Shown here: positions 1 through 64,000 of the stretch, piece by piece
Numbering within the stretch: the stretch's first letter is position 1
Layout of the letters: each line of letters starts with the position of its first letter
Origin: Conexibacter sp. CPCC 205762
GTDB lineage: Bacteria; Actinomycetota; Thermoleophilia; Solirubrobacterales; Solirubrobacteraceae
Length of the DNA: 64,000 bases
Direction of reading: 5' to 3'
NCBI RefSeq assembly: GCF_030646155.1
Contig: NZ_JAUTDN010000010.1
Coordinates: forward strand, 1 to 64,000
Program-made: the position numbers and the translations under genes
Notes under the pieces: generated by a model
The model's database searches: none
Seen by the model: only the letters and a program-made list of their open reading frames with translations
Told to the model about the DNA's origin: nothing

Positions 1-60
1 CGGCGGGCGCTGCGGCGGCGGGCGCTGCGGCGGCGGGCGCTGCGGCGGCGGGCGCTGCGG
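1..60. repeat. 15-bp tandem repeat, four copies
   Basis: The unit CGGCGGGCGCTGCGG is repeated four times without a mismatch and continues to the window edge. The unit is a multiple of three and encodes AAAAP on the minus strand, so copy-number change would lengthen or shorten the protein without a frameshift. Confidence 0.9.
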
Positions 61-118
61 CGGCGGCGAGGACGGCTGCCGCCGCGAGCGCGACGGCGCG
101 AGCGGGAAGGCTGGGCAT
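1..118 (-). CDS. Secreted Ala/Pro-repeat protein, N-terminal part only
   Basis: The gene starts at an ATG read on the minus strand and runs off the left edge of the window. The visible 39 residues begin MPSLPARAVALAAAAVLAA, a basic start followed by a hydrophobic stretch, which looks like a signal peptide. It passes straight into AAAAP repeats encoded by four exact copies of a 15-base unit. The function cannot be read from this part. Such low-complexity Ala/Pro stretches usually act as spacers between the signal peptide and a surface domain. High GC and three-base periodicity support coding, but the rest of the gene is unseen. Confidence 0.55.
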   Translation of the reverse strand, partial: MPSLPARAVALAAAAVLAAAAAPAAAAPAAAAPAAAAPA

Positions 119-150
119 GGCCCAACCTACCCGCCCGTCACCGCGTGCGT

Positions 151-2064
151 CTAGCGCGTGGTCTTCTTCGCCGCGGCGTGCTTCTTCAGCGGCTGCTTCG
201 GCGCGCGCGTCGCGAACGACGCGAGCGTCTTGCCCTGCGCGTTCAGCAGCCGCACGACCACGCGGCCGCGCGGCGTCGACTGCTTCGCCGGCAGCGTCAG
301 CGCGACGCCGCGCTGGGCGAACGTGCGCGCCTTGCGACCGCTGCCGACGGTGACGCGCAGGCGCGTCCCCTTCGGCGCGTTGTTGACGCGCACGACCAGC
401 CGCTGGCCGCGCCAGGTCAGCTGCAGCTTCGGCTTCGGCGTGGCGGCGACGCCTCTCGCCGTCTTGTCCGACCACTGCTCCACGCCCGGCTGCGCCGGGG
501 CGGGCGCCGCCGGCTGGACCGGCGGCTGCGGCTGCGGCGCCGGCTGCGGCGTCGGATCGATCGGGGTCGGATCCGGGTCCGGGGCGGGCGCCGGGCGCTC
601 GACCTCGTAGTCGGCCGCCTGGATCTGCGTCACGCCGGCGCTGTCGTTGATGTGCCAGACGACGCTCGTGGCGCCGTAGGCGTCGGCGGCGAGGCCGATC
701 GTCCACGGCAGCTGGGTGCTGGCGGTGCCGCCGGGAGCGGACAGGTCGAGCGGGGCGCTCCAGCTCGTCGTGCCGGCCTCGCGGCGGGCGACGCGGACGA
801 TCTTCGCTCTCTTGGCCGACGTCTCGTAGCCGGCCCAGGCGACGGTCGCGGCGCCGTTGCCGCCGACCGTGACGTTGACCTTGCGCAACGTCGCGTTCGG
901 GGTCTCGTCGGCGATCGTCGCGGGCGTGCTCCAGCTGCGCGTGCCGGCGGCGCGGGTCGCGACCTGGACGTGGTCGACGACGGCCGTCACGCCGGCCGCG
1001 TCGTCGCCGTTGTAGTCGGTCTTGAGGAAGGCGGCGGTGACGTTGCCGTCGCTGTCGATGCCGACGTTCGGATCCTGCGCGTTGACGGTTCTGTCGTTGG
1101 CCGAGATCTCCTCGGCCGTCGCACTCCAGCCGGCCGACGCCGACCAGCTGGCCGACAGCGCCTGGTAACGCGAGTAGCGCACGTTGTTCGTGCGTGACTG
1201 GAAGACGATCGTCGTCTCGCCGGTCGGGCCGACGACGACCTGCGGGTTGCCGTACGAGTAGCGCGTGCTGTCGCTGACCTGGTGGCGCGGGTCCCACGCG
1301 CCGCCGGTCGGCGCGACCGCGCCCCAGACGGTGTAGTTGTTCGTCGTCGTGTCGTAGTCGAGCCAGGTCAGGCCGAGCGTGCCGTCAGCGCCGCGCGCCA
1401 GCTTCGGCTCGTCGGCGTCGGGGCTGGCGGTGATCGCGTCGGGCGCGCTCCAGCCGCCGGCGGTCGTGTGCGCGACCTCGACGTGGGAGAGGCTGTCGGT
1501 CCCGTCGACGCGCGACCAGGCGGCGGTGACGGTGCCGTCGGGCGCGATCGTCAGCGACGGCGAGGAGGTCTCGTCGGCGGACGTCGTCAGCGGCGTCGCG
1601 GCGCTCCAGCCGGCGCCGGGGCGCTTGAGCGCGATGCGGCCGGCCCATCTGGTCGATCTGTCGGCGGCGCGCTGCGACCAGCCGGCCGCGACGGAGCCGT
1701 CGGCGCCGACGGCGACGCGGATGTCGGCGACGCTCTGGTCGGCGCCGAGCGAGATCGTCTGCGGCGCGCTCCAGGCGCCGCCGAGCGGGCGGCTCGACGC
1801 CTGCACGACGGTCGCGCCGAGCGCGTCGTCGCCGGAGCGGACCCAGACGGCGGTCGCGCTGCCGTCGAGCGCGCGCACGACGCGCGGGTCGTTGGCGTCC
1901 TTGTCGGCGGTCGTGAGCGTCGCGGCGGCCTGCCAGCCGGGGTCGGCGGCGAGCGCGGGAACGGCGGTCGCCGGCAGCGCGATCGCGGTCGCGGCGGTGG
2001 TCGCCAGCGCGAGCGCGAGCGGCGCGCGGCGGTTCCGCCGCGCGCGGGAGGTGGTGGTGATCAT
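151..2064 (-). CDS. Secreted repeat protein, probable beta-propeller
   Basis: A 637-residue exported protein of unknown function. Residues 1-40 form a signal peptide (basic start, Ala/Leu/Thr-rich core, end near VPALA-ADPG). Residues 41-480 hold about eight repeats of 50-60 residues. Each has a GWSAP-like motif and, after it, a pattern like DGTVTAAW. This resembles the Asp/Trp-rich blades of sialidase-type propellers, though I see no sialidase active-site arginines. A Pro/Ala/Asp linker follows (about 490-530), then a roughly 100-residue basic beta-rich domain ending in a Lys-rich tail. It lies 34 bases downstream of the HtaA gene on the same strand and may be co-transcribed with it. No Shine-Dalgarno sequence is visible before the ATG. 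Confidence 0.8.
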   Translation of the reverse strand: MITTTSRARRNRRAPLALALATTAATAIALPATAVPALAADPGWQAAATLTTADKDANDPRVVRALDGSATAVWVRSGDDALGATVVQASSRPLGGAWSAPQTISLGADQSVADIRVAVGADGSVAAGWSQRAADRSTRWAGRIALKRPGAGWSAATPLTTSADETSSPSLTIAPDGTVTAAWSRVDGTDSLSHVEVAHTTAGGWSAPDAITASPDADEPKLARGADGTLGLTWLDYDTTTNNYTVWGAVAPTGGAWDPRHQVSDSTRYSYGNPQVVVGPTGETTIVFQSRTNNVRYSRYQALSASWSASAGWSATAEEISANDRTVNAQDPNVGIDSDGNVTAAFLKTDYNGDDAAGVTAVVDHVQVATRAAGTRSWSTPATIADETPNATLRKVNVTVGGNGAATVAWAGYETSAKRAKIVRVARREAGTTSWSAPLDLSAPGGTASTQLPWTIGLAADAYGATSVVWHINDSAGVTQIQAADYEVERPAPAPDPDPTPIDPTPQPAPQPQPPVQPAAPAPAQPGVEQWSDKTARGVAATPKPKLQLTWRGQRLVVRVNNAPKGTRLRVTVGSGRKARTFAQRGVALTLPAKQSTPRGRVVVRLLNAQGKTLASFATRAPKQPLKKHAAAKKTTR

Positions 2065-2098
2065 CTGAGAGGAGAGGGGTCGGTCTGTGGTGGGGAGG

Positions 2099-3367
2099 TC
2101 AGGCGGCGGCGACGGTCGCGCGGATCGTGATCCGCCCGAACGGCTCGCCGTCTCTGTAGGCGAGGAACGGCTCCGCGCCGGCCGCGGTCAGCAGCACCGG
2201 CACGTCGGTCCAGCTGACGGTGGCGTCGTCGCGCTGCGGGACGATCCCGCTGAGGTCGAGCGTCGCGAAGTCCATCCGTCTCGGAACGCCGTCGCCGTCG
2301 ACGTCGCCGGGTGCGCCGGCGCCGGCGCTGCTCTTGTTCGTCAGCAGCACGTTGACGACGGCGCGCGAGCCGAGCTCGATGCGCGGAGCGCCGAGCGCGA
2401 TCTCGATGCCGTGGTTGGGATAGAGGAAGGTGACGGTGCCGCCGTGGTCGATCCCCCAGCCGGCGGTCGCGTCGTAGCTGCCGCCGCTGACGGGGTAGAC
2501 GTAGGCGCCGTCGGCCGTCTTGGTGACGCCGCCGGAGATCGCGACGCTGCCGCCGCCGGCGGCGAGGTAGCGCAGCCACGAGCCGCGGAAGCTCCAGGTC
2601 GCGTCGCCCGCGGTCACCTGCGAGGAGGCGAGGCCGGGGATCAGGACCGAGCCGGGATCGGGCGTCGGGAAGACGGGCGCCGGAGGCTCCGGCGCAGGCG
2701 TCTGGGGCACCGGCGCGGGGGCGGCCGGGGTGCTCGGCGCGGGGGCCGGGGCGCTCGGCGCGGGCGCGCTCGGGGTCGGCGCCGCGGCGGTGCGGAGCTG
2801 CAGTCTCAGCGTTCCGACGGTGCCGCGCGGCAGCCGCTTCAGCCGCAGCTGCGTCCGCAGCAGGCGCGCGCCGGCCGGCGTGATGCGCAGCTGCGCGCTG
2901 CGGGTCGCGAGCGTCGTCGTGGTCGCAGATGTGAGCGCCGACGGATCCGCGGCGGAGGCGGCGACGCGGGCGCTCGTCAGCGGCGAGCGCGAGAGCGTGA
3001 ACAGCGCGATGCGTCCGCGGCCGACCCTGGCGGTCAGGCGCGGGGACGGGCCGAGCGTCAGCCGCAGCGCGGTCAGCCGCAGCGTGCGGCCGCCGGCGCG
3101 CAGCGCAAGGCCGGCCGAGGTCTTCTGTGCGACGGAGCCGCGTGCGCTCAGCGCGCCGCCGGCGACCGGCAGCGAGAGCGTCGTGCCGCGCCGGGTCGCG
3201 CCGCCGACGGCGACGAGGCGCACCTGCGCGCCCGTGGCCGCGCGCAGCCCGTCGAGCGCGAGCGTGGTGGTGCCGCCGGAGATCTCAGCGGCGGAGGCGG
3301 GAACGGCCGCCGCGCCGGCCGCGAGCGCGGTCGCGCCAACGGCGGCAACCCACCGAAAACTGCTCAA
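2099..3367 (-). CDS. HtaA-domain heme-binding/uptake protein
   Basis: A 422-residue exported protein. After a signal peptide (about 1-27) comes a beta-rich domain containing GGTTTLALDGLRAA, of a type often found with HtaA domains in actinobacteria. A Pro/Ala/Ser linker (about 195-250) leads to a C-terminal HtaA domain (about 255-420) opening with WSFRGSWLRYLA and containing YPNHGIEIALGAPRI. HtaA domains in Corynebacterium bind heme through conserved Tyr and His, so a role in heme capture at the cell surface is likely. Translation most likely starts at TTG: the frame is closed by a stop just upstream and no ATG or GTG lies near the signal peptide. The promoter region carries a palindrome described separately. 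Confidence 0.75.
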   Translation of the reverse strand: MSSFRWVAAVGATALAAGAAAVPASAAEISGGTTTLALDGLRAATGAQVRLVAVGGATRRGTTLSLPVAGGALSARGSVAQKTSAGLALRAGGRTLRLTALRLTLGPSPRLTARVGRGRIALFTLSRSPLTSARVAASAADPSALTSATTTTLATRSAQLRITPAGARLLRTQLRLKRLPRGTVGTLRLQLRTAAAPTPSAPAPSAPAPAPSTPAAPAPVPQTPAPEPPAPVFPTPDPGSVLIPGLASSQVTAGDATWSFRGSWLRYLAAGGGSVAISGGVTKTADGAYVYPVSGGSYDATAGWGIDHGGTVTFLYPNHGIEIALGAPRIELGSRAVVNVLLTNKSSAGAGAPGDVDGDGVPRRMDFATLDLSGIVPQRDDATVSWTDVPVLLTAAGAEPFLAYRDGEPFGRITIRATVAAA

Positions 3368-3394
3368 GGTCGATCAAGGTCGAACATATCTCCG

Positions 3395-3423
3395 ACCGTA
3401 CCACAGCAGTTAGGGAACCCTAA
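3395..3423 (-). promoter_or_regulatory. Promoter of the HtaA gene with palindromic operator
   Basis: On the minus strand a -35-like TTAGGG and a -10-like TACGGT are separated by 17 bases. The -35 element is one arm of the palindrome TTAGGG-AA-CCCTAA at 3410-3423. The TTAGG/CCTAA half-sites match those of DtxR/IdeR iron regulators, but they are closer together than in the usual 19-bp box. Overlap with the -35 element suggests repression. Control by iron is inference. Confidence 0.45.
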
Positions 3424-3455
3424 TTCCGGGGTCGCCCGTGGTAAGTTGCCAGACC

Positions 3456-3893
3456 GTGTCCGGCCTCACCCGCAGCGACTTCCCGCACCGCCTCGAGATG
3501 CCCACCCGCTGGGCCGACAACGACGTCTACGGGCACGTCAACAACGTCGAGTACTACGCCTTCTTCGACACGATCATCAACACGTATCTGATCCGCTCCG
3601 GCGGGCTCGACATCCTCACCGGCCCGGTGATCGGCGTCTGCGCCGAGTCGTCGTGCAGATACCACAGCTCGCTCACGTTCCCGGAGCCGGTCGAGGGCGG
3701 GCTGCGCGTCGCCCACCTCGGCAGATCGAGCGTCCGCTACGAGATCGCGCTGTTCAAGCAGGGGATGGAGCATCCGGCCGCGACCGGCAGCTTCGTGCAC
3801 GTCTTCGTCGACCGGGCGCAGCGGCGCCCGGCCGACATCCCCGCGCAGGTGCGGACCGCGCTGCGGCCGCTGCTGGTGCTCACAGAGGAGTGA
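3456..3893 (+). CDS. Acyl-CoA thioesterase, 4HBT/YbgC hotdog family
   Basis: A 145-residue hotdog-fold protein predicted to hydrolyse acyl-CoA thioesters in the cytoplasm. The 4-hydroxybenzoyl-CoA thioesterase motif is clear: [19 protein letters not shown], with the catalytic-type Asp in DVYGHVNN. Length fits the family. I chose the GTG giving [10 protein letters not shown] because family members begin near this point. A GTG 18 bases upstream is also open and would add MVSCQT. The natural substrate cannot be told from sequence. Its end overlaps the convergent YciI-like gene by 14 bases. Confidence 0.8.
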
Positions 3894-4158
3894 CGACCGT
3901 CCACGGCTCGACGCGGTGTCTCACGACGAGACCGGCGTCGACGTAGGGGTCGTCGGCGAGGTAGGCGTCGATCGCGCCGGCGTCGCGGAAGACCAGCAGC
4001 CCGCTGTCGACCGGATCGCCGACGGCGCCGGCCATCACGATCGCGCCCGACGCGTGGTGCTTGGCGATCGCGGCGAGGTGACCCGCGCGATGCGGGCCGC
4101 GCCGCTCGACGATGTCGGGGACGTACTCGTAGATGAGGAGCTGCAGCGTCTCGGGCAT
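3880..4158 (-). CDS. YciI-like (YCII domain) protein
   Basis: A 92-residue protein covering a complete YCII domain, a ferredoxin-like fold. It begins [20 protein letters not shown] and contains the family's central His and Asp (AIAKHHASG and later [21 protein letters not shown]). The second stretch is the typical DDPY motif, where the Asp and an upstream His make the putative active site. YciI relatives include dehydrochlorinases and many uncharacterised enzymes, so no substrate is assigned. It is a single gene convergent with the thioesterase. Confidence 0.8.
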
Positions 4159-4246
4159 GGCGCGAACGGTACCGCCGCGGCGCGCCGCGGCGCCCGCCGC
4201 CGCCCGGTCGCGCGCGGCGCCCAGGTGCGCGCCGCCGCCGTGCCCG

Positions 4247-4531
4247 CTAGACCGCCGCCGCCAGCGCGCGATCGAGCCGGCGCGCGGTCAGCCTGCGCTC
4301 GGCCGCGATCTCGGCGAGGACGGACGCCGCCTGCTGCTCGCGGTCGAGCGCGGCCTGGTAGGCGAAGTAGGACGGCGCGAGGTCGTCGCCGCCGGCCTGC
4401 TCCCAGGCGCGCAGGGCGCGCGTCGCGTCCCCTGCTGCGAAGACCCACGCGTCCCACAGCTCCAGCTCGAGCTCGCGGTCCACGAATGCATACGAAGAAT
4501 GTGCGTCAGTTCTCGGTGCGTTGATCGACAT
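4247..4531 (-). CDS. Small acidic helical protein, unknown function
   Basis: A 94-residue protein I do not recognise. It is predicted to be mostly helical and is acidic in its first half (FVDRELELELWDAW), ending in a basic-then-Ala-rich tail (RLTARRLDRALAAAV). The start is well supported: AGGAGG lies five bases before the ATG. An upstream in-frame start would add eleven residues but has no ribosome binding site. No membrane segment or signal peptide is present. It stands alone, followed by the YciI-like gene on the same strand after about 90 bases. Confidence 0.6.
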   Translation of the reverse strand: MSINAPRTDAHSSYAFVDRELELELWDAWVFAAGDATRALRAWEQAGGDDLAPSYFAYQAALDREQQAASVLAEIAAERRLTARRLDRALAAAV

Positions 4532-4680
4532 GACTGCCTCCTGTGCAACGTCTTCGGCAGCCACCCCTGATCGGTTGAGGTCTTTTCACCGTTCATTCCC
4601 ACCACTTACCCAGCACGTGGCGCGACGGCCGTCGACCTGCGCGACCCGATGGGCGCCGTACGCGAGATCCGCCGCAGCGC

Positions 4681-4819
4681 GACCGCGTCCTGTTCGGCTC
4701 CAACTGGCCGATGATCGCCCCCCGCCGTCGCCCGCGCGCGGCTCGACGCGCTCGGCCTCGACGAGGAGACCGAGCGCCTCTACCTGCGCGACAACACCCG
4801 CCGCGTCTTCAGGCTCTAA
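4681..4819 (+). pseudogene. Remnant of an amidohydrolase (amidohydrolase_2 family) C-terminus
   Basis: One reading frame gives DRVLFGSNWPMIAP, the hallmark Asp-containing strand near the C-terminus of amidohydrolase_2 (TIM-barrel, often lactonase-like) enzymes. A second frame, shifted at about 4720-4730, continues with ARLDALGLDEETERLYLRDN and then TRRVFRL before TAA, the usual family ending. No upstream barrel is present. The gene is therefore truncated and frameshifted. Its TAA overlaps the stop codon of cysA in the shared bases CTAA. Confidence 0.7.
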
Positions 4820-5844
4820 GCGGCCCTGGGCGGCAGCGCCGCGTCGGCTGCCGGCGGGTCGGCCGGGGCGGCGGACGCCGGCGGCTCGGCCGGGGCCGGC
4901 AGCACGGTCGCGCCGGCGCTGCGGAGCCAGACGATGTCGCCCTGGTTCAGCTCCAGCTCGTCGGCCTCGGTGCGCGTCACCTGCGCGGTGACGGCCTCGC
5001 CGCTGGTCAGCATCAGCTCGACGCGGACCTCGAAGCCGAGGTGGATCACGCGCGAGACCATCGCCTCCAGCGCGCCCTCCTCGACTTCCGCCGCAAGCGC
5101 GATGTCGTGCGGCCGCACGAGCCGGTCGCCGAGCCGGCTGACCGGGCCGAGGAAGCCCATCACGAACGCGTTCGAGGGCGCGTCGTACAGCTCGCGCGGG
5201 TCGCCGAACTGCTCGATTCTGGCGTTGTCCATGACGGCGATGTGATCGGAGATCGACATCGCCTCCTCCTGGTCGTGCGTCACCAGCAGCGTCGTCACGT
5301 GGACCTCGTCGTGCAGCCGCCGCAGCCACTCGCGCAGCTCGGCGCGGACCTTCGCGTCGAGCGCGCCGAACGGCTCGTCCAGCAGCAGCACTCTCGGCTC
5401 GACCGCGAGCGCGCGCGCCAGCGCCATCCGCTGACGCTGGCCGCCCGACAGCTGGCTTGGGTAGCGCTTCGCGTAGCCGGCCAGGCCGACGACGCTCAGC
5501 AGCTCGTCGACGCGGTCGGCGACCTGCTGCTTGGGCTGCTTGCGGATCGTCAGACCGAAGGCGACGTTGTCGCGCACCGTCATGTGCTTGAAGGCGGCGT
5601 AGTGCTGGAAGACGAAGCCGATCTCGCGCTTCTGCGGCTGGACGTTGGTCGCGTCCTGGCCGTTGATCACGACGCGGCCGCTGTCGGCCGACTCGAGCCC
5701 GCCGATGATCCGCAGCAGCGTCGACTTGCCGCTGCCGGAGGGGCCGAGCAGCGCGGTCAGCGAGCCGTCCGGCACCTCGATCGAGACGTTGTCGAGCGCG
5801 GTGTAGTCGCCGAACTGCTTGCTGACGCCTTCGACGGCGATCAT
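4816..5844 (-). CDS. cysA: Sulfate ABC transporter ATP-binding protein CysA
   Basis: A 342-residue ATPase that powers sulfate/thiosulfate import at the inner face of the membrane. Walker A is GPSGSGKS (34-41), followed by a Q-loop, the signature [15 protein letters not shown], Walker [12 protein letters not shown] and the switch His in [13 protein letters not shown]-like regulatory domain lies at about 240-315, followed by an Ala/Pro-rich tail not needed for the family. It is the last gene of cysP-cysT-cysW-cysA. Its ATG shares one base with the cysW stop, so translation is probably coupled. Assignment to sulfate rather than molybdate rests on its sequence and its partners. Confidence 0.92.
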
Positions 5845-6656
5845 CAGTGCTCCTCCTCTTCGCGACGGGGCTTGATCATGGTCATCGCGAGCAGCGTCAC
5901 CAGCGCTATGACGGCCAACAGCGCCGAGGCCGCGTAGGCGCCCGCGAGATCGAAGTTCGAGAAGCGCTTCTCGACCAGCAGCGTCAGCGTCTCCGTCTCA
6001 CCGGAGATCTTGCCGCTGACGACGGAGACGGCGCCGAACTCGCCGATCGAGCGGGCGACCGACAGCACGACGCCGTAGGCGACGCCCCAGCGGATCGACG
6101 GCAGCGTGATGCGCCAGAACGACTGCCAGGCGTTGGCGCCGAGCGTCGCCGCCGCCTGCTCCTGCTCGTCGCCGACCTCCTTCAGCACCGGCGTCACCTC
6201 GCGCACGACGAACGGCAGCGAGACGAAGATCGTCGCCAGCACGATGCCGGGCGTCGAGAAGATCACCTGGATGCCGGCGTCGGCGAGCGATCTGCCGAAC
6301 CAGCCGTTGAGGCCGTAGACGAGCACGAGCGCGAGGCCGATCACGACCGGCGAGATCGCGAACGGCAGGTCGATCAGCGCGTTCAGCAGCGTCTTGCCGC
6401 GGAATCTGCCGCGCGCCAGCTGCATCGCCATCACGATCCCGAAGATCGTGTTGAGCGGGACGGCGATCGCCGTCACCTCCAGCGTCAGCGTGAAGGCGGA
6501 GATCGCGGCCGGGGTCGTGATCGAGTCCCAGACGGCGCCGATCCCGTGCTCGAACGTGCGGTAGAAGATCACCGCGACCGGCACCAGCAGCAGCGCCGCG
6601 AGGTAGCCGAGGCCGATGACGCGCAGCGCGATCCGCCACGGACGGCTAACGGTCAT
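5844..6656 (-). CDS. cysW: Sulfate ABC transporter permease CysW
   Basis: A 270-residue inner-membrane permease with six predicted helices. The first is at about 12-33 ([20 protein letters not shown]). The EAA loop that contacts CysA is present ([20 protein letters not shown]). Wording such as [19 protein letters not shown] is typical of CysW and separates it from CysT. It overlaps the end of cysT by 11 bases and hands over to cysA with a one-base overlap, as expected for subunits made in fixed ratio. The C-terminus is charged (RREEEEH). Confidence 0.92.
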
Positions 6657-7479
6657 GACGAGCCCCCCAGCGGCCGAGGCCGCGGATGCCGACGAGCACC
6701 AGCAGCGAGACGAGCAGCAGCACGGTCGAGGTCGCCGCGGCGCTGATCGGCGCGTCGGACTCGATCTGCTTGAAGATGTAGACGGAGCTGACCTGCGTTC
6801 TGAACGGGATGTTGCCCGAGATCAGGACGATCGAGCCGAACTCGCCGACCGCGCGGGCGAAGGCGAGCGCGGCGCCGGAGAGGATCGCCGGCACGAGGTT
6901 CGGCAGCACGATGCGGCGGAAGACGGTGCGGTTGTTGGCGCCGAGCGACAGCGCCGCCTGCTCCATCTCTCTGTCGAGCTCGATCAGCACCGGCTGGACG
7001 GCGCGGATCACGAACGGCAGCGTCACGAACAGCAGCGCCAGCAGGACGGCGAACTGGGTGTAGGCGACGTCGATGCCGAACGGGCTTCTGGGGCCGTAGA
7101 GCGTCAGCAGCGTGAGGCCGGCGACGATCGTCGGCAGCGCGAACGGCAGGTCGATGAGCGCGTTGACGATTCTCTTGCCGCGGAATCTGTCGCGCACGAG
7201 CACCCACGCGATCAGCGTCCCGAAGGCGGCGTTGACCGCCGCGGTCAGCAGCGAGACGAGCAGGGTGAAGCGCAGCGCCGAGACGGCCTGTCTGCTGGAG
7301 ACGGCGTCCCAGAACGTGCTGAAGCCACCGTCGGTCGAGCGGACGACGACGGCGGCGAGGGGCAGCAGGACGATGATCGACAGCCACAGCGTGGCGACGC
7401 CCAGGCCCAGCATTCCAGTGGAACGCCAGGCCGGGCGCCGCCGCGAGGCGACGCGATCGCTGATCGCGGTCGTGCTCAC
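6646..7479 (-). CDS. cysT: Sulfate ABC transporter permease CysT
   Basis: A 277-residue inner-membrane permease that pairs with CysW. Six hydrophobic segments are visible, beginning with TGMLGLGVATLWLSIIVLLP. The EAA loop reads EQAALSLGANNRTVFRRIVL. The frame stays open far upstream, but the GTG used here overlaps the cysP stop as GTGA, the normal arrangement for coupled translation. The resulting N-terminus (MSTTAISDRVASRRRPAW) is the usual short basic cytoplasmic lead. CysT-specific features include GNIPFRTQVSSVYIFKQIES. Confidence 0.92.
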   Translation of the reverse strand: MSTTAISDRVASRRRPAWRSTGMLGLGVATLWLSIIVLLPLAAVVVRSTDGGFSTFWDAVSSRQAVSALRFTLLVSLLTAAVNAAFGTLIAWVLVRDRFRGKRIVNALIDLPFALPTIVAGLTLLTLYGPRSPFGIDVAYTQFAVLLALLFVTLPFVIRAVQPVLIELDREMEQAALSLGANNRTVFRRIVLPNLVPAILSGAALAFARAVGEFGSIVLISGNIPFRTQVSSVYIFKQIESDAPISAAATSTVLLLVSLLVLVGIRGLGRWGARHDR

Positions 7480-8516
7480 TTCGCCGTCGACACTCCGGCT
7501 TCTTCCTCGATCTTCGCGATCGAGCCCTTCTCCACGTCGAACATCTCGTCGTTGACTCTCGACCAGCCGCCGAGGTCCTCGATCGTGAACAGCCCGGACG
7601 GGATCGGGAATCTGTCTCTGTTGGCGTCGAGCACCGTCTGGTTGACCGGGCGGTAGCCCCAGTCGGCGAAGCGCTCCTGCGCCGGCTCCGACAGCACGTA
7701 GTCGAGGAACGATCTCGCCTGCGCGGGCGCGTCTCTCGTCGTCGCGATGTCGATGTTGATCTTGATCGTGTCGTCGGGCGTGACGAAGTCGACGTCCTCG
7801 CCCTTCTTCTGCGCGGTCGTCGCCTCGTACTCGTAGGAGAGGAGCACGTCGGCGTCGCCGGAGACGAACGTCTGCAGCGCCTCGCGGCCCGATCTGTCCT
7901 GCACCTGGACGTGTCTCGTGATCAGCTCTCTGACGTAGTCGAGACCGGCCTGCGGGTCGCTGCCGCCTCTGGCCGCCTGGCCGTACGCGGCGAGGATGTT
8001 CCACTTCGCGGCGCCGGAGGTGAACGGGTTCGGCGTGAGCACCTTGACGCCGTCTCTCAGCAGGTCGGCCCAGGTTCTGATGCCCTTGGGGTTGCCTCTG
8101 CGGACGATGAAGGAGACGACCGAGGTCGTCACGAGGCCTCTGTTGTCGCCGCTGTTCCAGTCGGCGTTCACGAGGCCGGCGTCGACGAGGCGGGTCATGT
8201 CCGGCTCGGTCGAGAAGGTGACGACGTCGGCCTTCTGGCCGGCCTCGACGGCACGGCTCTGGTCGCCGGAGGCGCCATAGGAGGTCTTGAAGCCGACCCC
8301 TCTGCCTTCAGCCGTCTTGGCGAAGTCGGGAATGATCTCGTCGTAGACGACCTGGGGGGTCGAGTACGCCACGAGCGAGAGCTCGGTCTTCGCGTCACCG
8401 GAGCTGCCGGCCGAGTCGCCCCCGCCCTTCTCGTCCGACGAGCCACCGCAGCCGGCCACCACGAGGGCGACGAGCGTGGCGAGCAGCGTGAGGACGATCG
8501 GCGTGCGTGATTTCAC
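7476..8516 (-). CDS. cysP: Sulfate-binding lipoprotein (CysP/Sbp family)
   Basis: A 346-residue substrate-binding protein for the sulfate ABC transporter. The GTG start is preceded by GGGAGGA at good spacing and begins a lipoprotein signal (MKSRTPIVLTLLATLVALVV) with lipobox AGC-GG, so it should be anchored outside the membrane. A Gly/Ser/Asp-rich linker leads to the binding domain. YGASGDQSRAVEAGQKADVV and NPFTSGAAKWNILAAYGQA are conserved sulfate-site regions. The frame is open upstream but the lipobox fixes the start. Arginine is encoded mainly by AGA here, unlike most genes in DNA of this GC content. Confidence 0.92.
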   Translation of the reverse strand: MKSRTPIVLTLLATLVALVVAGCGGSSDEKGGGDSAGSSGDAKTELSLVAYSTPQVVYDEIIPDFAKTAEGRGVGFKTSYGASGDQSRAVEAGQKADVVTFSTEPDMTRLVDAGLVNADWNSGDNRGLVTTSVVSFIVRRGNPKGIRTWADLLRDGVKVLTPNPFTSGAAKWNILAAYGQAARGGSDPQAGLDYVRELITRHVQVQDRSGREALQTFVSGDADVLLSYEYEATTAQKKGEDVDFVTPDDTIKINIDIATTRDAPAQARSFLDYVLSEPAQERFADWGYRPVNQTVLDANRDRFPIPSGLFTIEDLGGWSRVNDEMFDVEKGSIAKIEEEAGVSTAK

Positions 8517-8711
8517 AGGTTCCTCCCAGAAACGGTTGAAATCGGATAGGGATTTGCAGTATTGCAGAATCCGCACCATTCTGGTCGGCAAAACGATATT
8601 GATGTGCAATCGATGCGGTGGGGAAAGTTGAGATTTCACATCTGCCTGCCGATGGCAGCTAGAACTGGATTTGTGGACCGAATTTGTCGAGTTGGGTGAC
8701 AACGGTCCGCG
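8517..8711 (-). promoter_or_regulatory. AT-richer leader/promoter region of cysPTWA
   Basis: This stretch of about 195 bases is clearly richer in A and T than its surroundings and contains no convincing gene. It holds the cysP Shine-Dalgarno sequence and a direct repeat TTGCAG-TA-TTGCAG at 8554-8567, which could be a regulator site. Promoter boxes could not be assigned with confidence. Control by sulfur supply is expected for this operon but not shown by the sequence. Confidence 0.4.
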
Positions 8712-8736
8712 AGGTGACACTCGCAATGTCACACCT
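8712..8736 (-). terminator. Hairpin downstream of the GH3 gene
   Basis: GTGACA and TGTCAC form a stem around a 7-base loop, and the stem extends to AGGTG/CACCT with a two-base bulge. It begins about 20 bases after the GH3 stop codon. There is no U tract, as is common for actinobacterial terminators. It could also serve as an operator for cysP. Confidence 0.4.
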
Positions 8737-8754
8737 GCTTCTTGAGCGCTGAGT

Positions 8755-10017
8755 TCAGCGGCTGGAGAGGCGCTCGCGCAGGGCGAGCACGCGCACGGCC
8801 GACTCCGCGACACGGGCGCGGATCGCCGGGTCGGCCTTCGCGGCGGCGATCACGGCTCTGCGCGCGAGCGGGAACGAGCCGGGGCCCGTCAGCAGCAGCA
8901 GGTCGGCGCCAGCGCCGAGCGAGCGGACCGCGGCGGCGCCGACGTCACCGTCGCCGGGGGTCGCGGCGTCGACCGCCTCGGCCTCCAGCGAGTCGGTCAT
9001 CACGACGCCGTCGAAGCCGAGCTGGTCGCGCAGCAGGCCGGTGACGATCGCGCGCGACTGCGAGGCGATCCGCTCGCCGTCGATGCGCGGGTAGCGGGCG
9101 TGGCCGACCATCACGATCCCGGCGCCGGCCTGCAGCGCGGCGCGGTAGGGGACGAGGTCGATCGCGTCGAGCTGTCTCGTCGTGCGGCCGATCGCGGCCG
9201 AGCCGAAGTCGGTGTTCTGCGTCGCGCCGCCGACGCCGGGGAAGTGCTTCGGCGTCGGCTCGATCCCGGCCGCCTTGTAGGCCGACACTGCCGCTCTGAC
9301 CGAGGCCGCGACCGCGCTCGCACCGCCCGGGTAGGCGCGGCTGGCCATGAACGAGCCGGGCGTGCCGCCGGCGACGTCGGCGACCGGCCCGAGCGTGACG
9401 TTGACGCCGACCCGCTTCAGCGCCTGCGCGGTCGTGCGCGCGCTGGCGCGGGCGGCGTTCGCTGTCGGCTGGCCCGCCTGGCCGTGCTCGGGCGGGGCGA
9501 ACTTCAGCGTGCGGATGTCGCCGCCCTCCTGGTCGAGCGAGACGATCGCGTCGCCGCCGCCGGCACGCTGGATCGCGCGCGTCATCCTGCGCACCGCGTC
9601 GGCCGACGGCGCGTTGCCGCCGAACAGGATCACGCCCGACGTTCTGCCGGCCCGCAGCGCGTCGGTCACGTAGCTCGGCGCGCTCGTGCCGGAGAAGGAG
9701 ATGATCAGCAGCTGCCCGACCTGCCGCTCCAGCGACATCCGCCGCACGCGCGCGCCAATCGCGTCGGCCGACGCATCCCCACCGGCCGCCGTTCTGCCTG
9801 CCGCCTTCCCGCCAGGCGACCTCGTCGCGCCGGGCGCGGTGCCGGTGCCACGCCCCGCGGCCGGCCCGGTCGCCTGCGCCCGCGGCGCCGCCTCCCCGCC
9901 CCCGCTCGACGCCCCCACCGCGACGCCGACGACGAGCGCGAGCAGCGCGGCCGCCAGCAGCGCCAGCCGGCGCCGCCGGATCGCGGTCGGCCCATGGGTG
10001 GAACGGCGGCGCGGCAT
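8755..10017 (-). CDS. Membrane-anchored GH3 glycosidase, NagZ-like, lacking the usual catalytic His
   Basis: A 420-residue GH3-family protein. A basic N-terminus and one hydrophobic segment (about 18-38) suggest export or an anchor. An Ala/Gly/Thr linker follows, then the barrel (about 90-415). Landmarks are SLDQEGGDI (160-168), KHFPG (257-261) and VVMTDSL with the predicted nucleophile Asp342. In NagZ the KHFPG loop continues with a DSH-type motif whose His is the acid/base. Here the loop reads GVGGATQNTDFG with no His, so activity may be altered or absent. N-acetyl-hexosaminidase action on peptidoglycan is the family's usual role. The ATG at 10017 is chosen. An upstream ATG at 10074 would add 19 residues. 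Confidence 0.75.
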   Translation of the reverse strand: MPRRRSTHGPTAIRRRRLALLAAALLALVVGVAVGASSGGGEAAPRAQATGPAAGRGTGTAPGATRSPGGKAAGRTAAGGDASADAIGARVRRMSLERQVGQLLIISFSGTSAPSYVTDALRAGRTSGVILFGGNAPSADAVRRMTRAIQRAGGGDAIVSLDQEGGDIRTLKFAPPEHGQAGQPTANAARASARTTAQALKRVGVNVTLGPVADVAGGTPGSFMASRAYPGGASAVAASVRAAVSAYKAAGIEPTPKHFPGVGGATQNTDFGSAAIGRTTRQLDAIDLVPYRAALQAGAGIVMVGHARYPRIDGERIASQSRAIVTGLLRDQLGFDGVVMTDSLEAEAVDAATPGDGDVGAAAVRSLGAGADLLLLTGPGSFPLARRAVIAAAKADPAIRARVAESAVRVLALRERLSSR

Positions 10018-10113
10018 TCCCCAGGACCCTATGACGTTGCACAGAGAGATGCGGTTGAGGCGGGCGCGCGTCATCACGATCGCGCGGCGGCGGAGCGGGC
10101 ACAATGTGGAGGC

Positions 10114-10665
10114 ATGAGCGTCGAATCCGTGGACGACGAGCCGCAGCGGCCCGACGAGGAGGGCGCGCCGCCGCCTGGCGTCGGGGCCGCGCCGCGGCGG
10201 GAGCTGACGGAGATCTCGTCGCGCAACGTGCTGGTCGCGGTCGACGGGACGCCGGAGGCGTGGGACGCGGTCGGGCTGGGGGTGCAGATCGTGCGCGCCT
10301 CGCGCGGGCGGCTGACGCTGCTGACGGTCGTCGTGCCGCCGCCGGCGTGGACGCAGGTCGGCCTCTTCGCGCCGCCGGCCGACGGTGACGCCGAGCGCGC
10401 GGCCGTCGAGCGGCTGCGCGAGCTGGCCGACGCGATCCCCGACGACATCCCCGTCACGACCCAGCTGCTGCACGGCGACGCCGCCCACCTGATCGCCCAG
10501 CACGCCGAGCAGGGCAATCACGATCTCGTCGTGCTCGCCGCGCACGAGCACGGGCCGATCGGCGCCGCGATCGAGTCGGTCCAGCGGCGGCTGCTGAAGT
10601 GCACGCGCGTGCCGGTGCTGGCGATCCGCAGGCCGCACCCGGCCGACGAGCCCCGGCAGCAGTAG
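10114..10665 (+). CDS. UspA-type universal stress protein with degenerate nucleotide motif
   Basis: A 183-residue cytoplasmic protein. A charged Pro/Glu-rich lead (about 1-35) precedes one UspA domain beginning NVLVAVDGTPEAWDAVGLGV. In ATP-binding Usp proteins the C-terminal strand carries G-x2-G-x9-G-S/T. Here it reads HGPIGAAIESVQRRLL, with Glu where Gly is expected, so ATP binding is doubtful. The start lies just after GGAGG with unusually short spacing. It is divergent from the GH3 gene and followed by a strong hairpin. Confidence 0.75.
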   Translation: MSVESVDDEPQRPDEEGAPPPGVGAAPRRELTEISSRNVLVAVDGTPEAWDAVGLGVQIVRASRGRLTLLTVVVPPPAWTQVGLFAPPADGDAERAAVERLRELADAIPDDIPVTTQLLHGDAAHLIAQHAEQGNHDLVVLAAHEHGPIGAAIESVQRRLLKCTRVPVLAIRRPHPADEPRQQ

Positions 10666-10690
10666 GTCGCGGCCCCTGGGCGCCGCGACC
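10665..10690 (+). terminator. Hairpin after the universal stress gene
   Basis: GGTCGCGGC (10665-10673) pairs perfectly with GCCGCGACC (10682-10690) around an 8-base loop, starting within the stop codon. A C-rich rather than U-rich tail follows. Its position right after the gene favours termination. Confidence 0.5.
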
Positions 10691-10747
10691 CCCGACCCCC
10701 ACCCCCTGGACGCCAAAGTTTGGGGCCTCCGCTTTGGGGTCTCCTCG

Positions 10748-10903
10748 ATGCGCGGACGCGGGCGGTCCCCGATGCTCCTGCTCATGGACCGACCGACGCC
10801 CCTGACAGTGACGCTCCAGGGAGAGCCCGCCGACCTCCGCTCCCGCACCGAGCTGGCCGCCCTCTTCGCGCGCACGACCGGCGGAAGTGGCCAGGAAGTC
10901 TAG
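10748..10903 (+). CDS. Possible small protein or gene remnant before the AAA ATPase
   Basis: An open frame of 51 codons with mostly G or C at third positions. It reads MRGRGRSPMLLLMDRP, then LTVTLQGEPADLRSRTELAA and ends TTGGSGQEV. I do not recognise it. The stop lies 51 bases before the ATPase start and 16 bases before its inverted repeat, so it could be a leader gene, a partner or a leftover. A second start at 10772 is possible. Codon choice is the only support. Confidence 0.25.
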   Translation: MRGRGRSPMLLLMDRPTPLTVTLQGEPADLRSRTELAALFARTTGGSGQEV

Positions 10904-10913
10904 ATATATGTGG

Positions 10914-10956
10914 TTGTTATATGGAGGTTTGGCACATAAGATCAACACCTCCATAT
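10914..10956 (+). promoter_or_regulatory. Promoter and inverted repeat of the AAA ATPase gene
   Basis: TTGTTA (10914-10919) and TAAGAT (10937-10942), 17 bases apart, make a plausible promoter. A perfect 10-bp inverted repeat, ATATGGAGGT (10919-10928) and ACCTCCATAT (10947-10956), spans it. The left arm touches the -35 element and the right arm covers the likely transcript start and the ATG. Its AT content contrasts with the region, and it looks like an operator. Confidence 0.5.
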
Positions 10957-12139
10957 GGATGCCGCGACCAACCCCTATACGCCAGGTGCCGGCACCCAGC
11001 CGCGAGCGCTCTCCGGGCGTGAGCGAGAGCTGGACGGCTTCCGGGTTCTCCGCGCGCGCCTGACCCACGGCCTGCCGGAGCGCGGGATCGTGCTCTGCGG
11101 TCTGCGCGGGATGGGCAAGACGGTGCTGTTGCGGGAGATGGCTCGCGACGCGCGCGACGAGGGATGGCGCGTGTCCTTCGTCGAGATGCGCAGGGGGACC
11201 GACCTCCGTGACGCGCTCACGGCGGCAGTGCTGGAGCAGCTCGCCGGCCTCAGCATCCGCGAGCGCGCGCTCGGCGCCTTCTCGCGCACGATGGGATTGG
11301 TCCGCGCGCTGCGGGCGACGATCGCACCGGAGATCCAGATCGACGTCGACGCGACCGACCTGCTGACGGTCGGCCGCTCGCTCGAAGCCGACCTCGGCGA
11401 GCTGCTCGCGCGGCTGGGAGCGCTCGCCCGCGATCAGGGGATCGGCGTCGCCTTCGTGATCGACGAGCTGCAGGAGCTGGACGCCGAGGGCCTGGCCGCG
11501 TTGTGCGCGGCGATGCACCGCGTCGGTCAGGAGGAGCTGCCGATCGCGCTGGCTGCCGCCGGCCTGCCGAGCCTCCCCGGTCTGCTCGCGGAGGCGAAGT
11601 CGTATGCCGAGCGGCTGTTCGCCTACCCACAGGTCGGACTGCTGCCGGACGACGCCGCCCGCCGTGCGATCGTCGAGCCGCCGCGCAAGGTGCTCGGCGA
11701 CGACGCGCCGGCGATCGACGACGATGCGGTCGAGCGGATGATCGCCTTCGCGGGCGGCTATCCGATGCTGCTGCAGGCCATCGGCAAACATGCCTGGAAC
11801 CGCGCGACCGGCAACGCCATCGGCTTGGCCGACGTCGTCGCGGGCGAGCAGGACGCCTTCGACGACCTCTCTCGCGAGCTGTTCCTCGCCCGCTGGCAGC
11901 GCGCGACGCCGCGCGAGCGCGACTACCTGCTGGCGGTCGCCGGCGCGGGCGGCTCATGCAGCTCGGCGGAGGCGGCGCGCACGGCGAACTTCGGCCCGAC
12001 GACCGCCGCCAGCGTCCAGCGCAACACGTTGATCGCGAAAGGCCTGCTGTGGGCTCCTGAGCGCGGCCGTGTGGCGTTCACGATGCCGCTGTTCGAACGC
12101 TTCGTGCTCGCACGCCACGAGCACGAGCCTGCGCACTGA
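10955..12139 (+). CDS. Stand-alone AAA ATPase
   Basis: A 394-residue P-loop ATPase of the group starting NPYTPGAGTQPRALSGRERE. Walker A is GLRGMGKT (49-56) and Walker B is VAFVIDEL with Asp170-Glu171. The region after about 300 (RATPRERDYLLAVAGAG onward) looks like a winged helix, which could bind DNA. No membrane segment is seen. The targets of such ATPases are mostly unknown. It is a single gene, and the inverted repeat over its promoter suggests that it or a similar protein controls its own expression. Base composition is slightly lower in GC than neighbouring genes, and the leader much lower. Confidence 0.75.
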   Translation: MDAATNPYTPGAGTQPRALSGRERELDGFRVLRARLTHGLPERGIVLCGLRGMGKTVLLREMARDARDEGWRVSFVEMRRGTDLRDALTAAVLEQLAGLSIRERALGAFSRTMGLVRALRATIAPEIQIDVDATDLLTVGRSLEADLGELLARLGALARDQGIGVAFVIDELQELDAEGLAALCAAMHRVGQEELPIALAAAGLPSLPGLLAEAKSYAERLFAYPQVGLLPDDAARRAIVEPPRKVLGDDAPAIDDDAVERMIAFAGGYPMLLQAIGKHAWNRATGNAIGLADVVAGEQDAFDDLSRELFLARWQRATPRERDYLLAVAGAGGSCSSAEAARTANFGPTTAASVQRNTLIAKGLLWAPERGRVAFTMPLFERFVLARHEHEPAH

Positions 12140-12146
12140 AGCCCTC

Positions 12147-13079
12147 TCAGCCGCCGACGACCCGGGCGCTGATGCGCTCGATCAGCTGCGGGAAGGAGAG
12201 GCCGGCGTGCTCGGCGGCGAGCGGGGTCGGGCCGGTCTCGGTCAGGCCGGGGATCGTGTTGATCTCCAGCACCCACGGGGTCTCGTCTTCGAGGCGGATG
12301 TCGACGCGGGCGAAGTCGCGGCAGCCGGCGGCGCGGTAGGCGTCGGCGGCGACCGCTCTGACGCGCGCGTCGACGGCGTCGGAGAGGCCGGCAAGACGGA
12401 CCTCGGAGGAGCCGATCTCGTAGTGGGCCTGGAACGAGTAGTACTCGTCGGCCATCACGATCTCGACCGGCGGCAGCGGCTCGGGCGCGTCGGCGGGCCC
12501 GAGCACGGTCACGGCCAGCTCGCGGCCGGGCACGAACCGCTCCAGCAGGACGCGGTCGTCGTAGCTCATCGCGCCGAGCACGGCGCCGCCGAGCTGGGCC
12601 CGCTCCTGCACCACGCTGAGGCCGAACGAGGAGCCCTGTCGCGCCGGCTTGACGACCATCCGGCCGTCGAACTGCTGCCACAGCGCGTCGAGCGTCTTGC
12701 CGGCGCCGTAGTCGGCGAACGCCTGCTTCGTGAACGAGTGCCACTGCGGCGTCGCCACGCCGCGCAGCTCGCAGAGGCTCTTGAAGGTGTGCTTGTCGAG
12801 GCAGATCGCGGAGGCGAGCGCGTCGGAGCCGGTGTACGGCACCTGCAGGATCTCCAGCAGGTCCTGGACCGTGCCGTCCTCGCCGCCGACGCCGTGCAGG
12901 GCGATGAAGACGAAGTCCGGCTGCGCCCGCTGGACGACGTCGACGAAGTCGGCCCCGACGTCGACCACGTCGACCGCGTGGCCGAGCGTCCGCAGCGCCT
13001 TCGCCGCCTGCTGGCCCGAGCGGGTGCTGACCTCGCGCTCCAGCGAGCGGCCCCCGTAGGCGACGAGCGCGCGCGCCAT
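12147..13079 (-). CDS. ATP-grasp ligase, D-Ala-D-Ala-ligase-like (short form)
   Basis: A 310-residue cytoplasmic ATP-grasp enzyme with most Ddl landmarks. These include GGRSLEREVS with Glu14, KPARQGSSFGLSVV, the Tyr region ADEYYSFQAHYE and DIRLEDETPWVLEINTIPG for metal binding. After NTIPGLT, normal Ddl enzymes carry a Ser-containing motif like SLVP. Here the sequence is ETGPTPLAA, so the second amino-acid site may differ. It is the downstream member of a two-ligase operon, three bases after the larger paralogue. The substrates could be D-Ala plus D-Ala or another small amino acid. Confidence 0.8.
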   Translation of the reverse strand: MARALVAYGGRSLEREVSTRSGQQAAKALRTLGHAVDVVDVGADFVDVVQRAQPDFVFIALHGVGGEDGTVQDLLEILQVPYTGSDALASAICLDKHTFKSLCELRGVATPQWHSFTKQAFADYGAGKTLDALWQQFDGRMVVKPARQGSSFGLSVVQERAQLGGAVLGAMSYDDRVLLERFVPGRELAVTVLGPADAPEPLPPVEIVMADEYYSFQAHYEIGSSEVRLAGLSDAVDARVRAVAADAYRAAGCRDFARVDIRLEDETPWVLEINTIPGLTETGPTPLAAEHAGLSFPQLIERISARVVGG

Positions 13080-13081
13080 CG

Positions 13082-14338
13082 CTACGCCGCCGACTTCGCG
13101 TGGCGGTCGATCAGCGCGGAGGCGAAGCTGCGGGTCGTCGAGCGCTCCTCGCGCGCCTCCGCCAGGCCGATCGCGAGCAGCTCGTCGAGCAGGTCGGGGA
13201 AGGCCAGCCCGCGCGGCTCGAACAGATAGAAGGCGAACGAGCCCGGGACCGTGTTCGGCTCGTTGACGCAGATCCGCTCCGGTCTGCCGTCCTGCGCGGG
13301 CAGCACGAAGAAGTCGTAGCGGACGACGCCCGCGACGCGCAGCGCGCGGTGGGCCTTCTCGGCCTCCGCGCGGACCCGCTCGCGCAGCCCCGGGTCGACG
13401 TCGGCGGGGATGATGCGGTCGGCCGAGGCCATCCCGGCGCCGGACTCGCCGGAGCCGCCGGCCTTGCCGCCCCCGCCCTTCGCGCCACCGCCCTTGGCTC
13501 CGCCGGAGCCGTCCTTGCCGCCGCCGGCCGACAGGTACTTGTCCTCGAACGTGAGCCCGGCCTCGCTGCCGAGCGGCCGCTCGACCTCGGAGACGCGCAG
13601 CTCGCCGCCGGGGCGGCCGAGGACGGCGCAGTTCAGCTCCGTCGCGCCGGTCGCGAACGGCTCGACGATCGCCTGGCGGTCCAGCTCGAAGGCCAGCTCC
13701 AGCGCCTCCTCGACCTCGGCCGCGCTCTCGCAGCGGGCGACGCCGATCGAGGAGCCGAGCGTCGCCGGCTTGACGACGACCGGCGGCGGGAAGTCGCTCG
13801 CGACGATCGCCAGCACGCCGGCGCGGTCCTGCTCCCAGGCGCCGCGCTCGATGCGGCGGTGCGGCAGCACCTCGAGGCCGCCGGCCTGCAGCACCGTCTT
13901 GGCGAGGTGCTTGTCCATCCCGACCGCGAACGCCGCGACGCCGCGGCCGGCGTGCGGGACGCCGGCCAGCTCGAGCGCGCCGAGCAGCGCGCCGTCCTCG
14001 CCGCCGGTGCCGTGGATCGCGTTCAGCACGACCGAGATCGGCAGCGCCTTGTCGCCCCGCAGGCGCGAGGTCGAGGGCTCGAAGAAGGGGCCGTCGGCGG
14101 CGCCGAGGCGCAGCTCCAGCGGTCGCGCGCCGCGCGGTGGCGACTGCGTGAAGGCGCTCACGTCGCGCAGCTCCTCGCCGGTCCACCAGCGGCCGTCCTT
14201 GCCGACGTAGAGCGGGATCACCGTGTGGCGCTCGGCCAGCACGGCCATCGCCTGCTGCGCGGTGATGATCGAGACGTCGTGCTCGACCGACGGGCCGCCG
14301 AAGACGACGCCGACGGTCTGTCCGGAGGGGAGAGGCAT
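13082..14338 (-). CDS. ATP-grasp ligase, D-Ala-D-Ala-ligase-like with Gly/Lys insertion
   Basis: A 418-residue Ddl-family enzyme. Seen are FGGPSVEHDVS, KPATLGSSIGVARC and TFEDKYLS. The C-terminal metal-binding motif NEPNTVPGSFAFYLFEPRG differs from housekeeping Ddl endings and is closer to accessory ligases. Residues about 271-303 are a low-complexity insertion of Gly, Lys, Ser and Ala placed right after the substrate Tyr, probably a flexible loop. The ATG lies near GGAGGGGAGAGG. It is divergent from the hydrolase and Mur-ligase genes with only 28 bases between starts, so the four genes probably share regulation. Confidence 0.8.
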   Translation of the reverse strand: MPLPSGQTVGVVFGGPSVEHDVSIITAQQAMAVLAERHTVIPLYVGKDGRWWTGEELRDVSAFTQSPPRGARPLELRLGAADGPFFEPSTSRLRGDKALPISVVLNAIHGTGGEDGALLGALELAGVPHAGRGVAAFAVGMDKHLAKTVLQAGGLEVLPHRRIERGAWEQDRAGVLAIVASDFPPPVVVKPATLGSSIGVARCESAAEVEEALELAFELDRQAIVEPFATGATELNCAVLGRPGGELRVSEVERPLGSEAGLTFEDKYLSAGGGKDGSGGAKGGGAKGGGGKAGGSGESGAGMASADRIIPADVDPGLRERVRAEAEKAHRALRVAGVVRYDFFVLPAQDGRPERICVNEPNTVPGSFAFYLFEPRGLAFPDLLDELLAIGLAEAREERSTTRSFASALIDRHAKSAA

Positions 14339-14350
14339 GGGGCGGAAGGG

Positions 14351-14369
14351 TATCGTTCGCCCCTCCGTG
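14351..14369 (+). promoter_or_regulatory. Probable -10 element for a near-leaderless hydrolase transcript
   Basis: TATCGT at 14351-14356 lies 10 bases before the GTG of the hydrolase gene, and no Shine-Dalgarno sequence sits between. This is the pattern of leaderless actinobacterial transcripts. The -35 would lie inside the divergent ligase gene's start region. Confidence 0.3.
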
Positions 14370-15176
14370 AACGCGACCGCCGACACCACCACGCTCACCG
14401 TCGACGGCCTCCGCGTCCGTCTCCTGCACGTCAGACCCGCCGGGATCGAGAACCCCGCGAAGGTGCTCGTGCTGCACGGCTGGGGCGCGTCGGTCGACGC
14501 CGTCGGCTCGATCGTCGCAGGCCTGCGCGACACGGTCGAGCTGGTCGCCTTCGACCTGCCGGGGATGGGCGAGTCGCAGATGGTCCCGGCCGCGTGGGGC
14601 AACCGCGACTACGCCGCCTTCACGATCAGGCTCGCCGACGCCGTCGGCTTCGACCGCTTCGCGCTCGTCGGCCACTCGCGCGGCGCCGCCGTCTCGCTCG
14701 TGCTCGCCTCCGACCCGGCCACCAGCGGCCGCGTCGAGCGGATGGTGCTGACCGGCGCCGCCGGCATCAAGCCGAGACGGCCGGCCTCCTACTACATGAA
14801 GGTCGGCTCGGCGAAGGCCGGCCGCGTGATCGGCGCCGTCGGCGGCAAGCCGGGCAAGAGCCTGCAGCAGAAGATCCGCGGCAAGGCCGCCTCGGCCGAC
14901 TGGCTGGCGGCCCCCGAGGAGCTGCGCGGGACGCTGCGCAACGTGCTCGCCGACGATCTCTCGCCGCTGCTGCCGCAGGTCGACGCCCCGACGCTGCTGA
15001 TCTGGGGTCCCGACGACGACTCCACCCCGCTCTGGATGGGCGAGCAGATGGAGCGCGAGATCCCCGGCGCGGCGCTGATCGTGCTGAGAAGCGGCGGCCA
15101 CTTCGCGTACGCCGAGCGGGCCGGCGAGTTCAACGTGATCGCCTCCCATTTCCTGACGCAGGGAGGCAGACGATGA
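14367..15176 (+). CDS. Alpha/beta hydrolase
   Basis: A 269-residue alpha/beta-fold hydrolase. Motifs are VLVLHGWGASVDAVGS (oxyanion region), FDLPGMGESQM, the nucleophile elbow GHSRGAAVS with Ser, an acid region LLIWGPDDDSTPLWMG and a terminal His in SGGHFAYAERAGEFN. The catalytic triad is therefore intact. The GTG start gives a normal family N-terminus (MNATADTTTLTVDGLRVRLL). Its stop overlaps the next gene's start as ATGA, so it is almost certainly co-translated with the Mur-ligase-like protein and divergent from the two ligases. It may release or transfer an acyl or peptidyl group. Confidence 0.8.
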   Translation: MNATADTTTLTVDGLRVRLLHVRPAGIENPAKVLVLHGWGASVDAVGSIVAGLRDTVELVAFDLPGMGESQMVPAAWGNRDYAAFTIRLADAVGFDRFALVGHSRGAAVSLVLASDPATSGRVERMVLTGAAGIKPRRPASYYMKVGSAKAGRVIGAVGGKPGKSLQQKIRGKAASADWLAAPEELRGTLRNVLADDLSPLLPQVDAPTLLIWGPDDDSTPLWMGEQMEREIPGAALIVLRSGGHFAYAERAGEFNVIASHFLTQGGRR

Positions 15177-16804
15177 CCGTCCTCACGAGCGTGCTGATCG
15201 CGGTCGCGGCGCTCGTCGCGCTCGGCACCGCCTCGCACATGCTGCTGCACGTCTTCCAGCAGGAGCATTACGAGGCGCGCCGGCTCTACCTGTGGGTCAG
15301 CCAGGCGTATGGGGTGCGGTTGGCGCTGCCGGAGGCGGGCCTGCTGTTCGTCGGCGCGCTCGCGTCGGCGCTCGCGGGCGGCTCTGAGCCGGCGCTCGGC
15401 GTGATCCTCGCGATCGTGCTGGTGGCGCTGACGGCCCGCTACGCGCAGCGGGTCTGGACGCGCGAGCAGATCAAGCCGCTCGTCTTCACGCCGCGCGCCA
15501 GACGGCTGTTCGGCCTCCAGCTCGCGCTCGGCGCGCTGCTGCTGGCGATCGTCGTCGCGCTCGGCGGCAGCGGCGAGTTCGCCCCCGCCGCCACCGGCGC
15601 CGTCGGCGCGCTGCTGCTGCTGCTCGCGCCGTGGCTGCTGGGCGGCGTCGTCAACCGGCTGCTGAGACCGGTGCAGCAGGCCGACAACCGCCGCTTCGTG
15701 CGCAGAGCCGAGCAGCGGCTGCGCGAGGTCAGACCGCTCGTCGTCGGCATCACCGGCTCCTACGGCAAGACGACGACGAAGGCGTGCGTGGCGGCGGTGC
15801 TCGACCTGCTCGGCCCGTCGTATCCGACGCCGGCGTCGTTCAACTCGCAGCTCGGCGTCGTGCGCGCGATCAACGAGGGACTGCAGCCGACGCACCAGTC
15901 GTTCGTCGTCGAGATGGGCGCCTATCGCCGCGGCGACGTGCAGGACCTCTGCGACCTCGTCCACCCGCGCGCCGGCGTGCTGACGGCGATCGGCCCGGCC
16001 CACCTGGAGCGGTTCGGCTCGCTCGACGTGACCGAGCAGGCGAAGGGCGAGCTGGCCGACGCGATCCCCGCCGAGGGCCTCTTCGTCACGCGCGCCGACG
16101 ACGAGCGCTGCCTGCGCGTCGCGCGCACCCGCGCCGCCGGCCGCGTGCTGCTGTTCGCGCCCGCGCCGCATCCCGAGGCCGACCTGTGGGCCGAGGGGAT
16201 CCGCCTGCAGGACGGCCGCTCGATCTTCACCGTCGTCGTCAGAGCCGGCGTCGCCGGGGACGACGAGCAGCGCGCCGAGGTGCGCGCGAGACTGCTCGGC
16301 GAGCACAACGTCGCCAACCTGCTGGCGGCCGCCGCCGTCGGGCTCGGCGAGGGGCTGGCGCTGGCCGACGTCGCGCGCGCGCTCGGCAAGGTCCCGCCGC
16401 CCGACCACCGGCTCGCGCCGATCGTCAACAGAGCAGCCGGCGTCGTCGTGATCGACGACTCCTACAACGCCAACCCGGAGGGCGCCGCCGCCGCGCTCGG
16501 CGTGCTGCGCGACCATCCCGCGACGCGCCGCCTGCTGGTGACGCCGGGGATGGTCGAGCTGGGCGAGCGCGAGCGCGAGGAGAACCGCCGCCTCGGCGAG
16601 CTGGCCGCCGCCGTCGCCGACGTCGCCGTGCTGATCGGCCCGCGCGGCGAGGACGTGCGCGCCGGGATGCTCGCCGCCGGCGCGCGTGAGGAGCAGCTGC
16701 ACCACTTCCCCGACGGGCCGAGCGCGCACGCGAAGGTCGCCGAGCTGACGCGCGCCGGCGACGTCGTGCTGTTCGAGAACGACCTGCCCGACGTCTACGC
16801 CTAG
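15173..16804 (+). CDS. Membrane-anchored Mur-ligase-family enzyme (MurF-like core)
   Basis: A 543-residue protein. Residues 1-165 contain about five hydrophobic segments (4-24, 52-70, 75-92, 114-132, 140-165). The Mur ligase ATP-binding domain begins near 185 with P-loop GSYGKTTTK (195-203), followed by MGAYRRGDVQDL and GPAHLERFGS. A C-terminal domain has VVVIDDSYNANPEGAAAALG. MurF joins D-Ala-D-Ala to UDP-MurNAc-tripeptide, but here the usual N-terminal UDP-substrate domain is replaced by membrane helices, so the acceptor may be lipid-linked or different. This layout recalls the poly-gamma-glutamate ligase CapB/PgsB. It is coupled to the hydrolase by an ATGA overlap. Confidence 0.8.
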   Translation: MTVLTSVLIAVAALVALGTASHMLLHVFQQEHYEARRLYLWVSQAYGVRLALPEAGLLFVGALASALAGGSEPALGVILAIVLVALTARYAQRVWTREQIKPLVFTPRARRLFGLQLALGALLLAIVVALGGSGEFAPAATGAVGALLLLLAPWLLGGVVNRLLRPVQQADNRRFVRRAEQRLREVRPLVVGITGSYGKTTTKACVAAVLDLLGPSYPTPASFNSQLGVVRAINEGLQPTHQSFVVEMGAYRRGDVQDLCDLVHPRAGVLTAIGPAHLERFGSLDVTEQAKGELADAIPAEGLFVTRADDERCLRVARTRAAGRVLLFAPAPHPEADLWAEGIRLQDGRSIFTVVVRAGVAGDDEQRAEVRARLLGEHNVANLLAAAAVGLGEGLALADVARALGKVPPPDHRLAPIVNRAAGVVVIDDSYNANPEGAAAALGVLRDHPATRRLLVTPGMVELGEREREENRRLGELAAAVADVAVLIGPRGEDVRAGMLAAGAREEQLHHFPDGPSAHAKVAELTRAGDVVLFENDLPDVYA

Positions 16805-16817
16805 CGAGCGCGTCGCG

Positions 16818-16837
16818 GCCGGCGCTGGCACGCCGGC
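16818..16837 (+). terminator. GC-rich hairpin after the Mur-ligase-like gene
   Basis: GCCGGCG pairs with CGCCGGC around a 6-base loop, 14 bases after the stop codon. There is no U tract. Confidence 0.4.
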
Positions 16838-16901
16838 GCTCGACCGCGTGGCCGGCGCGGGTCGACGGCCGGGCGGCCGACCTTGCTACGGTCGGTGACC
16901 C

Positions 16902-17942
16902 GTGCTCGTGCTCGCAGACGTCTCCCCCGAGCGTCTCAGATCGGTGTGCGGAGACGATCCGGGCCGTATCTGCCGGACGCTTCTCGACGCCACCGACAAC
17001 CGGACGCTCGCAGAGGTCGGCGATTGGCTGGTCGGTCCGCCGCTGCGGATCCTGCTGATCCTCGTCCTCGCGATGATCGTGAACCGGATCGCCCGCCGGG
17101 CGGTCAAGCGGACCCTGCGCGGGATCGCCTCCGGCGGTGTGCGCGAGCGCCTCGGCGCGCTCGGCCGGCGAACCCCGATCCCGCTGCTGGAGCAGGAGAC
17201 GCAGGAGCTGAGCATCCGCGCCGAGCAGCGCGCCAGCGCGCTCTCCGGCGTGCTGCGCAGCATCGTCTCGTTCGTGATCTTCGCGATCGCCGGCTTCATG
17301 ATCCTCGACGAGCTGGGCGTCAACCTCGCGCCGCTGCTGGCCGGCGCCGGCGTCGTCGGTCTCGCGATCGGCTTCGGCTCCCAGGCGCTCGTCAGGGACT
17401 TCCTCTCCGGCATGTTCATCCTGATCGAGGACCAGTTCGGCGTCGGTGACGTCGTCGACCTCGACGGCGTCACGAGCGGCACGGTCGAGGCGATCTCGCT
17501 GCGCACGACGCAGCTGCGCTCGGTCGAGGGAACCGTCTGGCACGTGCCCAACGGCGAGATCCGCCGCGTCGGCAACATGTCGAAGCACTGGTCGCGCGCC
17601 GTGCTCGACATAGACGTCGCCTACGGGACCGACATCGACCACGCGCGCGGCGTGATCAAGCAGGTCGCCGACGAGGTCTGGAGAGCGTCCGACGTGGTGC
17701 TGGAAGAGCCCGAGGTGCAGGGCGTCGAGAGACTCGGCGCCTCCGGCGTGACGATCCGCCTGCTGGTCAAGACGACGCCGTCGCAGCAGTGGGAGACGAG
17801 CCGTGTCCTGCGCGAGCGGATCAAGCTCGCCTTCGACGCCGCCGGCATCGAGATCCCCTTCCCGCAGCAGACCGTCTGGTACCGCAGCGAGACCCCGGCG
17901 GCTGGCGCCGCCGACGGCAACGGCGACGCCGCCGCCGGCTGA
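16902..17942 (+). CDS. MscS-family mechanosensitive channel
   Basis: A 346-residue inner-membrane protein that should open under membrane tension to release solutes. Hydrophobic segments lie near 42-62 and 115-140. The pore helix TM3 and following region read PLLAGAGVVGLAIGFGSQAL and VRDFLSGMFILIEDQFGVGD, the strongest MscS signature. The cytoplasmic beta domain and mixed domain follow. TACGGT lies 9 bases before the GTG, so the transcript may be almost leaderless. The gene stands alone. Confidence 0.88.
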   Translation: MLVLADVSPERLRSVCGDDPGRICRTLLDATDNRTLAEVGDWLVGPPLRILLILVLAMIVNRIARRAVKRTLRGIASGGVRERLGALGRRTPIPLLEQETQELSIRAEQRASALSGVLRSIVSFVIFAIAGFMILDELGVNLAPLLAGAGVVGLAIGFGSQALVRDFLSGMFILIEDQFGVGDVVDLDGVTSGTVEAISLRTTQLRSVEGTVWHVPNGEIRRVGNMSKHWSRAVLDIDVAYGTDIDHARGVIKQVADEVWRASDVVLEEPEVQGVERLGASGVTIRLLVKTTPSQQWETSRVLRERIKLAFDAAGIEIPFPQQTVWYRSETPAAGAADGNGDAAAG

Positions 17943-17993
17943 GCGCGCGCCGCGGGCGCGTCGGGCGCACGACGCGCCTGATTCGACGCGGCT

Positions 17994-18046
17994 GTTCGCG
18001 ATAATATGGTTACAACCATAATGTTTGTACTACTATTATTGCGAAC
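17994..18046 (+). promoter_or_regulatory. Nested palindromes over the promoter of the second ATPase gene
   Basis: An outer inverted repeat, GTTCGCGATAAT (17994-18005) and ATTATTGCGAAC (18035-18046), has one mismatch and ends exactly at the ATG. Inside it is TATGGTT-AC-AACCATA (18005-18020). TTACAA (18010-18015) and TATTAT (18034-18039) form a plausible promoter with 18-base spacing, giving a leaderless transcript. The inner palindrome sits on the -35 element. This very AT-rich block is probably an operator. Confidence 0.55.
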
Positions 18047-19480
18047 ATGGCCCGGCGCTTCTTCAACCGCGACGAGGAGCTGGCCGCGCTCGACCGGCGC
18101 TGGGCGTCGGACCGCGGCGAGTTCCTGATCGTCTACGGTCGCCGGCGCGTCGGCAAGAGCCGCCTCATCACGCACTGGGGCGAGCAGCGCCGCCACCTCT
18201 ACATAGAGGCGACCGCGGGCAGCGAGAGCGACCAGCTCGCCGACGTCAGCATCGAGCTGGCGCGCGTCACCGGCCGCTCGCTCCACGCCGAGCAGCCGCT
18301 GACGAGCTGGCGCGCCGTCTTCGCCGCCTTCGACGAGCTGCTCGACGACGGCCCGATCGCGATCACGCTCGACGAGTTCCAGTTCGTCGCGCGCGGCAAC
18401 CAGGAGATCGGCTCGCTGATCAACCGCTTCGTCAGCAGACACCAGGACGATCCGCGGCTGCTGCTGGTCATCTCCGGCAGCGACGTCTCCTTCTTCGAGC
18501 GCGAGCTGCTCGGCTATGCCGCCGTCACCTACGGCCGCCGCACCGGCTCGCTTCACCTGCGCCCGTTCGGCTGCTTCGAGATCGCCCCGTTCGTGCCCGA
18601 CTGGTCCGTCGCCGACCAGATCCGCGCCTGGGCGGTCTGGGGCGGGATGCCGTTCTACCTCGCCGAGATCGACCCGGCGCTCGACCTCGGCGAGAACATC
18701 CTCCGCACGATCCTCGCGCCGGACGCGCTGCTGCGCAACGAGCCCGCGTTCCTGTTCGCGCAGGAGTCGCGCATCCGCGAGCGCGACGGGTACATCTCCG
18801 CGCTGCGGGCGATCGCGAGCGGGCAGACGCGGCTGGTCGAGATCGCCGAGCGGGTCCAGCGCTCCCCGACCGACACCCGCGGCTTCCTCGAGACGCTGGA
18901 GCAGATGAACCTCGTCGAGCGGCAGCGACCGGTCGGAAGACGGGTCGGCAAGAAGGTCTCGTACGCGATCACCGACCCGTTCCTGCGCTTCTGGTTCCGC
19001 TTCGTCGCCCCCTTCGAGAGCCGCCTCTACAGCGAGGAGGCCGCCCGCCGGCACCTGCGCGAGACGATCCTGCCCGCGCTCGACCAGTTCGTCTCGCGCG
19101 ACGCGTTCGAGGAGGTCTGCCAGCGCTGGGCGCTGGAGCACGTGCCGGGCGCGACCGAGGTCGGGCGCTGGTGGGGCTCCAAGCGCGTGCGCACGCCCGA
19201 GGGCCTGCGCAACCGCCAGTACGAGGCCGACGTCGCCGCGCTCGACCCCGACGGACGGCTCGTCGCGCTCGGCTCGTGCAAGTGGAGCGACGGCGACCAC
19301 GACGCCGGCGAGCTGGACAAGCTCGAGACCGTCGCGACGCTGATGGGCGCCGACACGGCCCCGCCGCTGTACTTCTTCGACCGCAGCGGCTTCTCGCCGC
19401 GGCTGCGCGAGCTCGCGCGCGAGCGCGACGACGTGCGGCTCGTCACGACCGCCGAGCTCGCGACCGGCTCCGGCGGCTAG
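18047..19480 (+). CDS. ATPase with C-terminal DUF234 nuclease-like domain
   Basis: A 477-residue protein of the archaeal-type ATPase/DUF234 class. Walker A is GRRRVGKS (31-38) and Walker B is AITLDEF with Asp109-Glu110. A sensor-like segment LLLVISGSDVSFFEREL follows. A winged helix is likely at about 245-310 (ending GKKVSYAITDPFLRFW). The C-terminus carries a pattern like PD-(D/E)xK nucleases: Glu355, YEADVAAL with Asp395, and GSCKWS with Lys412. The Lys is kept, so nuclease activity is possible. Proteins of this class are thought to act on DNA, but their role is unsettled. It is a single gene, ending four bases inside the convergent secreted protein gene. Confidence 0.8.
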   Translation: MARRFFNRDEELAALDRRWASDRGEFLIVYGRRRVGKSRLITHWGEQRRHLYIEATAGSESDQLADVSIELARVTGRSLHAEQPLTSWRAVFAAFDELLDDGPIAITLDEFQFVARGNQEIGSLINRFVSRHQDDPRLLLVISGSDVSFFERELLGYAAVTYGRRTGSLHLRPFGCFEIAPFVPDWSVADQIRAWAVWGGMPFYLAEIDPALDLGENILRTILAPDALLRNEPAFLFAQESRIRERDGYISALRAIASGQTRLVEIAERVQRSPTDTRGFLETLEQMNLVERQRPVGRRVGKKVSYAITDPFLRFWFRFVAPFESRLYSEEAARRHLRETILPALDQFVSRDAFEEVCQRWALEHVPGATEVGRWWGSKRVRTPEGLRNRQYEADVAALDPDGRLVALGSCKWSDGDHDAGELDKLETVATLMGADTAPPLYFFDRSGFSPRLRELARERDDVRLVTTAELATGSGG

Positions 19481-20280
19481 TTCCCGACGCGGACGCCTCT
19501 CAGCGTGTAGACGATCGTCTGGCCGCGGCAGCCGGCGAAGCGGCCGCGGCGCGTGAGCTCGAACTCGACGGTCGTCTCCCCCTGGATCCGGTTGGCGCGG
19601 GTGGCGACCGTGTCGCCGATCCACTCGTCGCCGGCGACCCAGAACATCTGCTGCAGACCGACGTGGTAGCCGCCCGGAACCTCCTGTCCGGTGCGGGTGT
19701 AACAGGCAGCAGAACCTGCGTTGACGTTGTCGACGTACATGTCGCGCCACATCGCCGTGTCGTAGCGCTCGCCGCGGCCGGTGACGATGGTGTTGCAGGC
19801 GTAGTAGTCGCACTTCGGCCGCATCCGCCAGCGCACGCGGATCTTCGGGAGGTTGACCTTGCGCGGCGTCATCTGAACTCTCCAGAGGCCGTCGACGCGC
19901 GTGCCCTCCGTGGCGCCGAACTTCGCGCTGCGCGGAACCGAGATCGCGCCCCAGGTGGCGGAGCCGTCGCAATCGGGCGTGCGCCACGCGAAGGAGATGT
20001 CGAAGACGCCGGTGGCGCGCGGTGCGCGGACCTTCACCGACTCCTCCTCGCCGGCGGTCAGCGGGTAGGTGACGCCGTCGACCGTCACGGTGAAGTCGTC
20101 GACCTGCTGGGGCCGTTTGATCCCGTAGCCGATCGTGAACGGCTGGCCGGCCTTCACCTGGCCGTTGACGACGAGGCGGTTGATCCAGTCGCCGGGGCAC
20201 TCGCGCGCGCTCGCCGTCGGCGCGAGCAGCGCCAGCAGCGCCGCGGTCGCGACCGTCAAGCCGACAGACCATCTGAACAT
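19477..20280 (-). CDS. Secreted cysteine-containing protein, unknown function
   Basis: A 267-residue protein with a clear signal peptide (MFRWSVGLTVATAALLALLA, cleavage near ASA-RECPG). The mature part has about seven cysteines (ECPG, PDCD, PKCDYYACN, AACYTRTG, AGCRG), so disulfides are likely outside the cell. It is predicted beta-rich, with motifs such as FTIGYGIKRPQQ. I do not recognise a family. A GGGGAT-like ribosome binding site precedes the ATG. It overlaps the ATPase end by four bases but is on the opposite strand. Confidence 0.7.
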   Translation of the reverse strand: MFRWSVGLTVATAALLALLAPTASARECPGDWINRLVVNGQVKAGQPFTIGYGIKRPQQVDDFTVTVDGVTYPLTAGEEESVKVRAPRATGVFDISFAWRTPDCDGSATWGAISVPRSAKFGATEGTRVDGLWRVQMTPRKVNLPKIRVRWRMRPKCDYYACNTIVTGRGERYDTAMWRDMYVDNVNAGSAACYTRTGQEVPGGYHVGLQQMFWVAGDEWIGDTVATRANRIQGETTVEFELTRRGRFAGCRGQTIVYTLRGVRVGN

Positions 20281-20365
20281 CGCCCGATCCCCTTTGTCGT
20301 CACGTCGCCGCTGTCGCGGGCGAGGTTACGGCATGCGAGCGTTCACGCGCCTGGCTCGGCTCCCC

Positions 20366-21784
20366 CTAGTCCGGCGTCTCGACCTTCTCCAGCCGGCTCG
20401 TGTCCATCTCGACCGGCCCGGTCGCGAGCCGGCTGACGGCGTAGAGGACGACGCCGAGCGCCATCAGGCCGCCGGCGAACGGGAACGACGAGCCCGGCTG
20501 CTGCGTCAGCAGCACCGCGCAGATGACGGCGCCGACGACGGGGATGAAGCTCGGCGCTCTGAAGTGGTCGTGCTCGACCGGGTCTCTGCGCAGCATCAGC
20601 ACCGAGACGTTGACGAGGATGAAGACGCACAGCAGCAGTGTCACGGTCGTGTCGGCGAGCTTCTCGAGCGTGCCGATCGCGATCAGCAGCATGCACAGCG
20701 CGGTCGTGAAGACGATCGCCGCCAGCGGCGTGCGACGGCCCGCGTGGACGCCGCCGAAGAAGCGCGGCACGATCCCCTCACGGCTCATCCCGTAGACGAG
20801 CCGCGAGGCCATGATCATGTTGATCAGCGCGCCGTTGGCGACCGCGAACAGCGCGATCAGCGCGAACACCTTCGTGTCGATGTGGAGCGGGCCGCCCTTC
20901 GCGACCTCAAGCAGCGGGCCGGAGGAGCCGGCAAGCAGGTCGGTCGGGACCGCCATCGAGGCGAGCACGGTGACGGCCAGGTAGATCACGCCGGCGACGA
21001 GCAGGCCGCCGAACAGCGCGCGCGGGTAGTCGCGCTGCGGTCTCTCGGTCTCCTCCGCGACGTTGACCGAGTCCTCGAAGCCGATCAGCGCGTAGAAGGC
21101 GAGCGCGGCGCCGGCGAGGATCGCGATCGGGACCGACTCGCCGCTCTTGAACTCGAACGCGCGGCCGGGGTCGCCCTCGCCGTTGAAGACGGTCGCGGCG
21201 GCGATCACGGCGATCAGCACGAGGCCGCACAGCTCGATCGTCGTGAGGACGATGTTGAGCTTGACCGACTCCGAGATGCCGCGGAAGTTGATCAGCGCGA
21301 CGACGACGATGAAGACGAGCGCCGCCGTCACCGTCGGCACCGAGACGAACTGCTCGAGGTAGTCGCCGCCGAACGCGGTCGACAGCGTCGCCGCCGAGGT
21401 GATGCCGGAGCACATCACCGCGAAGGCGACGAGGAAGGTCACGAACGGCGCTCTGAACGCCTTGTTGACGTAGAGCGCGGCGCCGGCCGCACGCGGGTAC
21501 TTGGTGACCAGCTCGGCATAGGCGAACGCGGTCAGGAAGGCGAGCACGAGCGCGACCCCGAACGAGGCCCAGATCGCCCCGCCGACACGCCCGCCGACCT
21601 CGCCGACGAGCGCGTAGATGCCCGCGCCGAGCACGTCGCCGACGACGAAGAAGAGCAGCATGTTGCGGCCGATCGCCTTCTTCAGCGGGGTCCGCTCGGC
21701 CTGTCCGGCCTCCATCCCCGCAGTGCCGCCGGCATGCATCGGCCGGCCGCCGCCGGGCTGCAGCGTTCTCCTGATCGCTCCCAT
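20366..21784 (-). CDS. APC-superfamily amino acid permease
   Basis: A 472-residue inner-membrane transporter with about 12 hydrophobic helices. TM1 has the unwound substrate motif GDVLGAGIYALVGEVGG, typical of amino acid-polyamine-organocation carriers. TM6 (ILAGAALAFYALIGFEDSVN) carries the second conserved region, followed by VAEETERPQRDYPRALFGG, a common APC loop. The N-terminus before KKAIGRNMLLFFVV is longer than needed, and an internal start at Met24 (MEAGQAERTPLKK) is possible. The substrate is not evident. It stands alone on the minus strand. Confidence 0.85.
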   Translation of the reverse strand: MGAIRRTLQPGGGRPMHAGGTAGMEAGQAERTPLKKAIGRNMLLFFVVGDVLGAGIYALVGEVGGRVGGAIWASFGVALVLAFLTAFAYAELVTKYPRAAGAALYVNKAFRAPFVTFLVAFAVMCSGITSAATLSTAFGGDYLEQFVSVPTVTAALVFIVVVALINFRGISESVKLNIVLTTIELCGLVLIAVIAAATVFNGEGDPGRAFEFKSGESVPIAILAGAALAFYALIGFEDSVNVAEETERPQRDYPRALFGGLLVAGVIYLAVTVLASMAVPTDLLAGSSGPLLEVAKGGPLHIDTKVFALIALFAVANGALINMIMASRLVYGMSREGIVPRFFGGVHAGRRTPLAAIVFTTALCMLLIAIGTLEKLADTTVTLLLCVFILVNVSVLMLRRDPVEHDHFRAPSFIPVVGAVICAVLLTQQPGSSFPFAGGLMALGVVLYAVSRLATGPVEMDTSRLEKVETPD

Positions 21785-21820
21785 GCCGGGACGCTACCCC
21801 CGATTCCGGGGGCGCATCCG

Positions 21821-22954
21821 TCAGGAGCGGAAGACCGGCACGCGCTGCTCGCGCGTCGTGCCGTCGCGCATCCGCGCCCGCAGCACGACGTCGCCGGTCG
21901 TGAAGACGCCGTCCCACAGCGCCGCGACCAGGTGGTCGCGCGGCGAGGGCGTCAACGTGCGTACGTCGCGCGGGCTGAGGACCGTGACGGAGACGACGTC
22001 CGGATGCGCCTCGGCGACGAGCATCGTGCGGCCGTCGGCGAGTCGCAGGGCGCGCGTGCGCGCGGGCTCGCCGCTGCTGAGCCAGGCCGAGGCGGAGCTG
22101 CTCGCAAAGGCGCGCAAGGGCCGCTGCGGCGTCGGGTCGCCCTCCCCCAGGTTGTTCGCGCACGCGGCGCCGCCCCAGTTGAGCGCCGACAGCGTGTCGA
22201 GCCGTTCGTCGACGATGCCGGCGCGGCCGCCGACGAGCGGCGCGAACGAGTGGATGCAGCCGCGCGGCCCCTGGCCCTCGCTCGGGAAGCCCCACGGCAG
22301 GCCGCCAGCCGGGTCCGCGACGCGGTACTCCGCTCTCGCCGCCCGCTCCTGCGCGCGGCTGCCCACCTTCAGCATCGCTCTGTCGCCGGCGTACGGGCCG
22401 CTCCAGTGGATCGTCTGCAGCGCCTGCGGCTCGCCGCCGGCCGGCGGGTCGCTGATGCGCGTCGTGTAGCTGTCCGGCGCCGCCCACGGCGTCGGCGCGT
22501 TCGGCGGGCCGCACTCCTCCGGGGCGGCGTCGCTGACCGGGCTGACAGGCCGGAAGCGGTTGCGGCCGTCGATCCAGCCGAGCTGCCCGCGCCAGCGGCG
22601 CAGCAGCTGCGCGCAGACGTTGACGGGACGCAGCAGCACTCTCCCGTTCGGCTCGCGCCACGTCATCCGCAGACGCGTCACGCGCAGCACCCAGCCGGGG
22701 CCGCCGTCGGGGTCGGCGGCGCGCGCGACGACCCGCGACCGGCCGACCGCTTTCGCGCCGCGCCGTGGCTGCGCGGGCCGCAGCGCCGGAGCGGTCAGCG
22801 GACGGCTCGTCGTCCCACGCGCCGGCGCGGCGGCGGCGTGGCCGTGGGCGCCGCGTGCCTGCGGCTCCTCCAGCAGTCGCAGCGCGACCGCGCCGGCGAC
22901 AGCCAGCAGCACGCCGCAGAGCCCGCCGAGCAGCAGCAGCCGTCCCGTTCTCAT
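21821..22954 (-). CDS. Single-pass membrane protein, partner in the sigma-factor operon
   Basis: A 377-residue protein of unknown function starting MRTGRLLLLGGLCGVLLAVA. This segment is a membrane anchor or signal, followed by an Ala/Pro/Arg linker and an external domain with cysteines (NVCAQLL, EECGPPN, RGCIHSF, AACANN). I chose the ATG that overlaps the upstream stop as ATGA and has AGGGGAG at proper spacing. Another ATG nine bases earlier sits directly on that sequence. Its C-terminal 90 residues (VTVLSPRDVRTLTPSPRDHL) resemble those of the preceding gene product, so the two share a domain. Confidence 0.65.
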   Translation of the reverse strand: MRTGRLLLLGGLCGVLLAVAGAVALRLLEEPQARGAHGHAAAAPARGTTSRPLTAPALRPAQPRRGAKAVGRSRVVARAADPDGGPGWVLRVTRLRMTWREPNGRVLLRPVNVCAQLLRRWRGQLGWIDGRNRFRPVSPVSDAAPEECGPPNAPTPWAAPDSYTTRISDPPAGGEPQALQTIHWSGPYAGDRAMLKVGSRAQERAARAEYRVADPAGGLPWGFPSEGQGPRGCIHSFAPLVGGRAGIVDERLDTLSALNWGGAACANNLGEGDPTPQRPLRAFASSSASAWLSSGEPARTRALRLADGRTMLVAEAHPDVVSVTVLSPRDVRTLTPSPRDHLVAALWDGVFTTGDVVLRARMRDGTTREQRVPVFRS

Positions 22955-24189
22955 CTCGCCCATCTCCCCTCGATCAGACCGTAGTCGCCGCGGCCCTCAC
23001 GGACGCTGCCGTCCATCAGCGTCACCCGCACCGTCAGCGACGCAGGGTCGACCGACGGCGCCAGGATCACGAGGAAGACGTGACGCGGCGTCAGCGACGC
23101 ACGCCGGCGCAGGCCGCCCGGCCCGAGCACCTCGATCCGCGCGACGTCTTCGGCGAAGCCGCCCCAGACGGCCGTCCGCGGCGGATGGTCGCCCCAGTTG
23201 CCGCCGCCGCGCATCCGTTCGCGCCGGTCGACGGAGCCGGGCTCGACGCGGCGGACGGCGTAGTAGGCGCCGCTCGCCGGCATCCCGCGCCGAGTCCGCC
23301 CGCAGGCGGCCGGGCTCGTCGGCGCCGACGGCAGATAGGGGTTGTACTGCCGCGCCGGCCGGGCCTGCCGGAAGACGACGCAGCGGTCGCGATCGGCCGA
23401 GTACGCCTGAGCGGAGACGTCGACCCGCCAGGCGCCGCCGCCCGCCGGATCGGGCACGATCGCGCGGCCGACACCGAGATCGTGGCGCTCGACGGAGCCG
23501 TCGGCGAACGCCAGCTCCACGCGCAGCGCGTTGTCCTCCGGGTAGCCGCGCAGCGCCGCGACGAACGTTCCGCCGGGGCCGAGCGGCAGCGTTCTGCGGC
23601 CTCCGTCGGTCACGAGCGTGACGCTGCGCAGCTCGCTGCCGCCGACGCCGTTGACGACCGTCCGCACCTCGCCAGGAACCCGCGCCGAGAAGATCCGCGC
23701 GCCCAGCAGCGAGGCGTGGGGACCGGCGACGCGCTCGCCGCAGGAGTCGGCGATCCGCTCGTCGTAGGTGCGGAAGCGGCCGTCGAGGCCGATCAGTCCG
23801 AATCTGCCGTCGACGAGCTGGCCGGTCGTGGTGCAGAGCAGGCCGGTCGAGCTGCGTGAGAGCCGCAGCGTCCACGGCGGGCGGCCGGCGACCGGGTCGG
23901 CCGCGCGCAGCGGGCTGATCTGGCCGCTGCCGGCGGCCGGCGTCTGCTCGCGCGGCACGTCGCGCGCGGCCGGCGCCTGGATCACGGCGGCGCGCAGGAC
24001 GGCGAAGGTCGCACCTGCGGTCGCGACGCCGACGAAGGCGAACAGCAGCAGCGCCAGCCCACCGCCGCGCAGGCCGAAGCGCTGGCGCAGGCGCGCGACG
24101 CGCGCGGCGCGGGTGGCGTCGCGGCGGCGGGCCGCGGCGGCGACGAGGTCGTGCTCCAGCCCGTCGATGAAGTCGAAGCCGTCGCTCAT
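22951..24189 (-). CDS. Probable anti-sigma factor with large external domain
   Basis: A 412-residue protein. The short cytoplasmic part (1-45, SDGFDFIDGLEHDLVAAAAR) is followed by one membrane helix (about 44-68, GGLALLLFAFVGVATAGATF) and a long external region with cysteines. It is translated directly after the ECF sigma factor (ATGA overlap), the usual place for an anti-sigma factor. I see no ZAS zinc motif, so the cytoplasmic part would be a minimal or unknown anti-sigma domain. The outer region ends in a domain (RIEVLGPGGLRRRASLTPRH) shared with the next gene product and may sense an external signal. Confidence 0.6.
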   Translation of the reverse strand: MSDGFDFIDGLEHDLVAAAARRRDATRAARVARLRQRFGLRGGGLALLLFAFVGVATAGATFAVLRAAVIQAPAARDVPREQTPAAGSGQISPLRAADPVAGRPPWTLRLSRSSTGLLCTTTGQLVDGRFGLIGLDGRFRTYDERIADSCGERVAGPHASLLGARIFSARVPGEVRTVVNGVGGSELRSVTLVTDGGRRTLPLGPGGTFVAALRGYPEDNALRVELAFADGSVERHDLGVGRAIVPDPAGGGAWRVDVSAQAYSADRDRCVVFRQARPARQYNPYLPSAPTSPAACGRTRRGMPASGAYYAVRRVEPGSVDRRERMRGGGNWGDHPPRTAVWGGFAEDVARIEVLGPGGLRRRASLTPRHVFLVILAPSVDPASLTVRVTLMDGSVREGRGDYGLIEGRWAR

Positions 24190-24758
24190 CGTCCCTCCCG
24201 CTCCTGCAGCCGTGCCCGCACCGTCGACAGCCCGCGGCTGACGCGCTGGCGCACGACCGTCTGGGAGACCTTCAGCTCGTCGGCGATCTCCGCGTAGGAG
24301 CGCTCGTCGACGATCCGCGCCAGCACCGCCTCGCGCTGCTCCGGCGGCAGGTCGGCGACGAGCCCGGCGGGGTCGCCGCTGCGTGCCTCCGCGATCTCCT
24401 CGATCCGCTCAAGGTCGCGATCGGTCAGCTCCCGCGCCGGCAGCCCGAGCCGCCGCCGCGCGCGCTGCTCGACCTGTCCGCGCCGGAAGCTGTCGACCAG
24501 CAGCCCGCCGGCGAGCATGAACAGCCAGGCGCGCGCCGGGCCGCGCTGCGGGTCGAACTGCGCGTGGCGCTCGAGCGCGCGGGCGAAGGTCTCGGCGCAG
24601 AGGTCGGCGGCCAGCTCCGCGCGGCCGGTGCGGCGGTGCAGGTAGGCGAGCAGCGCCTCGACGTGGCGGCGGTAGAAGAGGCCGAACGCCTCCGGCCGCT
24701 CGCCGCAGTCGCGCAGCAGCTCGGCGTCGCTCGCCGCCGTTGTCTCCAGTCGCCCCAC
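24186..24758 (-). CDS. ECF sigma factor (sigma-70 family)
   Basis: A 190-residue RNA polymerase sigma factor with only regions 2 and 4. Region 2 includes FYRRHVEALLAYLHRRTG and AETFARALERHAQFDP. Region 4 includes LPPEQREAVLARIVDERSYA and EIADELKVSQTVVRQRVSRG, a helix-turn-helix for -35 recognition. The start is GTG. It heads a three-gene operon with the probable anti-sigma factor and a membrane partner, each joined by ATGA overlaps. It should direct transcription of a small regulon, very likely including itself. Confidence 0.88.
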   Translation of the reverse strand: MGRLETTAASDAELLRDCGERPEAFGLFYRRHVEALLAYLHRRTGRAELAADLCAETFARALERHAQFDPQRGPARAWLFMLAGGLLVDSFRRGQVEQRARRRLGLPARELTDRDLERIEEIAEARSGDPAGLVADLPPEQREAVLARIVDERSYAEIADELKVSQTVVRQRVSRGLSTVRARLQEREGR

Positions 24759-24766
24759 ACCCCCTC

Positions 24767-24787
24767 TACGCGCAGCGTCTCACGTTT
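24767..24787 (-). promoter_or_regulatory. Possible ECF-type promoter of the sigma operon
   Basis: On the minus strand AAC and CGTA are placed as in ECF promoters (AAC in the -35, CGT in the -10, 13 bases between). The -10 lies 8 bases before the GTG of the sigma gene. Short conserved boxes make chance matches likely. Confidence 0.3.
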
Positions 24788-24888
24788 GTGACGCGCAGCC
24801 GCTCGCAGCGCTCCGCGGCGCCCGCGATGTCCGCGCGCTGCTGGCTGCGGTTTCGCCGCGCGCGCCGTCGGCAAAGCGACGCTGTGAG

Positions 24889-25557
24889 ATGACCTCCTCC
24901 AGCACCGAGCACCTGCCGCCCCACGCCGGCGGCCCCGGCACCTCCAGCTTCGCCCGCCCGCGTGACGCGCGCGTGCTGGAGCACACCCGCGAGGCGGCCG
25001 CCGACGCGCTCGCCGGCCGCACCGTCTGGTGCCTCTCCGCGCTCGCCTCGGGCGCGGTCGCGGCGGAGACGGTCGACGTCTGCCTCTGCGCGCCGGAAGC
25101 GGACGGGATCGCGACGCGCCGCCTCCATCTCGACGCGCCCGCGGTCGCCGCGCCCGGGTCGCTCGACCTGGCCGCGCTCGACGCGCTGCTGGGCGGCGAG
25201 ATCGCGCCTGGCGACGTCGTCGTGATGCACGATCGCGTCGCTGCGCTGCTGGTCGAGTCGGTCCGCGCGCGCGGCGCGCACGCGCTCTGGCAGCTGCAGC
25301 TCGGCGAGCGGCCGGACGCGCTCCCGCGCGGGCTCGACGCCTGCGTCGCGCATGCCCCGGCGCCGGCCAGCGGCAGCGCCGACCGGCTCGCGGCCGTGCT
25401 GCCGGCGCCCGGCCACCTGGCCGTGATGGAGGTCGAGTGCGGCCGCTACGGCGCCGGCCTCGGCTGGCGCGCGCTGCTGGCCGGCGTCGTCGGCGAGGAT
25501 CGCGACGAGGCGGTCGGCGGAACGCTGCGGGCGCGCCCGCACGTCCCGCCGCGCTGA
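24889..25557 (+). CDS. Protein of unknown function, possible glycosyltransferase-like fragment
   Basis: A 222-residue soluble protein I cannot place firmly. It begins MTSSSTEHLPPHAGGPGTSS. The middle, GDVVVMHDRVAALLVESVRA followed by RGAHALWQLQLG, resembles a passage in trehalose synthase/phosphorylase-type GT4 enzymes, where a similar Asp-containing strand precedes a Trp-Arg-Cys-His motif. The rest of a GT-B fold is missing, so at most the N-terminal half of such a fold is present. It is divergent from the sigma factor gene with 130 bases between starts. No signal peptide is seen. Confidence 0.5.
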   Translation: MTSSSTEHLPPHAGGPGTSSFARPRDARVLEHTREAAADALAGRTVWCLSALASGAVAAETVDVCLCAPEADGIATRRLHLDAPAVAAPGSLDLAALDALLGGEIAPGDVVVMHDRVAALLVESVRARGAHALWQLQLGERPDALPRGLDACVAHAPAPASGSADRLAAVLPAPGHLAVMEVECGRYGAGLGWRALLAGVVGEDRDEAVGGTLRARPHVPPR

Positions 25558-25614
25558 GCGCGCACCGCATCCGGCCGGGCGCGGCGCGGGCGCCCTCCCG
25601 CGCGCCGGACGCCC

Positions 25615-26394
25615 TTACGCCGGCACGATCGCCAGCACGCGCGTCGGGCTGCCGGTGCCGTCGACCAGCTTCAGCGGTGCGACGACGAGCAGCGCGCCGG
25701 TCGGCGGCAGCTCGCCGAGGTTGGCGAGCTGGGTGAGGCCGTAGACGCCCGCGCCGAGCAGGAAGTGGTGGGCCGGGAAGGGCGGCTCGAAGCCGCCGGC
25801 CGCGCCCGCGTCGGTGCCGACCGTCTCGACGCCGAAGCCGGCGATGCTGCGCTCGCTCGCGAGCCACAGCGCCAGCGCCGCGTCGGGGCCGGGCGTGACC
25901 GGACCCTCGGGGCCGGCGTTGAGGAACGTCTCGGAGTCCTGTGCGCGCGACTCCCAGCCGGAGCGGAACAGCAGCCAGGCGCCGTCCGGCACGCGGCCGT
26001 GCTCGGCCTCCCACGCAAGCAGGTCGTCGACCGTCAGCAGGTAGCCGGGGTCGTTCGCGACCTCCGCGCTCTTGTCGATCACGACCGCCGGGCCGACCAG
26101 CTTCGACGGCGGCACCGAGGCGACGTCCTCGCCGTCTCTGCCGGAGACCCAGTGGATCGGCGCGTCGAAGTGGGTGCCGGTGTGCTCGCCGATCTCCAGC
26201 ACTGACCACGCCCACATCGGGCCTCTGTCGTCGTAGTGGCTCAGCTCGCGGCGGGTGAGCTGCGGCGTGTTCTCGAACGGCGGCGGCAGCTGGATCACCG
26301 GCGTCCGCTCACTCAGCGGCTGCGTCAGGTCGACGACGGTCGCGGAGGCGTTGGCGAGCGCGGCGAGCAGCGCGGTGACGGGCGTGTCGGACAT
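25615..26394 (-). CDS. Cyclase-family protein (kynurenine formamidase-like)
   Basis: A 259-residue metal-dependent hydrolase of the cyclase family (PF04199). The metal-binding signature is intact: GEHTGTHFDAPIHW (His, His and Asp ligands), with upstream DLTQPLSERTPVIQLPPPFE and downstream GFGVETVGTDAG and FPAHHFLLGAGVYGLTQLAN. Family members include bacterial KynB, isatin hydrolase and cyclases of polyketide pathways, so the substrate is open. It follows the ThDP enzyme gene by 42 bases on the same strand and is probably in one operon with it. Confidence 0.8.
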   Translation of the reverse strand: MSDTPVTALLAALANASATVVDLTQPLSERTPVIQLPPPFENTPQLTRRELSHYDDRGPMWAWSVLEIGEHTGTHFDAPIHWVSGRDGEDVASVPPSKLVGPAVVIDKSAEVANDPGYLLTVDDLLAWEAEHGRVPDGAWLLFRSGWESRAQDSETFLNAGPEGPVTPGPDAALALWLASERSIAGFGVETVGTDAGAAGGFEPPFPAHHFLLGAGVYGLTQLANLGELPPTGALLVVAPLKLVDGTGSPTRVLAIVPA

Positions 26395-26436
26395 GCTCTC
26401 TCCTGGATCCTGGGTGCTGGGTCTGCGGGTGCGGGT

Positions 26437-28245
26437 TCAGCCGCCGCGGAAGGCGTCCTCCAGCCACGCGGCGCAGATGGTGGGATCGACCTTCGCGTCG
26501 AGCACGAGCGGGCCGGGCGCGCCGTCGGCGAGCCAGTCGGCGACGACGCTCAGGTCCTCGGTGGCGCGGACCGTCGCGGCGCGAGCGCCGGCGGCGGCGC
26601 CGAGCGCGGCCAGGTCGGCCGGCGGGAACTGGGCGCCGTCGACGGCCTCGCCGGACGGCGAGAAGTGGTGGACCTCGGCGCCGTAGGCGGCGTCGTCGTA
26701 GACGAGCGCGAGCAGCTTCAGTCTCAGGCGCGCGGCCGTCTCCAGCTCCGGCAGCGCCATGAAGCAGCCGCCGTCGCCGAGCGCCGCGACCGTGATCCTG
26801 TCCGGCCGCGCGACGGCGGCGCCGATCGCGCAGCCGAGCCCGAGCCCGACCGCCTGGAAGCCGTTGCAGAAGACCCACGCGCGCGGGTCGGTGACCGGCA
26901 GGTACATCGCCGGCCAGCCGAGGAAGTGTCCCGAGTCGACCGCGACGGTGCGATCGGCCGGCAGCAGCTCGTCGAGCGCGATCGTCAGCGCACCCGGGTG
27001 GACGGTGCCAGCCGGCGGCATCCCCGCGCGCGCGACGGCGGCCTCCAGCGGCTCGTCGTGCCAGCGGCGCGAGGCGATCGTGCGGGCGAGGTCCGGCGTG
27101 CGCCAGCCGCGCGCGGCCTCTGGGGCGGCGGGCGCGGGGGCGGCGGGCGTGGCATCGGCGGGCGCGACATCGGCGGGCGCGACATCGGCGGGCGTGGGCA
27201 CGCCTTCTCGCGCGTCGATAGCGGCCAGCAGCGCCGTCGCCGCCACCGTCGCATCGGCGGCGATCGTCGCGACGCGTGGGCCGTGGACGCCGAGCGCGGC
27301 GGGGTCGACGTCGATCTGCACGACCGGCGCATCGCCGAAGAGGGTGCCGCTGCGGGTCGTCCAGTGGTTGAGCGTCGCGCCGACCGCGACCACGAGGTCG
27401 GCCTGCGGCAGCAGCTCCTGCGCCAGCGGCGTCGCCAGCCCGCCCGCGATCCCGAGCGCGAACGGCTCGCCCGCGAAGAAGCCGTGGGCCGGTGCCGAGG
27501 TGGCCAGCAGCGCGCCGACTCGCTCGCCGAGCGCTGAGAGCGCCTCGCGCGCGCCGCTCAGCACCGCGCCGCGCCCGGCGACGATCGCCGGCCGCCGCGC
27601 CGCCGCCAGCAGCTCCGCCACCCGCGCGACGGCATCCGCGTCGGGTGCCGCGCCGCCGCCCACGGCCCCGCCCGGCGCCGCGCCGTCGCCGTGGAACTCT
27701 GCGGCTCTCCCCTCGCCATGCGATGCAAGCGCCGCAGACTCCCCCGCGGCGCCCGCGGCCTGGACGTCGAGCGGCAGGTTGAGGACGACCGGGCGGCGCT
27801 CGGCGGCGGCCTGCGCCAGCGCGGCGGTCGCGTCGTCGACGGTCGCCAGCCGCACCGCCGCGGCGCCGACGGACTCGGCCAGCGCCGCCTGGTCGATGCG
27901 GAAGTTCGAGTGCAGCGCGGCCGCGGGCGTGTCGGCGGCGAGCACGAGCAGCGGCGTGCGGCTCTTGACCGCCTCGGCGATCCCCGTCATCGCGTTCGTC
28001 AGGCCAGGTCCCTGGTGGACCGAGACGACGCCGACCTCGCCGGTCACGCGCGCCCAGCCATCGGCCATGCAGGCGGCGCCCTCCTCGTGGCGGGCGGCGA
28101 CGAAGCGCGCGCCGCCAGATCGCAGCGCGTTGGTGACGACGAGGTTGCCGGAGCCGAGCACGCCGAAGACGACCCGCACGCCGGCCGCGGCCAGCGCCCC
28201 GCCGACCGCCTCCGCCACCGTCCCGCTCCCCGTCGCCGCGCTCAC
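26437..28245 (-). CDS. ThDP-dependent enzyme, acetolactate-synthase-like
   Basis: A 602-residue enzyme with three domains in the order Pyr, central, ThDP. The activating Glu lies in ARHEEGAACMADGWAR. The ThDP/Mg motif begins ALGDGGCFMALPELETAARL and ends VYDDAAYGAEVHHF, where the usual Asn is Asp. The central domain is widened by Ala/Pro/Gly-rich inserts. One of these is PADVAPADVAPADATPA, encoded by 15-bp repeats, and another lies near 165-195. Such enzymes decarboxylate or ligate 2-oxo acids, and a cyclase-family gene follows directly. I would not call it a true acetolactate synthase, because no regulatory subunit is nearby. The start is GTG. Confidence 0.8.
   Translation of the reverse strand: MSAATGSGTVAEAVGGALAAAGVRVVFGVLGSGNLVVTNALRSGGARFVAARHEEGAACMADGWARVTGEVGVVSVHQGPGLTNAMTGIAEAVKSRTPLLVLAADTPAAALHSNFRIDQAALAESVGAAAVRLATVDDATAALAQAAAERRPVVLNLPLDVQAAGAAGESAALASHGEGRAAEFHGDGAAPGGAVGGGAAPDADAVARVAELLAAARRPAIVAGRGAVLSGAREALSALGERVGALLATSAPAHGFFAGEPFALGIAGGLATPLAQELLPQADLVVAVGATLNHWTTRSGTLFGDAPVVQIDVDPAALGVHGPRVATIAADATVAATALLAAIDAREGVPTPADVAPADVAPADATPAAPAPAAPEAARGWRTPDLARTIASRRWHDEPLEAAVARAGMPPAGTVHPGALTIALDELLPADRTVAVDSGHFLGWPAMYLPVTDPRAWVFCNGFQAVGLGLGCAIGAAVARPDRITVAALGDGGCFMALPELETAARLRLKLLALVYDDAAYGAEVHHFSPSGEAVDGAQFPPADLAALGAAAGARAATVRATEDLSVVADWLADGAPGPLVLDAKVDPTICAAWLEDAFRGG
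27153..27197. repeat. In-frame 15-bp repeat inside the ThDP enzyme gene
   Basis: CATCGGCGGGCGCGA occurs twice exactly and a third time with two changes. On the minus strand the units encode PADVA-like repeats of a flexible inter-domain linker. Confidence 0.8.
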
Positions 28246-28288
28246 GGGCGCATCCTAGATCGCTCAACCATCCGGTGCGCGACCCGGC

Positions 28289-29695
28289 CTACCGCAGCAC
28301 CCACGTGTCCTTCGCGCCGCCGTCCTGCGAGGAGTTGACGACGAGCGCGCCGGCCTCCCAGGCGACCCGCGTCAGCCCGCCCGGCACCGCCGTCTCGCCG
28401 CCGCGGGTGGCGAAGACGAACGGGCGCAGGTCGATGTGCCGCGGCGCCAGCCGGCCGCCCGCGACGACCGTTGGATGGTGCGAGAGCGCGACCGTCTCCT
28501 GCGCGACCCACTGCTCCGGCTCACGCTCGAGCGCCGCCATCGCGGCGCGCACGTCGGCGGCGTCGGCGTGGGCGCAGACGACGACGCCGCGGCCGCCCTC
28601 GCCGGCGCGCGGCTTGACGACGTGCGCGCGCGGGTCGGCGAGCACGCGCGCCCGCACCGCCGGGTCGCTCGGGTCGAGCGTCGGGACCGACTGCAGCAGC
28701 GGCTCCTCGCCGAGATAGAAGCGCACCATCCCCTCGACGAAGGCGTGCGCGAGCTTGTCGTCGGCGACGCCGGTGCCGAAGGCGTTGACGACGCCGATCC
28801 GGCCCGCCAGCCACGGCTCCAGCAGCAGCTCCGCGAGCCAGGTCGGGCGGCCGCGGTCGTCGCGCAGGCGCTCCTCGTCGAGCCGCCGGTAGACGACGTC
28901 GACGCGCCGCTCGCGCCCGTCGGGCAGGAGCGCGACCACGTCCGGCCCGCGGCGCCGCAGCTGCCGCCGCGTGACCGCCGGGATCCCCAGCCAGCGCGCC
29001 GCGGTCGCGTGCTCGTACCAGGTCGAGGCCGACGCGCCCTCGCTCAGCAGCACGACGACCGGCTCGTCGCCGCCCCCGTGCGGCGCCGCGTCCCGCAGCG
29101 TCCGCGCCAGCGCCGGCGCAACGCCCGCGGCGAGGTCGTGGCGCGGCGCGCCGACGCCGGCCGGCAGCGCCTCGACGACCGCCTCGCGCGCGGCGACCGC
29201 GTAGGCGAAGCCCGACGGCATCCGCAGGTTGTCCTCCAGCACCCGCAGCGTGCCGCAGACGTCGCGCACGACGTCGAGGCCGGCGACGCCGATCGGGATC
29301 GCGCCCGCCGGCAGCCGGCCGCGCAGGTCGGGCTCGTAGCCCTCGGCCTGGTCGATCGCGTGGGCGGGGACGACGCCGGCGGCGACGATCCGCCGCTCGC
29401 CGTAGGCGTCGTGGACGAACGCGTTCAGCGCCCGCACCCGCTGCCGCAGCCCGGCCGCGAGCGTCTGCCACTCGCCGGCCGCGAGGATCCGCGGCACCGG
29501 GTCGACGCCGAACGGCTGCGTGCCGAAGGTCGCGCCGACGGCCGCCATCCGCGACCAGACGCGTCTGCGCAGCGCGCCCAGGTCGATCTCGCCGAGCGCG
29601 CCGAGCACGCTCTCGTACTCGGCCCGCGGGACGCCGTCGGAGGCGTACGCCTCGTCGTAGCCGTCCAGCGGTCCGTGCGGCTGCTCGGCGATCAC
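28289..29695 (-). CDS. Circularly permuted ATP-grasp ligase (DUF404/DUF407 type)
   Basis: A 468-residue enzyme of the CP-ATP-grasp class, which probably forms amide bonds. Typical passages are FGVDPVPRILAAGEWQTLAA, AIPIGVAGLDVVRDVCGTLR and VLEDNLRMPSGFAYAVAARE near the middle. GVVNAFGTGVADDKLAHAF, VKPRAGEGGRGVVVC (ATP binding) and the terminal NSSQDGGAKDTWVLR follow. The GTG start lies 8 bases after the AsnO-like gene. Family members often sit beside transglutaminase-like or alpha-E genes, but neither is here. The acceptor may be a peptide made or modified by the neighbouring amidotransferase. Confidence 0.82.
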   Translation of the reverse strand: MIAEQPHGPLDGYDEAYASDGVPRAEYESVLGALGEIDLGALRRRVWSRMAAVGATFGTQPFGVDPVPRILAAGEWQTLAAGLRQRVRALNAFVHDAYGERRIVAAGVVPAHAIDQAEGYEPDLRGRLPAGAIPIGVAGLDVVRDVCGTLRVLEDNLRMPSGFAYAVAAREAVVEALPAGVGAPRHDLAAGVAPALARTLRDAAPHGGGDEPVVVLLSEGASASTWYEHATAARWLGIPAVTRRQLRRRGPDVVALLPDGRERRVDVVYRRLDEERLRDDRGRPTWLAELLLEPWLAGRIGVVNAFGTGVADDKLAHAFVEGMVRFYLGEEPLLQSVPTLDPSDPAVRARVLADPRAHVVKPRAGEGGRGVVVCAHADAADVRAAMAALEREPEQWVAQETVALSHHPTVVAGGRLAPRHIDLRPFVFATRGGETAVPGGLTRVAWEAGALVVNSSQDGGAKDTWVLR

Positions 29696-29703
29696 GCGCG
29701 CAC

Positions 29704-31482
29704 CTACAGCCCGTGCTCCTGCAGCCACAGCTCCAGCAGGCCGACCTGCCACAGCTTCGAGCTGCCGATCCCGGTGCGGGCGCCGACCGGGTCGGCCAGC
29801 AGCGCTGCGACGTGGTCGGGCCGGAAGAGGCCGCGGTCGCGCGCCGCCTGCGACTCCAGCGCGTCGCGCACCCGCTCCAGCGGCTCGCCCTCCAGGTGCG
29901 AGATCGCCGGCACCGGGAAGTAGCCCTTGGGACGGTCGATCACCTGCTCGGGCAGAAGCGTGCGCGCGGCCGTCTTCAGCACGCCCTTGCCGCCGTGGGC
30001 GAGCTTCAGCGCCGGCGGGCAGGCGGCCGCCAGCTCGACCAGCTCGTGGTCGAGGAAGGGCGTGCGCGCCTCCAGCCCCCACGCCATCGTCATGTTGTCG
30101 ACGCGCTTGACGGGATCGTCGACGAGCATGATCTGCGTGTCGAGCCGCAGCGCGCGGTCGAGCGGCTCGGCGGCGCCGTCGCGGGCGAAGTGGTCGGCGA
30201 CGAAGCGGCGGCTGACGTCGCTTCCCGGCAGGCGGTCGGCGAGCAGCAGCGCGGCCATCTCCTGCGGGTCGCGGTCGATGAACTCGGCCGCGTAGGCGTC
30301 GTCTCCGAGGCCCGGCGCGGCGGCCAGCGGCGGGTACCAGGAGTAGCCGGCGAAGACCTCGTCGGCGCCCTGGCCGGACTGCACCACCTTGCAGCCGGCG
30401 CCCGAGACCTCGCGTGAGAGCAGGTAGAAGGCGATCGCGTCGTGGGAGGTCATCGGCTCGCTCATCGCGGCGATCGCGTCGGGCAGCGCGTCGAGGATCT
30501 GGCGGCCGGAGACGCGCCACTGGCGGTGGTCGGTCGCGTAGCGCTCGGCGACGAGGTCGGAGTATCTGAACTCGTCGCCCTCGACCTCCGGCCCGTGCTC
30601 GAAGCCGATGCTGAACGTCTGCAGGTCGCGCTGGCCCTCCTCCGCCAGCAGCGCGACGATCAGCGACGAGTCGAGCCCGCCGGACAGCAGCACGCCGACG
30701 GGCACGTCGGCGACCATCCGCCGCCGCACGGCGATGCGCAGCCTGTCGAGCACCGCCTCGCTCCACTCGCGCTCGCCCATCCCGCCGTGCTCGGGCAGGC
30801 GCTCGAACGGCGGATCCCAGTAGACGCGCTGCGCACGGCTGCCGTCGCGCTCGACCGTCAGCACGGTCGCGGGCGGCAGCTTGCGCACGCCGCGCAGGAT
30901 CGTGTGCGGCGCCGGCACGACCGCGTGCCAGGAGAAGTAGTGGTGCAGCGCGACCGGGTCGAGCGTCGTGTCGACCCCGCCGCCGGCCAGCAGGGCCGGC
31001 AGCGTCGAGGCGAAGCGCAGCGCGCCGTCGGCCTCGGCGAGGTAGAGCGGCTTGATCCCGAGCCGGTCGCGCGCGAGCGTGAGGCGGCCGCTGTCGCGCT
31101 CGGCGACGGCGAACGCGAACATGCCGGCGAAGCGCTCGACGCAGGCCGGGCCCCACTGCGCGAACGCCTTCGCGATCACCTCCGAGTCGGAGGTCGAGAA
31201 GAAGCGGTGACCGTCGGCCTCCAGCTCGGCGCGCAGCTCGCGGTGGTTGTAGATGCAGCCGTTGAAGACGACCGTCAGGCCGTTGTCGGGGTCGACCAGC
31301 GGCTGCGCCGCGCGCTCGGACAGGTCGATGATCTTCAGCCGCCGGTGCGCGAGCGCGATGCGGCCGTCGCTCCAGGCGCCCTGCCCGTCGGGCCCGCGGC
31401 GCGCGAGCGTCTGCGCCATCCGCTCGACCGCGCAGAGGTCGGCCGTGCGCGTGAACGCGATCTCGCCGGCGAGGCCGCACAT
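29704..31482 (-). CDS. asnO: Asparagine-synthase-family amidotransferase, AsnO/NAGGN type
   Basis: A 592-residue glutamine-dependent amidotransferase. Cys2 starts the class II glutaminase domain (MCGLAGEIAF). RGPDGQGAW, FNGCIYNHRELRAELEADGH and ARDRLGIKPLYLAE follow. The synthetase domain has VPVGVLLSGGLDSSLIVALL for ATP and SGQGADEVFAGYSWYPP. Wording such as YFSWHAVVPAPHTILRGVRK is that of N-acetylglutaminylglutamine amidotransferase, which makes the osmolyte NAGGN. The dedicated Ngg (acetyltransferase/ATP-grasp) partner is absent here. The flanking genes are a PuuD-type hydrolase and a permuted ATP-grasp ligase, so the product may differ. Its ATG overlaps the PuuD-like stop (TGATG). Confidence 0.82.
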   Translation of the reverse strand: MCGLAGEIAFTRTADLCAVERMAQTLARRGPDGQGAWSDGRIALAHRRLKIIDLSERAAQPLVDPDNGLTVVFNGCIYNHRELRAELEADGHRFFSTSDSEVIAKAFAQWGPACVERFAGMFAFAVAERDSGRLTLARDRLGIKPLYLAEADGALRFASTLPALLAGGGVDTTLDPVALHHYFSWHAVVPAPHTILRGVRKLPPATVLTVERDGSRAQRVYWDPPFERLPEHGGMGEREWSEAVLDRLRIAVRRRMVADVPVGVLLSGGLDSSLIVALLAEEGQRDLQTFSIGFEHGPEVEGDEFRYSDLVAERYATDHRQWRVSGRQILDALPDAIAAMSEPMTSHDAIAFYLLSREVSGAGCKVVQSGQGADEVFAGYSWYPPLAAAPGLGDDAYAAEFIDRDPQEMAALLLADRLPGSDVSRRFVADHFARDGAAEPLDRALRLDTQIMLVDDPVKRVDNMTMAWGLEARTPFLDHELVELAAACPPALKLAHGGKGVLKTAARTLLPEQVIDRPKGYFPVPAISHLEGEPLERVRDALESQAARDRGLFRPDHVAALLADPVGARTGIGSSKLWQVGLLELWLQEHGL

Positions 31483-32267
31483 CAGGCGCCGACCGCCTCG
31501 CCCGCGCGGGCGCCCGCCCGCCGCTCGCCGTGCGCACGGGCGGCGGCGACGAACGCCTGGAAGACCGGCACGTGCTCGGGCCAGCCGATCAGGCACTCGG
31601 CGTGCCACTGGACGCCGACGAGGAACGCCCGCTCGGGCGCCTCGACCGCCTCGATCACGCCGTCGGGCGACCACGCGGTCGCGACGAGGCCGTGGCCGAG
31701 CTGGTCGATCGCCTGGTGGTGGAAGGAGTTGACGGCGCCGTGGCGCCAGCCGAGCAGCTCGTTCAGGCGCGAGTGCTCGGCGACTCTGACCGGGTGCGTG
31801 ACGTTCTCGGCGCGCTCTCTCTGGCGGTGCTCGACCTCGTGGCCGACGACGTCGGGCAGGTGCTGGATCAGCGTCCCGCCGCGCGCGACGTTGAGCAGCT
31901 GCATGCCGCGGCAGACGGCCAGCACGGGCAGCTCGCGCGCGTCGGCGGCGCGCACGAGCGCCAGCTCGAAGGCGTCCAGCTCGCGCTCGGTCGGGCCCAG
32001 CTGCGGGTTCGGCTCCTGCCCGTAGGCGGAGGGATGGATGTCGGGCCCGCCGGAGAGGCAGAGGCCGTCGACGGCGTCGAGCAGCGCCTCCCCGGCGACC
32101 AGCCCCATCGGGGGCGCCACGACCGGCACGCCGCCGGTGCTCTCGACCGCCTCCAGATAACGCAGGCCGAGCGCCATCTCGCGCCGCGGCGGGTCGGCCT
32201 GGTCCTTCGTCAGGTGGTCCGGCGGATCGCGCATCTCCGAGGTCGTGACCGCGATCAAGGGGCGCAT
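31482..32267 (-). CDS. PuuD-like gamma-glutamyl hydrolase (peptidase C26)
   Basis: A 261-residue class I glutamine-amidotransferase-fold hydrolase. The nucleophile Cys lies in LPVLAVCRGMQLLNVARGGT, followed by LIQHLPDVVGHEVEH. The His-Glu pair is in FLVGVQWHAECL. Early motifs LCLSGGPDIHPSAYGQEPNP also fit. PuuD cleaves gamma-glutamyl bonds, for example in gamma-glutamyl-GABA. It overlaps the AsnO-like gene start, so the two are tightly linked. Trimming a gamma-glutamyl group from the same pathway's intermediate is a reasonable guess. The ATG at 32267 is preceded by GGCCTCCCTGC without a clear Shine-Dalgarno sequence. Confidence 0.82.
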   Translation of the reverse strand: MRPLIAVTTSEMRDPPDHLTKDQADPPRREMALGLRYLEAVESTGGVPVVAPPMGLVAGEALLDAVDGLCLSGGPDIHPSAYGQEPNPQLGPTERELDAFELALVRAADARELPVLAVCRGMQLLNVARGGTLIQHLPDVVGHEVEHRQRERAENVTHPVRVAEHSRLNELLGWRHGAVNSFHHQAIDQLGHGLVATAWSPDGVIEAVEAPERAFLVGVQWHAECLIGWPEHVPVFQAFVAAARAHGERRAGARAGEAVGA

Positions 32268-32314
32268 GCAGGGAGGCCTACCCCGCAATCCGCCGGACCG
32301 ATCGTCTTCGCCGC

Positions 32315-35300
32315 TCAGCCGCTGACGACCGCCACGTCGTCGAGCTGGAAGCGCGGCTGCCAGGCGGCGTCGCTGCCGACGGCGCGGAACGACACCTCGA
32401 TCCGCGACACGGCGGAGCGTCCGGCCCAGCCGGCGAGGTCGAGCGTCAGCCGGTTCCAGCTGTCGGCGGAGACCTCCTGCGTGGCGCTTCTGCTCTCGCC
32501 GCCGGCGCCGGTCACCGTCACGGTCGCCTCGTAGCCGCTGGCGCCGGGCGCGCCGCCGTAGCTGTCGAGCGACAGCTGCAGCGCGGTCGCGTCGCCGAGG
32601 TCGAGCGGGCTGGCGGGGGTGACGAAGACCGTCTTGCCCGCCGACGCCGGCGCGCTTCTGCCGGTCGCCTCCAGCGCGCCGCCACCCTCGGCCGGCTTGC
32701 CGGGGCCGTTGGCGAAGCCGGTGACGCGCGCGACGCCGCTGACGTTGTCGCCGGCCTGCCAGCCGTCGGCGTCCTGCTCGAAGCCGTACAGCTGGCGGGT
32801 CGCGGTCAGCGACAGCACGACGCTGCCGTCGGCGGTCGCGCCGCCGCGCGTGCGCGCGCTGATCGCGATCGTCCGTCTGCCCGCGCTCGCGTCGTCGGGG
32901 ACGACGACGTAGGCGGTGATCGTCTTCGAGACGCCGCGGCCGTCGCTGGCGAGGTCGAAGCGCGTCTGGCGCGGGCTGACCTCCCAGTCGGCGTCGGAGC
33001 TGCTGACGTCGAGCGTGCCTTCGAGGTCGCCGCGGGCGGCGCCGTTGAGCGCGACTCTGACCGGCACCAGATCGCCCGGCGCGACGGTCTTGCGCGCCGG
33101 CGAGACGACCAGCCGCAGCGCGTCGCCGGCGGCGCGGCCGAACGCCCGGCCGCTGACCGTGTGACGACCGCGGCCGAGGCCGGCGACGACGATCCGGTCG
33201 CCGTCGCGGCGGACGCCGGGCGCGAGCGCGCGGCGGCCGTCCCAGACGAGCCGGCCGTCGCGGCGGACCGTGACGGTGCGGCCGGAGGTCGGCACCGCGA
33301 CCGCCCCCTCGGTGCCGCGCGGGACGGTCGTCGCGATCGTGACGTCGTCGCCGCGGCGCTTCCACGAGGCGTCGATCGCGCCGTGCGGCGTCGGCACGCG
33401 GCCCTCCGCCCACGTCAGCGAGGCGGTGTGCGGCGCGACCGTGAAGCGGCGGTAGCCGGCCTCGGTCGGGTCGACGCCGAGCACGTCGCGCGTCAGCACG
33501 ACCGTCGGCCCGCTCGCCCAGCCGTGCGCGAGCGAGGAGAACTGGCCGAGGCTCGGGTAGCCGCTCGGCAGCAGGTGCTCGACGAAGGTCGAGCCGGGGT
33601 CGAGCTTCAGCTGGTGGCCCCAGAAGCGCTTCAGCAGCGCGACCGCGTCCTCCTGCTCGAGGCCGCGCGGGTCGTCGAGGTCGAAGCGCGCCTCGGCCTC
33701 GAAGCCGCTCGGCAGCGGCGCGTAGAACGGCGACAGCGAGCCGTTCGGCTCGTCGGGGCTGACCGTCAGCGAGCCGTAGCGCGCCCACGTGTTCGCGCGC
33801 AGGAAGGCCATCGCGCGGGTCGCTCTCGCGGCCGTCGCGACGCCGGTCATCACCGCCGCCGCGTTGCCGTCCTGCGGGTGCACGTCGGGCAGCTCGCGGC
33901 TGAGGCGGTAGGCGCCGGCCTGCTCGTCCCACAGCTGCGCGTCGATCGCGCTTCGCAGCGCGGCGCCGCGTCTCGCGTACGTCGCGGCGGCGCGGCTGTC
34001 GCCGAGCGCGGTCGCGAGCGTCGCGAGCTGCGTCAGGTTGCGCGCGTAGAGCGCGTTGACGTAGGTCTCGTGGCCGCAGTCGGAGTAGCCGTAGTGGCCG
34101 CACGAGCCGACCGCGCCGAAGCCGATCAGCCCCTGCTCGTCCTGGCCGCGGACCGACTCCAGCCAGGCGGCGGCGCGCTCGATCGCCGGCCACCAGCGTC
34201 TGAGATAGTCGCGGTCGCCGGTGTAGCGGTAGTGCTCGGCCATGTTCGAGACGAACCAGGTGACGTACTCGCCGTAGGTGCGGCGCTCGCCGGCGTTGTG
34301 CGCGCCCATCTGCGAGGAGGCCGGCACGAAGCCGTCGTCGAGCTGCTGCGCGGCGAGCTGGTCGAGCGAGTTGGCGACCGCGCCGAGGTTCCAGGTCGAC
34401 AGGTAGGTGACCGGGTTCTGCACGGCGAGGTCGCCCTGCCAGATCAGCCGGTCGCGCTTGGCGCCGTCGTAGATCACCTCGTCGTCTGCTCTGAGGTGCG
34501 GGAGCTGGCCGTCGGCGTGGTCGCGCTCGCCGTCGCCGTAGGGCCACGATTTGGCCGTGTCGGCGCGGTCGGTGTTGGTCTGGACAGTGTAGACGCCGGC
34601 GTGCCAGATCTTGTTCAGCTGCTCGTCGGAGCTGTTGAACCAGCCGGCCAGCTTCGACGGGTCGCGGCGGCTCGGCTCGGGCGTGTAGTCGACCGTGACG
34701 GCGTCGACGTCGAGCGAGCCGGGGCCGTCGAGGAACAGCGTCAGGTAGCGGAAGCCGCCGCGCAGCGTTCTGTCGACCGCCTCGCCGGGGAGCGAGGCCG
34801 GGAACGTCAGCGTGTGGCTGTCGGCGTCGTACGTGTAGGCGGTGCCGGGGAAGCCGACCCAGATGTTGGCGGTGTCGCAGCCGGGCGCGAATCTCGCCTG
34901 GCCGTCGTTGCGGGAGCCGAGCGCGCGGTAGCGCTGCGACTCGCTGAAGCAGGCGTGCAGCTCGGGCGGCGTCTGACTCGCGCCGCTGAGCTTCACGCGC
35001 ACGTGGCCGCCGACCTCCTGGCCGAAGTCGAGCGCCAGCAGCGGCGAGCCGCTGCGGTCGCCGGCCGAGGTCAGCCTCACCGAGCGGCCGTCGGCGCGCA
35101 GCGCCGCGGCGGGATCGCCGTCGATCGCGCCGCCGCGCGGCGTCGCCTGCAGCACGGAGGCGGGTGCCAGCGACCGCTGCGAGGGCGCCAGCACGTAGTC
35201 GCGCCAGCCGCCTCTGCGCGGTCTGTGGCCATCGGCGCGCCAGGGGCCGTTCGGGTTGTCGGCGGGGGCGAGCTGGGCCGCGCCGCTTCCGCCGCCGTGC

Positions 35301-35383
35301 GCCGCTGACGCGGACGTCGCCGCCGCGCCGCCGGCCGCGAGCGCGAGCGCCGCGCCGGCCGCGATGATGCGATGGGGGCTCAT
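32315..35383 (-). CDS. Secreted alpha-L-rhamnosidase-like enzyme (GH78) with C-terminal accessory domains
   Basis: A 1022-residue exported protein. After a signal peptide (1-28) comes a beta-sandwich (about 60-250) and an (alpha/alpha)6 barrel (about 260-640). The barrel carries the GH78 motif YDGAKRDRLIWQGDLAVQNP and a later EHLLPSGYPSLGQFSSLAHG. After the catalytic part are a Greek-key domain, a NEW3-like domain (about 740-860, starting RLVVSPARKTVAPGDLVPV) and a galactose-binding-like jellyroll (about 870-1022). It would release rhamnose or similar sugars from polysaccharides. It shares the ATGA overlap with its upstream paralogue, and the hydrolase operon begins 47 bases downstream. Confidence 0.82.
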   Translation of the reverse strand: MSPHRIIAAGAALALAAGGAAATSASAAHGGGSGAAQLAPADNPNGPWRADGHRPRRGGWRDYVLAPSQRSLAPASVLQATPRGGAIDGDPAAALRADGRSVRLTSAGDRSGSPLLALDFGQEVGGHVRVKLSGASQTPPELHACFSESQRYRALGSRNDGQARFAPGCDTANIWVGFPGTAYTYDADSHTLTFPASLPGEAVDRTLRGGFRYLTLFLDGPGSLDVDAVTVDYTPEPSRRDPSKLAGWFNSSDEQLNKIWHAGVYTVQTNTDRADTAKSWPYGDGERDHADGQLPHLRADDEVIYDGAKRDRLIWQGDLAVQNPVTYLSTWNLGAVANSLDQLAAQQLDDGFVPASSQMGAHNAGERRTYGEYVTWFVSNMAEHYRYTGDRDYLRRWWPAIERAAAWLESVRGQDEQGLIGFGAVGSCGHYGYSDCGHETYVNALYARNLTQLATLATALGDSRAAATYARRGAALRSAIDAQLWDEQAGAYRLSRELPDVHPQDGNAAAVMTGVATAARATRAMAFLRANTWARYGSLTVSPDEPNGSLSPFYAPLPSGFEAEARFDLDDPRGLEQEDAVALLKRFWGHQLKLDPGSTFVEHLLPSGYPSLGQFSSLAHGWASGPTVVLTRDVLGVDPTEAGYRRFTVAPHTASLTWAEGRVPTPHGAIDASWKRRGDDVTIATTVPRGTEGAVAVPTSGRTVTVRRDGRLVWDGRRALAPGVRRDGDRIVVAGLGRGRHTVSGRAFGRAAGDALRLVVSPARKTVAPGDLVPVRVALNGAARGDLEGTLDVSSSDADWEVSPRQTRFDLASDGRGVSKTITAYVVVPDDASAGRRTIAISARTRGGATADGSVVLSLTATRQLYGFEQDADGWQAGDNVSGVARVTGFANGPGKPAEGGGALEATGRSAPASAGKTVFVTPASPLDLGDATALQLSLDSYGGAPGASGYEATVTVTGAGGESRSATQEVSADSWNRLTLDLAGWAGRSAVSRIEVSFRAVGSDAAWQPRFQLDDVAVVSG

Positions 35384-37905
35384 CGCGTCGCCTCCAGGAT
35401 CGTCGTGGTCGTGCCGCTCTTCGCCGCGGCGCGCTGCTGGGAACCGGGGCTCGCGACCGTGTACCTGACCCCCGCCGGGGCGCTGACGGCGACCGTCACG
35501 CGGCCGTCGCGGGCCTGCTTCCAGGCGACGTCGATCGCTCCGCGAGGCGTCGGGACGCGGCCCTGCGCCCAGCTCAGCCCGCTCGGGATGTGCGGGGCGA
35601 TCGTCACCTCGCTGAAGCCCGGCCCGCTCGGCGTCACGCCGAGGACCGTGTTGGTCAGGAACGCGGTCGGCCCGGCCGCCCAGCCGTGCGAGTAGGAGGT
35701 GTAGGAGCCGAGCTGCGGGCCGCCGGAGAGCGAGATGTTCTCCCAGAAGGTGCCGGTCTCGTCGCCCTTCAGCATGTGGCCCCAGGTCCGCTTCAGCAGC
35801 GTGATCGCGTCGTCGGTGCGGCCCTGCGCGGCGAGCGCGTCCAGCTCGAACGTCGAGACGAACGGGCTGACGTAGCGCGGCACCGCGGAGTCGGCAGCGT
35901 CGACCGTCGGCGAGCCGATCGCGGTCCAGCCGCTGCGCAGCGTGCTCAGCACGCGCGCCGCGCGGTCGCCGTCGGCGACGCCGGAGAGCACGGCGAGCGT
36001 GTTGGCGTCCTGCGGGTGCGCGCTCGAGCCGGGCTGCACGATGTAGGCGCCGGCCGCCTCGTCCCACAGCGACGCGTTGATCGCCGCCGCGGTTCTGCCG
36101 GCCTGCGCGCGCCAGTCGGCGGCGAGGTCGGCTCTGCCGGCCTGCTCGGCGGCGGTCGCGGCGACTCTGAGCACGTGCACCAGCAGCGCGTTGTTGTACG
36201 TCTCCTTCGTGCCGCCGAGGCCGTAGCCCCAGTGGCCGCCGGCGCTCGACGGCGTCACCAGCAGGTCGTCGGCCGGGTCGACGTGCGAGCGCGCCCAGCG
36301 GACGGTGTCCTGCAGCTGCGGGAACCATCTGTCGAGGAACGCTCTGTCGCCGCTGTAGCGGTAGTGCTGTTCGTAGTTGACGATCCACCAGAGCGCGTAC
36401 TCGCCCCAGTTCATCCACCAGCCCGAGGAGCCGTCCTCGGTCGGGATGTAGACGCCGGCCGGCTGGCCCTCCGGGCTCGGTCTCGCCGACAGCCAGTCGA
36501 AGGCGAGCTGCGGGCTGAGCGTGTCGCCGGTCGAGAGGTACGCGACCGGGTTGGCGACGACGAGGTCGCCGCCCCAGATGAAGCGGTCGCGCTTGGGTGC
36601 GTCGACGATCACGGACGGGCCGTCGCCGATTCTCGCGTCGTTGCGCGGCGGGCCGGGCTGCGCCGGGTAGCGGCGGCCGGTCTGCGGGTCGATCGTCGAG
36701 AGCTGGACGGTGTAGGCGCCGGAGTACCAGAAGCGGTTGAGCTGGTCGTCGGAGCTGAGGAAGGCGCCGGCGTAGTCGCGCAGGTCTCTTTGCAGCGGCG
36801 CCGCCTCGAATCTCAGCTTCAGGTCCGACAGCTCGACGGCGCCGGGGCCGCTGAGCCACACCATCAGGTAGCGGAAGCCGCCGCGGCCGTCGGGCGGGGA
36901 GATCGTGCTGGTGCCGGTGGGGACCTTGACCGTCTCGGTCTCGGTCACGACGCCGACCGGGTCGGCCGAGTAGTCGGAGGCGCTCGTCATGAACTGCTTC
37001 GACTCGGAGAAGGCGAACGACAGCTTCGGCGCGCCCGACAGCTTCTTCGCGCGCACGCTCACGTCGCCGCCGACCTCACGGCCGAAGTCGACGATCGCGT
37101 ACGGGCGGCTGAGCACGTCGCCGCGCAGCGTCGTCGTGCCGCGCCCGCCGGCCAGCGCGCGGGCGTTGTCGACGCTGCCGCCGTAGGGCGCGTCGGGATC
37201 GGCGGCGGCGCGCGCGGCGCGACCGCCCCGGTCGCCGATCGCCCACACCTGCGCGATCCGCGCGCCGGGGCCGGGCTCGTCGCCGTTGCGGAAGGCGAGC
37301 CGGAAGCGCTCGGCGCCGCGGCGCCGGTCGAGCGCGGTGCGCGGGATCGTCAGCTCGTAGTGGACGAGCCCGACCTGTCCGCCGTACTGGCCGCGCTCCT
37401 GCGGGTTGGGGCCGCGGTGGTGGATCTTGACGCCGTTGACGAGCACGTCGTACTGCGCCAGCTCGGCGCCGGCCTCCTCGATCCGCAGCCGCACCGGGCC
37501 GTTGCCGCGCGGCCGCAGCAGCGCGTAGGAGAACTGCGCCAGCGGCTCGTCGGCGCCGGCGGAGCGGACCCAGCTGCCGCCGACTCTGGCGCGTCTGCTG
37601 GTCGGGTCGGCGTCGAGCCTGTGGCCGTCCTCCTCGGAGGCCGGCGAGGCGGCGGTGACGAAGTCGGCGTTGAGCGGCGTCGCGTCGTCGAGCGCGACCG
37701 GCCTCAGCGTCCGCGACGCGGGCGCGAGGTTGTAGCGCTGCGCCGTCTCCAGCGACGGCAGCCCGAGCATCCGCGCGGCGGCCGACTCGCCCGCCGCGCT
37801 CCCCTTGACGCCGCCCCTGGCGCCCGCGACCGGCGCGGCCGCGAGGCCGACGACGGCAGCCGAGAGCGCCGCGACCATGGCCGCGCCTCCGGTACGTCTG
37901 GACAT
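35380..37905 (-). CDS. Secreted alpha-L-rhamnosidase-like enzyme (GH78)
   Basis: An 841-residue exported protein paralogous to the next gene but lacking its C-terminal accessory domains. The signal peptide covers about 1-29 (AAMVAALSAAVVGLAAAP). An N-terminal sandwich includes FSYALLRPRGNGPVRLRIEE, common in rhamnosidases for the substrate-recognition domain. The barrel has VDAPKRDRFIWGGDLVVANP and VYIPTEDGSSGWWMNWGEYA with acidic residues suited to catalysis. The end matches other GH78 members (WAQGRVPTPRGAIDVAWKQ). It is the first gene of the glycosidase pair, translationally coupled through ATGA. Confidence 0.85.
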   Translation of the reverse strand: MSRRTGGAAMVAALSAAVVGLAAAPVAGARGGVKGSAAGESAAARMLGLPSLETAQRYNLAPASRTLRPVALDDATPLNADFVTAASPASEEDGHRLDADPTSRRARVGGSWVRSAGADEPLAQFSYALLRPRGNGPVRLRIEEAGAELAQYDVLVNGVKIHHRGPNPQERGQYGGQVGLVHYELTIPRTALDRRRGAERFRLAFRNGDEPGPGARIAQVWAIGDRGGRAARAAADPDAPYGGSVDNARALAGGRGTTTLRGDVLSRPYAIVDFGREVGGDVSVRAKKLSGAPKLSFAFSESKQFMTSASDYSADPVGVVTETETVKVPTGTSTISPPDGRGGFRYLMVWLSGPGAVELSDLKLRFEAAPLQRDLRDYAGAFLSSDDQLNRFWYSGAYTVQLSTIDPQTGRRYPAQPGPPRNDARIGDGPSVIVDAPKRDRFIWGGDLVVANPVAYLSTGDTLSPQLAFDWLSARPSPEGQPAGVYIPTEDGSSGWWMNWGEYALWWIVNYEQHYRYSGDRAFLDRWFPQLQDTVRWARSHVDPADDLLVTPSSAGGHWGYGLGGTKETYNNALLVHVLRVAATAAEQAGRADLAADWRAQAGRTAAAINASLWDEAAGAYIVQPGSSAHPQDANTLAVLSGVADGDRAARVLSTLRSGWTAIGSPTVDAADSAVPRYVSPFVSTFELDALAAQGRTDDAITLLKRTWGHMLKGDETGTFWENISLSGGPQLGSYTSYSHGWAAGPTAFLTNTVLGVTPSGPGFSEVTIAPHIPSGLSWAQGRVPTPRGAIDVAWKQARDGRVTVAVSAPAGVRYTVASPGSQQRAAAKSGTTTTILEATR

Positions 37906-37925
37906 CTCTCCTCCTGCGTTTTCAG

Positions 37926-37947
37926 CCGTCGTGTGGCACCACGACGG
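37926..37947. promoter_or_regulatory. Inverted repeat upstream of the rhamnosidase pair
   Basis: CCGTCGTG pairs perfectly with CACGACGG around TGGCAC. It lies 21 bases before the first GH78 start and 52 bases after the sixA stop, all on the minus strand, so it is either an operator of the glycosidase genes or a terminator for sixA. Confidence 0.45.
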
Positions 37948-37998
37948 TCACGGCTGGTCGTTACCCAGCCGTCTACGCGCAGAAACGCACAGGTGCGA

Positions 37999-38442
37999 TC
38001 AAGAACGAGCGATCAGACCAAGCTCGGCCGGACGCAGCAGCGCGTGCAGGCGGCCCGGCTCGCAGGCGGCGAGGCCGCCCTTCTTCATCTGCACGTGCGC
38101 GCTCGTCAGCTCGAACACGGCGCGCGAGAAGTCGGGCTCGTGGCCGACCAGCAGCACCTGCTCGCCGCGGCCGGCGGCGAGCGCGAGCGGATCGAAGCGG
38201 CCGCCCTGCAGCAGCGGCTCGAGCTCGACCTCGACGCCCAGCTCGGCGCAGGCGAGCGCGGCGGTGTCGCGTGCGCGCACGCGCGAGGAGGCGAGGCAGC
38301 TGTCGATCGCGACCCCGAGCGCGCGCAGCGCCGCGCCGGCGGCCGTCGCCTGCGCGCGGCCCTTGTCGGTCAGCGCCCGCTCGGCGTCGCTCTGCCCGGC
38401 CTCCGCGTCGAAGGCGTCGCCGTGTCGCAGCAGCCAGATCAT
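37999..38442 (-). CDS. sixA: SixA-like phosphohistidine phosphatase
   Basis: A 147-residue histidine phosphatase. The catalytic RHG motif is at the very start (MIWLLRHGDAFDAEAGQSDA), and the second His lies in VLLVGHEPDFSRAV. Length and layout fit SixA, which removes phosphate from phosphohistidine proteins such as phosphotransferase domains. The gene starts at ATG and is divergent from the diguanylate cyclase gene with 77 bases between starts. Its protein target is unknown. Confidence 0.85.
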   Translation of the reverse strand: MIWLLRHGDAFDAEAGQSDAERALTDKGRAQATAAGAALRALGVAIDSCLASSRVRARDTAALACAELGVEVELEPLLQGGRFDPLALAAGRGEQVLLVGHEPDFSRAVFELTSAHVQMKKGGLAACEPGRLHALLRPAELGLIARS

Positions 38443-38519
38443 CTGCCGGACCCTACCGCCCGCGCGAGCCGGCGTGCCCGGCTCAAGCTCGCGCAGGTCG
38501 CGGCCGATCTCCCGATGTG

Positions 38520-40124
38520 ATGCGCTTCAGACGGCTCCTCCCCGGTCTCCTCTTCGCCGGCCTCATCGGCGCGTGGATCGTCGCGCTGCTGCTCGTCTTC
38601 GGCTCGCTGGATCGCAACACGCGCCAGCAGTTCCAGCGGATCGAGGCGTCGCAGAGACTGCTGACCGCGATGCTCGACCAGGAGATCGGCGCCCGCGGCT
38701 ACCTGACGACGTTCGAGACCGCGTTCCTGGAGCCCTACAACGCCGCCCGCCGCGACTTCGACCAGCTGATGGAGCAGGAGCTGAGAGGGGCGCGCACGAG
38801 AGAGGCGCGCGACAGCCTGCTGCGGATGCGCGTCGCCGCCGACAGATGGCGCGAGCTGGCGGCCGCCGACATCAGCGTGATGGCCTACAGAGACAGAGCG
38901 GTCGAGGCGGCGCTGAGAGAGCGCGAGGGCCCGATCGACGCCTTCCGCGCCGAGCACGAGCACTACCAGGACATGCTCGAGCGCCAGCGCGACGAGCGCG
39001 CCGACGCGCTGCTGATCCGCGCCGCCGTGCTGATCGTCGCGATCAGCCTCGGGCTCGGCGGGGTCGCCTACCTCGTGCTGCGCCGCGAGAGCCTGCGCGA
39101 GCGCCGCTTCGGGCGCGCCCAGGCCGAGTTCGCGACCGCGATGCAGAGCGCCGCCGACGAGCGCGAGGCCGACCGCCTGCTCAAGCGCCACCTCGAACGC
39201 GAGCTGGAGGACGTCGACGTGACCGTGCTGCGGCGCGGCGGCAGCGGCGAGCGGCTGGAGGCCGGCACGCCGCCGGCCGACGCCGGCATCGTCGACGCGC
39301 TCGCAGACGCGCGCCCGCGCGTCTGCCTCGCCGTCCGCCGCGGCGCCGACCACGAGCAGGACGCCGCCGAGCCGCTGGTCGAGTGCGAGATCTGCGGTGC
39401 CGCCGGCCCGTCGAGCTGCCGTCCGCTGGTCGTCGGCGACGGCGTCATCGGCGCCGTCCACATCAGAGATCCCGCGGGCCGCGTCGCGCGCGGCGAGCGG
39501 GTCGTCGAGGAGAGCCTCACGCAGGCGGCGCCGATCCTCGCCGGGCTGCGCACGCTGGCGCTCGCGCAGTCGCGCGCGAGCACCGACGCGCTGACCGGGC
39601 TGCCGAACCGCTGGGCGCTGGAGGACACGCTCAAGCGGATGCACGCGCAGGCGACGCGCAGCCACAGGCCGCTCGCGTTCGTGCTGCTCGACATCGACTA
39701 CTTCAAGCGCCTCAACGACACCTGGGGCCACGACACCGGCGACCGCGCGCTCGCCGCCGTCGGCGACGCGCTCAGAAGCCACCTGCGCGAGAGCGACCTG
39801 GCGGCGCGCAGCGGCGGCGAGGAGTTCGCCGTGCTGCTGCCCGACACGCCGGTCGAGGGCGCGCTGAGGGTCGCGGAGGAGCTGCGCAGAGCGATCGCCG
39901 AGATCGACCTCGGGCTGGAGCGGACGACGATGACCGCCTCCTTCGGGATCGCCGTGCTCGGCCTCCACGCCGACGACGCGCACGCGCTGATGCAGGCCGC
40001 CGACCGCGCGCTCTACGCCGCCAAGCGCGGCGGCCGCGACCGCGTCGAGGTCGCGGCCGCGGCGCGGCCGATAGCCCCGGCCCCGCCGCTGGCGGAGCCG
40101 GAGCCGGAGCCGACGGCCAGCTAG
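38520..40124 (+). CDS. CHASE3-GGDEF diguanylate cyclase
   Basis: A 534-residue membrane signalling protein. TM1 (about 7-29) and TM2 (about 163-186) flank an external CHASE3 domain. A GAF-like region (about 220-340) has clustered cysteines (CEICGAAGPSSCR). The GGDEF domain begins ASTDALTGLPNRWALEDTLK, with metal site LLDIDYFKRLNDTWGH and active site SGGEEF. The RESD motif five residues before it is an intact inhibitory I-site, so c-di-GMP feedback is expected. It should make c-di-GMP in response to an external or redox signal. A GTG codon just before the chosen ATG is also possible. Confidence 0.88.
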   Translation: MRFRRLLPGLLFAGLIGAWIVALLLVFGSLDRNTRQQFQRIEASQRLLTAMLDQEIGARGYLTTFETAFLEPYNAARRDFDQLMEQELRGARTREARDSLLRMRVAADRWRELAAADISVMAYRDRAVEAALREREGPIDAFRAEHEHYQDMLERQRDERADALLIRAAVLIVAISLGLGGVAYLVLRRESLRERRFGRAQAEFATAMQSAADEREADRLLKRHLERELEDVDVTVLRRGGSGERLEAGTPPADAGIVDALADARPRVCLAVRRGADHEQDAAEPLVECEICGAAGPSSCRPLVVGDGVIGAVHIRDPAGRVARGERVVEESLTQAAPILAGLRTLALAQSRASTDALTGLPNRWALEDTLKRMHAQATRSHRPLAFVLLDIDYFKRLNDTWGHDTGDRALAAVGDALRSHLRESDLAARSGGEEFAVLLPDTPVEGALRVAEELRRAIAEIDLGLERTTMTASFGIAVLGLHADDAHALMQAADRALYAAKRGGRDRVEVAAAARPIAPAPPLAEPEPEPTAS

Positions 40125-42094
40125 CGCAGCCCGTTCTGCTTCGCGATCGCGATCAGCGTCAACGGGTCGTCGCTGATGATCCCGTCGACGCCGAGGTCGA
40201 TCGCGCGCTGGATCACGGCCGGGTCGTCGAGCGTGTAGGGGACGACCTTCAGCCCCTGCGCGTGCAGCCCGGCGACGTCCGGCCCGTGGAAGTAGGCCGG
40301 GTCGGTGCGGACGTACCAGTCGTCGTCGGCTCTGAGCGGCTGGTCGGGGTCGTGCACCTGCCAGTTGGCCGAGACGGTCGCGGCGCCGGTGCGGCGCACG
40401 AGTCTGCCGAGGTCCTGGTCGCGCCACCAGTCGAAGCCGGCCGTCCACGGGCTCTTCACGTCGGCGTCGCCGTAGGCCGCCTGCAGCGAGCACTCGTCGG
40501 CGAGCGTGACGCACTCGGCCGGCCCGTACTGCCACACGAGCGCGACCGTCTCGACCGTGCGGTCGAGTCTGCGCGCGGCGACGATCGTGCGCCAGTCGAA
40601 CGACTGCACGGTGGCGCGGTCCAGCAGGCCGGCGCGGCGCAGCTCGCCGACGAGCAGGCGCGCGTGCTGTCTCGGCTCGACGCCCTCGAACGGCGCCAGC
40701 GGCGAGAGCTTCGTCTCGACGTTGAGGCGGACGTCGTCGCGGTCGCTGTCGTTGACCAGCCGCAGCAGCTGTCTCAGCGTCGGGATCCGCTCGCCCGGCG
40801 ACGCTCTCTGCTGCGCGAACTCGGGCAGCGTCTTGGAGCCGCAGTCGAGCGTCTGCAGCTGCGCCAGCGTCAGCTCGTGGATCGTCTTGCCGACGTAGGG
40901 GAACATGCGGTCGCCCTCGCGCGCAGGGGCAGTGTCCTCGCAGTGGGCGCCGTTGACTCTGCGGTCGTGCGAGACGACGAGCTGGCCGTCGCGCGTGACG
41001 ACGGTGTCCAGCTCCAGCGTCGAGATGTCGCGGTTTCCGAGCGCCCACGCGAACGCGGCGAGCGTGTTCTCCGGGTTGTAGGCGCGGCCGCCGCGGTGGG
41101 CCTGCACGTCGAACGGCGCGGCGACCGGCTTGGGCAGCTTGTAGCGGGCCGCTCTCAGCTCCGCGCGGAGGCGGTCGGGGTAGTCGGTGATGAGGCCGTC
41201 GACGCCGTAGCCGATCAGCCGCCGCATCGTCGGCTGATCGTCGACCGTCCACGGGATCACGTCGAGCCCGCGCGCGTGCGCGCCGTCGACGAGCGCCTGC
41301 GTCACCAGTCTCACCTCGGGCGAGACGGCGTCGGGGTGGAACGACTCGTCGGCCGCCTTGACGAGGTCGCCGCCGTAGTCGGCCGGGTCGAGCCCGAGCC
41401 AGCTTCTGATCTCGGCTCTTCTCTCCCACGGCTCCATCAGCGCGACGACCGGCAGCCGCGGCTCGACCTGCCGCATCCGCCGCAGCGCGTCCCACGCGAA
41501 CGACTGGATCGTGACGCGCTTGAGGAAGCCGGCCGCGCGCACCTCTCTGGCGACGACCTGGACGAACTGCTCCTGCGGCGCGGTCTGCTCCGGCGCGCTC
41601 GCCTCGACCTTCGTCTCGACGTTCAGCCTGACCGGCGCGTCGTAGCGCTTGACGAGCTCGAAGACCTCTCTCAGCGTCGGGATCCTCACGCCCGGGACGG
41701 TCTCCTGCTCGGGGTAGCCGGCGCGCTGGATCGAGCCACAGTCGAGCGTCTTCACCTGCGCGAGCGTCAGCTGCACGACGTACTTGCCGACGTACGGGAA
41801 GTCGGGGTCGCCCGCCGTCGCCGGCGCGGTGTCTCTGCAGAGCGCGGCGTTCGTCTTGCGGTCGTGCGTGACGACCGCCTGGCCGTCCTTCGTGATCTGG
41901 ACGTCGAGCTCGAGCGTGCTGACGCCGAGTCTCATCGCGTTGCCGAAGCTGGCGAGCGTCGACTCCGAGCGCAGTCCGAGCCCGCCGCGGTGTGCCTGCA
42001 GGTCGAACGACGGCTTCGCCGCCAGCGCGGCCGTCGGCAGCGCAGCGGTCAGCGCCGCCGCGGCGAGCGCCGCGCGCGCGAGATGCGAGGTCAT
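40121..42094 (-). CDS. Secreted protein with two fused glycerophosphodiester phosphodiesterase domains
   Basis: A 657-residue exported protein (signal peptide 1-27) with two complete GDPD domains in tandem. The first (about 30-335) has FDLQAHRGGLGLRSESTLAS, ELDVQITKDGQAVVTHD and DGLITDYPDRL. The second (about 345-655) has FDVQAHRGGRAYNPENTLAA, ELDTVVTRDGQLVVSHD and DGIISDDPLTL. Both keep the catalytic His-Arg and the metal-binding Glu-x-Asp. GDPD enzymes release glycerol-3-phosphate from glycerophosphodiesters. The start has AAGGAG at good spacing. Single-domain forms are usual, so the fusion is notable. The gene is convergent with the cyclase gene (stop codons overlap). Confidence 0.88.
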   Translation of the reverse strand: MTSHLARAALAAAALTAALPTAALAAKPSFDLQAHRGGLGLRSESTLASFGNAMRLGVSTLELDVQITKDGQAVVTHDRKTNAALCRDTAPATAGDPDFPYVGKYVVQLTLAQVKTLDCGSIQRAGYPEQETVPGVRIPTLREVFELVKRYDAPVRLNVETKVEASAPEQTAPQEQFVQVVAREVRAAGFLKRVTIQSFAWDALRRMRQVEPRLPVVALMEPWERRAEIRSWLGLDPADYGGDLVKAADESFHPDAVSPEVRLVTQALVDGAHARGLDVIPWTVDDQPTMRRLIGYGVDGLITDYPDRLRAELRAARYKLPKPVAAPFDVQAHRGGRAYNPENTLAAFAWALGNRDISTLELDTVVTRDGQLVVSHDRRVNGAHCEDTAPAREGDRMFPYVGKTIHELTLAQLQTLDCGSKTLPEFAQQRASPGERIPTLRQLLRLVNDSDRDDVRLNVETKLSPLAPFEGVEPRQHARLLVGELRRAGLLDRATVQSFDWRTIVAARRLDRTVETVALVWQYGPAECVTLADECSLQAAYGDADVKSPWTAGFDWWRDQDLGRLVRRTGAATVSANWQVHDPDQPLRADDDWYVRTDPAYFHGPDVAGLHAQGLKVVPYTLDDPAVIQRAIDLGVDGIISDDPLTLIAIAKQNGLR

Positions 42095-42293
42095 GGGACT
42101 CCTTGCTGAGGGAGGGGAGGTCGGCGCGGACGCTAGCCCGGCCTCGGAGCAAGATGTGAAGCCGCCGTGACGCGTCAGCACGCGCACGCGTGAGGTTTCG
42201 CGCGAACTTCTTCGACCGTCGTCCAAACGGCCGTGCGGCAGGTTGGTCCGTTGGCGATACCGGCCGCACCGAAGCACCTTCAATCTGCTTGGC
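42095..42293. promoter_or_regulatory. Divergent intergenic region, GDPD gene and reductase gene
   Basis: No gene is visible. It contains the perfect palindrome TGACGCGTCA (42168-42177) and CACGCG-CA-CGCGTG (42179-42192), which could be regulator sites for either gene. The 60 bases before the reductase are less GC-rich and should hold its promoter. Confidence 0.35.
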
Positions 42294-43592
42294 ATGCTCT
42301 CGACGCAGCCGATCGACTCTCCTCTCGCCGACGGACCGGTGCTGCTGACGGGCGCGACCGGGTTCCTCGGAATGGAACTGCTCGCGCGCTACCTCGAGCA
42401 GACCGAGCGGACGGTCTACGCGCTCGTGCGCGCTCGCGACGACGCCGAGGCGGCCGCGCGGCTGCGGGCCGCGGCGCACGAGGTCGTGCCGAACTCCGAG
42501 TGGTATGACAGCCGTCTGATCGCGGTCCGCGCCGACCTCTCCGAGCCCGGCCTCGGGCTGCACGCCGCCGCCCGCGAGGCGCTCGCCGAGCAGGTCGTCG
42601 AGATCGTCCACTCGGCCGCCTCGGTCGAGTTCACGCTGCCGCTGGAGGAGGCGCGGACGATCAACGTCGAGGGCACGCGCAACATGGTCGAGCTGGCCCT
42701 GCTGGCGCAGAGACGCGGCGGGCTGCGGCGCTTCTCGCACGTCTCGACGGCCTACGTCGCCGGCACGCACGCGGGCCTCTTCACGGAGGACGACCTCGAC
42801 CTCAACCAGGATCACCGCAACACCTACGAGCGCACGAAGTGGGAGGCGGAGATGCTCGTCCGCTCCTACTCGGCCGAGCTGCCGCTGCAGGTCTTCCGCC
42901 CGAGCATCGTCGTCGGCGAGCGGCAGACCGGCTGGACGCCGGCGTTCAACGTCATCTACGCGCCGCTGAAGGCGTTCGCGAAGGGCGCCACGACGCCGGT
43001 GATGCCGGCCCGGCGCCGCTCCCCGGTCGACGTCGTGCCGGTCGACTACGTCGCCGACGCGATCTTCGCGCTCGCCGGCGGCGGGATCGAGGGCGAGCCA
43101 GGCGCGACCTACTCGCTCGCGGCCGGGCCGCAGGCGAGCAGCGTCGGCGAGCTGATCGACATCTCGGCCGCGACCTTCGAGCGCGCGCGGCCGTTCGCGC
43201 TGCCGCCGTCGATCTACCGCCGCACCGTCCACCAGGCGCTGCTGACGCGCGCGAGCGGCGCGAGACGGCGCTGGCTGGAGCGCAGCGAGGTCTTCTACCC
43301 CTACTTCGCGCTGCGGGCGCGCTACGACACGACGCGCGCGCAGGGCACGCTCGCGCAGGAAGGCATCGAGGTGACGCCGTTGCATGGGTACTTCGACAGA
43401 CTGGTCGGCTATGCGCTGACGGCGCAGTGGGGCAAGCGCCCGCTGACGCGCGTCGAGGCCGCGGCGCTCGCTCGCAGGCAGCCGCGCTTCGCGCCGCCGC
43501 CGTCGCCGATCGCGCACCCGGCGGCCGTCTCCGCCGCGACCGCCGCGGCGATGTCGGCCCGCCGCGCGGGACGGGTGCGCGCCCGCGCATGA
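42294..43592 (+). CDS. NAD(P)-dependent reductase, fatty-acyl/thioester-reductase-like (NAD_binding_4)
   Basis: A 432-residue Rossmann enzyme of the extended SDR class. The cofactor motif is LLTGATGFLGMELLARYLEQ, followed by VYALVRARDD, VEIVHSAASVEFTLPLEEAR and the catalytic YERTK in NTYERTKWEAEMLV. The domain matches male-sterility-type acyl reductases and the reductase domain of carboxylic acid reductases. The C-terminus (about 380-432) is basic and Ala/Pro-rich. The stop overlaps the patatin gene start by ATGA. Together they may convert or recycle membrane acyl chains. Confidence 0.8.
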   Translation: MLSTQPIDSPLADGPVLLTGATGFLGMELLARYLEQTERTVYALVRARDDAEAAARLRAAAHEVVPNSEWYDSRLIAVRADLSEPGLGLHAAAREALAEQVVEIVHSAASVEFTLPLEEARTINVEGTRNMVELALLAQRRGGLRRFSHVSTAYVAGTHAGLFTEDDLDLNQDHRNTYERTKWEAEMLVRSYSAELPLQVFRPSIVVGERQTGWTPAFNVIYAPLKAFAKGATTPVMPARRRSPVDVVPVDYVADAIFALAGGGIEGEPGATYSLAAGPQASSVGELIDISAATFERARPFALPPSIYRRTVHQALLTRASGARRRWLERSEVFYPYFALRARYDTTRAQGTLAQEGIEVTPLHGYFDRLVGYALTAQWGKRPLTRVEAAALARRQPRFAPPPSPIAHPAAVSAATAAAMSARRAGRVRARA

Positions 43593-44875
43593 GACGGATC
43601 GCGCTCGTGCTGCCGGGCGGCGGCGCGCGAGGCGCGTACGAGGTCGGCGCGCTGTCGATCCTGCTGCCCGAGCTGGAGCGGCGCGGCGAGCAGGTGACGC
43701 TGCTGTGCGGCACCAGCGTCGGGGCGATCAACGCCGCGCTGCTGGGGTCGCTGGCGCACCTGCCGGTCGCCGCCCAGGTCGAGCTGGCGATCGAGCGCTG
43801 GCGCGGGCTGGAGCGCTCCGACGTGATCGCGCCGCTGCTGTCGCCGCGGCTGCCGTTCAACCTCGCGCGGCTGGCCGGCGACGCGCTCTCGATCCCGGGC
43901 GTGCGGCGCGGCTCGCTGCTGGACCCGCGGCCGCTGCGGCGCTACCTCGGCCGCCACATGGACTGGGACGCGCTCCACCGCAACGTCGACGGCGGCCTGC
44001 TCGACGCCGTCTGCGTCGTCGCGACGCAGCTGACGACGGGGCGGCCGGTCGGCTTCGTCGAGGCGGCGACGCCGCGCAGACTGCCGACCAGCCCGGAGCT
44101 GCCGTTCGTGCCGGTGCGGCTGGCCGACGAGCACGTGCGCGCCTCGGCCGCGATCCCGCTCGTCTTCCCGGCGGTCGAGATCACGACGCCGGAGCCGGCG
44201 CAGGGCTTCTACACCGATGGCGCGACACGCCTCAACGCGCCGATCAAGCCGGCTGTCGAGCTGGGTGCCGACCACGTGATCGTGATCGGCTTCGAGCCGC
44301 TGGCGGCGCCGCCGACGGCGCCGGTCGAGCCGCCGCCGCACCTCGTCGACGTCATCGCGAACATGCTCGACGGTCTGCTCGTGGACCAGGTCGCCGACGA
44401 CATGCAGCGGCTGGTCGCGATCAACAGCTTCTTCGTCGAGGACCACCGCGTCGGCACGATCCCGTCGGCGCGCGCCTACCGCGAGGCGCGCGGGCGGCGG
44501 CCGTACCGCAAGATCGCCTACGCGATGGTGACGCCGCGCCGCCGCCGCGAGCTGGGCAAGCTGGCGATGACGATCTTCGCGCAGCGCTACGGCGGCATGA
44601 AGGCGGCCCGCCACCCGGACCTGCTGCTGCTCGGGCGGCTGCTGCGCGGCCGCACCGACGCCGGCGGCGACCTGCTCTCGTTCCTCTTCTTCGACCGCGC
44701 CTACGTCGACGCGCTGATCGCCGCCGGCCGCCGCGACGCCCGCCGCTGGCTGAAGCGACACCCGGCCTTCTGGTGCGCCGACGGCGCGCACGACTTCGAC
44801 CTCGCGCCGGTCGACGTGGCGAGAGAGCGCGACGCGACCTCGCTGGACGAGTACCGCTCGCTGCGGCGCTCCTGA
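43589..44875 (+). CDS. Patatin-like phospholipase
   Basis: A 428-residue acyl hydrolase. The oxyanion hole GGGARGAYEVGAL, the nucleophile in CGTSVGAINAALLG (GxSxG) and the dyad Asp in YTDGATRLNAPIKPAVELGA are all present. So this is an active serine lipase of the patatin type rather than a degenerate relative. No signal peptide is seen, so it acts on lipids from the cytoplasmic side unless exported by another route. It is translationally coupled to the upstream reductase. The C-terminal 150 residues are rich in Arg and may bind membrane. Confidence 0.85.
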   Translation: MRRIALVLPGGGARGAYEVGALSILLPELERRGEQVTLLCGTSVGAINAALLGSLAHLPVAAQVELAIERWRGLERSDVIAPLLSPRLPFNLARLAGDALSIPGVRRGSLLDPRPLRRYLGRHMDWDALHRNVDGGLLDAVCVVATQLTTGRPVGFVEAATPRRLPTSPELPFVPVRLADEHVRASAAIPLVFPAVEITTPEPAQGFYTDGATRLNAPIKPAVELGADHVIVIGFEPLAAPPTAPVEPPPHLVDVIANMLDGLLVDQVADDMQRLVAINSFFVEDHRVGTIPSARAYREARGRRPYRKIAYAMVTPRRRRELGKLAMTIFAQRYGGMKAARHPDLLLLGRLLRGRTDAGGDLLSFLFFDRAYVDALIAAGRRDARRWLKRHPAFWCADGAHDFDLAPVDVARERDATSLDEYRSLRRS

Positions 44876-44914
44876 CGCCCGCCCCGCCGCCGTTCGCGCG
44901 CGCCGGCGCGCTAA

Positions 44915-44947
44915 CTAAGGATTTCTTAGCTACTCCGCTATCCTTAG
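44915..44947 (+). promoter_or_regulatory. Operator-like repeat and promoter of the HxlR gene
   Basis: CTAAGGAT (44915-44922) and ATCCTTAG (44940-44947) form a perfect inverted repeat, with a further TTCTTAGC between. TATCCT (44939-44944) is a good -10, nine bases before the chosen ATG, and one arm covers it while the other lies at the -35 position. It is an AT-rich island in GC-rich DNA. Autoregulation by the HxlR protein is likely. Confidence 0.5.
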
Positions 44948-44953
44948 CTGTTG

Positions 44954-45277
44954 ATGACCGACGTCAAGGCGATCTGCCCCCGCTTCCACACCGCCGTCGA
45001 GCTGATCGGCGCGCGCTGGAACGGCGCGATCCTGCGCGCCGTGCTCGACGGGCAGCACCGCTACGCCGACGTCAAGGCCGCGATCCCCGGCGTCAGCGAC
45101 ACGATGCTCGCGGCGCGGCTGCGGATGCTCGAACGCGAGCAGATCCTCGAGCGGCGCGTGCTGTCGAGCGCGCCGGTGCGCGTCGAGTACCACCTGACCG
45201 CCAAGGGCGCCGCGCTGGCACCGGTCGTCGACGCGCTCGCCGCCTGGTCGCACGAGTGGATCCCCGTCCCCGCCTGA
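44954..45277 (+). CDS. HxlR-family transcriptional regulator
   Basis: A 107-residue winged-helix regulator. The family signature CPRFHTAVELIGARWNGAIL begins at residue 9, with the conserved Cys often used for sensing electrophiles. DVKAAIPGVSDTMLAARLRM is the recognition region and YHLTAKGAALAPVVDAL the wing and dimer helix. A TTG codon directly before the ATG is also possible. The gene lies just before an FMN reductase on the same strand, a common pairing in quinone or aldehyde stress systems (YodB/HypR type). Confidence 0.88.
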   Translation: MTDVKAICPRFHTAVELIGARWNGAILRAVLDGQHRYADVKAAIPGVSDTMLAARLRMLEREQILERRVLSSAPVRVEYHLTAKGAALAPVVDALAAWSHEWIPVPA

Positions 45278-45306
45278 CCCTCCCACCGAGAAGGACCGAT
45301 GCCCGC

Positions 45307-45882
45307 ATGCCCCGACTGATGATCGTCGTCGCCTCGACCCGCCCCGGCCGCGTCGGCCTGCCCGTCGCCGAGTGGTTCAACGACCATGCCGAGCGTCACG
45401 GCGGCTGGGAGATCGACCTCGCCGACCTGGCCGAGATCGGCCTGCCGTTCATGGACGAGCCCAACCATCCGCGCCTGCGCAAGTACGAGCACGCGCACAC
45501 GATCGCCTGGAGCGAGCGGGTCGCCGCCGCCGACGCCTTCGTGTTCGTGATGCCGGAGTACAACCACACCTTCACGGCGCCGCTGAAGAACGCGCTCGAC
45601 TACCTCCACGTCGAGTGGCAGCACAAGCCGGTCGCGCTCGTCTCCTACGGCGGCATCTCGGCCGGCCTGCGGGCCGCGACGGCGATCAAGCAGGCGCTCG
45701 TCGCGCTGCGGATGACAGTCATCCCCGACGCAGTCACGATCCCCTTCGTCAGCAGACTGATCGACGACGAGGGCCGGCTGCAGGCGAACGAGCTGATGGA
45801 CCAGTCGGCGAACGCGATCCTCGGCGAGCTGGACCACCTGCAGGCCGCGCTCGCGCCGCTGCGCGCGCCGGCCGCCGCCTGA
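45307..45882 (+). CDS. NADPH-dependent FMN reductase
   Basis: A 191-residue flavodoxin-fold reductase. VVASTRPGRVGLPVAEWFND binds FMN phosphate and FVMPEYNHTFTAPLKNALDY is the conserved flavin-binding loop. VSYGGISAGLRAATAIKQAL lies over the ring. These match azoreductase/quinone reductases of the YieF/ChrR type. AGAAGG lies upstream at a longer than usual distance. With the HxlR gene it likely forms an inducible detoxification pair against quinones or nitro compounds. Confidence 0.87.
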   Translation: MPRLMIVVASTRPGRVGLPVAEWFNDHAERHGGWEIDLADLAEIGLPFMDEPNHPRLRKYEHAHTIAWSERVAAADAFVFVMPEYNHTFTAPLKNALDYLHVEWQHKPVALVSYGGISAGLRAATAIKQALVALRMTVIPDAVTIPFVSRLIDDEGRLQANELMDQSANAILGELDHLQAALAPLRAPAAA

Positions 45883-45895
45883 CGGCTATCACTTT

Positions 45896-45937
45896 CGTCC
45901 CATTGCGCCGCGGGCGCGGACCCGCGACGATGGGACG
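45896..45937 (+). promoter_or_regulatory. Hairpin directly before the NarL-type regulator gene
   Basis: CGTCCCAT (45896-45903) pairs with ATGGGACG (45930-45937), whose last base touches the ATG. Inside, CGCGGG pairs with CCCGCG. In an mRNA this would fold into a strong structure at the start codon and hide the ribosome site. It may instead be an operator in DNA. Confidence 0.4.
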
Positions 45938-46609
45938 ATGATCCGAGTCGTCGTCGCAGACGACATGGCGCTCGTCCGCGGCGGCATGAAGATGATCCTC
46001 GAAGCGGACCCCGGCATCCGCGTCGTCGGCGAGGCCGCCGACGGCGCCGCGGCCGTCGAGGAGGCGATCAGAACCTCGCCCGACGTCGCCGTGATGGACA
46101 TCCGCATGCCCGGCGTCGACGGGATCGAGGCGACCCGCCGGCTGCAGCAGCGGATGCCGGGCGTGCGCGTGCTCGTCGTCACCACCTTCCACCTCGACGA
46201 GTACGTCCACGAGGCGCTGCGCGCCGGCGCCGCCGGCTTCCTGCTGAAGGACACCGCGCCCGACTCGCTGATCGGCGCCGTCCGCACCGTCGCCGCCGGT
46301 GACGCGCTGCTCTCCCCCGCCGTCACCCGCCAGCTGATCGAGCACTACGTGCAGCGGCCCGCGCCCGACGCGGCGCTGACCGGCCGGCTCGCCGAGCTGA
46401 CGCCGCGCGAGCTGGACGTCGCGAGGCTGGTCGCGCGCGGGATGACGAACGCCGAGATCGCCGCGACGCTGTTCCTCGGCGAGGGCACGGTCAAGACGCA
46501 CGTGACCGCGATCCTCTCCAAGCTCGGCCTCCGCAACCGCACCCAGATCGTCGTCGCCGCCTACGAGAGCGGCCTCGTCGAGCTGGGCTCGGCCGCCGAG
46601 ATCGTCTGA
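45938..46609 (+). CDS. NarL/LuxR-type response regulator
   Basis: A 223-residue two-component regulator. The receiver domain (1-120) has acidic pocket VVVADDMALV, phosphoacceptor Asp in DVAVMDIRMPGVDG, Thr in VVTTF and Lys in FLLKDTAPDS. The C-terminal LuxR helix-turn-helix (about 150-215) reads LTPRELDVARLVARGMTNAE and GTVKTHVTAILSKLGLRNRT. All phosphorylation residues are intact. It converges with the large double histidine kinase gene 12 bases away, its likely partner. The hairpin before its start may limit its expression. Confidence 0.9.
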   Translation: MIRVVVADDMALVRGGMKMILEADPGIRVVGEAADGAAAVEEAIRTSPDVAVMDIRMPGVDGIEATRRLQQRMPGVRVLVVTTFHLDEYVHEALRAGAAGFLLKDTAPDSLIGAVRTVAAGDALLSPAVTRQLIEHYVQRPAPDAALTGRLAELTPRELDVARLVARGMTNAEIAATLFLGEGTVKTHVTAILSKLGLRNRTQIVVAAYESGLVELGSAAEIV

Positions 46610-46621
46610 GCGAGGCCGCGC

Positions 46622-48964
46622 TCAGGCCGGCAGCGGCAGCTCCGCCCGCACCAGCCAGTCGCCGGCGTCGTCGGGGCCGGCGGTCAGCCAGCCGTCGTAG
46701 ACGCGCACCCGCTCGCGCATGCCGGCGAGGCCGAGGCCGCTGCCGGCGGCTGTCGCGGGCGAGGCGGTGAGCGGGAGGGCCGCCGCGGGCGCGGCGTCGG
46801 CGAGTGCGACGGGCGACGCGAGCGAATTGCGGACCTCGATCGCGAGCCGGCCGCGCTCACGCGCGACGCGCGCGCCGACCGGCCCCGCGCCGCCGTGCTT
46901 GCGCGCGTTCGTGAGCGCCTCCTGGACGATCCGGTAGGCGGCGCCGGCATGGCCGGCGGGGACGCTCGCGAGGTCGCCGGCCAGCTCCAGCCGCACGTCG
47001 AGGCCGTGGGCGCCGGCCCGTCGCGCCAGCTCGCGCAGCCGCGCCAGCTCCGGCGCCGCGGGCGCGGCGCTGCCGTCGAGCGCCGCCAGCAGCTGGTGCA
47101 GCTCGCGCAGCACCTCCGCGCCGACCTCCTCGACCGCTGCGATCGCCGCCGCGGCCTGACGCGGGGCGCTCTCGAGCTGCTGCGCCGCGACCGCGCACTG
47201 GAGCGTGATCGAGGTCAGCCCGTGGCCGACGAGGTCGTGCAGCTCGCGCGCGACGCGCAGCCGCTCGGCCTCGACCGCGCGCTCGATCGCCCGCCCCTGG
47301 CGCCGCTCCTCGACGCTGCTGAGCGCGCGCAGCTCGTCGGCCTGCGCCAGCCGCCGCCGGCCGCCGACGCCGGTCGCCCACGCGGCCGTCACCATCGTCG
47401 CGAAGAACAGCAGCATGTTCGGCGGGTACAGCTCCCAGTTCCAGTCGAACGCGAGCACGACCGTGAGGAAGCCGCCCGCGACGCAGGCGGCCGCGCCCAG
47501 CGCCGCCAGCCACAGCGGCCGCACGTAGGCGCCGGCGACGAAGGCGGCGAGGTAGAGCGGCGGGTTGAGCCCGAAGGCGTCGTCGAAGACGACCGTGCGC
47601 AGCATGCAGATCGCGACGACCGCCAGCACGCTCAGCAGCGGCCAGCGCCGCCGCGGCACGAACGCGAGCGCCAGCGCGGTCGCGCCCGCGAGTCTGACCG
47701 GCAGCGGCGCGGCACCGTAGAACGCGGCCGGCCTGCCGGCCGTCAGCAGCGCCTCGGTCGCCTCCAGCGCGAAGATCAGCAGCGGGATCCCCTGCGCCCG
47801 CAGCCACGGCACGCGGCCCAGCAGCTGCTGCGGCGAGCTGCGCGGCAGCGGCCCGCCGGCGCGCGCCGGCAGCACGACCGTCAGCCGCCTGCGCCACAGC
47901 AGCCGGCCGTGCCGCAGCCGCCCGCCGGCCAGGCGCGCGCGCTCCCCGAGCGCACCGACGACGACGGGGTCGGGCACGCGCGCCAGCCGTGCGCTCGCGC
48001 GCACGAGGCCGCCGTCGCGCGCGACCGCGAGCCGCTCGCAGCCGGGCAGCTCCGCGAGCGCGACCAGCACCCGCATCGCGACGGCGGGCAGCGGCAGGTC
48101 GGCCGCCTCCGGCGCCGCGCGGCCGCCCGCCGCGCGACCGTCGACGAGCACGGTGCCGCCGCGCGCACCGAGCTCCCGCAGCGACGCCGGCACGTCGGCG
48201 GCGTCGGGCCGCCGCGCCGGCTCGCTGCCGCGCAGCAGCACGAGCATCCGCCGCATCTCCGCCATCGCCTGCTGGCTGGCGGTGCGGGCGCGCAGCAGCG
48301 CGGCCTCGGCGGCGCCGGAGGCGCGCGCCAGCGACGAGCGCGCGGTCGCGACCTCGTCGAGCACGGCGCGCACGCAGCCGGTCGCGACCGCGTGCAGCTC
48401 GCGCGCGATCCGGCGCCGCTCGTCGCCCAACGCCAGCTCGACCGCGCCGCCGTCGCGCGCCGCCGCCTCGGCCCGCCGCCGCGCCGACGCGAGCGCCTCG
48501 CCGCGGTCGCGCAGCGCGACGCCGCCGGCCGCCGCCGGGACGAAGATCCCCAGCTCGCGCAGGATCTCGTCGGCCATCCGGTCGCCGAGCGCGCCGGTCG
48601 CGTCGAGCACGGTTCGCAGCGCCATCAGCGCCAGCAAACCGCCGGCCGCCGTCAGCTGCGCCTGCCGCATCGTCGGCGCGTAGGCGCCGAGGCCGTAGAG
48701 CGCGAGCGGCATGTAGAGCGACGGCAGCGCGCCCGCGACCGGCGAGAGGTCGAAGACGATCGTCGTGGTCGCGACGGCGAGCGCCCACGCGAAGAACGCC
48801 AACGGGTGGAACCGGCGGCGGAGCGTCGCCAGCGCCGCGACCGCCCACAGCGCGTGCGCCGCCGTCGCGTCGCCGGGGACGCCGCGCAGCACGACCTCGG
48901 CCTGCCCCAGCAGGAGCAGGCCGAGCGCCAGCAGCAGGTCTGTTGGCCGGAGGCGGCCGCGCAT
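46622..48964 (-). CDS. Fused double histidine kinase (NarX/DesK-like, HisKA_3)
   Basis: A 780-residue membrane protein made of two sensor-kinase modules. Module 1 (1-370) has about five helices, then RRRIARELHAVATG with a His in a HisKA_3-like helix. Its following ATPase part lacks N and G boxes and is probably dead. Module 2 (about 410-780) has further helices, then RLRVARELHDLVGHGLTSIT with the phospho-His, the N box AYRIVQEALTNARKHGG and the G box SGLGLAGMRERV. So only the second half should phosphorylate. It ends 12 bases from the NarL regulator. The ATG at 48964 is chosen, and a longer open frame upstream runs into the RTX gene. Confidence 0.82.
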   Translation of the reverse strand: MRGRLRPTDLLLALGLLLLGQAEVVLRGVPGDATAAHALWAVAALATLRRRFHPLAFFAWALAVATTTIVFDLSPVAGALPSLYMPLALYGLGAYAPTMRQAQLTAAGGLLALMALRTVLDATGALGDRMADEILRELGIFVPAAAGGVALRDRGEALASARRRAEAAARDGGAVELALGDERRRIARELHAVATGCVRAVLDEVATARSSLARASGAAEAALLRARTASQQAMAEMRRMLVLLRGSEPARRPDAADVPASLRELGARGGTVLVDGRAAGGRAAPEAADLPLPAVAMRVLVALAELPGCERLAVARDGGLVRASARLARVPDPVVVGALGERARLAGGRLRHGRLLWRRRLTVVLPARAGGPLPRSSPQQLLGRVPWLRAQGIPLLIFALEATEALLTAGRPAAFYGAAPLPVRLAGATALALAFVPRRRWPLLSVLAVVAICMLRTVVFDDAFGLNPPLYLAAFVAGAYVRPLWLAALGAAACVAGGFLTVVLAFDWNWELYPPNMLLFFATMVTAAWATGVGGRRRLAQADELRALSSVEERRQGRAIERAVEAERLRVARELHDLVGHGLTSITLQCAVAAQQLESAPRQAAAAIAAVEEVGAEVLRELHQLLAALDGSAAPAAPELARLRELARRAGAHGLDVRLELAGDLASVPAGHAGAAYRIVQEALTNARKHGGAGPVGARVARERGRLAIEVRNSLASPVALADAAPAAALPLTASPATAAGSGLGLAGMRERVRVYDGWLTAGPDDAGDWLVRAELPLPA

Positions 48965-48972
48965 CGCCGCGG

Positions 48973-50430
48973 TCAGCGCCTCCCGCGCGAGAGGTAGACG
49001 GTCACCTTCGCTCTCGCCTTCAGCCGCGCGCCGGCCTTGTGCGACAGCTTCACGACGCGGCCCTTGCGGACCTTCGCCGAGCGCACCCGCTTCGACGTCG
49101 CCGCGCAGCCCTTCTTCGCCAGCGCCTTCTTCGCCGCCGCCCAGCTGCTGCCGGCCTTCAGCTTCGGGACGACGCACGCGCGGCCCGATCTCGGTCTCGG
49201 TCTCGATCTCGGTCTCGGCGGCGTTCTGCCGTCTCTTCTGTCCGGCGGCGTCCCGCCCCCGCCCGCGCGGTCGACCGTCTCGCAGTCGGCGGCGACCGTG
49301 TCGTTGGCGTCGGCGACCACCGTGTCGTTGCCGGGCCCGCAGACGACGCTGTCGACCTCGCCGTCGCGCACGTTGACGGTGTCGTTGCCCGCGCCGATGC
49401 GGCAGACGAGGAAGTTGCACGACTGCGGGCCGGCGTCGGCGTTGATCTGGTCGCGGCCGGGGCCGCCCGTGATCACGTCGTCGCCGTAGCCGCCCTCGAT
49501 CACGTCGTCGCCGCCCTTGCCGTCGATCGTGTCGGCGGCGTCGTAGGAGATCAGCGTGTCGGGCCCGGGGCCGCCGATCAGCGAGGAGGGGTCGGCGCTC
49601 GTGTTCAGCAGCTTGACGTAGGCGCCGTCGCCGCCGGCGGCGAACGCCGTCGGCTGGAACAGCTCGAACCGCTCGACGTTGACGACGTTGTCGTTCTCGC
49701 CCGGGTGGCCGTCGTTGGCGACGCCGTCGAGCGAGATCTGCAGGCGGCCGTTGCCGCGGTCGTTCTGGATCCAGTCGCTGCTGATGCGGTCGATGCCGGG
49801 GCCGCCGTCGATCGTGTCGCTGCCGCGCGTCACGCCGTCGCCGGCCAGGTCGTCGTCACCCTCCCCGCCGCGGACCGTGTCGTTGCCGCCCGAGCCGTCG
49901 AGTCTGTCGTTGCCGGGGCCGCCGTCGAGCACGTCGTTCATGTCGCCACCGCGCAGCTCGTCGTTGCCCTCGCCGCCGAGCAGCGTCACGCCGGCCCCGC
50001 GCAGCGGGCCGGTCAGTCTGTCGACGCCGGGGCCGCCGTCGATCGTGATCTGGAGGTTGGCGGGGAGGTCCTCGCTGACGATGCCCCATTCCACCCACGT
50101 CGGGCTGTTGTCGCCCAGCTCCGCGCGGACGTTGGCGAACTTGCAGCGCAGCGTCTGGCGGTCGTTGCTCTCGAAGTCGAGCTGGTAGCAGTCGTCCGGC
50201 ACGGCGCCGGCGAGGTCGTAGCGGTCGCCGAAGCGCAGGTAGCCGCCGCCCGCTCTCTCCTCGTCGAGCGCGACGCGGAAGTCGTTGTCCTCGCCGGGGG
50301 CGGAGCGGAAGACCCACGTGTCGCCCTCCTTCGTGAGCTGCCCGGCCGCCGCGCTGCCGGCGCCGCCGAGCAGCGCGCCGAGCACGAGCGGCAGCGCCAG
50401 CGCAAGCCGTTTCGCAGAGTTTCGTCGCAT
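48973..50430 (-). CDS. Secreted RTX-type calcium-binding protein with C-terminal PASTA domain
   Basis: A 485-residue exported protein (signal peptide 1-29, ending SAAAG). The middle contains RTX/hemolysin-type repeats such as LLGGEGNDELRGGDMNDVLD and GGPGNDRLDGSGGNDTVRGG, which fold into Ca-binding parallel beta rolls. A second set lies at about 275-345. The tail (about 420-485, CVVPKLKAGSSWAAAKKALA onward) matches a PASTA domain, known to bind peptidoglycan, after an Arg/Pro linker. It probably attaches to the cell wall. It lies 8 bases upstream of the double-kinase gene on the same strand. Confidence 0.85.
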   Translation of the reverse strand: MRRNSAKRLALALPLVLGALLGGAGSAAAGQLTKEGDTWVFRSAPGEDNDFRVALDEERAGGGYLRFGDRYDLAGAVPDDCYQLDFESNDRQTLRCKFANVRAELGDNSPTWVEWGIVSEDLPANLQITIDGGPGVDRLTGPLRGAGVTLLGGEGNDELRGGDMNDVLDGGPGNDRLDGSGGNDTVRGGEGDDDLAGDGVTRGSDTIDGGPGIDRISSDWIQNDRGNGRLQISLDGVANDGHPGENDNVVNVERFELFQPTAFAAGGDGAYVKLLNTSADPSSLIGGPGPDTLISYDAADTIDGKGGDDVIEGGYGDDVITGGPGRDQINADAGPQSCNFLVCRIGAGNDTVNVRDGEVDSVVCGPGNDTVVADANDTVAADCETVDRAGGGGTPPDRRDGRTPPRPRSRPRPRSGRACVVPKLKAGSSWAAAKKALAKKGCAATSKRVRSAKVRKGRVVKLSHKAGARLKARAKVTVYLSRGRR

Positions 50431-50439
50431 CGAACGAAC

Positions 50440-51132
50440 CTAAGCCGCGACCGCCGTCGCGGCCTCTGCCGGAAGTGGCGTCGCAGTCCCCCGAACGTCG
50501 CTCCCCGTCGCCCGCATGATCCGCACGCCGGCGACGATCCCGCCGACCATCGAGAGGCCGCCGCCGACGGCGAACGAGAGCAGCGACAGCGGCAGCGCGA
50601 ACGTCACCACCCAGCCGCCGAGCACCAGCAGCGGCACCCACAGCGCGATCACGCGGGCGCGCCACAGTGCGAAGAACAGCAGCGTCGTGCCGAGGATGCA
50701 GCCGGCGACGGCCGGCAGCTGGAAGGCGATCAGCAGCGGGTGGTCGGTCGCCGCGTCGGAGACCTGCGCCGCGGTGCCCGCCGGCAGCTCCTGCGCCAGC
50801 GCGAGGTCGTAGAAGTCGGTCACGAGCAGACCGGGCATCGAGACGGTGCCGACGATCGCGAGCGTGCCGCCGATCGCCAGCAGCCAGCCGCCGCGCGGTC
50901 GCAGCAGCGCGACGATCCCGAAGGCGGCCGGCGCCCACGCGACCCAGCCGAAGCGCAGCAGCGTCGCGGCGATCATCGCCTGGTCGGGATGGCCGGCGAG
51001 CGCGGCGTGGTAGGAGAGCGTTGTCGCCTCGTCCTCCCACGGGGTGACGAGGTAGCCGGCCTGCAGCAGCAGCGAGGCGACGATCAGGCAGACGCCCGTC
51101 AGGCGCGGCGAGGGAAAGGGCGGGCTGGACAC
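50440..51132 (-). CDS. Integral membrane protein, unknown function
   Basis: A 230-residue protein with about six hydrophobic helices, first at 11-31 (TGVCLIVASLLLQAGYLVTP). LLRFGWVAWAPAAFGIVALL and VIALWVPLLVLGGWVVTFAL are further segments. The layout resembles DUF4386-like or YIP-type proteins, but I cannot confirm a family. The start is GTG with GAGG nearby. It ends nine bases upstream of the RTX gene and may be co-transcribed. No charged transport motif is evident. Confidence 0.65.
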   Translation of the reverse strand: MSSPPFPSPRLTGVCLIVASLLLQAGYLVTPWEDEATTLSYHAALAGHPDQAMIAATLLRFGWVAWAPAAFGIVALLRPRGGWLLAIGGTLAIVGTVSMPGLLVTDFYDLALAQELPAGTAAQVSDAATDHPLLIAFQLPAVAGCILGTTLLFFALWRARVIALWVPLLVLGGWVVTFALPLSLLSFAVGGGLSMVGGIVAGVRIMRATGSDVRGTATPLPAEAATAVAA

Positions 51133-51289
51133 GGGACCTCCTCGGTCGGAACGCAGGAGGCAGCGACGCTACGGCCGGCTCGCGGCGCCGCCATCGGCCG
51201 CAGGTCGCCCGGCGGCGGGCCGAACGTCAGACGCCTTCACCCGATGGACAAACCAGTCGGCCGGTCGACAGGGCACACTTCTGCGTGGC

Positions 51290-52723
51290 ATGAATCCGAA
51301 GCCCCACGTGATCGTCCTGTTCGGCGCCACCGGCGACTTGGCCAGACGCAAGCTGCTGCCGGGTCTCCTGCGCCTCTTCCAGGCCGGCTTGATGCCGGTC
51401 GACTTCCGCATCGTCGGCACCTCGCTCGACGACCTCGACGAGGACGGCTTCCGCAGGCTGGCGCGGTCCGCGATCGACGAGTTCTCGCGGACGCACGTCT
51501 ACGAGCAGTCGTGGGAGGCGTTCGCGAGACGCCTGCGCTACGTCTCCGGCAGCGGCGGTCCGGGCGCGCTTCACGCCGCCGTCCACGCCGCGCGCGCGGA
51601 GATGGAGGACGGCGCGCTGCTGCTGCACTACCTGTCGGTGCCGCCGAGAGCGGCGATGGCGGTCGTGCAGTCGCTCGGCGACGCCGGCCTCGCGCGCGAC
51701 GCGCGGATCGTGATGGAGAAGCCGTTCGGCACCGACCTCGCCAGCGCGCAGTCGCTCAACGCCGCCGTCCACGAGGTCTTCAGGGAGAAGCAGGTCTACC
51801 GCATCGACCACTTCCTCGGGAAGGAGGCGGCGCAGAACATCCTCGCGCTGCGCTTCGCCAACGGCCTGTTCGAGCCGATCTGGAATCGCCAGCACATCGA
51901 CCACGTGCTGATCGAGGTGCCGGAGACGCTCTCGATCGGGATGCGCGGCTCCTTCTACGAGGCGACCGGCGCCTACCGCGACATGGTCGTCACCCACCTC
52001 TTCCAGGTGCTCGCGTTCGTCGCGATGGAGCCGCCGACGGCGCTCGAGCCGCGCGCGATCACGGAGGAGAAGAACAAGGTCTTCCGCTCGATGAAGCCGC
52101 TGGACCCGGCCGACGTCGTGCGCGGCCAGTACGCCGGCTACCGCGACGAGAGAGGCGTCGCGCACGACTCCGAGACGGAGACGTTCGTCGCGCTGCGGGC
52201 CGAGATCGACAACTGGCGCTGGTCGGGCGTGCCGTTCTACCTGCGCACCGGCAAGCGGATGGCCGAGAGCGGCCGGATCATCTCGATCGCCTACCACGAG
52301 CCGCCGCAGGCGATGTTCCCGCGCGGCTCCGGCGTCGGCCAGTACGGGCCCGACCACATGACCTTCGACCTCGACGAGGCCTCGCGCGTCTCGCTCTCCT
52401 TCTACGGCAAGCGGCCGGGGCCGGGGATGCGGCTGGAGAAGGCGAGCATGCAGTTCTCGCTCGACGAGACCAGCTACGGCCACGACGTGCTGGAGGCGTA
52501 CGAGCGCCTCATCCACGACGCGATGATGGGCGACCACACGCTCTTCACGACCGCCGACGGCATCGAGCGGCTGTGGGAGGTGTCGGCGCCGCTGCTGGAG
52601 AACCCGCCGGCGCTGGAGACCTACGCGCAGGGCTCGTGGGGCCCGGAGTCGCAGAACAGGCTGATCGCGCCGCACCGCTGGCGGCTGCCGTTCGAGCGCA
52701 AGTGGCGCGGCGGCGTCTCCTGA
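51290..52723 (+). CDS. zwf: Glucose-6-phosphate dehydrogenase
   Basis: A 477-residue enzyme that oxidises glucose-6-phosphate to 6-phosphogluconolactone with NADP or NAD, the entry to the pentose phosphate pathway. The dinucleotide motif is VIVLFGATGDLARRKLLPGL. The substrate-binding and catalytic motif RIDHFLGKEAAQN is exact. VIMEKPFGTDL and the C-terminal domain (TGKRMAESGRIISIAYHEPP) are also typical. Length is near the family norm. The gene stands alone between a membrane protein and a convergent TetR gene that begins two bases after its stop. Confidence 0.95.
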   Translation: MNPKPHVIVLFGATGDLARRKLLPGLLRLFQAGLMPVDFRIVGTSLDDLDEDGFRRLARSAIDEFSRTHVYEQSWEAFARRLRYVSGSGGPGALHAAVHAARAEMEDGALLLHYLSVPPRAAMAVVQSLGDAGLARDARIVMEKPFGTDLASAQSLNAAVHEVFREKQVYRIDHFLGKEAAQNILALRFANGLFEPIWNRQHIDHVLIEVPETLSIGMRGSFYEATGAYRDMVVTHLFQVLAFVAMEPPTALEPRAITEEKNKVFRSMKPLDPADVVRGQYAGYRDERGVAHDSETETFVALRAEIDNWRWSGVPFYLRTGKRMAESGRIISIAYHEPPQAMFPRGSGVGQYGPDHMTFDLDEASRVSLSFYGKRPGPGMRLEKASMQFSLDETSYGHDVLEAYERLIHDAMMGDHTLFTTADGIERLWEVSAPLLENPPALETYAQGSWGPESQNRLIAPHRWRLPFERKWRGGVS

Positions 52724-52724
52724 G

Positions 52725-53291
52725 TCAGGCGGGCGCGGGCGCCGGCTGCGCGCAGCCGCCGAGGAACGAGCGCACCAGCAGCCGCTGACCGGCGACGACG
52801 GTCATGCGGCCGGCGGCGATCTCGGTCAGGATCGCCGTGATCGCGCCGCCGAGCACGATCAGCATCGCCGCCGGCGTCAGCTCGGCGGTCAGCTCCCCGC
52901 GCGCCTGCGCCTGTCTCAGCAGCTCGCAGATCGGCCGGTCGAAGCGGCGTCTGACCTCCTCCGCGTGCCGTTCGTCGAGCGGCTTGCCGAAGACCAGCCG
53001 CCAGCGCGCCCCGACCTCGATCAGCTGCTCGCAGAGCCGCTCGACGCGACCCTCCGGCGGCGTCGCCGCGGTCGCCGCGATCACCTCCGCGATCGCGTCG
53101 AACGCCTCCCGCCGCAGCCCTTCGATCAGCCCCTCACGGGTCGGGAAGTGGCGGTAGAGGGTCGCCCGCCCGAGCCCGGCGTCGGCCGCTATCTCGCCCA
53201 TCCCGGCCGCCGGCGCGTCGGCGAGCACGCGCGCGGCGGCGTCGAGAATGCTGCGCTCGTTGCGCGTGAAATCCGCCCGATGGCTCCCCAT
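52725..53291 (-). CDS. TetR-family transcriptional regulator
   Basis: A 188-residue regulator. The N-terminal helix-turn-helix is clear: ERSILDAAARVLADAPAAGM, GEIAADAGLGRATLYRHFPT and REGLIEGLRREAF. The rest is the ligand and dimer domain with no recognisable ligand motif. It is divergent from the DeoR-type gene with 46 bases between starts, so each could act on the shared promoter region. The start is ATG with no obvious Shine-Dalgarno sequence. Confidence 0.9.
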   Translation of the reverse strand: MGSHRADFTRNERSILDAAARVLADAPAAGMGEIAADAGLGRATLYRHFPTREGLIEGLRREAFDAIAEVIAATAATPPEGRVERLCEQLIEVGARWRLVFGKPLDERHAEEVRRRFDRPICELLRQAQARGELTAELTPAAMLIVLGGAITAILTEIAAGRMTVVAGQRLLVRSFLGGCAQPAPAPA

Positions 53292-53337
53292 GGCGTGTGA
53301 ACGCTACCGCCGCCGCCGGTCCGCACCGCTTGATAGC

Positions 53338-54216
53338 GTGACGCGGTCGGATCCGTTCGTTCGTGTTCGTCAGCTTGGAGGAAGGTGCGTCATCGCTGCT
53401 GAAAGCTCATCGGGTCGTCCGCTGCTCGCAGAGGCGCGTCGCTTTGCGATCGCCGAGCTGCTGCGGTCGACGGGGGCCGTGAGCGTCACCGAGGTCGAGA
53501 ACCGCTTCGGCGTCTCGCCGATGACCGCCCGTCGCGACCTGATGGCGCTGGAGAAGCAGGGCGTCGCGCGCCGCACCCACGGCGGAGCCGTGCTGCCGTC
53601 GATGTCGGCGAAGGAGGACTCGTTCGCCAAGCGCGTCAACCTCGCCGCGGAGGCGAAGGGCAGGCTTGCCGACGCCGCCGTCGCGATGGTGCAGGCGGAG
53701 GAGACGATCGTGCTCGACTCCAGCTCGACCGCGTACTTCCTCGCACAGCGGATCGTCGATCGCGGCCTCGCCGTCACGATCATCACGAACAGCCTGCCGA
53801 TCATGGACCTGATCGCCGGCGTCGAGAGCCCGCCGATCCACCTCGTCGCGGTCGGCGGCACGCTGCGGCGGCTGACCGGCTCGTTCGTCGGCCCCTACGC
53901 GGTCGAGACGATCCGCGGCCACTTCGCCGACAAGATGTTCATGTCCGTCAAGGGCCTCACGCCCGGCGGCGTGATGACCGACGCCGACGAGCTGGAAGCC
54001 GAGCTGAAGCGGTCGATGATCGCCCAGTCGCAGGAGACGATCCTGCTCGTCGACGGTTCGAAGCTGAGCGTTCGCGGTCAGAACGCGATCGCGCACGTGA
54101 GGGAGCTGACCTCGGTCGTGACCGAGGGCCTCGGCGGCCCGCAGCTGGAGACGCTGCGCGCGACCGGCGTCGAGGTCAGCAGCCTCGACGAGCCGAGCAA
54201 GACGCCCTCCGCCTAG
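53338..54216 (+). CDS. DeoR/GlpR-family transcriptional regulator
   Basis: A 292-residue sugar-metabolism regulator. The DeoR helix-turn-helix covers about 30-85 (RRFAIAELLRSTGAVSVTEV, MTARRDLMALEKQGVARRTH, then GGAV). The sugar-phosphate-binding domain includes ETIVLDSSSTAYFLAQRI, ITNSLPIMDLIA and VGGTLRRLTGSFVGPYAVET. The start is uncertain. The GTG used here has no ribosome site, while a strong GGAGGAAGG at 53377-53385 lies just before codons GTC and ATC near residue 17. Initiation at one of these rare codons would remove the first residues without harming the domain. Confidence 0.85.
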   Translation: MTRSDPFVRVRQLGGRCVIAAESSSGRPLLAEARRFAIAELLRSTGAVSVTEVENRFGVSPMTARRDLMALEKQGVARRTHGGAVLPSMSAKEDSFAKRVNLAAEAKGRLADAAVAMVQAEETIVLDSSSTAYFLAQRIVDRGLAVTIITNSLPIMDLIAGVESPPIHLVAVGGTLRRLTGSFVGPYAVETIRGHFADKMFMSVKGLTPGGVMTDADELEAELKRSMIAQSQETILLVDGSKLSVRGQNAIAHVRELTSVVTEGLGGPQLETLRATGVEVSSLDEPSKTPSA

Positions 54217-54282
54217 CGGCCGCCGGAGCGTGCGCGGCCACGCCGCGTCGTCGCCGCCCGACCTGCGACGCTTCAGCGCCTC

Positions 54283-55464
54283 ATGGCCGCCACCCCTCCC
54301 CCGCCCCAGCCCGTCGAGCCCGCCGCGCCGAAGCCGCCCGCGCTCGTCTTCAGAGCGCCCGCGCTGCTCGCTCCCGGCGTCGCGATCGAGCTGAGCGGGC
54401 AGGGCGCCGGCGCGCGCAGACGGATCCAGGTGCAGGTCAAGCTCGACGGCGGCTGGCGCGACCTGGCCGGGATCCGCGCCGACGCGCGCGGCCGCTACGC
54501 GCGCGCGATCGAGCCGGAGACGGTCCGCGGCGGCTACCGCCTGCGCGCGCTCGCGCCCGACGGCCGCAGATCGAGAGAGCTGGTCGTGCGCACGCGGCCG
54601 GTGACGCTCGCCGCCGTCGGCGACGTCAACCTCGGCGACGCGACCGCGGGCGTGATGGCGGCTCAAGGGTTGAACTACCCGTGGTCGAGCGTCGCTCCGT
54701 CGCTGCGCAAGGCCGACGTGGCGTTCGCGAACCTGGAGTGCGCGATCTCCACGCGCGGCGCGCCAGTCGAGAAGCAGTACCGCTTCCGCGGCAGCCCGGC
54801 GGCGCTGAAGGCGATGAGAGCGTACGCCGGGATCGACGTCGTCAACCTGGCGAACAACCACGTCGGCGACTACGGCACGACCGCGCTGCTCGACACGATC
54901 GACTGGTCGCGCAGACTGGGCCTGGTGCCGGTCGGCGCCGGCGGCTCGCTGAGCGCCGCGATGGAGCCGCGCGTGGTCGAGCGGCTGGGGCTGAAGATCG
55001 CCTTCGTCGGCTTCTCCAGCATCCTCCCGCCCGAGTTCTGGGCGACCCCGACCCATCCCGGCAACACGTTCGCCTCGGCCGCGAACGTCCGCGCCAGCGT
55101 CAGCGCCGCCCGCAGAGTCGCCGACGTCGTCGTCGCGACCTTCCACTGGGGCATCGAGCTGGACCCGGTCGAGAACCCGCAGGAGTCGGCGCTCGCCGCC
55201 ACCGCCCTGGCGAGCGGCGCCGACGCCGTCATCGGCGGCCACCCCCACGTCCTCCAGCCGATCCGCACCAGCGCCGGCGGCCGCAAGGTGGTCGCGTACA
55301 GCCTCGGCAACTTCGTCTTCGCCTCCCACCGCGCCGAGACCGTCCGCACCGGCATCCTCCACCTCGACCTCTCCGCCCGCGGCGTCGAACGCACCCGCTT
55401 CCAGCGCGCCACGATCGAAGGCGTCCGCCCGGTCCTGACGGGCAGCTGGGTCGACGTGCGGTAG
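54283..55464 (+). CDS. CapA-family (poly-gamma-glutamate synthesis type) metallophosphatase-fold protein
   Basis: A 393-residue protein. Residues 1-105 are a Pro-rich start and a beta domain (APALLAPGVAIELSGQGAGA). The CapA domain (about 107-390) has VTLAAVGDVNLGD, FANLECAISTRGAP, VVNLANNHVGDYGTTALLDT, VATFHWGIELDP and GADAVIGGHPHVLQPI, giving a complete set of metal-binding Asp, Asn and His residues. No signal peptide or membrane segment is visible, although most CapA proteins face the outside. Poly-gamma-glutamate genes (CapB/CapC) are not adjacent, so the usual capsule role is not supported. Confidence 0.8.
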   Translation: MAATPPPPQPVEPAAPKPPALVFRAPALLAPGVAIELSGQGAGARRRIQVQVKLDGGWRDLAGIRADARGRYARAIEPETVRGGYRLRALAPDGRRSRELVVRTRPVTLAAVGDVNLGDATAGVMAAQGLNYPWSSVAPSLRKADVAFANLECAISTRGAPVEKQYRFRGSPAALKAMRAYAGIDVVNLANNHVGDYGTTALLDTIDWSRRLGLVPVGAGGSLSAAMEPRVVERLGLKIAFVGFSSILPPEFWATPTHPGNTFASAANVRASVSAARRVADVVVATFHWGIELDPVENPQESALAATALASGADAVIGGHPHVLQPIRTSAGGRKVVAYSLGNFVFASHRAETVRTGILHLDLSARGVERTRFQRATIEGVRPVLTGSWVDVR

Positions 55465-55472
55465 GCGCGGCG

Positions 55473-55790
55473 CTACCGCAGCGCCAGCACCAGTTCGAGC
55501 GCGTCGTCGACGGCGTTCTGCTCGGCGGCGTCGAGCCGGCCGGCAAGCGCGTCGAGGCGCTGCACGTCGACCGCGCGCAGCTGCTCGACGAGGATCCGCG
55601 TCGGCTCGCCGTCGACCTCGATCTCGGGCCGGAAGGTCGCCGCGCGGGCGCTGCGCGAGGTCGGCGCCACGAGCGCGGTCGAGAGGCCGAGCAGCTCGTC
55701 CGCCTGGACGATCACCGCATAGCGGGCGCCGTGCTGCTCGCGCCTGCCGCTCGCCGGCAGCCGGACGCGGTAGATCTCGCCGCGAACCAC
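55473..55790 (-). CDS. MazF/PemK-type toxin, endoribonuclease family
   Basis: A 105-residue protein of the MazF/PemK fold. It opens MVRGEIYRVRLPASGRREQH and continues ARYAVIVQADELLGLSTALV and APTSRSARAATFRPEIEVDG. VEQLRAVDVQRLDALAGRLD follows, in the order expected for the family. MazF toxins cut single-stranded RNA at short sequences and stop growth when free of antitoxin. The GTG start lies one base after the antitoxin stop, the usual coupled order. It ends near the CapA gene on the opposite strand. Confidence 0.85.
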   Translation of the reverse strand: MVRGEIYRVRLPASGRREQHGARYAVIVQADELLGLSTALVAPTSRSARAATFRPEIEVDGEPTRILVEQLRAVDVQRLDALAGRLDAAEQNAVDDALELVLALR

Positions 55791-55791
55791 G

Positions 55792-56040
55792 TCACTCCGG
55801 CCAGTCCGCGGCGATCTCGTCCATGTCGACCGCGACGCGCGCGATCGCCGCGCGGTCGACCGGATCGGCCGCGAGCCGCGCCGCCTCGTCGCGCAGCGCC
55901 GAGCGGCGGCGACGACGATCGGCCGCCTCCTGCAGCGCGGCGCGAACGGCCTCCGACTCGTTGAGCCCCTCGCGCATCAGCAGCTCCAGGCTCAGCTCCG
56001 AAGGACCGTCGAGACGAGCGCGAACGACGCGAGAAGCCAT
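55792..56040 (-). CDS. Antitoxin of the MazF-type pair, ribbon-helix-helix type
   Basis: An 82-residue small protein upstream of the toxin in the same operon. The start (ASRVVRARLDGPSELSLELL) and following GLNESEAVRAALQEAADRRR look like a ribbon-helix-helix DNA-binding module, and the acidic C-terminus (ARVAVDMDEIAADWPE) should wrap the toxin. TACGCT lies six bases before the ATG, giving a leaderless transcript. The neighbouring inverted repeat at 56057-56088 fits autorepression by the antitoxin. Confidence 0.8.
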   Translation of the reverse strand: MASRVVRARLDGPSELSLELLMREGLNESEAVRAALQEAADRRRRRSALRDEAARLAADPVDRAAIARVAVDMDEIAADWPE

Positions 56041-56046
56041 TTTGGA

Positions 56047-56088
56047 AGCGTAGCACGCGGTGTGCCACAGCTATCTATGACACACCGC
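56047..56088 (-). promoter_or_regulatory. Promoter and operator of the toxin-antitoxin operon
   Basis: GCGGTGTG (56057-56064) and CACACCGC (56081-56088) form a perfect inverted repeat with a 16-base spacer containing CTATCTATGA. A minus-strand -10 (TACGCT, 56047-56052) lies just downstream. A bound antitoxin dimer of dimers would cover the region between -35 and -10. Confidence 0.5.
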
Positions 56089-56107
56089 CAGTCTGCTGTT
56101 GCAGCGG

Positions 56108-57133
56108 CTACCGCCGCCGCGCGTCGGGCTCCAGGGCGGGGTTGGTCCAGCCGTCGTCGACGGGGTTGACGGTCGTGCCGGGTGGGACGATCGCGTCGAT
56201 GCGGTCGAGCAGGTCGTCGGTGAGCTTCAGCTCGTCAGCGCCGAGCTGGTCTTCGAGCTGCTCCATCGTGCGCGGGCCGATGATCGCGGAGGTGACGGCG
56301 GGGTGGCGGATCGTGAAGGCGATCGCGAGCTGGATCAGGCTCAGGCCGGCCTCCTCGGCCAGTCTCGCGAGCGCGTCGGCGGCCTCGAGCTTGCGCTGGT
56401 TGGCCGGGTCGGTGAGGTCGTAGCGGCCGGGGATGCGAGCGGCGCGGCCGCTCGTCGGCGCCTCCTGGCCGAGCCGCCAGCGGCCGCTCAGCCAGCCGCC
56501 GGCGAGCGGGCTCCAGGGCAGGATCGCGATGCCGTAGTCGCGCGCGGCGGGCAGCAGGTCGCCCTCGATTCTGCGCACCAGCAGCGAGTACGGCGGCTGC
56601 TCGCTGACGAAGCGGCGGCTGCCGTCGCGGCGCGCCGCCCACTGCGCCTCGACCACCCGCTGCAGCGGCCAGGTCGACGTGCCGGCGTAGCGGATCGTGC
56701 CGGCGCGGACGAGGTCGTCGAGCGCGCCGAGCGTCTCCTCGACGTCGGTCCCGAGGTCCCAGCGATGGACCTGGTAGAGGTCGATCCAGTCGGTCTGCAG
56801 GCGTCTCAGCGACTCGTGCACCGCCTTGTAGACCCAGCGGCGGCTGTTGCCGCGGCGGTTGGGATCGTCGCCCATCGAGCCGTGGAACTTCGTCGCCAGG
56901 AAGACGTCGTCGCGGCGCCCGCCGGCGAGCGCCTTGCCGACGATGATCTCGCTCTCGCCGGCGGCGTAGACGTCGGCCGTGTCGACGATGTTGATGCCGC
57001 TGTCGAGCGCGCGGTGGATGATCCGGATCGAGTCGTCGTGGTCGCTGTTGCCCCACGCGCCGAACATCATCGTGCCGAGCGTCAGCGGGCTCACGCACAC
57101 GCCGGTTCTGCCGAAGCTGCGGTATTCGGTCAT
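56108..57133 (-). CDS. Aldo/keto reductase
   Basis: A 341-residue NADPH-dependent oxidoreductase with TIM-barrel fold. The start MTEYRSFGRTGVCVSPLTLG and GINIVDTADVYAAGESEIIV give the catalytic Asp and Tyr. DVFLATKFHGSMGDDPNRRG carries the Lys and DLYQVHRWD the His of the tetrad. IRHPAVTSAIIGPRTMEQLE forms the cofactor end. The family is the YajO/YghZ-like group. The physiological carbonyl substrate is not evident. It is divergent from the PAS kinase gene with 54 bases between starts. Confidence 0.9.
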   Translation of the reverse strand: MTEYRSFGRTGVCVSPLTLGTMMFGAWGNSDHDDSIRIIHRALDSGINIVDTADVYAAGESEIIVGKALAGGRRDDVFLATKFHGSMGDDPNRRGNSRRWVYKAVHESLRRLQTDWIDLYQVHRWDLGTDVEETLGALDDLVRAGTIRYAGTSTWPLQRVVEAQWAARRDGSRRFVSEQPPYSLLVRRIEGDLLPAARDYGIAILPWSPLAGGWLSGRWRLGQEAPTSGRAARIPGRYDLTDPANQRKLEAADALARLAEEAGLSLIQLAIAFTIRHPAVTSAIIGPRTMEQLEDQLGADELKLTDDLLDRIDAIVPPGTTVNPVDDGWTNPALEPDARRR

Positions 57134-57187
57134 GACCACCAGCGTAGGCCGGTGCGACGCGCACCTTCGTAGACTGTCGCCTCGCCC

Positions 57188-58177
57188 GTGACCGCCGCTG
57201 ACCTCGCCGCCCTCTTCGCGCACGCGCCCGACCCGCTGCTGGTGCTCGACCGCGACGGCCGCGTCGCCGCGCTCGACGCGCGCGTCGAGGAGCTGGCCGC
57301 GGCGCCCGCGCGCGAGCTGCTCGGCCGCCGCTTCGACGAGCTGATCCCGCAGGGCGTGCTCGACCCCGACGCCAGACTGACGCTCAAGCGCGGCGACGGC
57401 AGCGAGTTCCCGGTCGAGTTCTCCGTCCGCATCGTCGACGCGATCGAAGGGGTCGCCGGGCCGGCGCTCGTGCTCGCGCTGCGCGACGTGACGCTGCGGC
57501 GCAGAAGAGCGGCCTCGCTGCGGGAGGAGAGCGAGCGGACCCGCGCCCGCGCGCGGCTGCACGCGGCCGAGGCCGAGCGGGCCCGCTGGGCGCGCGAGCT
57601 GCACGACGAGACGCTGCAGTCGCTCGCCGCCCTGCACGTGCTGCTCGCCTCCGGCGAGCGGGCGCCGTCGCCGGAGCTGATGCGCGAGCGGATCGCGCTC
57701 GCGCAGGGCCAGATCGAGGGCGCGATGGACAACCTGCGCGGGCTGATCAACGACCTGCGCCCGGCCGCGCTCGACGAGCTGGGGCTGGAGGCCTCCGTCC
57801 GCGACCTCGCCGAGCGGGTGCAGACGGTCTACGGGATCGCGATCGAGACGACGGTCGCGCTGCGCGGCAGCGGCGCCGGGCCGCGGCGGCTCGCGCCTGA
57901 GGTCGAGACGACCGCCTACCGGATCGTGCAGGAGTGCCTCTCCAACGCCGCCCGCCACGCGGGCGCGACCAGGATCGCCGTCGAGATCACGCAGCCGGCG
58001 GCGCAGCTGCGCGTGCGCGTGCGCGACGACGGCAGCGGCTTCGACACCGCCGGCGACTCGGCCGGCTACGGCCTGCGCTCGATCCGCGAGCGGGTCGACC
58101 TGCTCGACGGCGAGCTGACGCTGACCAGCGGCGCCGCGCAGGGCACCGAGGTCGTCGCCGACCTGCCGCTCAGCTGA
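57188..58177 (+). CDS. Soluble PAS-domain histidine kinase (HisKA_3)
   Basis: A 329-residue cytoplasmic sensor kinase. A PAS domain (about 8-115, FAHAPDPLLVLDRDGRVAAL) is followed by a short coiled coil and HisKA_3 with the phospho-His in ERARWARELHDETLQSLAAL. The HATPase has N box YRIVQECLSNAARHAGATR, G1 RDDGSGFD and G2 GYGLRSIRERV. No membrane helix is seen, so it senses an internal signal. The start is GTG. It ends eight bases inside the convergent NarL-type regulator gene, its probable partner, next to the polyketide synthase genes. Confidence 0.88.
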   Translation: MTAADLAALFAHAPDPLLVLDRDGRVAALDARVEELAAAPARELLGRRFDELIPQGVLDPDARLTLKRGDGSEFPVEFSVRIVDAIEGVAGPALVLALRDVTLRRRRAASLREESERTRARARLHAAEAERARWARELHDETLQSLAALHVLLASGERAPSPELMRERIALAQGQIEGAMDNLRGLINDLRPAALDELGLEASVRDLAERVQTVYGIAIETTVALRGSGAGPRRLAPEVETTAYRIVQECLSNAARHAGATRIAVEITQPAAQLRVRVRDDGSGFDTAGDSAGYGLRSIRERVDLLDGELTLTSGAAQGTEVVADLPLS

Positions 58178-58832
58178 GGTCGGCCGGCTCGACCAGCCCG
58201 CGCTCGATCGCGTAGTCGACCAGGTCGGAGCGGCGCGAGCGGCCGAGCTTGCGCTGGATCCGCGCACGGTGGGACTCGATCGTCCGCACCGACAGGAACA
58301 GCCGCTCGGCGATCTCCCTGTTCGTCAGCCCGCGCGCGATCAGTCTCAGCACCTCCAGCTCGCGCGCGGTCAGCTCCGGCGCGGCGCCGGCGGCGGCCGC
58401 GGTCGTGGCGGCGAGGCGGGCGCCCAGCTCCGGCTCGAGGTAGGTGCCGCCGCCGGCGACGGTGCGGATCGCCTCCAGCAGGCAGCGGCCGGCCGCCTCC
58501 TTCGGCACGTAGCCGGTCGCGCCCAGCCGCAGCGCCTCGCCGGCGTAGGAGGGGTCGCGCTGGGCCGTCAGCACGACGACGGCGGTGCCGGGGCAGTCGG
58601 CTCGCAGGCGCGGGATCGCCGGCAGGCTCGCCTCGCCCGGCATGTGCAGGTCGAGCACGAGCACGTCGGGCCGCTGCGAACGGACGGCGGCGTCGGCGGC
58701 GGTCATGTCGCCGGCCTCGGCGACGACGGCGATCTGCGAATCGGACTCCAGCAGCAGGCGCAGGCCGCTGCGCACGACCGCGTGGTCGTCGGCCAATACC
58801 ACGGTCAAAGGGCTTTGACTTGGGAGTTCCAC
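58170..58832 (-). CDS. NarL/LuxR-type response regulator
   Basis: A 220-residue regulator. The receiver has VVLADDHAVVRSGLRLLLES, phospho-Asp in DVLVLDLHMPGEASLP, Thr in VVLTAQRD and Lys in GYVPKEAAG. The LuxR domain reads LTARELEVLRLIARGLTNRE and RTIESHRARIQRKLGRSRRS. I chose the GTG giving MELPSQSPLTVVLADDH. The frame is open upstream but without family similarity. It is divergent from the type III polyketide synthase gene, with an inverted repeat between them that it may bind. Confidence 0.88.
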   Translation of the reverse strand: MELPSQSPLTVVLADDHAVVRSGLRLLLESDSQIAVVAEAGDMTAADAAVRSQRPDVLVLDLHMPGEASLPAIPRLRADCPGTAVVVLTAQRDPSYAGEALRLGATGYVPKEAAGRCLLEAIRTVAGGGTYLEPELGARLAATTAAAAGAAPELTARELEVLRLIARGLTNREIAERLFLSVRTIESHRARIQRKLGRSRRSDLVDYAIERGLVEPADLS

Positions 58833-58892
58833 GTCGGCGATCGTCAGGACGATACGCCAGCGGGAACTCCCGGATGCCCGGCGGCCACCGCG

Positions 58893-58913
58893 GTTCCGTA
58901 GTCCGTACGGAAC
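58893..58913. promoter_or_regulatory. Inverted repeat between the NarL regulator and polyketide synthase genes
   Basis: GTTCCGTA pairs perfectly with TACGGAAC across GTCCG. It lies 60 bases before the regulator start and 88 before the synthase start, a suitable position for a NarL-type activator of both. Confidence 0.5.
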
Positions 58914-59001
58914 GCGCTTGCGTAGCCGCGACCCACCGCAGATCTGCGGCCTGCCCCGTCTTGTGAGGCGTCGCACCGAAGACCAGACTCGGGGCCCGAC
59001 C

Positions 59002-60126
59002 ATGACTTCCGGATCCCCCACTCTCGCCCCGCCGCCGCAGTCGCCGCGGAGCGCGCCGCCGCTGCCCTTCCTCGCCGGCCTCGCGACCGCCGCGCCGGCC
59101 CAGACGCTCGACCAGCGGCAGATGCTGGAGCTGCTCGGCCTCGCCGGCGACGACTTCGCCGAGGCGATCTTCGCCCGCTGCGGCGTCACCCGCCGCCACC
59201 TCGACCTGACGCCGGAGCTGGTCTCGCAGACGCTGCAGGCGCGCTCGCCGCAGACCGAGCGGCGGACGCAGGAGCTGGCCGAGCAGGCGATCGCGCAGCT
59301 CGACTTCGATCCGGCCGAGATCGGCGTCGTCGTCTCCGCCAGCCTCTGCACGCTCGGCACGCCGTCGCTCGCGCACCGGCTGGTCGACAGCCTCGGCCTC
59401 GCCAGCGACGTCGACAAGTACCACGTCGTCGGCGTCGGCTGCGCGAGCGCGGTGCCGCTGCTGCGGCTGGCGGCGCAGGCGCTGCGCGAGCGGCCCGGCC
59501 AGCGCGCGCTGGTCGTCGCGGCCGAGTGGATGTCGGGGATCCTGACGCCGGTCGGCGCGGACGATCCGAAGGTCAAGACGATCGGCTCGTCGCTGTTCGG
59601 CGACGGCGCGGCCGCGGCGCTGCTGGCGCTGGACGAGCTGCCGGGGACGGCGGGAGAGAGCGTGGGCGCGCCGGGCGTGGGGCCCGGCGCGCTCCCGCGC
59701 ATCCTCGCCAGCGCCGTCCACCAGCTGCCCGGCACGCTCGCCGACGTGCGCTCGGAGATGAACGCGCTCGACAGCCAGGTGCAGATGAGCAAGGCGCTGC
59801 CGCTCTACGCGCGCGACCGGCTCGCCGGCCTGATCGACGCCTTCCTCGCCCGCCACGGGCTCGACCGCGCCGCGATCGACCACTGGCCGGTCCACCCCGG
59901 CGGGCGCGGGATCCTCGACGGCATCAAGGCCGGCGTCGGCCTGAGCGACGACGACGTCGCGGCGAGCGCCGCGGTGCTGGCCGAGCACGGCAACGTCGGC
60001 ACGCCGTCGGCCTTCTTCGTGCTGAACGAGCTGACGCAGCGCAGCGCGCAGCGCCCTGGCGAATACGGGCTGATGGCGACGATCGGGCCCGGGGTGACGG
60101 TCGGCCTGGCGCTGCTCCAATGGTGA
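59002..60126 (+). CDS. Type III polyketide synthase
   Basis: A 374-residue enzyme of the chalcone/stilbene synthase fold that condenses malonyl-CoA units on a starter CoA. The catalytic triad is present: Cys147 in VVGVGCASAVPLL, His298 in HWPVHPGGRGIL and Asn331 in EHGNVGTPSAFFVL. A Pro-rich lead of about 20 residues precedes it. The starter and product cannot be told. Bacterial relatives make alkylresorcinols, pyrones or tetrahydroxynaphthalene. A sulfotransferase gene follows after 16 bases, so the product may be sulfated. Confidence 0.88.
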   Translation: MTSGSPTLAPPPQSPRSAPPLPFLAGLATAAPAQTLDQRQMLELLGLAGDDFAEAIFARCGVTRRHLDLTPELVSQTLQARSPQTERRTQELAEQAIAQLDFDPAEIGVVVSASLCTLGTPSLAHRLVDSLGLASDVDKYHVVGVGCASAVPLLRLAAQALRERPGQRALVVAAEWMSGILTPVGADDPKVKTIGSSLFGDGAAAALLALDELPGTAGESVGAPGVGPGALPRILASAVHQLPGTLADVRSEMNALDSQVQMSKALPLYARDRLAGLIDAFLARHGLDRAAIDHWPVHPGGRGILDGIKAGVGLSDDDVAASAAVLAEHGNVGTPSAFFVLNELTQRSAQRPGEYGLMATIGPGVTVGLALLQW

Positions 60127-60142
60127 ACCGAGGAGAGAACGC

Positions 60143-60793
60143 ATGAAGGTGATCGGAGCCGGCTACGGCCGGACGGGGACGATGTCCCAGAAGGGCGCGC
60201 TGGAGCAGCTCGGCTTCGGCCCCTGCCTGCACATGATCGACGTGCTGCGCGACCCGTCGCTGGCGGCGCCGTGGAAGGCGGCCGCGGCCGGCGAACGGGT
60301 CGACTGGGTCGCCGCGCTCGACGGCTGGGGCTCGACGATCGACTGGCCCGCCTGCGCCTTCTGGGAGCAGCACATGGAGGCGTTCCCGGACGCGAAGGTG
60401 CTGCTGAGCGTGCGCGACAAGGAGGCCTGGCACCGCTCCTGCCTGACGACGATCTACGAGGCGAAGGAGATGGCGGGCCGCGGCGAGCTGGCCGGCAACA
60501 CCGAGAACGCGCCGGCCGGCGTCGTGCTGGAGATGATCAACGGGATCATCTGGGACGGCACCTTCCACGGCAGATTCCTCGACAAGCAGTACGCGTTCGA
60601 GGTCTTCGACCGCCACGTCGCCGAGGTCAAGGCGAAGGTCCCGGCCGACCGCCTGGTCGTCTTCGAGGTCAGCGACGGGTGGGGACCGCTCTGCGAGGGG
60701 CTCGGCGTCGCCGTGCCGGACGAGCCGTTCCCGCACCTCAACGACACCGCCGCCTTCCGCCAGATGCTGGGGATGCAGCCGGTCTCGGTCTAG
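60143..60793 (+). CDS. PAPS-dependent sulfotransferase family protein
   Basis: A 216-residue protein of the Sulfotransfer_4 type. The 5'-phosphosulfate loop is near the start (VIGAGYGRTGTMSQKGALEQ), followed by GFGPCLHMIDVLRDPSLAAP. The 3'-phosphate motif is PDAKVLLSVRDKEAWHRSC. VFEVSDGWGPLCEGLGV is the common C-terminal motif. AGGAGAG precedes the ATG at good spacing. It would move a sulfo group from PAPS to a hydroxyl, with the polyketide of the gene just upstream as the obvious candidate acceptor. Confidence 0.85.
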   Translation: MKVIGAGYGRTGTMSQKGALEQLGFGPCLHMIDVLRDPSLAAPWKAAAAGERVDWVAALDGWGSTIDWPACAFWEQHMEAFPDAKVLLSVRDKEAWHRSCLTTIYEAKEMAGRGELAGNTENAPAGVVLEMINGIIWDGTFHGRFLDKQYAFEVFDRHVAEVKAKVPADRLVVFEVSDGWGPLCEGLGVAVPDEPFPHLNDTAAFRQMLGMQPVSV

Positions 60794-60817
60794 CCGCACG
60801 GGGCACACTGGGGAGCG

Positions 60818-62494
60818 ATGCAGTCGCTCCCCATCGCCGCCGCCGCTGCTGACGGCGGCTCGCTCGACCTCGTCCTGCTGGGCGTGCTGGCGGGCGTGAC
60901 GGCGCTGCTGGTGCTGGCGTACCACAGCCGGGTCCCGTACCCGATCCTGCTCGTCGTCGGCGGCGGCGCGCTCGCGTTCGTGCCGGGCCTGCCGGACGTC
61001 GACCTCGATCCCGACCTCGTGCTGGTCGTGATCCTGCCGCCGCTGCTGTACTCGGCGGCCTTCTTCTCCTCGCTGCGCGACCTGCGCGCCGAGCTGGCGC
61101 CGATCGGCCTGCTGGCGGTCGGCCTGGTCGTCGTCACGACGCTCGCCGTCGGCCTCGTCGCGCACGCCTTCGTCAACGACCTGTCGTGGGCGGCGGCGTT
61201 CACGCTCGGCGCGGTGCTGTCGCCGACCGACCCCGTCGCCGCGACCGCGATCGCCGCCCGCGCCGGCGCCCCGCGGCGCTTCGTCACGGTCGTCGAGGGC
61301 GAGTCGCTGCTGAACGACTCCTCGGCGCTGATCCTCTACAAGGCGGCGGTCGCGGCGGTCCTGACCGGCTCCTTCTCACTGCTCGGCTCCGGCGTCGACT
61401 TCGTCGTCGGCGCCGCCGCCGGGATCGCGATCGGGATCCTCGTCGGCGCGATCGTCGCACGCGTGCGCAGCGTCGTCGACGACCCGCCGACCGAGATCAC
61501 GATCTCGCTGATGACGCCGTACTTCGCCTACCTGCCGGCCGAGGCGCTCGGCGTCAGCGCCGTGCTCGCGGCGGTCACCGCCGGGATCTGGCTCGGCTGG
61601 CGCTCGCCGCAGCTGATCACGCCGCAGGTGCGGATCCAGTCGTTCTCGGTCTGGGAGATCCTCACGTTCGTGCTGAACGCGGCGCTGTTCGTGCTCGTCG
61701 GCCTGCAGCTGCCGCAGATCGTCGAGACGATCGCCGACCAGTACCCGGTCAGCGACCTCGTCTGGTGGAGCGCGCTGACGGTCGCGACGGTCGTCGCCAC
61801 CCGCTTCGTCTGGGTCTTCGCGACCGCCTACCTGCCGCGGCTGATCTCGCGCCACTCGCGCTGGAACCCGCCCGGCTACAGCCTGCCGCTCGTCGCGCTG
61901 ACGGCGTGGACGGGGATGCGCGGGGCGGTCTCGCTGGCGGCCGCGCTCGCGATCCCGCTGACGGTCGAGGGCGGCGCGCCGTTCCCCGACCGCGACCTGA
62001 TCGTCTTCCTCGTCTACACGACGATCTTCACGACGATCGTCGTCCAGGGCCTGTCGCTGGCGCCGCTGCTGCGCTGGAGCGGGGTCGAGGACGACGGCAG
62101 GCTCGACCGGCTGGAGGCGAAGGCGCGGATCAAGGCGGCCAAGAGCGCGATCGCGCGGATCGACGAGCTGGCCGGCGAGGAGTGGGTGCGCGAGGACAGC
62201 GCCGACCGCCTCCGCTCCTCCTACGAGTTCCGCATCCGCCGCTTCCGCTCGCACCTCGACGACGCGGCCGACGACGGCCCCGAGCAGCGCTCGCGCGCCT
62301 ACCAGGTGCTGCGCCGGCAGGTGCTCGAGGCCGAGCGCGCGGAGGTGATCCGGCTGCGCGACGAGGGCGTCATCAACGACGAGGTGCTGCGGCGGATCCA
62401 GCGCGACCTCGACTTCGAGGACGCCCGCCTCGACGTCGAGGCCGGCAGCCCGCTGGAGCTGGTGCCGGCCGCGCCGCGCGAAGACGACGACTAG
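60818..62494 (+). CDS. CPA1-family Na+/H+ antiporter (NhaP-like)
   Basis: A 558-residue inner-membrane exchanger with about 12 helices (first near 17-36). The ion-binding region is VLSPTDPVAATAIAARAGAP and GESLLNDSSALILYKAAVAA, with the Asn-Asp pair of electroneutral antiporters. LTAWTGMRGAVSLAAALAIP is another signature. A long charged cytoplasmic tail (about 425-558) is rich in Arg, Glu and Asp and probably regulatory. It would help control internal pH and sodium. The start is ATG shortly after the sulfotransferase stop. Confidence 0.88.
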   Translation: MQSLPIAAAAADGGSLDLVLLGVLAGVTALLVLAYHSRVPYPILLVVGGGALAFVPGLPDVDLDPDLVLVVILPPLLYSAAFFSSLRDLRAELAPIGLLAVGLVVVTTLAVGLVAHAFVNDLSWAAAFTLGAVLSPTDPVAATAIAARAGAPRRFVTVVEGESLLNDSSALILYKAAVAAVLTGSFSLLGSGVDFVVGAAAGIAIGILVGAIVARVRSVVDDPPTEITISLMTPYFAYLPAEALGVSAVLAAVTAGIWLGWRSPQLITPQVRIQSFSVWEILTFVLNAALFVLVGLQLPQIVETIADQYPVSDLVWWSALTVATVVATRFVWVFATAYLPRLISRHSRWNPPGYSLPLVALTAWTGMRGAVSLAAALAIPLTVEGGAPFPDRDLIVFLVYTTIFTTIVVQGLSLAPLLRWSGVEDDGRLDRLEAKARIKAAKSAIARIDELAGEEWVREDSADRLRSSYEFRIRRFRSHLDDAADDGPEQRSRAYQVLRRQVLEAERAEVIRLRDEGVINDEVLRRIQRDLDFEDARLDVEAGSPLELVPAAPREDDD

Positions 62495-63153
62495 GGCGCC
62501 GCGTCCCAGGCGGCGAGCAGCCTTCTCGTGTCGATCGGCTCGCCGCCGCTGTACCAGCCGGGGGCGGTCCACAGCTCGAAGTGGAGATGGCAGCCGTCGG
62601 CGTTGCCGCTGTCGCCGACGTGGCCGATCGGCTGGCCGTCGGCGACCTTGTCGCCCGCTCTGAAGCGCGCCGGCTCGGCCATGTGCATGTAGATGTAGTC
62701 GCGCTTGTCGCGGCCGGTGATGACGAGGTAGTTGCCGCCCGCGCCCTCGCTCGCGACGTACTTGACGACGCCGCCGAGCGCGGCGACGAGCGGCGTGCCG
62801 CAGTCGGCGAACATGTCCTGCCCGCGGTGGCCGCGGCCGCCGCCGAAGTCGTTCGTCTCGTAGCGGCCGCGGTCGTGCTTGCCGCGGATCGGGAAGACGT
62901 GCGGGTCGCTCCGCTCCTGCCGCTCGCGCAGCGCCCGCAGCGATGCGACGCGCGCGACCTCGGCGCGGATCGCCGCCGGGCCGGGACCGGCGAGCGCGAC
63001 CGTCGCGACCGGGCGCGCCTGCGCGTGCGCCGTCGCGGGATGCTGGTCGCGCCCGGCGACGAGCAGCGCCGCGACGCCGGCGAGGACGCCGGCGAGCGCG
63101 AGCAGCGCCGCGGCGCGACGGCCGCGGGGATGGCGGCGACGAGGGGCGGGCAC
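62491..63153 (-). CDS. M23-family (LytM-type) peptidase, exported
   Basis: A 220-residue protein with a basic start and one hydrophobic anchor (about 14-33, AALLALAGVLAGVAALLVAG). The LytM domain (about 85-215) has zinc ligands in GHRGQDMFADCG (HxxxD) and DGCHLHFELW (HxH), so it should be an active endopeptidase cutting peptidoglycan cross-bridges. AGDKVADGQPIGHVGDSGNA is also typical. Its stop overlaps the antiporter's stop by four bases on the opposite strand. The start is ATG. Confidence 0.88.
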   Translation of the reverse strand: MPAPRRRHPRGRRAAALLALAGVLAGVAALLVAGRDQHPATAHAQARPVATVALAGPGPAAIRAEVARVASLRALRERQERSDPHVFPIRGKHDRGRYETNDFGGGRGHRGQDMFADCGTPLVAALGGVVKYVASEGAGGNYLVITGRDKRDYIYMHMAEPARFRAGDKVADGQPIGHVGDSGNADGCHLHFELWTAPGWYSGGEPIDTRRLLAAWDAAP

Positions 63154-63166
63154 CGGGCGCGGCGCC

Positions 63167-63478
63167 TCAGCCGTCGGCCAGCCGGCGTTCGACGGAGGCG
63201 ACCTTGTCGGCCAGCGTCTGCGCGGGCTTGTCGCGCCGCTCGTCGAGCTTGAGGACCGTGTAGACGCGCGGGATGCCCTGCTCGAACGGGACCGCGTGCA
63301 GCTCGCCGACGACGGCGAGGATGTCGGCGGTCGAGCCCTCCAGCGAGGTGCCCATCGCGTGCATCGCGTATCTCACGCGGTCCTGCTCGGCGAGCTTGCG
63401 CTGGACGGCGGCGATGTACTCGCTCGCGCTCGCGTCGGCGCGGCCGAGCGCGAGGATCGTCAGGTCGGCGGTGGCCAT
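63167..63478 (-). CDS. MTH1187/YkoF-like (thiamine-binding, DUF77) protein
   Basis: A 103-residue ferredoxin-fold protein of the MTH1187 family. Recognisable parts are DLTILALGRADASASEYIAA, the substrate region YAMHAMGTSLEGSTADILAV and the later PRVYTVLKLDERRDKPAQTL. Relatives bind thiamine or related pyrimidines, but the function is not proven for most. It lies 13 bases upstream of the M23 peptidase gene on the same strand and may be co-transcribed. No export signal is seen. Confidence 0.8.
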   Translation of the reverse strand: MATADLTILALGRADASASEYIAAVQRKLAEQDRVRYAMHAMGTSLEGSTADILAVVGELHAVPFEQGIPRVYTVLKLDERRDKPAQTLADKVASVERRLADG

Positions 63479-63583
63479 GCGCGCAAGCCTAGCGGCGGCC
63501 GCGGCAGCGCTCGCGGGCGTGGCGCGGCGCCCGTCCGATGTGTCTCACCCGTGAAGGATGACGATCTCTGACCCCTGCCGGGG

Positions 63584-63598
63584 TAGGCTCGCCCCGTG
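63584..63598 (+). promoter_or_regulatory. -10 element for a leaderless phosphoketolase transcript
   Basis: TAGGCT (63584-63589) lies exactly six bases before the GTG, so transcription would start at the initiation codon. No ribosome binding site is present. Confidence 0.4.
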
Positions 63599-64000
63599 GA
63601 CGACCAAGAGCTCGACGGCCTCGTCGCCTGGTGGGAGACGGCGAACTACCTGACCGTCGCCCAGATCTACCTGCGCGCCAACCCACTGCTGCGCGAGCCG
63701 CTCAGAGCGGAGCACGTCAAGCCCCGCCTGCTCGGCCATTGGGGCACCTCGCCCGCGTTGAACCTGGTCTACGCCCAGCTCAACCGGCTGATCCGCCGCA
63801 CCGGCGCGCCGGTGCTGAACATCACCGGCCCCGGTCACGGCGGTCCCGCGATCGTCGCCAACGCCTATCTCGAGGGCAGCTGGTCGGAGGTCTATCCCGA
63901 CGTCGGCCGCGACGAGGACGGCCTGCTGCGGCTGGTGCGCCAGTTCTCGACCCCGGGCGGGATCCCCAGCCACGTCAGCGTCCCCGTCCCCGGCTCGATC
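63596..64000 (+). CDS. xfp: Phosphoketolase (xylulose-5-P/fructose-6-P), N-terminal part
   Basis: The first 135 codons of a phosphoketolase run off the right edge. The sequence LDGLVAWWETANYLTVAQIY, LLREPLRAEHVKPRLLGHWG (HWG with active-site His) and LNITGPGHGGPAIVANAYLE is nearly diagnostic of the family. The enzyme cleaves xylulose-5-phosphate or fructose-6-phosphate with phosphate to acetyl phosphate, using ThDP. The GTG start fits family length, and a leaderless transcript is likely. Confidence 0.92.
   Translation, partial: MDDQELDGLVAWWETANYLTVAQIYLRANPLLREPLRAEHVKPRLLGHWGTSPALNLVYAQLNRLIRRTGAPVLNITGPGHGGPAIVANAYLEGSWSEVYPDVGRDEDGLLRLVRQFSTPGGIPSHVSVPVPGSI

What the first reader, a model, noticed from the sequence alone, without database searches (positions are those of the whole stretch)
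12147..16804. Four-gene module: two Ddl-like ligases, a hydrolase and a membrane-fused Mur ligase
Seen: two adjacent ATP-grasp ligases with atypical C-terminal motifs (NTIPGLTETGPTP and NTVPGSFAFYLF), divergent by 28 bases from a coupled alpha/beta hydrolase and Mur-ligase pair. The Mur ligase has about five helices where MurE/MurF carry their UDP-substrate domain. Known: Ddl and MurF make and attach D-Ala-D-Ala in peptidoglycan. Inference: this is a separate membrane-bound system that makes a dipeptide or depsipeptide and joins it to a lipid-linked or surface acceptor, with the hydrolase editing or transferring it.
Basis: partly seen in the sequence, partly recalled or inferred. Interest (0 to 1): 0.8.

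Follow-up and report, generated by a model that had tools for sequence, protein, structure and literature searches.

The report
Membrane-bound MurF replaces normal MurF
The four genes look like this bacterium's own way of finishing the cell-wall peptide, using a membrane-embedded version of the enzyme MurF that seems to have replaced the usual one here and in a number of other bacteria.

Summary
In detail: two Ddl-type ligases, an alpha/beta hydrolase and a five-helix membrane-fused MurF-like ligase lie at 12147-16804. The inference of a system separate from peptidoglycan fails its own test. No other Ddl or MurF was found in this (90.9% complete) genome, and murE abuts mraY with no murF. The conserved core is hydrolase, TM-MurF and DdlB (P0002), found together in several phyla. 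In two Poribacteria it fills the murF slot: murE-hydrolase-TM-MurF-DdlB-mraY. In a draw of 199 Bacillota genomes, 12 lack canonical MurF, and all 12 carry TM-MurF beside DdlB. TM-MurF is a sister clade of MurF. It lacks the UDP-binding domain, keeps the catalytic domains, and its invariant Thr/Arg residues fall on the predicted cytosolic membrane face. Best reading: a membrane-bound housekeeping MurF/Ddl branch, probably acting on lipid-linked MurNAc-tripeptide, as MurT/GatD acts on lipid II. The MurF role rests on genomics. The lipid-linked acceptor, the dipeptide's identity and the hydrolase's role are inferred. The paper searches I ran found no description of this system.

The parts
12147..13079 (-). 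DdlA (P0001), 310 aa, DdlB-type D-Ala-D-Ala ligase paralogue; the Ser281-Leu282 pair (E. coli numbering) is replaced by Gly-Pro. Seen beside the module only in this genus.
   Evidence: Translation; TIGR01205 253.5 bits, over cut-off 245.65; PDB alignment to E. coli DdlB; five relatives in the same bacterial family have TSLLP or TSYLP.
13082..14338 (-). DdlB (P0002), 418 aa from its ATG: module-type Ddl with E-x-N-T-x-P-G-S-x-x-x-Y-L-[WF]; lid Lys-Tyr kept; glycine-rich lid insert.
   Evidence: (TIGR01205 202.1 bits, under cut-off 245.65).
14339..14366 (.). 28-base divergent intergenic gap between the DdlB ATG and the hydrolase GTG.
   Evidence: Sequence read.
14367..15176 (+). Alpha/beta hydrolase (P0003; the ORF can also start at 14337); Ser114-Asp227-His255 triad conserved in 64 of 64 sequences aligned.
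15173..16804 (+). TM-MurF (P0004), 543 aa: membrane-fused Mur ligase, the only MurF-type enzyme found in the genome.
   Evidence: (TIGR01143 217.4 bits from residue 179, cut-off 288.6).
15173..15667 (+). N-terminal membrane domain of TM-MurF (residues 1-165): helices 2-30, 52-68, 73-95, 107-131, 137-163, with conserved Q29, Y33, W41, T106, R108, R111 on the predicted cytosolic face.
15749..16339 (+). Mur ligase central ATPase domain (P-loop TGSYGKTT).
16421..16774 (+). Mur ligase C-terminal domain; the protein ends in ENDLPDVYA where canonical MurF has a VK[GA]S-type segment.

Best explanation
This is the genome's housekeeping D-alanyl-D-alanine branch of peptidoglycan synthesis in a membrane-bound form. 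DdlB (with DdlA beside it here) makes the dipeptide, and TM-MurF ligates it, using ATP, to the MurNAc-tripeptide made by MurC/D/E. Because the UDP-binding domain is replaced by a five-helix membrane domain with invariant Thr/Arg residues at the predicted cytosolic surface, the acceptor is most likely the undecaprenyl-diphosphate-linked MurNAc-tripeptide (lipid I or II). MurF would then act after MraY instead of before it. The hydrolase, overlapping TM-MurF by 4 bases, probably trims or proofreads the dipeptide or the precursor. Shown by computation: no other MurF/Ddl found, murF missing from its usual place, conserved module, domain anatomy. Inferred: catalytic function, lipid-linked acceptor (I put this step at about 0.6), dipeptide identity and hydrolase role (weak). 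The confidence given is for the MurF/Ddl role, not for the lipid step.
For: (1) In this genome the only Ddl-type PF07478 matches are the two in the window; of nine rows, three are these two genes, and the six others look like carboxylase, CarB or PurD-type enzymes in the frames I read. The six Mur-ligase rows are MurE, MurC, a MurD-like, a MurT-like, a FolC-like protein and TM-MurF. (2) murE lies directly beside mraY, without murF, in 12 of 16 stretches examined (G000, G111 and ten others); congener G120 without the module has murE-murF-mraY. (3) Genus of 7: the 4 with the module lack a MurF of the family's own lineage, the 3 without it have one; the extra MurF of G122 and G123 sits in a vanHAX-type operon. 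(4) 22 of 24 Actinomycetota genomes tested (chosen from P0004 matches) have no canonical MurF over cut-off, and all 22 have the TM type. (5) 199 Bacillota genomes: 186 over cut-off, 13 not; 1 of the 13 is a canonical gene split over contigs and the 12 others all carry TM-MurF with DdlB adjacent. (6) MraY-model match in 37 of 37 module genomes tested, 34 over cut-off. (7) The module fills the murF slot in Poribacteria L146 and L183 and lies among mur genes in L186, L199, L202. (8) 41 TM-MurFs form one clade (SH-aLRT 99) beside 49 other MurFs (96), MurE outside. (9) No UDP domain, five helices, the ten best Foldseek hits are MurF structures. (10) MurT precedent: no N-terminal domain, substrate lipid II, and such a domain would likely clash with the membrane (passages of PMC6113224).
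Against: Genomes with both kinds exist: G117 has a canonical MurF lying between murE and mraY in L130, and the module in L119; 7 of 38 genomes have a canonical MurF over cut-off, and at least 6 Bacteroidales have another full-length, MurF-Alr-type match; so the module can also be an addition. G380 has a divergent MurF between murE and mraY that scored only 145.7 bits, so other divergent MurFs could lie below my E 1e-35 limit. Three of the 37 MraY matches (G355, G377, G381) are under the cut-off and may be other enzymes. The window's genome is 90.9% complete. TM-MurF lacks the canonical C-terminal motif (0 of 80) and DdlB lacks the Ser281-Leu282 loop, so its dipeptide may not be D-Ala-D-Ala. 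There is no biochemical evidence, and the acceptor is not shown. The hydrolase or DdlB is not near TM-MurF in some loci.
Confidence: 0.82

Rival explanations
1. TM-MurF is a MurF that still uses soluble UDP-MurNAc-tripeptide; the membrane helices only anchor it near MraY so that the product is channelled.
For: Same gene-replacement evidence as the best explanation; a MraY-model match in 37 of 37 genomes tested, 34 over cut-off.
Against: No domain able to bind uridine was found by Pfam, and the model has helices there. Invariant T106, R108, R111 and nearly invariant Q29, Y33 lie on the predicted cytosolic membrane face, which suggests a substrate site rather than a simple anchor.
Confidence: 0.3
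2. One reading: an extra system, separate from peptidoglycan, that puts a dipeptide or depsipeptide on another lipid or surface acceptor.
For: Genomes with both canonical MurF and the module exist; the residues that contact the end of D-Ala-D-Ala are changed in DdlB, and the MurF C-terminal motif is changed in TM-MurF.
Against: In the window genome and many others it is the only MurF and Ddl found; in some it lies inside the cell-wall gene cluster.
Confidence: 0.05
3. An intrinsic glycopeptide-resistance-type module: it makes an altered peptide end, with the hydrolase acting as the dipeptidase (VanX-like).
For: Altered acceptor-end residues; a Ddl-type ligase, a MurF and a hydrolase together resemble vanHAX-murF in content.
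Against: No VanH or VanX match in the window at E 1e-15; the hydrolase is a Ser-Asp-His alpha/beta hydrolase by Pfam; DdlB keeps the Lys-Tyr lid pair (60 of 61), which the VanA-type row does not have; G123 carries a separate vanHAX-type operon as well as its module.
Confidence: 0.1
4. Artefact: the missing murF and ddl are gaps in a draft assembly and the module is an accessory.
For: G000 is 90.86% complete in 116 contigs.
Against: The murE-mraY junction is intact and lacks murF in G000 and in 99%-complete G111; G111 also has just the two Ddls; the pattern repeats in 12 of 199 Bacillota.
Confidence: 0.03

Closest known systems
MurF (UDP-MurNAc-tripeptide--D-Ala-D-Ala ligase, TIGR01143)
   Same: Central ATPase domain, P-loop, C-terminal domain; best PDB sequence and Foldseek hits; sister clade; the module fills its genomic slot in two Poribacteria.
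   Different: N-terminal UDP-binding domain replaced by five membrane helices; P-loop TGS[FY]GKT; ends in ENDLPD where canonical MurF has VK[GA]S-type residues; below curated cut-off.
MurT/GatD lipid II amidase
   Same: Mur-ligase relative without the UDP-binding domain, acting on a lipid-linked precursor (PMC6113224, passages).
   Different: MurT works in a complex with GatD; this genome has a separate MurT-like protein (G000:C97, my reading); TM-MurF scores best as MurF.
Ddl (D-Ala-D-Ala ligase, TIGR01205)
   Same: Glu15, Ser150, Lys215-Tyr216, Arg255, Asn272, Gly276 equivalents kept in DdlB (60-61 of 61).
   Different: DdlB has a 4-residue deletion at the Ser281-Leu282 loop; DdlA has Gly-Pro there.
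vanHAX-murF glycopeptide-resistance operons
   Same: A Ddl-type ligase and a MurF encoded together.
   Different: No VanH or VanX match in the window; the module is the only MurF/Ddl set found in many genomes.
MurF-Alr fusion of Bacteroidales
   Same: Another unusual MurF architecture.
   Different: Keeps sequence of the UDP-domain kind before the P-loop; coexists with TM-MurF in the genomes seen.
Pseudomurein Mur ligases and CapB/PgsB
   Same: Mur-ligase superfamily enzymes of other pathways (recalled).
   Different: NCBIfam matches to pMurC, pMurD1 and pMurE are weak (37.5 bits or less) and no CapB/PgsB model is in the list.

Membership tests
MurF (TIGR01143) | Mur ligase central ATPase and C-terminal domains | tested here: met
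   PF08245 and PF02875 over cut-off; clade beside other MurFs, MurE outside.
MurF (TIGR01143) | N-terminal UDP-MurNAc-binding domain | tested here: not met
   Profile match starts at position 65; no PF01225; five helices instead.
MurF (TIGR01143) | Curated score cut-off 288.6 bits | tested here: not met
   217.4 bits.
MurF (TIGR01143) | C-terminal VK[GA]S-type motif seen in canonical MurF | tested here: not met
   K[GA]S[RY] in 34 of 34 MurFs of the window's class; K[GA][SAT] in 22 of 23 others, one not located; [KR]GS[RH] in 0 of 80 TM-MurFs.
MurF (TIGR01143) | Serves as the only MurF-type enzyme of a peptidoglycan-making cell | tested here: met
   genome-level only, no biochemistry.
[quoted passage not shown]
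   Needs enzymology.
Ddl (DdlB, P0002) | Catalytic residues equivalent to E. coli Glu15, Ser150, Lys215-Tyr216, Arg255, Asn272, Gly276 | tested here: met
   60-61 of 61 sequences; alignment.
Ddl (DdlB, P0002) | Ser281-Leu282 loop holding the carboxylate of the second D-Ala | tested here: not met
   4-residue deletion in 14 of 14 rows; role of Ser281 from PMC5717164 passages.
Ddl (DdlB, P0002) | TIGR01205 cut-off 245.65 bits | tested here: not met
   202.1 bits for P0002; 20 of 30 genomes have a match over it, many of these being the module's DdlB.
Ddl (DdlA, P0001) | TIGR01205 cut-off | tested here: met
   253.5 bits vs 245.65.
Ddl (DdlA, P0001) | Ser281-Leu282 | tested here: not met
   Gly-Pro in the window and three congeners; Ser-Leu or Ser-Tyr in five relatives without the module.
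vanHAX-type resistance operon | VanH and VanX genes at the locus | tested here: not met
   No match in the window at E 1e-15 with the VanH- and VanX-type proteins of G123.
MurT (lipid II amidation) | MurT-type C-terminal domain and GatD partner | tested here: not met
   C-terminal domain is PF02875; the four genes include no glutaminase by Pfam; a separate MurT-like protein exists.

The most novel reading that the evidence does not exclude
A number of bacteria finish the peptidoglycan stem on the lipid carrier, after MraY, and with a dipeptide whose last residue is not an ordinary D-Ala. DdlA, DdlB and TM-MurF all have changes at positions that in known enzymes hold (Ddl) or are thought to hold (MurF C-terminal domain) the end of D-Ala-D-Ala. 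The coupled hydrolase, an esterase-like fold, would then process that end. A changed fifth residue could escape routine muropeptide analysis because it is removed on cross-linking.
Probability: 0.2. Interest if true: 0.95.

Novelty: new variant of a known kind. Interest (0 to 1): 0.8.

Why it matters
MurF and Ddl are usually treated as universal, soluble enzymes working on UDP precursors, and as drug targets. A membrane-embedded sister family that stands in for MurF in several phyla, together with its own Ddl and a hydrolase, would mean that the textbook order (pentapeptide first, lipid carrier second) may not be universal. Genome annotation would have to look for this form before calling murF absent. 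The question is directly testable in named isolates such as Gracilibacillus massiliensis or Blastochloris sulfoviridis, whose genomes here show only the TM form.

Tried and rejected

Defence system: no PADLOC match beyond one weak 14.5-bit hit of the hydrolase.

DdlA as a core partner: rejected; among the loci it is beside the module only in the four module-bearing congeners, and it belongs to a Ddl paralogue family of the same bacterial family.

I first took G380 for a TM-only genome; one search showed a divergent MurF between murE and mraY, so I removed it. G377's cell-wall cluster was not found in the fetched stretch, so its TM-only status is weaker. G448 is a canonical MurF split over contigs and was not counted as TM-only. 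The query named canMurF was a wrongly picked frame (a MraY-MurD stretch); hits under that label were not used, and one search used the right protein. The first tree held canonical MurFs almost only from the window's class; I therefore fetched 20 more. A first rebuild dropped 11 of 23 added rows by a too strict pattern; one search keeps all 23. All trees are quick LG+G4 searches.

Paper searches gave no description of a membrane-fused MurF in their listings; 33 was swamped by the muscle protein MuRF1. One search found nothing; 102 led to PMC5717164 and PMC8698665. The hydrolase fold search was uninformative: phospholipase, esterases, valacyclovir hydrolase, C-C hydrolases.
Full report
Observation. 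The window has, on the minus strand, DdlA (P0001, 12147-13079) and DdlB (P0002, 13082-14338), and on the plus strand a hydrolase (P0003, most likely 14367-15176) whose stop codon overlaps the start of a Mur ligase (P0004, 15173-16804). Pfam gives P0004 the central and C-terminal Mur domains but no N-terminal domain. NCBIfam's best match is murF, 217.4 bits from residue 179 on, under the cut-off of 288.6. The AlphaFold model (66 sequences, pLDDT 92.3, pTM 0.89) shows membrane-length helices at 2-30, 52-68, 73-95, 107-131 and 137-163 before the Mur domains. Foldseek's ten best hits are MurF structures, with 366-385 alignment columns for the 543-residue model.

The window's genome. The genome (6.1 Mb, 116 contigs, 90.9% complete) has six Mur-ligase matches: MurE and MurC on contig 64, a MurD-like, a MurT-like and a FolC-like protein, and P0004 (MurE has NCBIfam support, the other names are my reading of the sequence). 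Nine PF07478 rows are P0001, two pieces of P0002, and six proteins that, in the frames I read, look like carboxylases, CarB or PurD-like enzymes. The murF model at E 1e-25 finds only P0004. In the cell-wall cluster murE and mraY are adjacent with no murF.

Relatives. In a draw of 119 genomes of the class, the TM type (profile start near 61-65) appears among the listed rows in G000, G111 and G117 only; 118 of 119 have a match and 102 of 119 one over the cut-off (the row list was cut at the weak end). Of the seven genomes of the genus, G000 and G111 have only the TM type, G122 and G123 have it plus one other MurF, and G119 (77% complete), G120 and G121 have only canonical MurF. The other MurF of G123 follows VanH-, VanA- and VanX-type genes and the same arrangement is in G122. 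In the tree these two MurFs do not group with the MurF of G119-G121, which groups with that of other genera of the family. So in all four module-bearing congeners the family's own MurF is gone. van clusters with murF in Solirubrobacterales have been reported (PMC8698665, passages seen).

Other Actinomycetota. A draw of 246 genomes of the phylum searched with P0004 gave 76 with a match at E 1e-40, many of them matched over the Mur domains only. I tested 24 of the matching genomes with the murF model: 22 have the TM type and no match over the cut-off; 2 (G181, G310) are canonical. Ddl was tested in 24 genomes, partly the same: 23 of 24 have a match, G188 none at E 1e-13. Nineteen of these 24 carry the TM type; in 17 of the 19 a Ddl match lies within a few kb of TM-MurF on the same contig, in G324 it is on another contig, in G188 none was found.

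Other phyla. All 80 have the P-loop TGS[FY]GK, for which the search selected, and 2-5 hydrophobic segments upstream of it. By record title they come from Bacillota, Bacteroidota, Pseudomonadota, Balneolota, Poribacteria, Omnitrophota, Chloroflexota, Acidobacteriota, Spirochaetota, Synergistota and Actinomycetota. One search counts the hydrolase upstream on the same strand in 59 of 80 (one of them 7.3 kb away) and DdlB downstream on the same strand in 55 of 80. These are lower bounds, because my ORF picking missed some that tblastn shows. Some misses are contig ends; others (for example Balneolaceae L159 and L206) have neither gene in the 16 kb stretch fetched.

Is it the only MurF? The murF model was run at E 1e-35 on 38 of those genomes. 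Seven have a canonical match over the cut-off. Six (G352, G356, G361, G364, G366, G378) have another full-length match in frames of 826-860 aa; I read five of the Bacteroidales MurF-Alr-type proteins, including that of G359. G370 has a MurF-like fragment, and G380 a divergent MurF in place. That leaves 22 of 38 with the TM type only, by my reading; the second matches of G350, G363 and G365 stop at profile position 322-332 as MurE's do and were not read. The Ddl model was run on 30 genomes including these 22: 18 of 22 have exactly one match, 15 of those within a few kb of TM-MurF on the same contig; G350, G374 and G375 have two; G351 has none.

A less selected sample. Because those genomes were chosen by similarity, I also drew 199 Bacillota genomes around G368, asking for completeness of at least 95 (G368 and G365 come from the earlier set). 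All 199 have a murF-family match, 186 over the cut-off. Of the 13 others, G448 is a canonical gene split over two contigs. The remaining 12 all have the TM type (2-5 hydrophobic segments, TGS[FY]GKT), all 12 with DdlB adjacent and 11 of 12 with the hydrolase, the twelfth being near a contig edge.

Peptidoglycan context. The MraY model matched in 37 of 37 module-bearing genomes tested, 34 over the cut-off; the weak ones are G355, G377 and G381. Of 16 stretches examined, 12 have murE directly beside mraY without murF (G000, G111, G368, G351, G384, G275, G197, G324, G373, G367, G124, G251); G120 is the canonical control, G354 has the module in between, G380 has a divergent MurF, and G377 showed no cluster. 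In Poribacteria L146 and L183 (L146 is the G354 locus) the order is murE-hydrolase-TM-MurF-DdlB-mraY, then murG (and murC in L183). In L202 it is murC-hydrolase-TM-MurF-DdlB-murE-mraY. In L186 and L199 the module lies between ftsZ and murC/murG. This is the strongest evidence for a role in peptidoglycan.

Family. A quick LG+G4 tree of the Mur domains puts 41 TM-MurFs in one clade (SH-aLRT 99) and 49 other MurFs (44 canonical, 5 MurF-Alr) in another (96), with 6 MurE outside (100); one row, L245 of G380, is long (a first tree with 24 canonical rows agreed). TM-MurFs end in ENDLPD-x-[YF] (67 of 80 by the pattern, close variants in the other 13), and 0 of 80 have [KR]GS[RH] there. At that place 34 of 34 MurFs of the window's class have K[GA]S[RY], and 22 of 23 other MurFs have K[GA][SAT], one not located. 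In the membrane domain T106, R108, R111 are invariant in 66 of 66 sequences, Q29, Y33 and P166 are conserved in 65, and a Lys in 62 stands where the window protein has Ile100 (followed by Lys101). By the model, with the Mur domains taken as cytosolic, these lie at the cytosolic ends of helices.

Mechanism. The passages of PMC6113224 I read say that MurT lacks the UDP-binding domain found in MurE and MurF, that it works on lipid II, and that such a domain would be unnecessary and would probably clash with the membrane, because the diphosphate may mark where the lipid leaves the membrane. TM-MurF has a membrane domain in that position with invariant basic and hydroxyl residues at the predicted cytosolic face. 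I therefore infer a lipid-linked MurNAc-tripeptide acceptor, at about 0.6; anchoring with a soluble acceptor is the main rival. DdlB keeps the equivalents of Glu15, Ser150, Lys215-Tyr216, Arg255, Asn272 and Gly276 (60-61 of 61) but has a four-residue deletion at the Ser281-Leu282 loop (14 of 14 rows). In E. coli DdlB Ser281 holds the carboxylate of the second D-Ala and Tyr216 contacts its NH (PMC5717164 passages). DdlA has Gly-Pro there in the window and in its three module-bearing congeners, while five relatives from genomes without the module have Ser-Leu or Ser-Tyr. PMC11915815 (passage) says the C-terminal domain of Mur ligases binds the incoming amino acid, which is why the changed end of TM-MurF may matter. 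This matching set of changes is why I keep the altered-dipeptide reading open at 0.2. The hydrolase has a complete Ser-Asp-His triad in 64 of 64 sequences plus invariant Asp188; its fold resembles a membrane phospholipase, esterases and valacyclovir hydrolase among others, which does not settle a substrate.

Limits. All function is inferred from sequence, gene order and gene loss. The 'TM-only' calls rest on models with E-value limits and on drafts or MAGs in many cases. The literature search covers only the open-licence library and the searches named in Tried and rejected; of the papers cited I saw passages only.

Noticed in passing
L128:10030-15536 (G123) and L129:8544-12570 (G122): vanH-vanA(D-Ala-D-Lac type)-vanX-murF operon, in G123 followed two genes on by a vanY-like gene, in genomes of the window's genus that also carry the TM-MurF module.
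   Followed up: partly
L252-L256 (Bacteroidales genomes): MurF-Alr-type proteins in module-bearing Bacteroidales have a P-loop TGS[KR]GKT and lack the usual YNANP motif (YTSD, FASD, FDST and the like); the MurF half may be degenerate. Not compared with Bacteroidales lacking the module.
   Followed up: partly
window 12147-13079; L094, L109, L110, L111, L113: DdlA belongs to a Ddl paralogue family of the same bacterial family; Ser-Leu changed to Gly-Pro in the four module-bearing congeners but not in the five relatives read.
   Followed up: partly
window about 13430-13525: Glycine-rich low-complexity insert in the DdlB lid region, longer in this genus than in most relatives.
   Followed up: no
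window 8755-10875 (-): ORF whose C-terminal half looks like a NagZ-type glycoside hydrolase family 3 enzyme (by eye, DQEGG motif), a possible cell-wall recycling gene near the module.
   Followed up: no
window 10955-12139 (+) and 18047-19480 (+): Two ATPases with Walker A motifs (by eye) on either side of the module region.
   Followed up: no
L168, L186, L188, L193, L199: In these loci (Alphaproteobacteria and a Micavibrio record) DdlB lies upstream on the opposite strand, as in the window, rather than downstream of TM-MurF.
   Followed up: no
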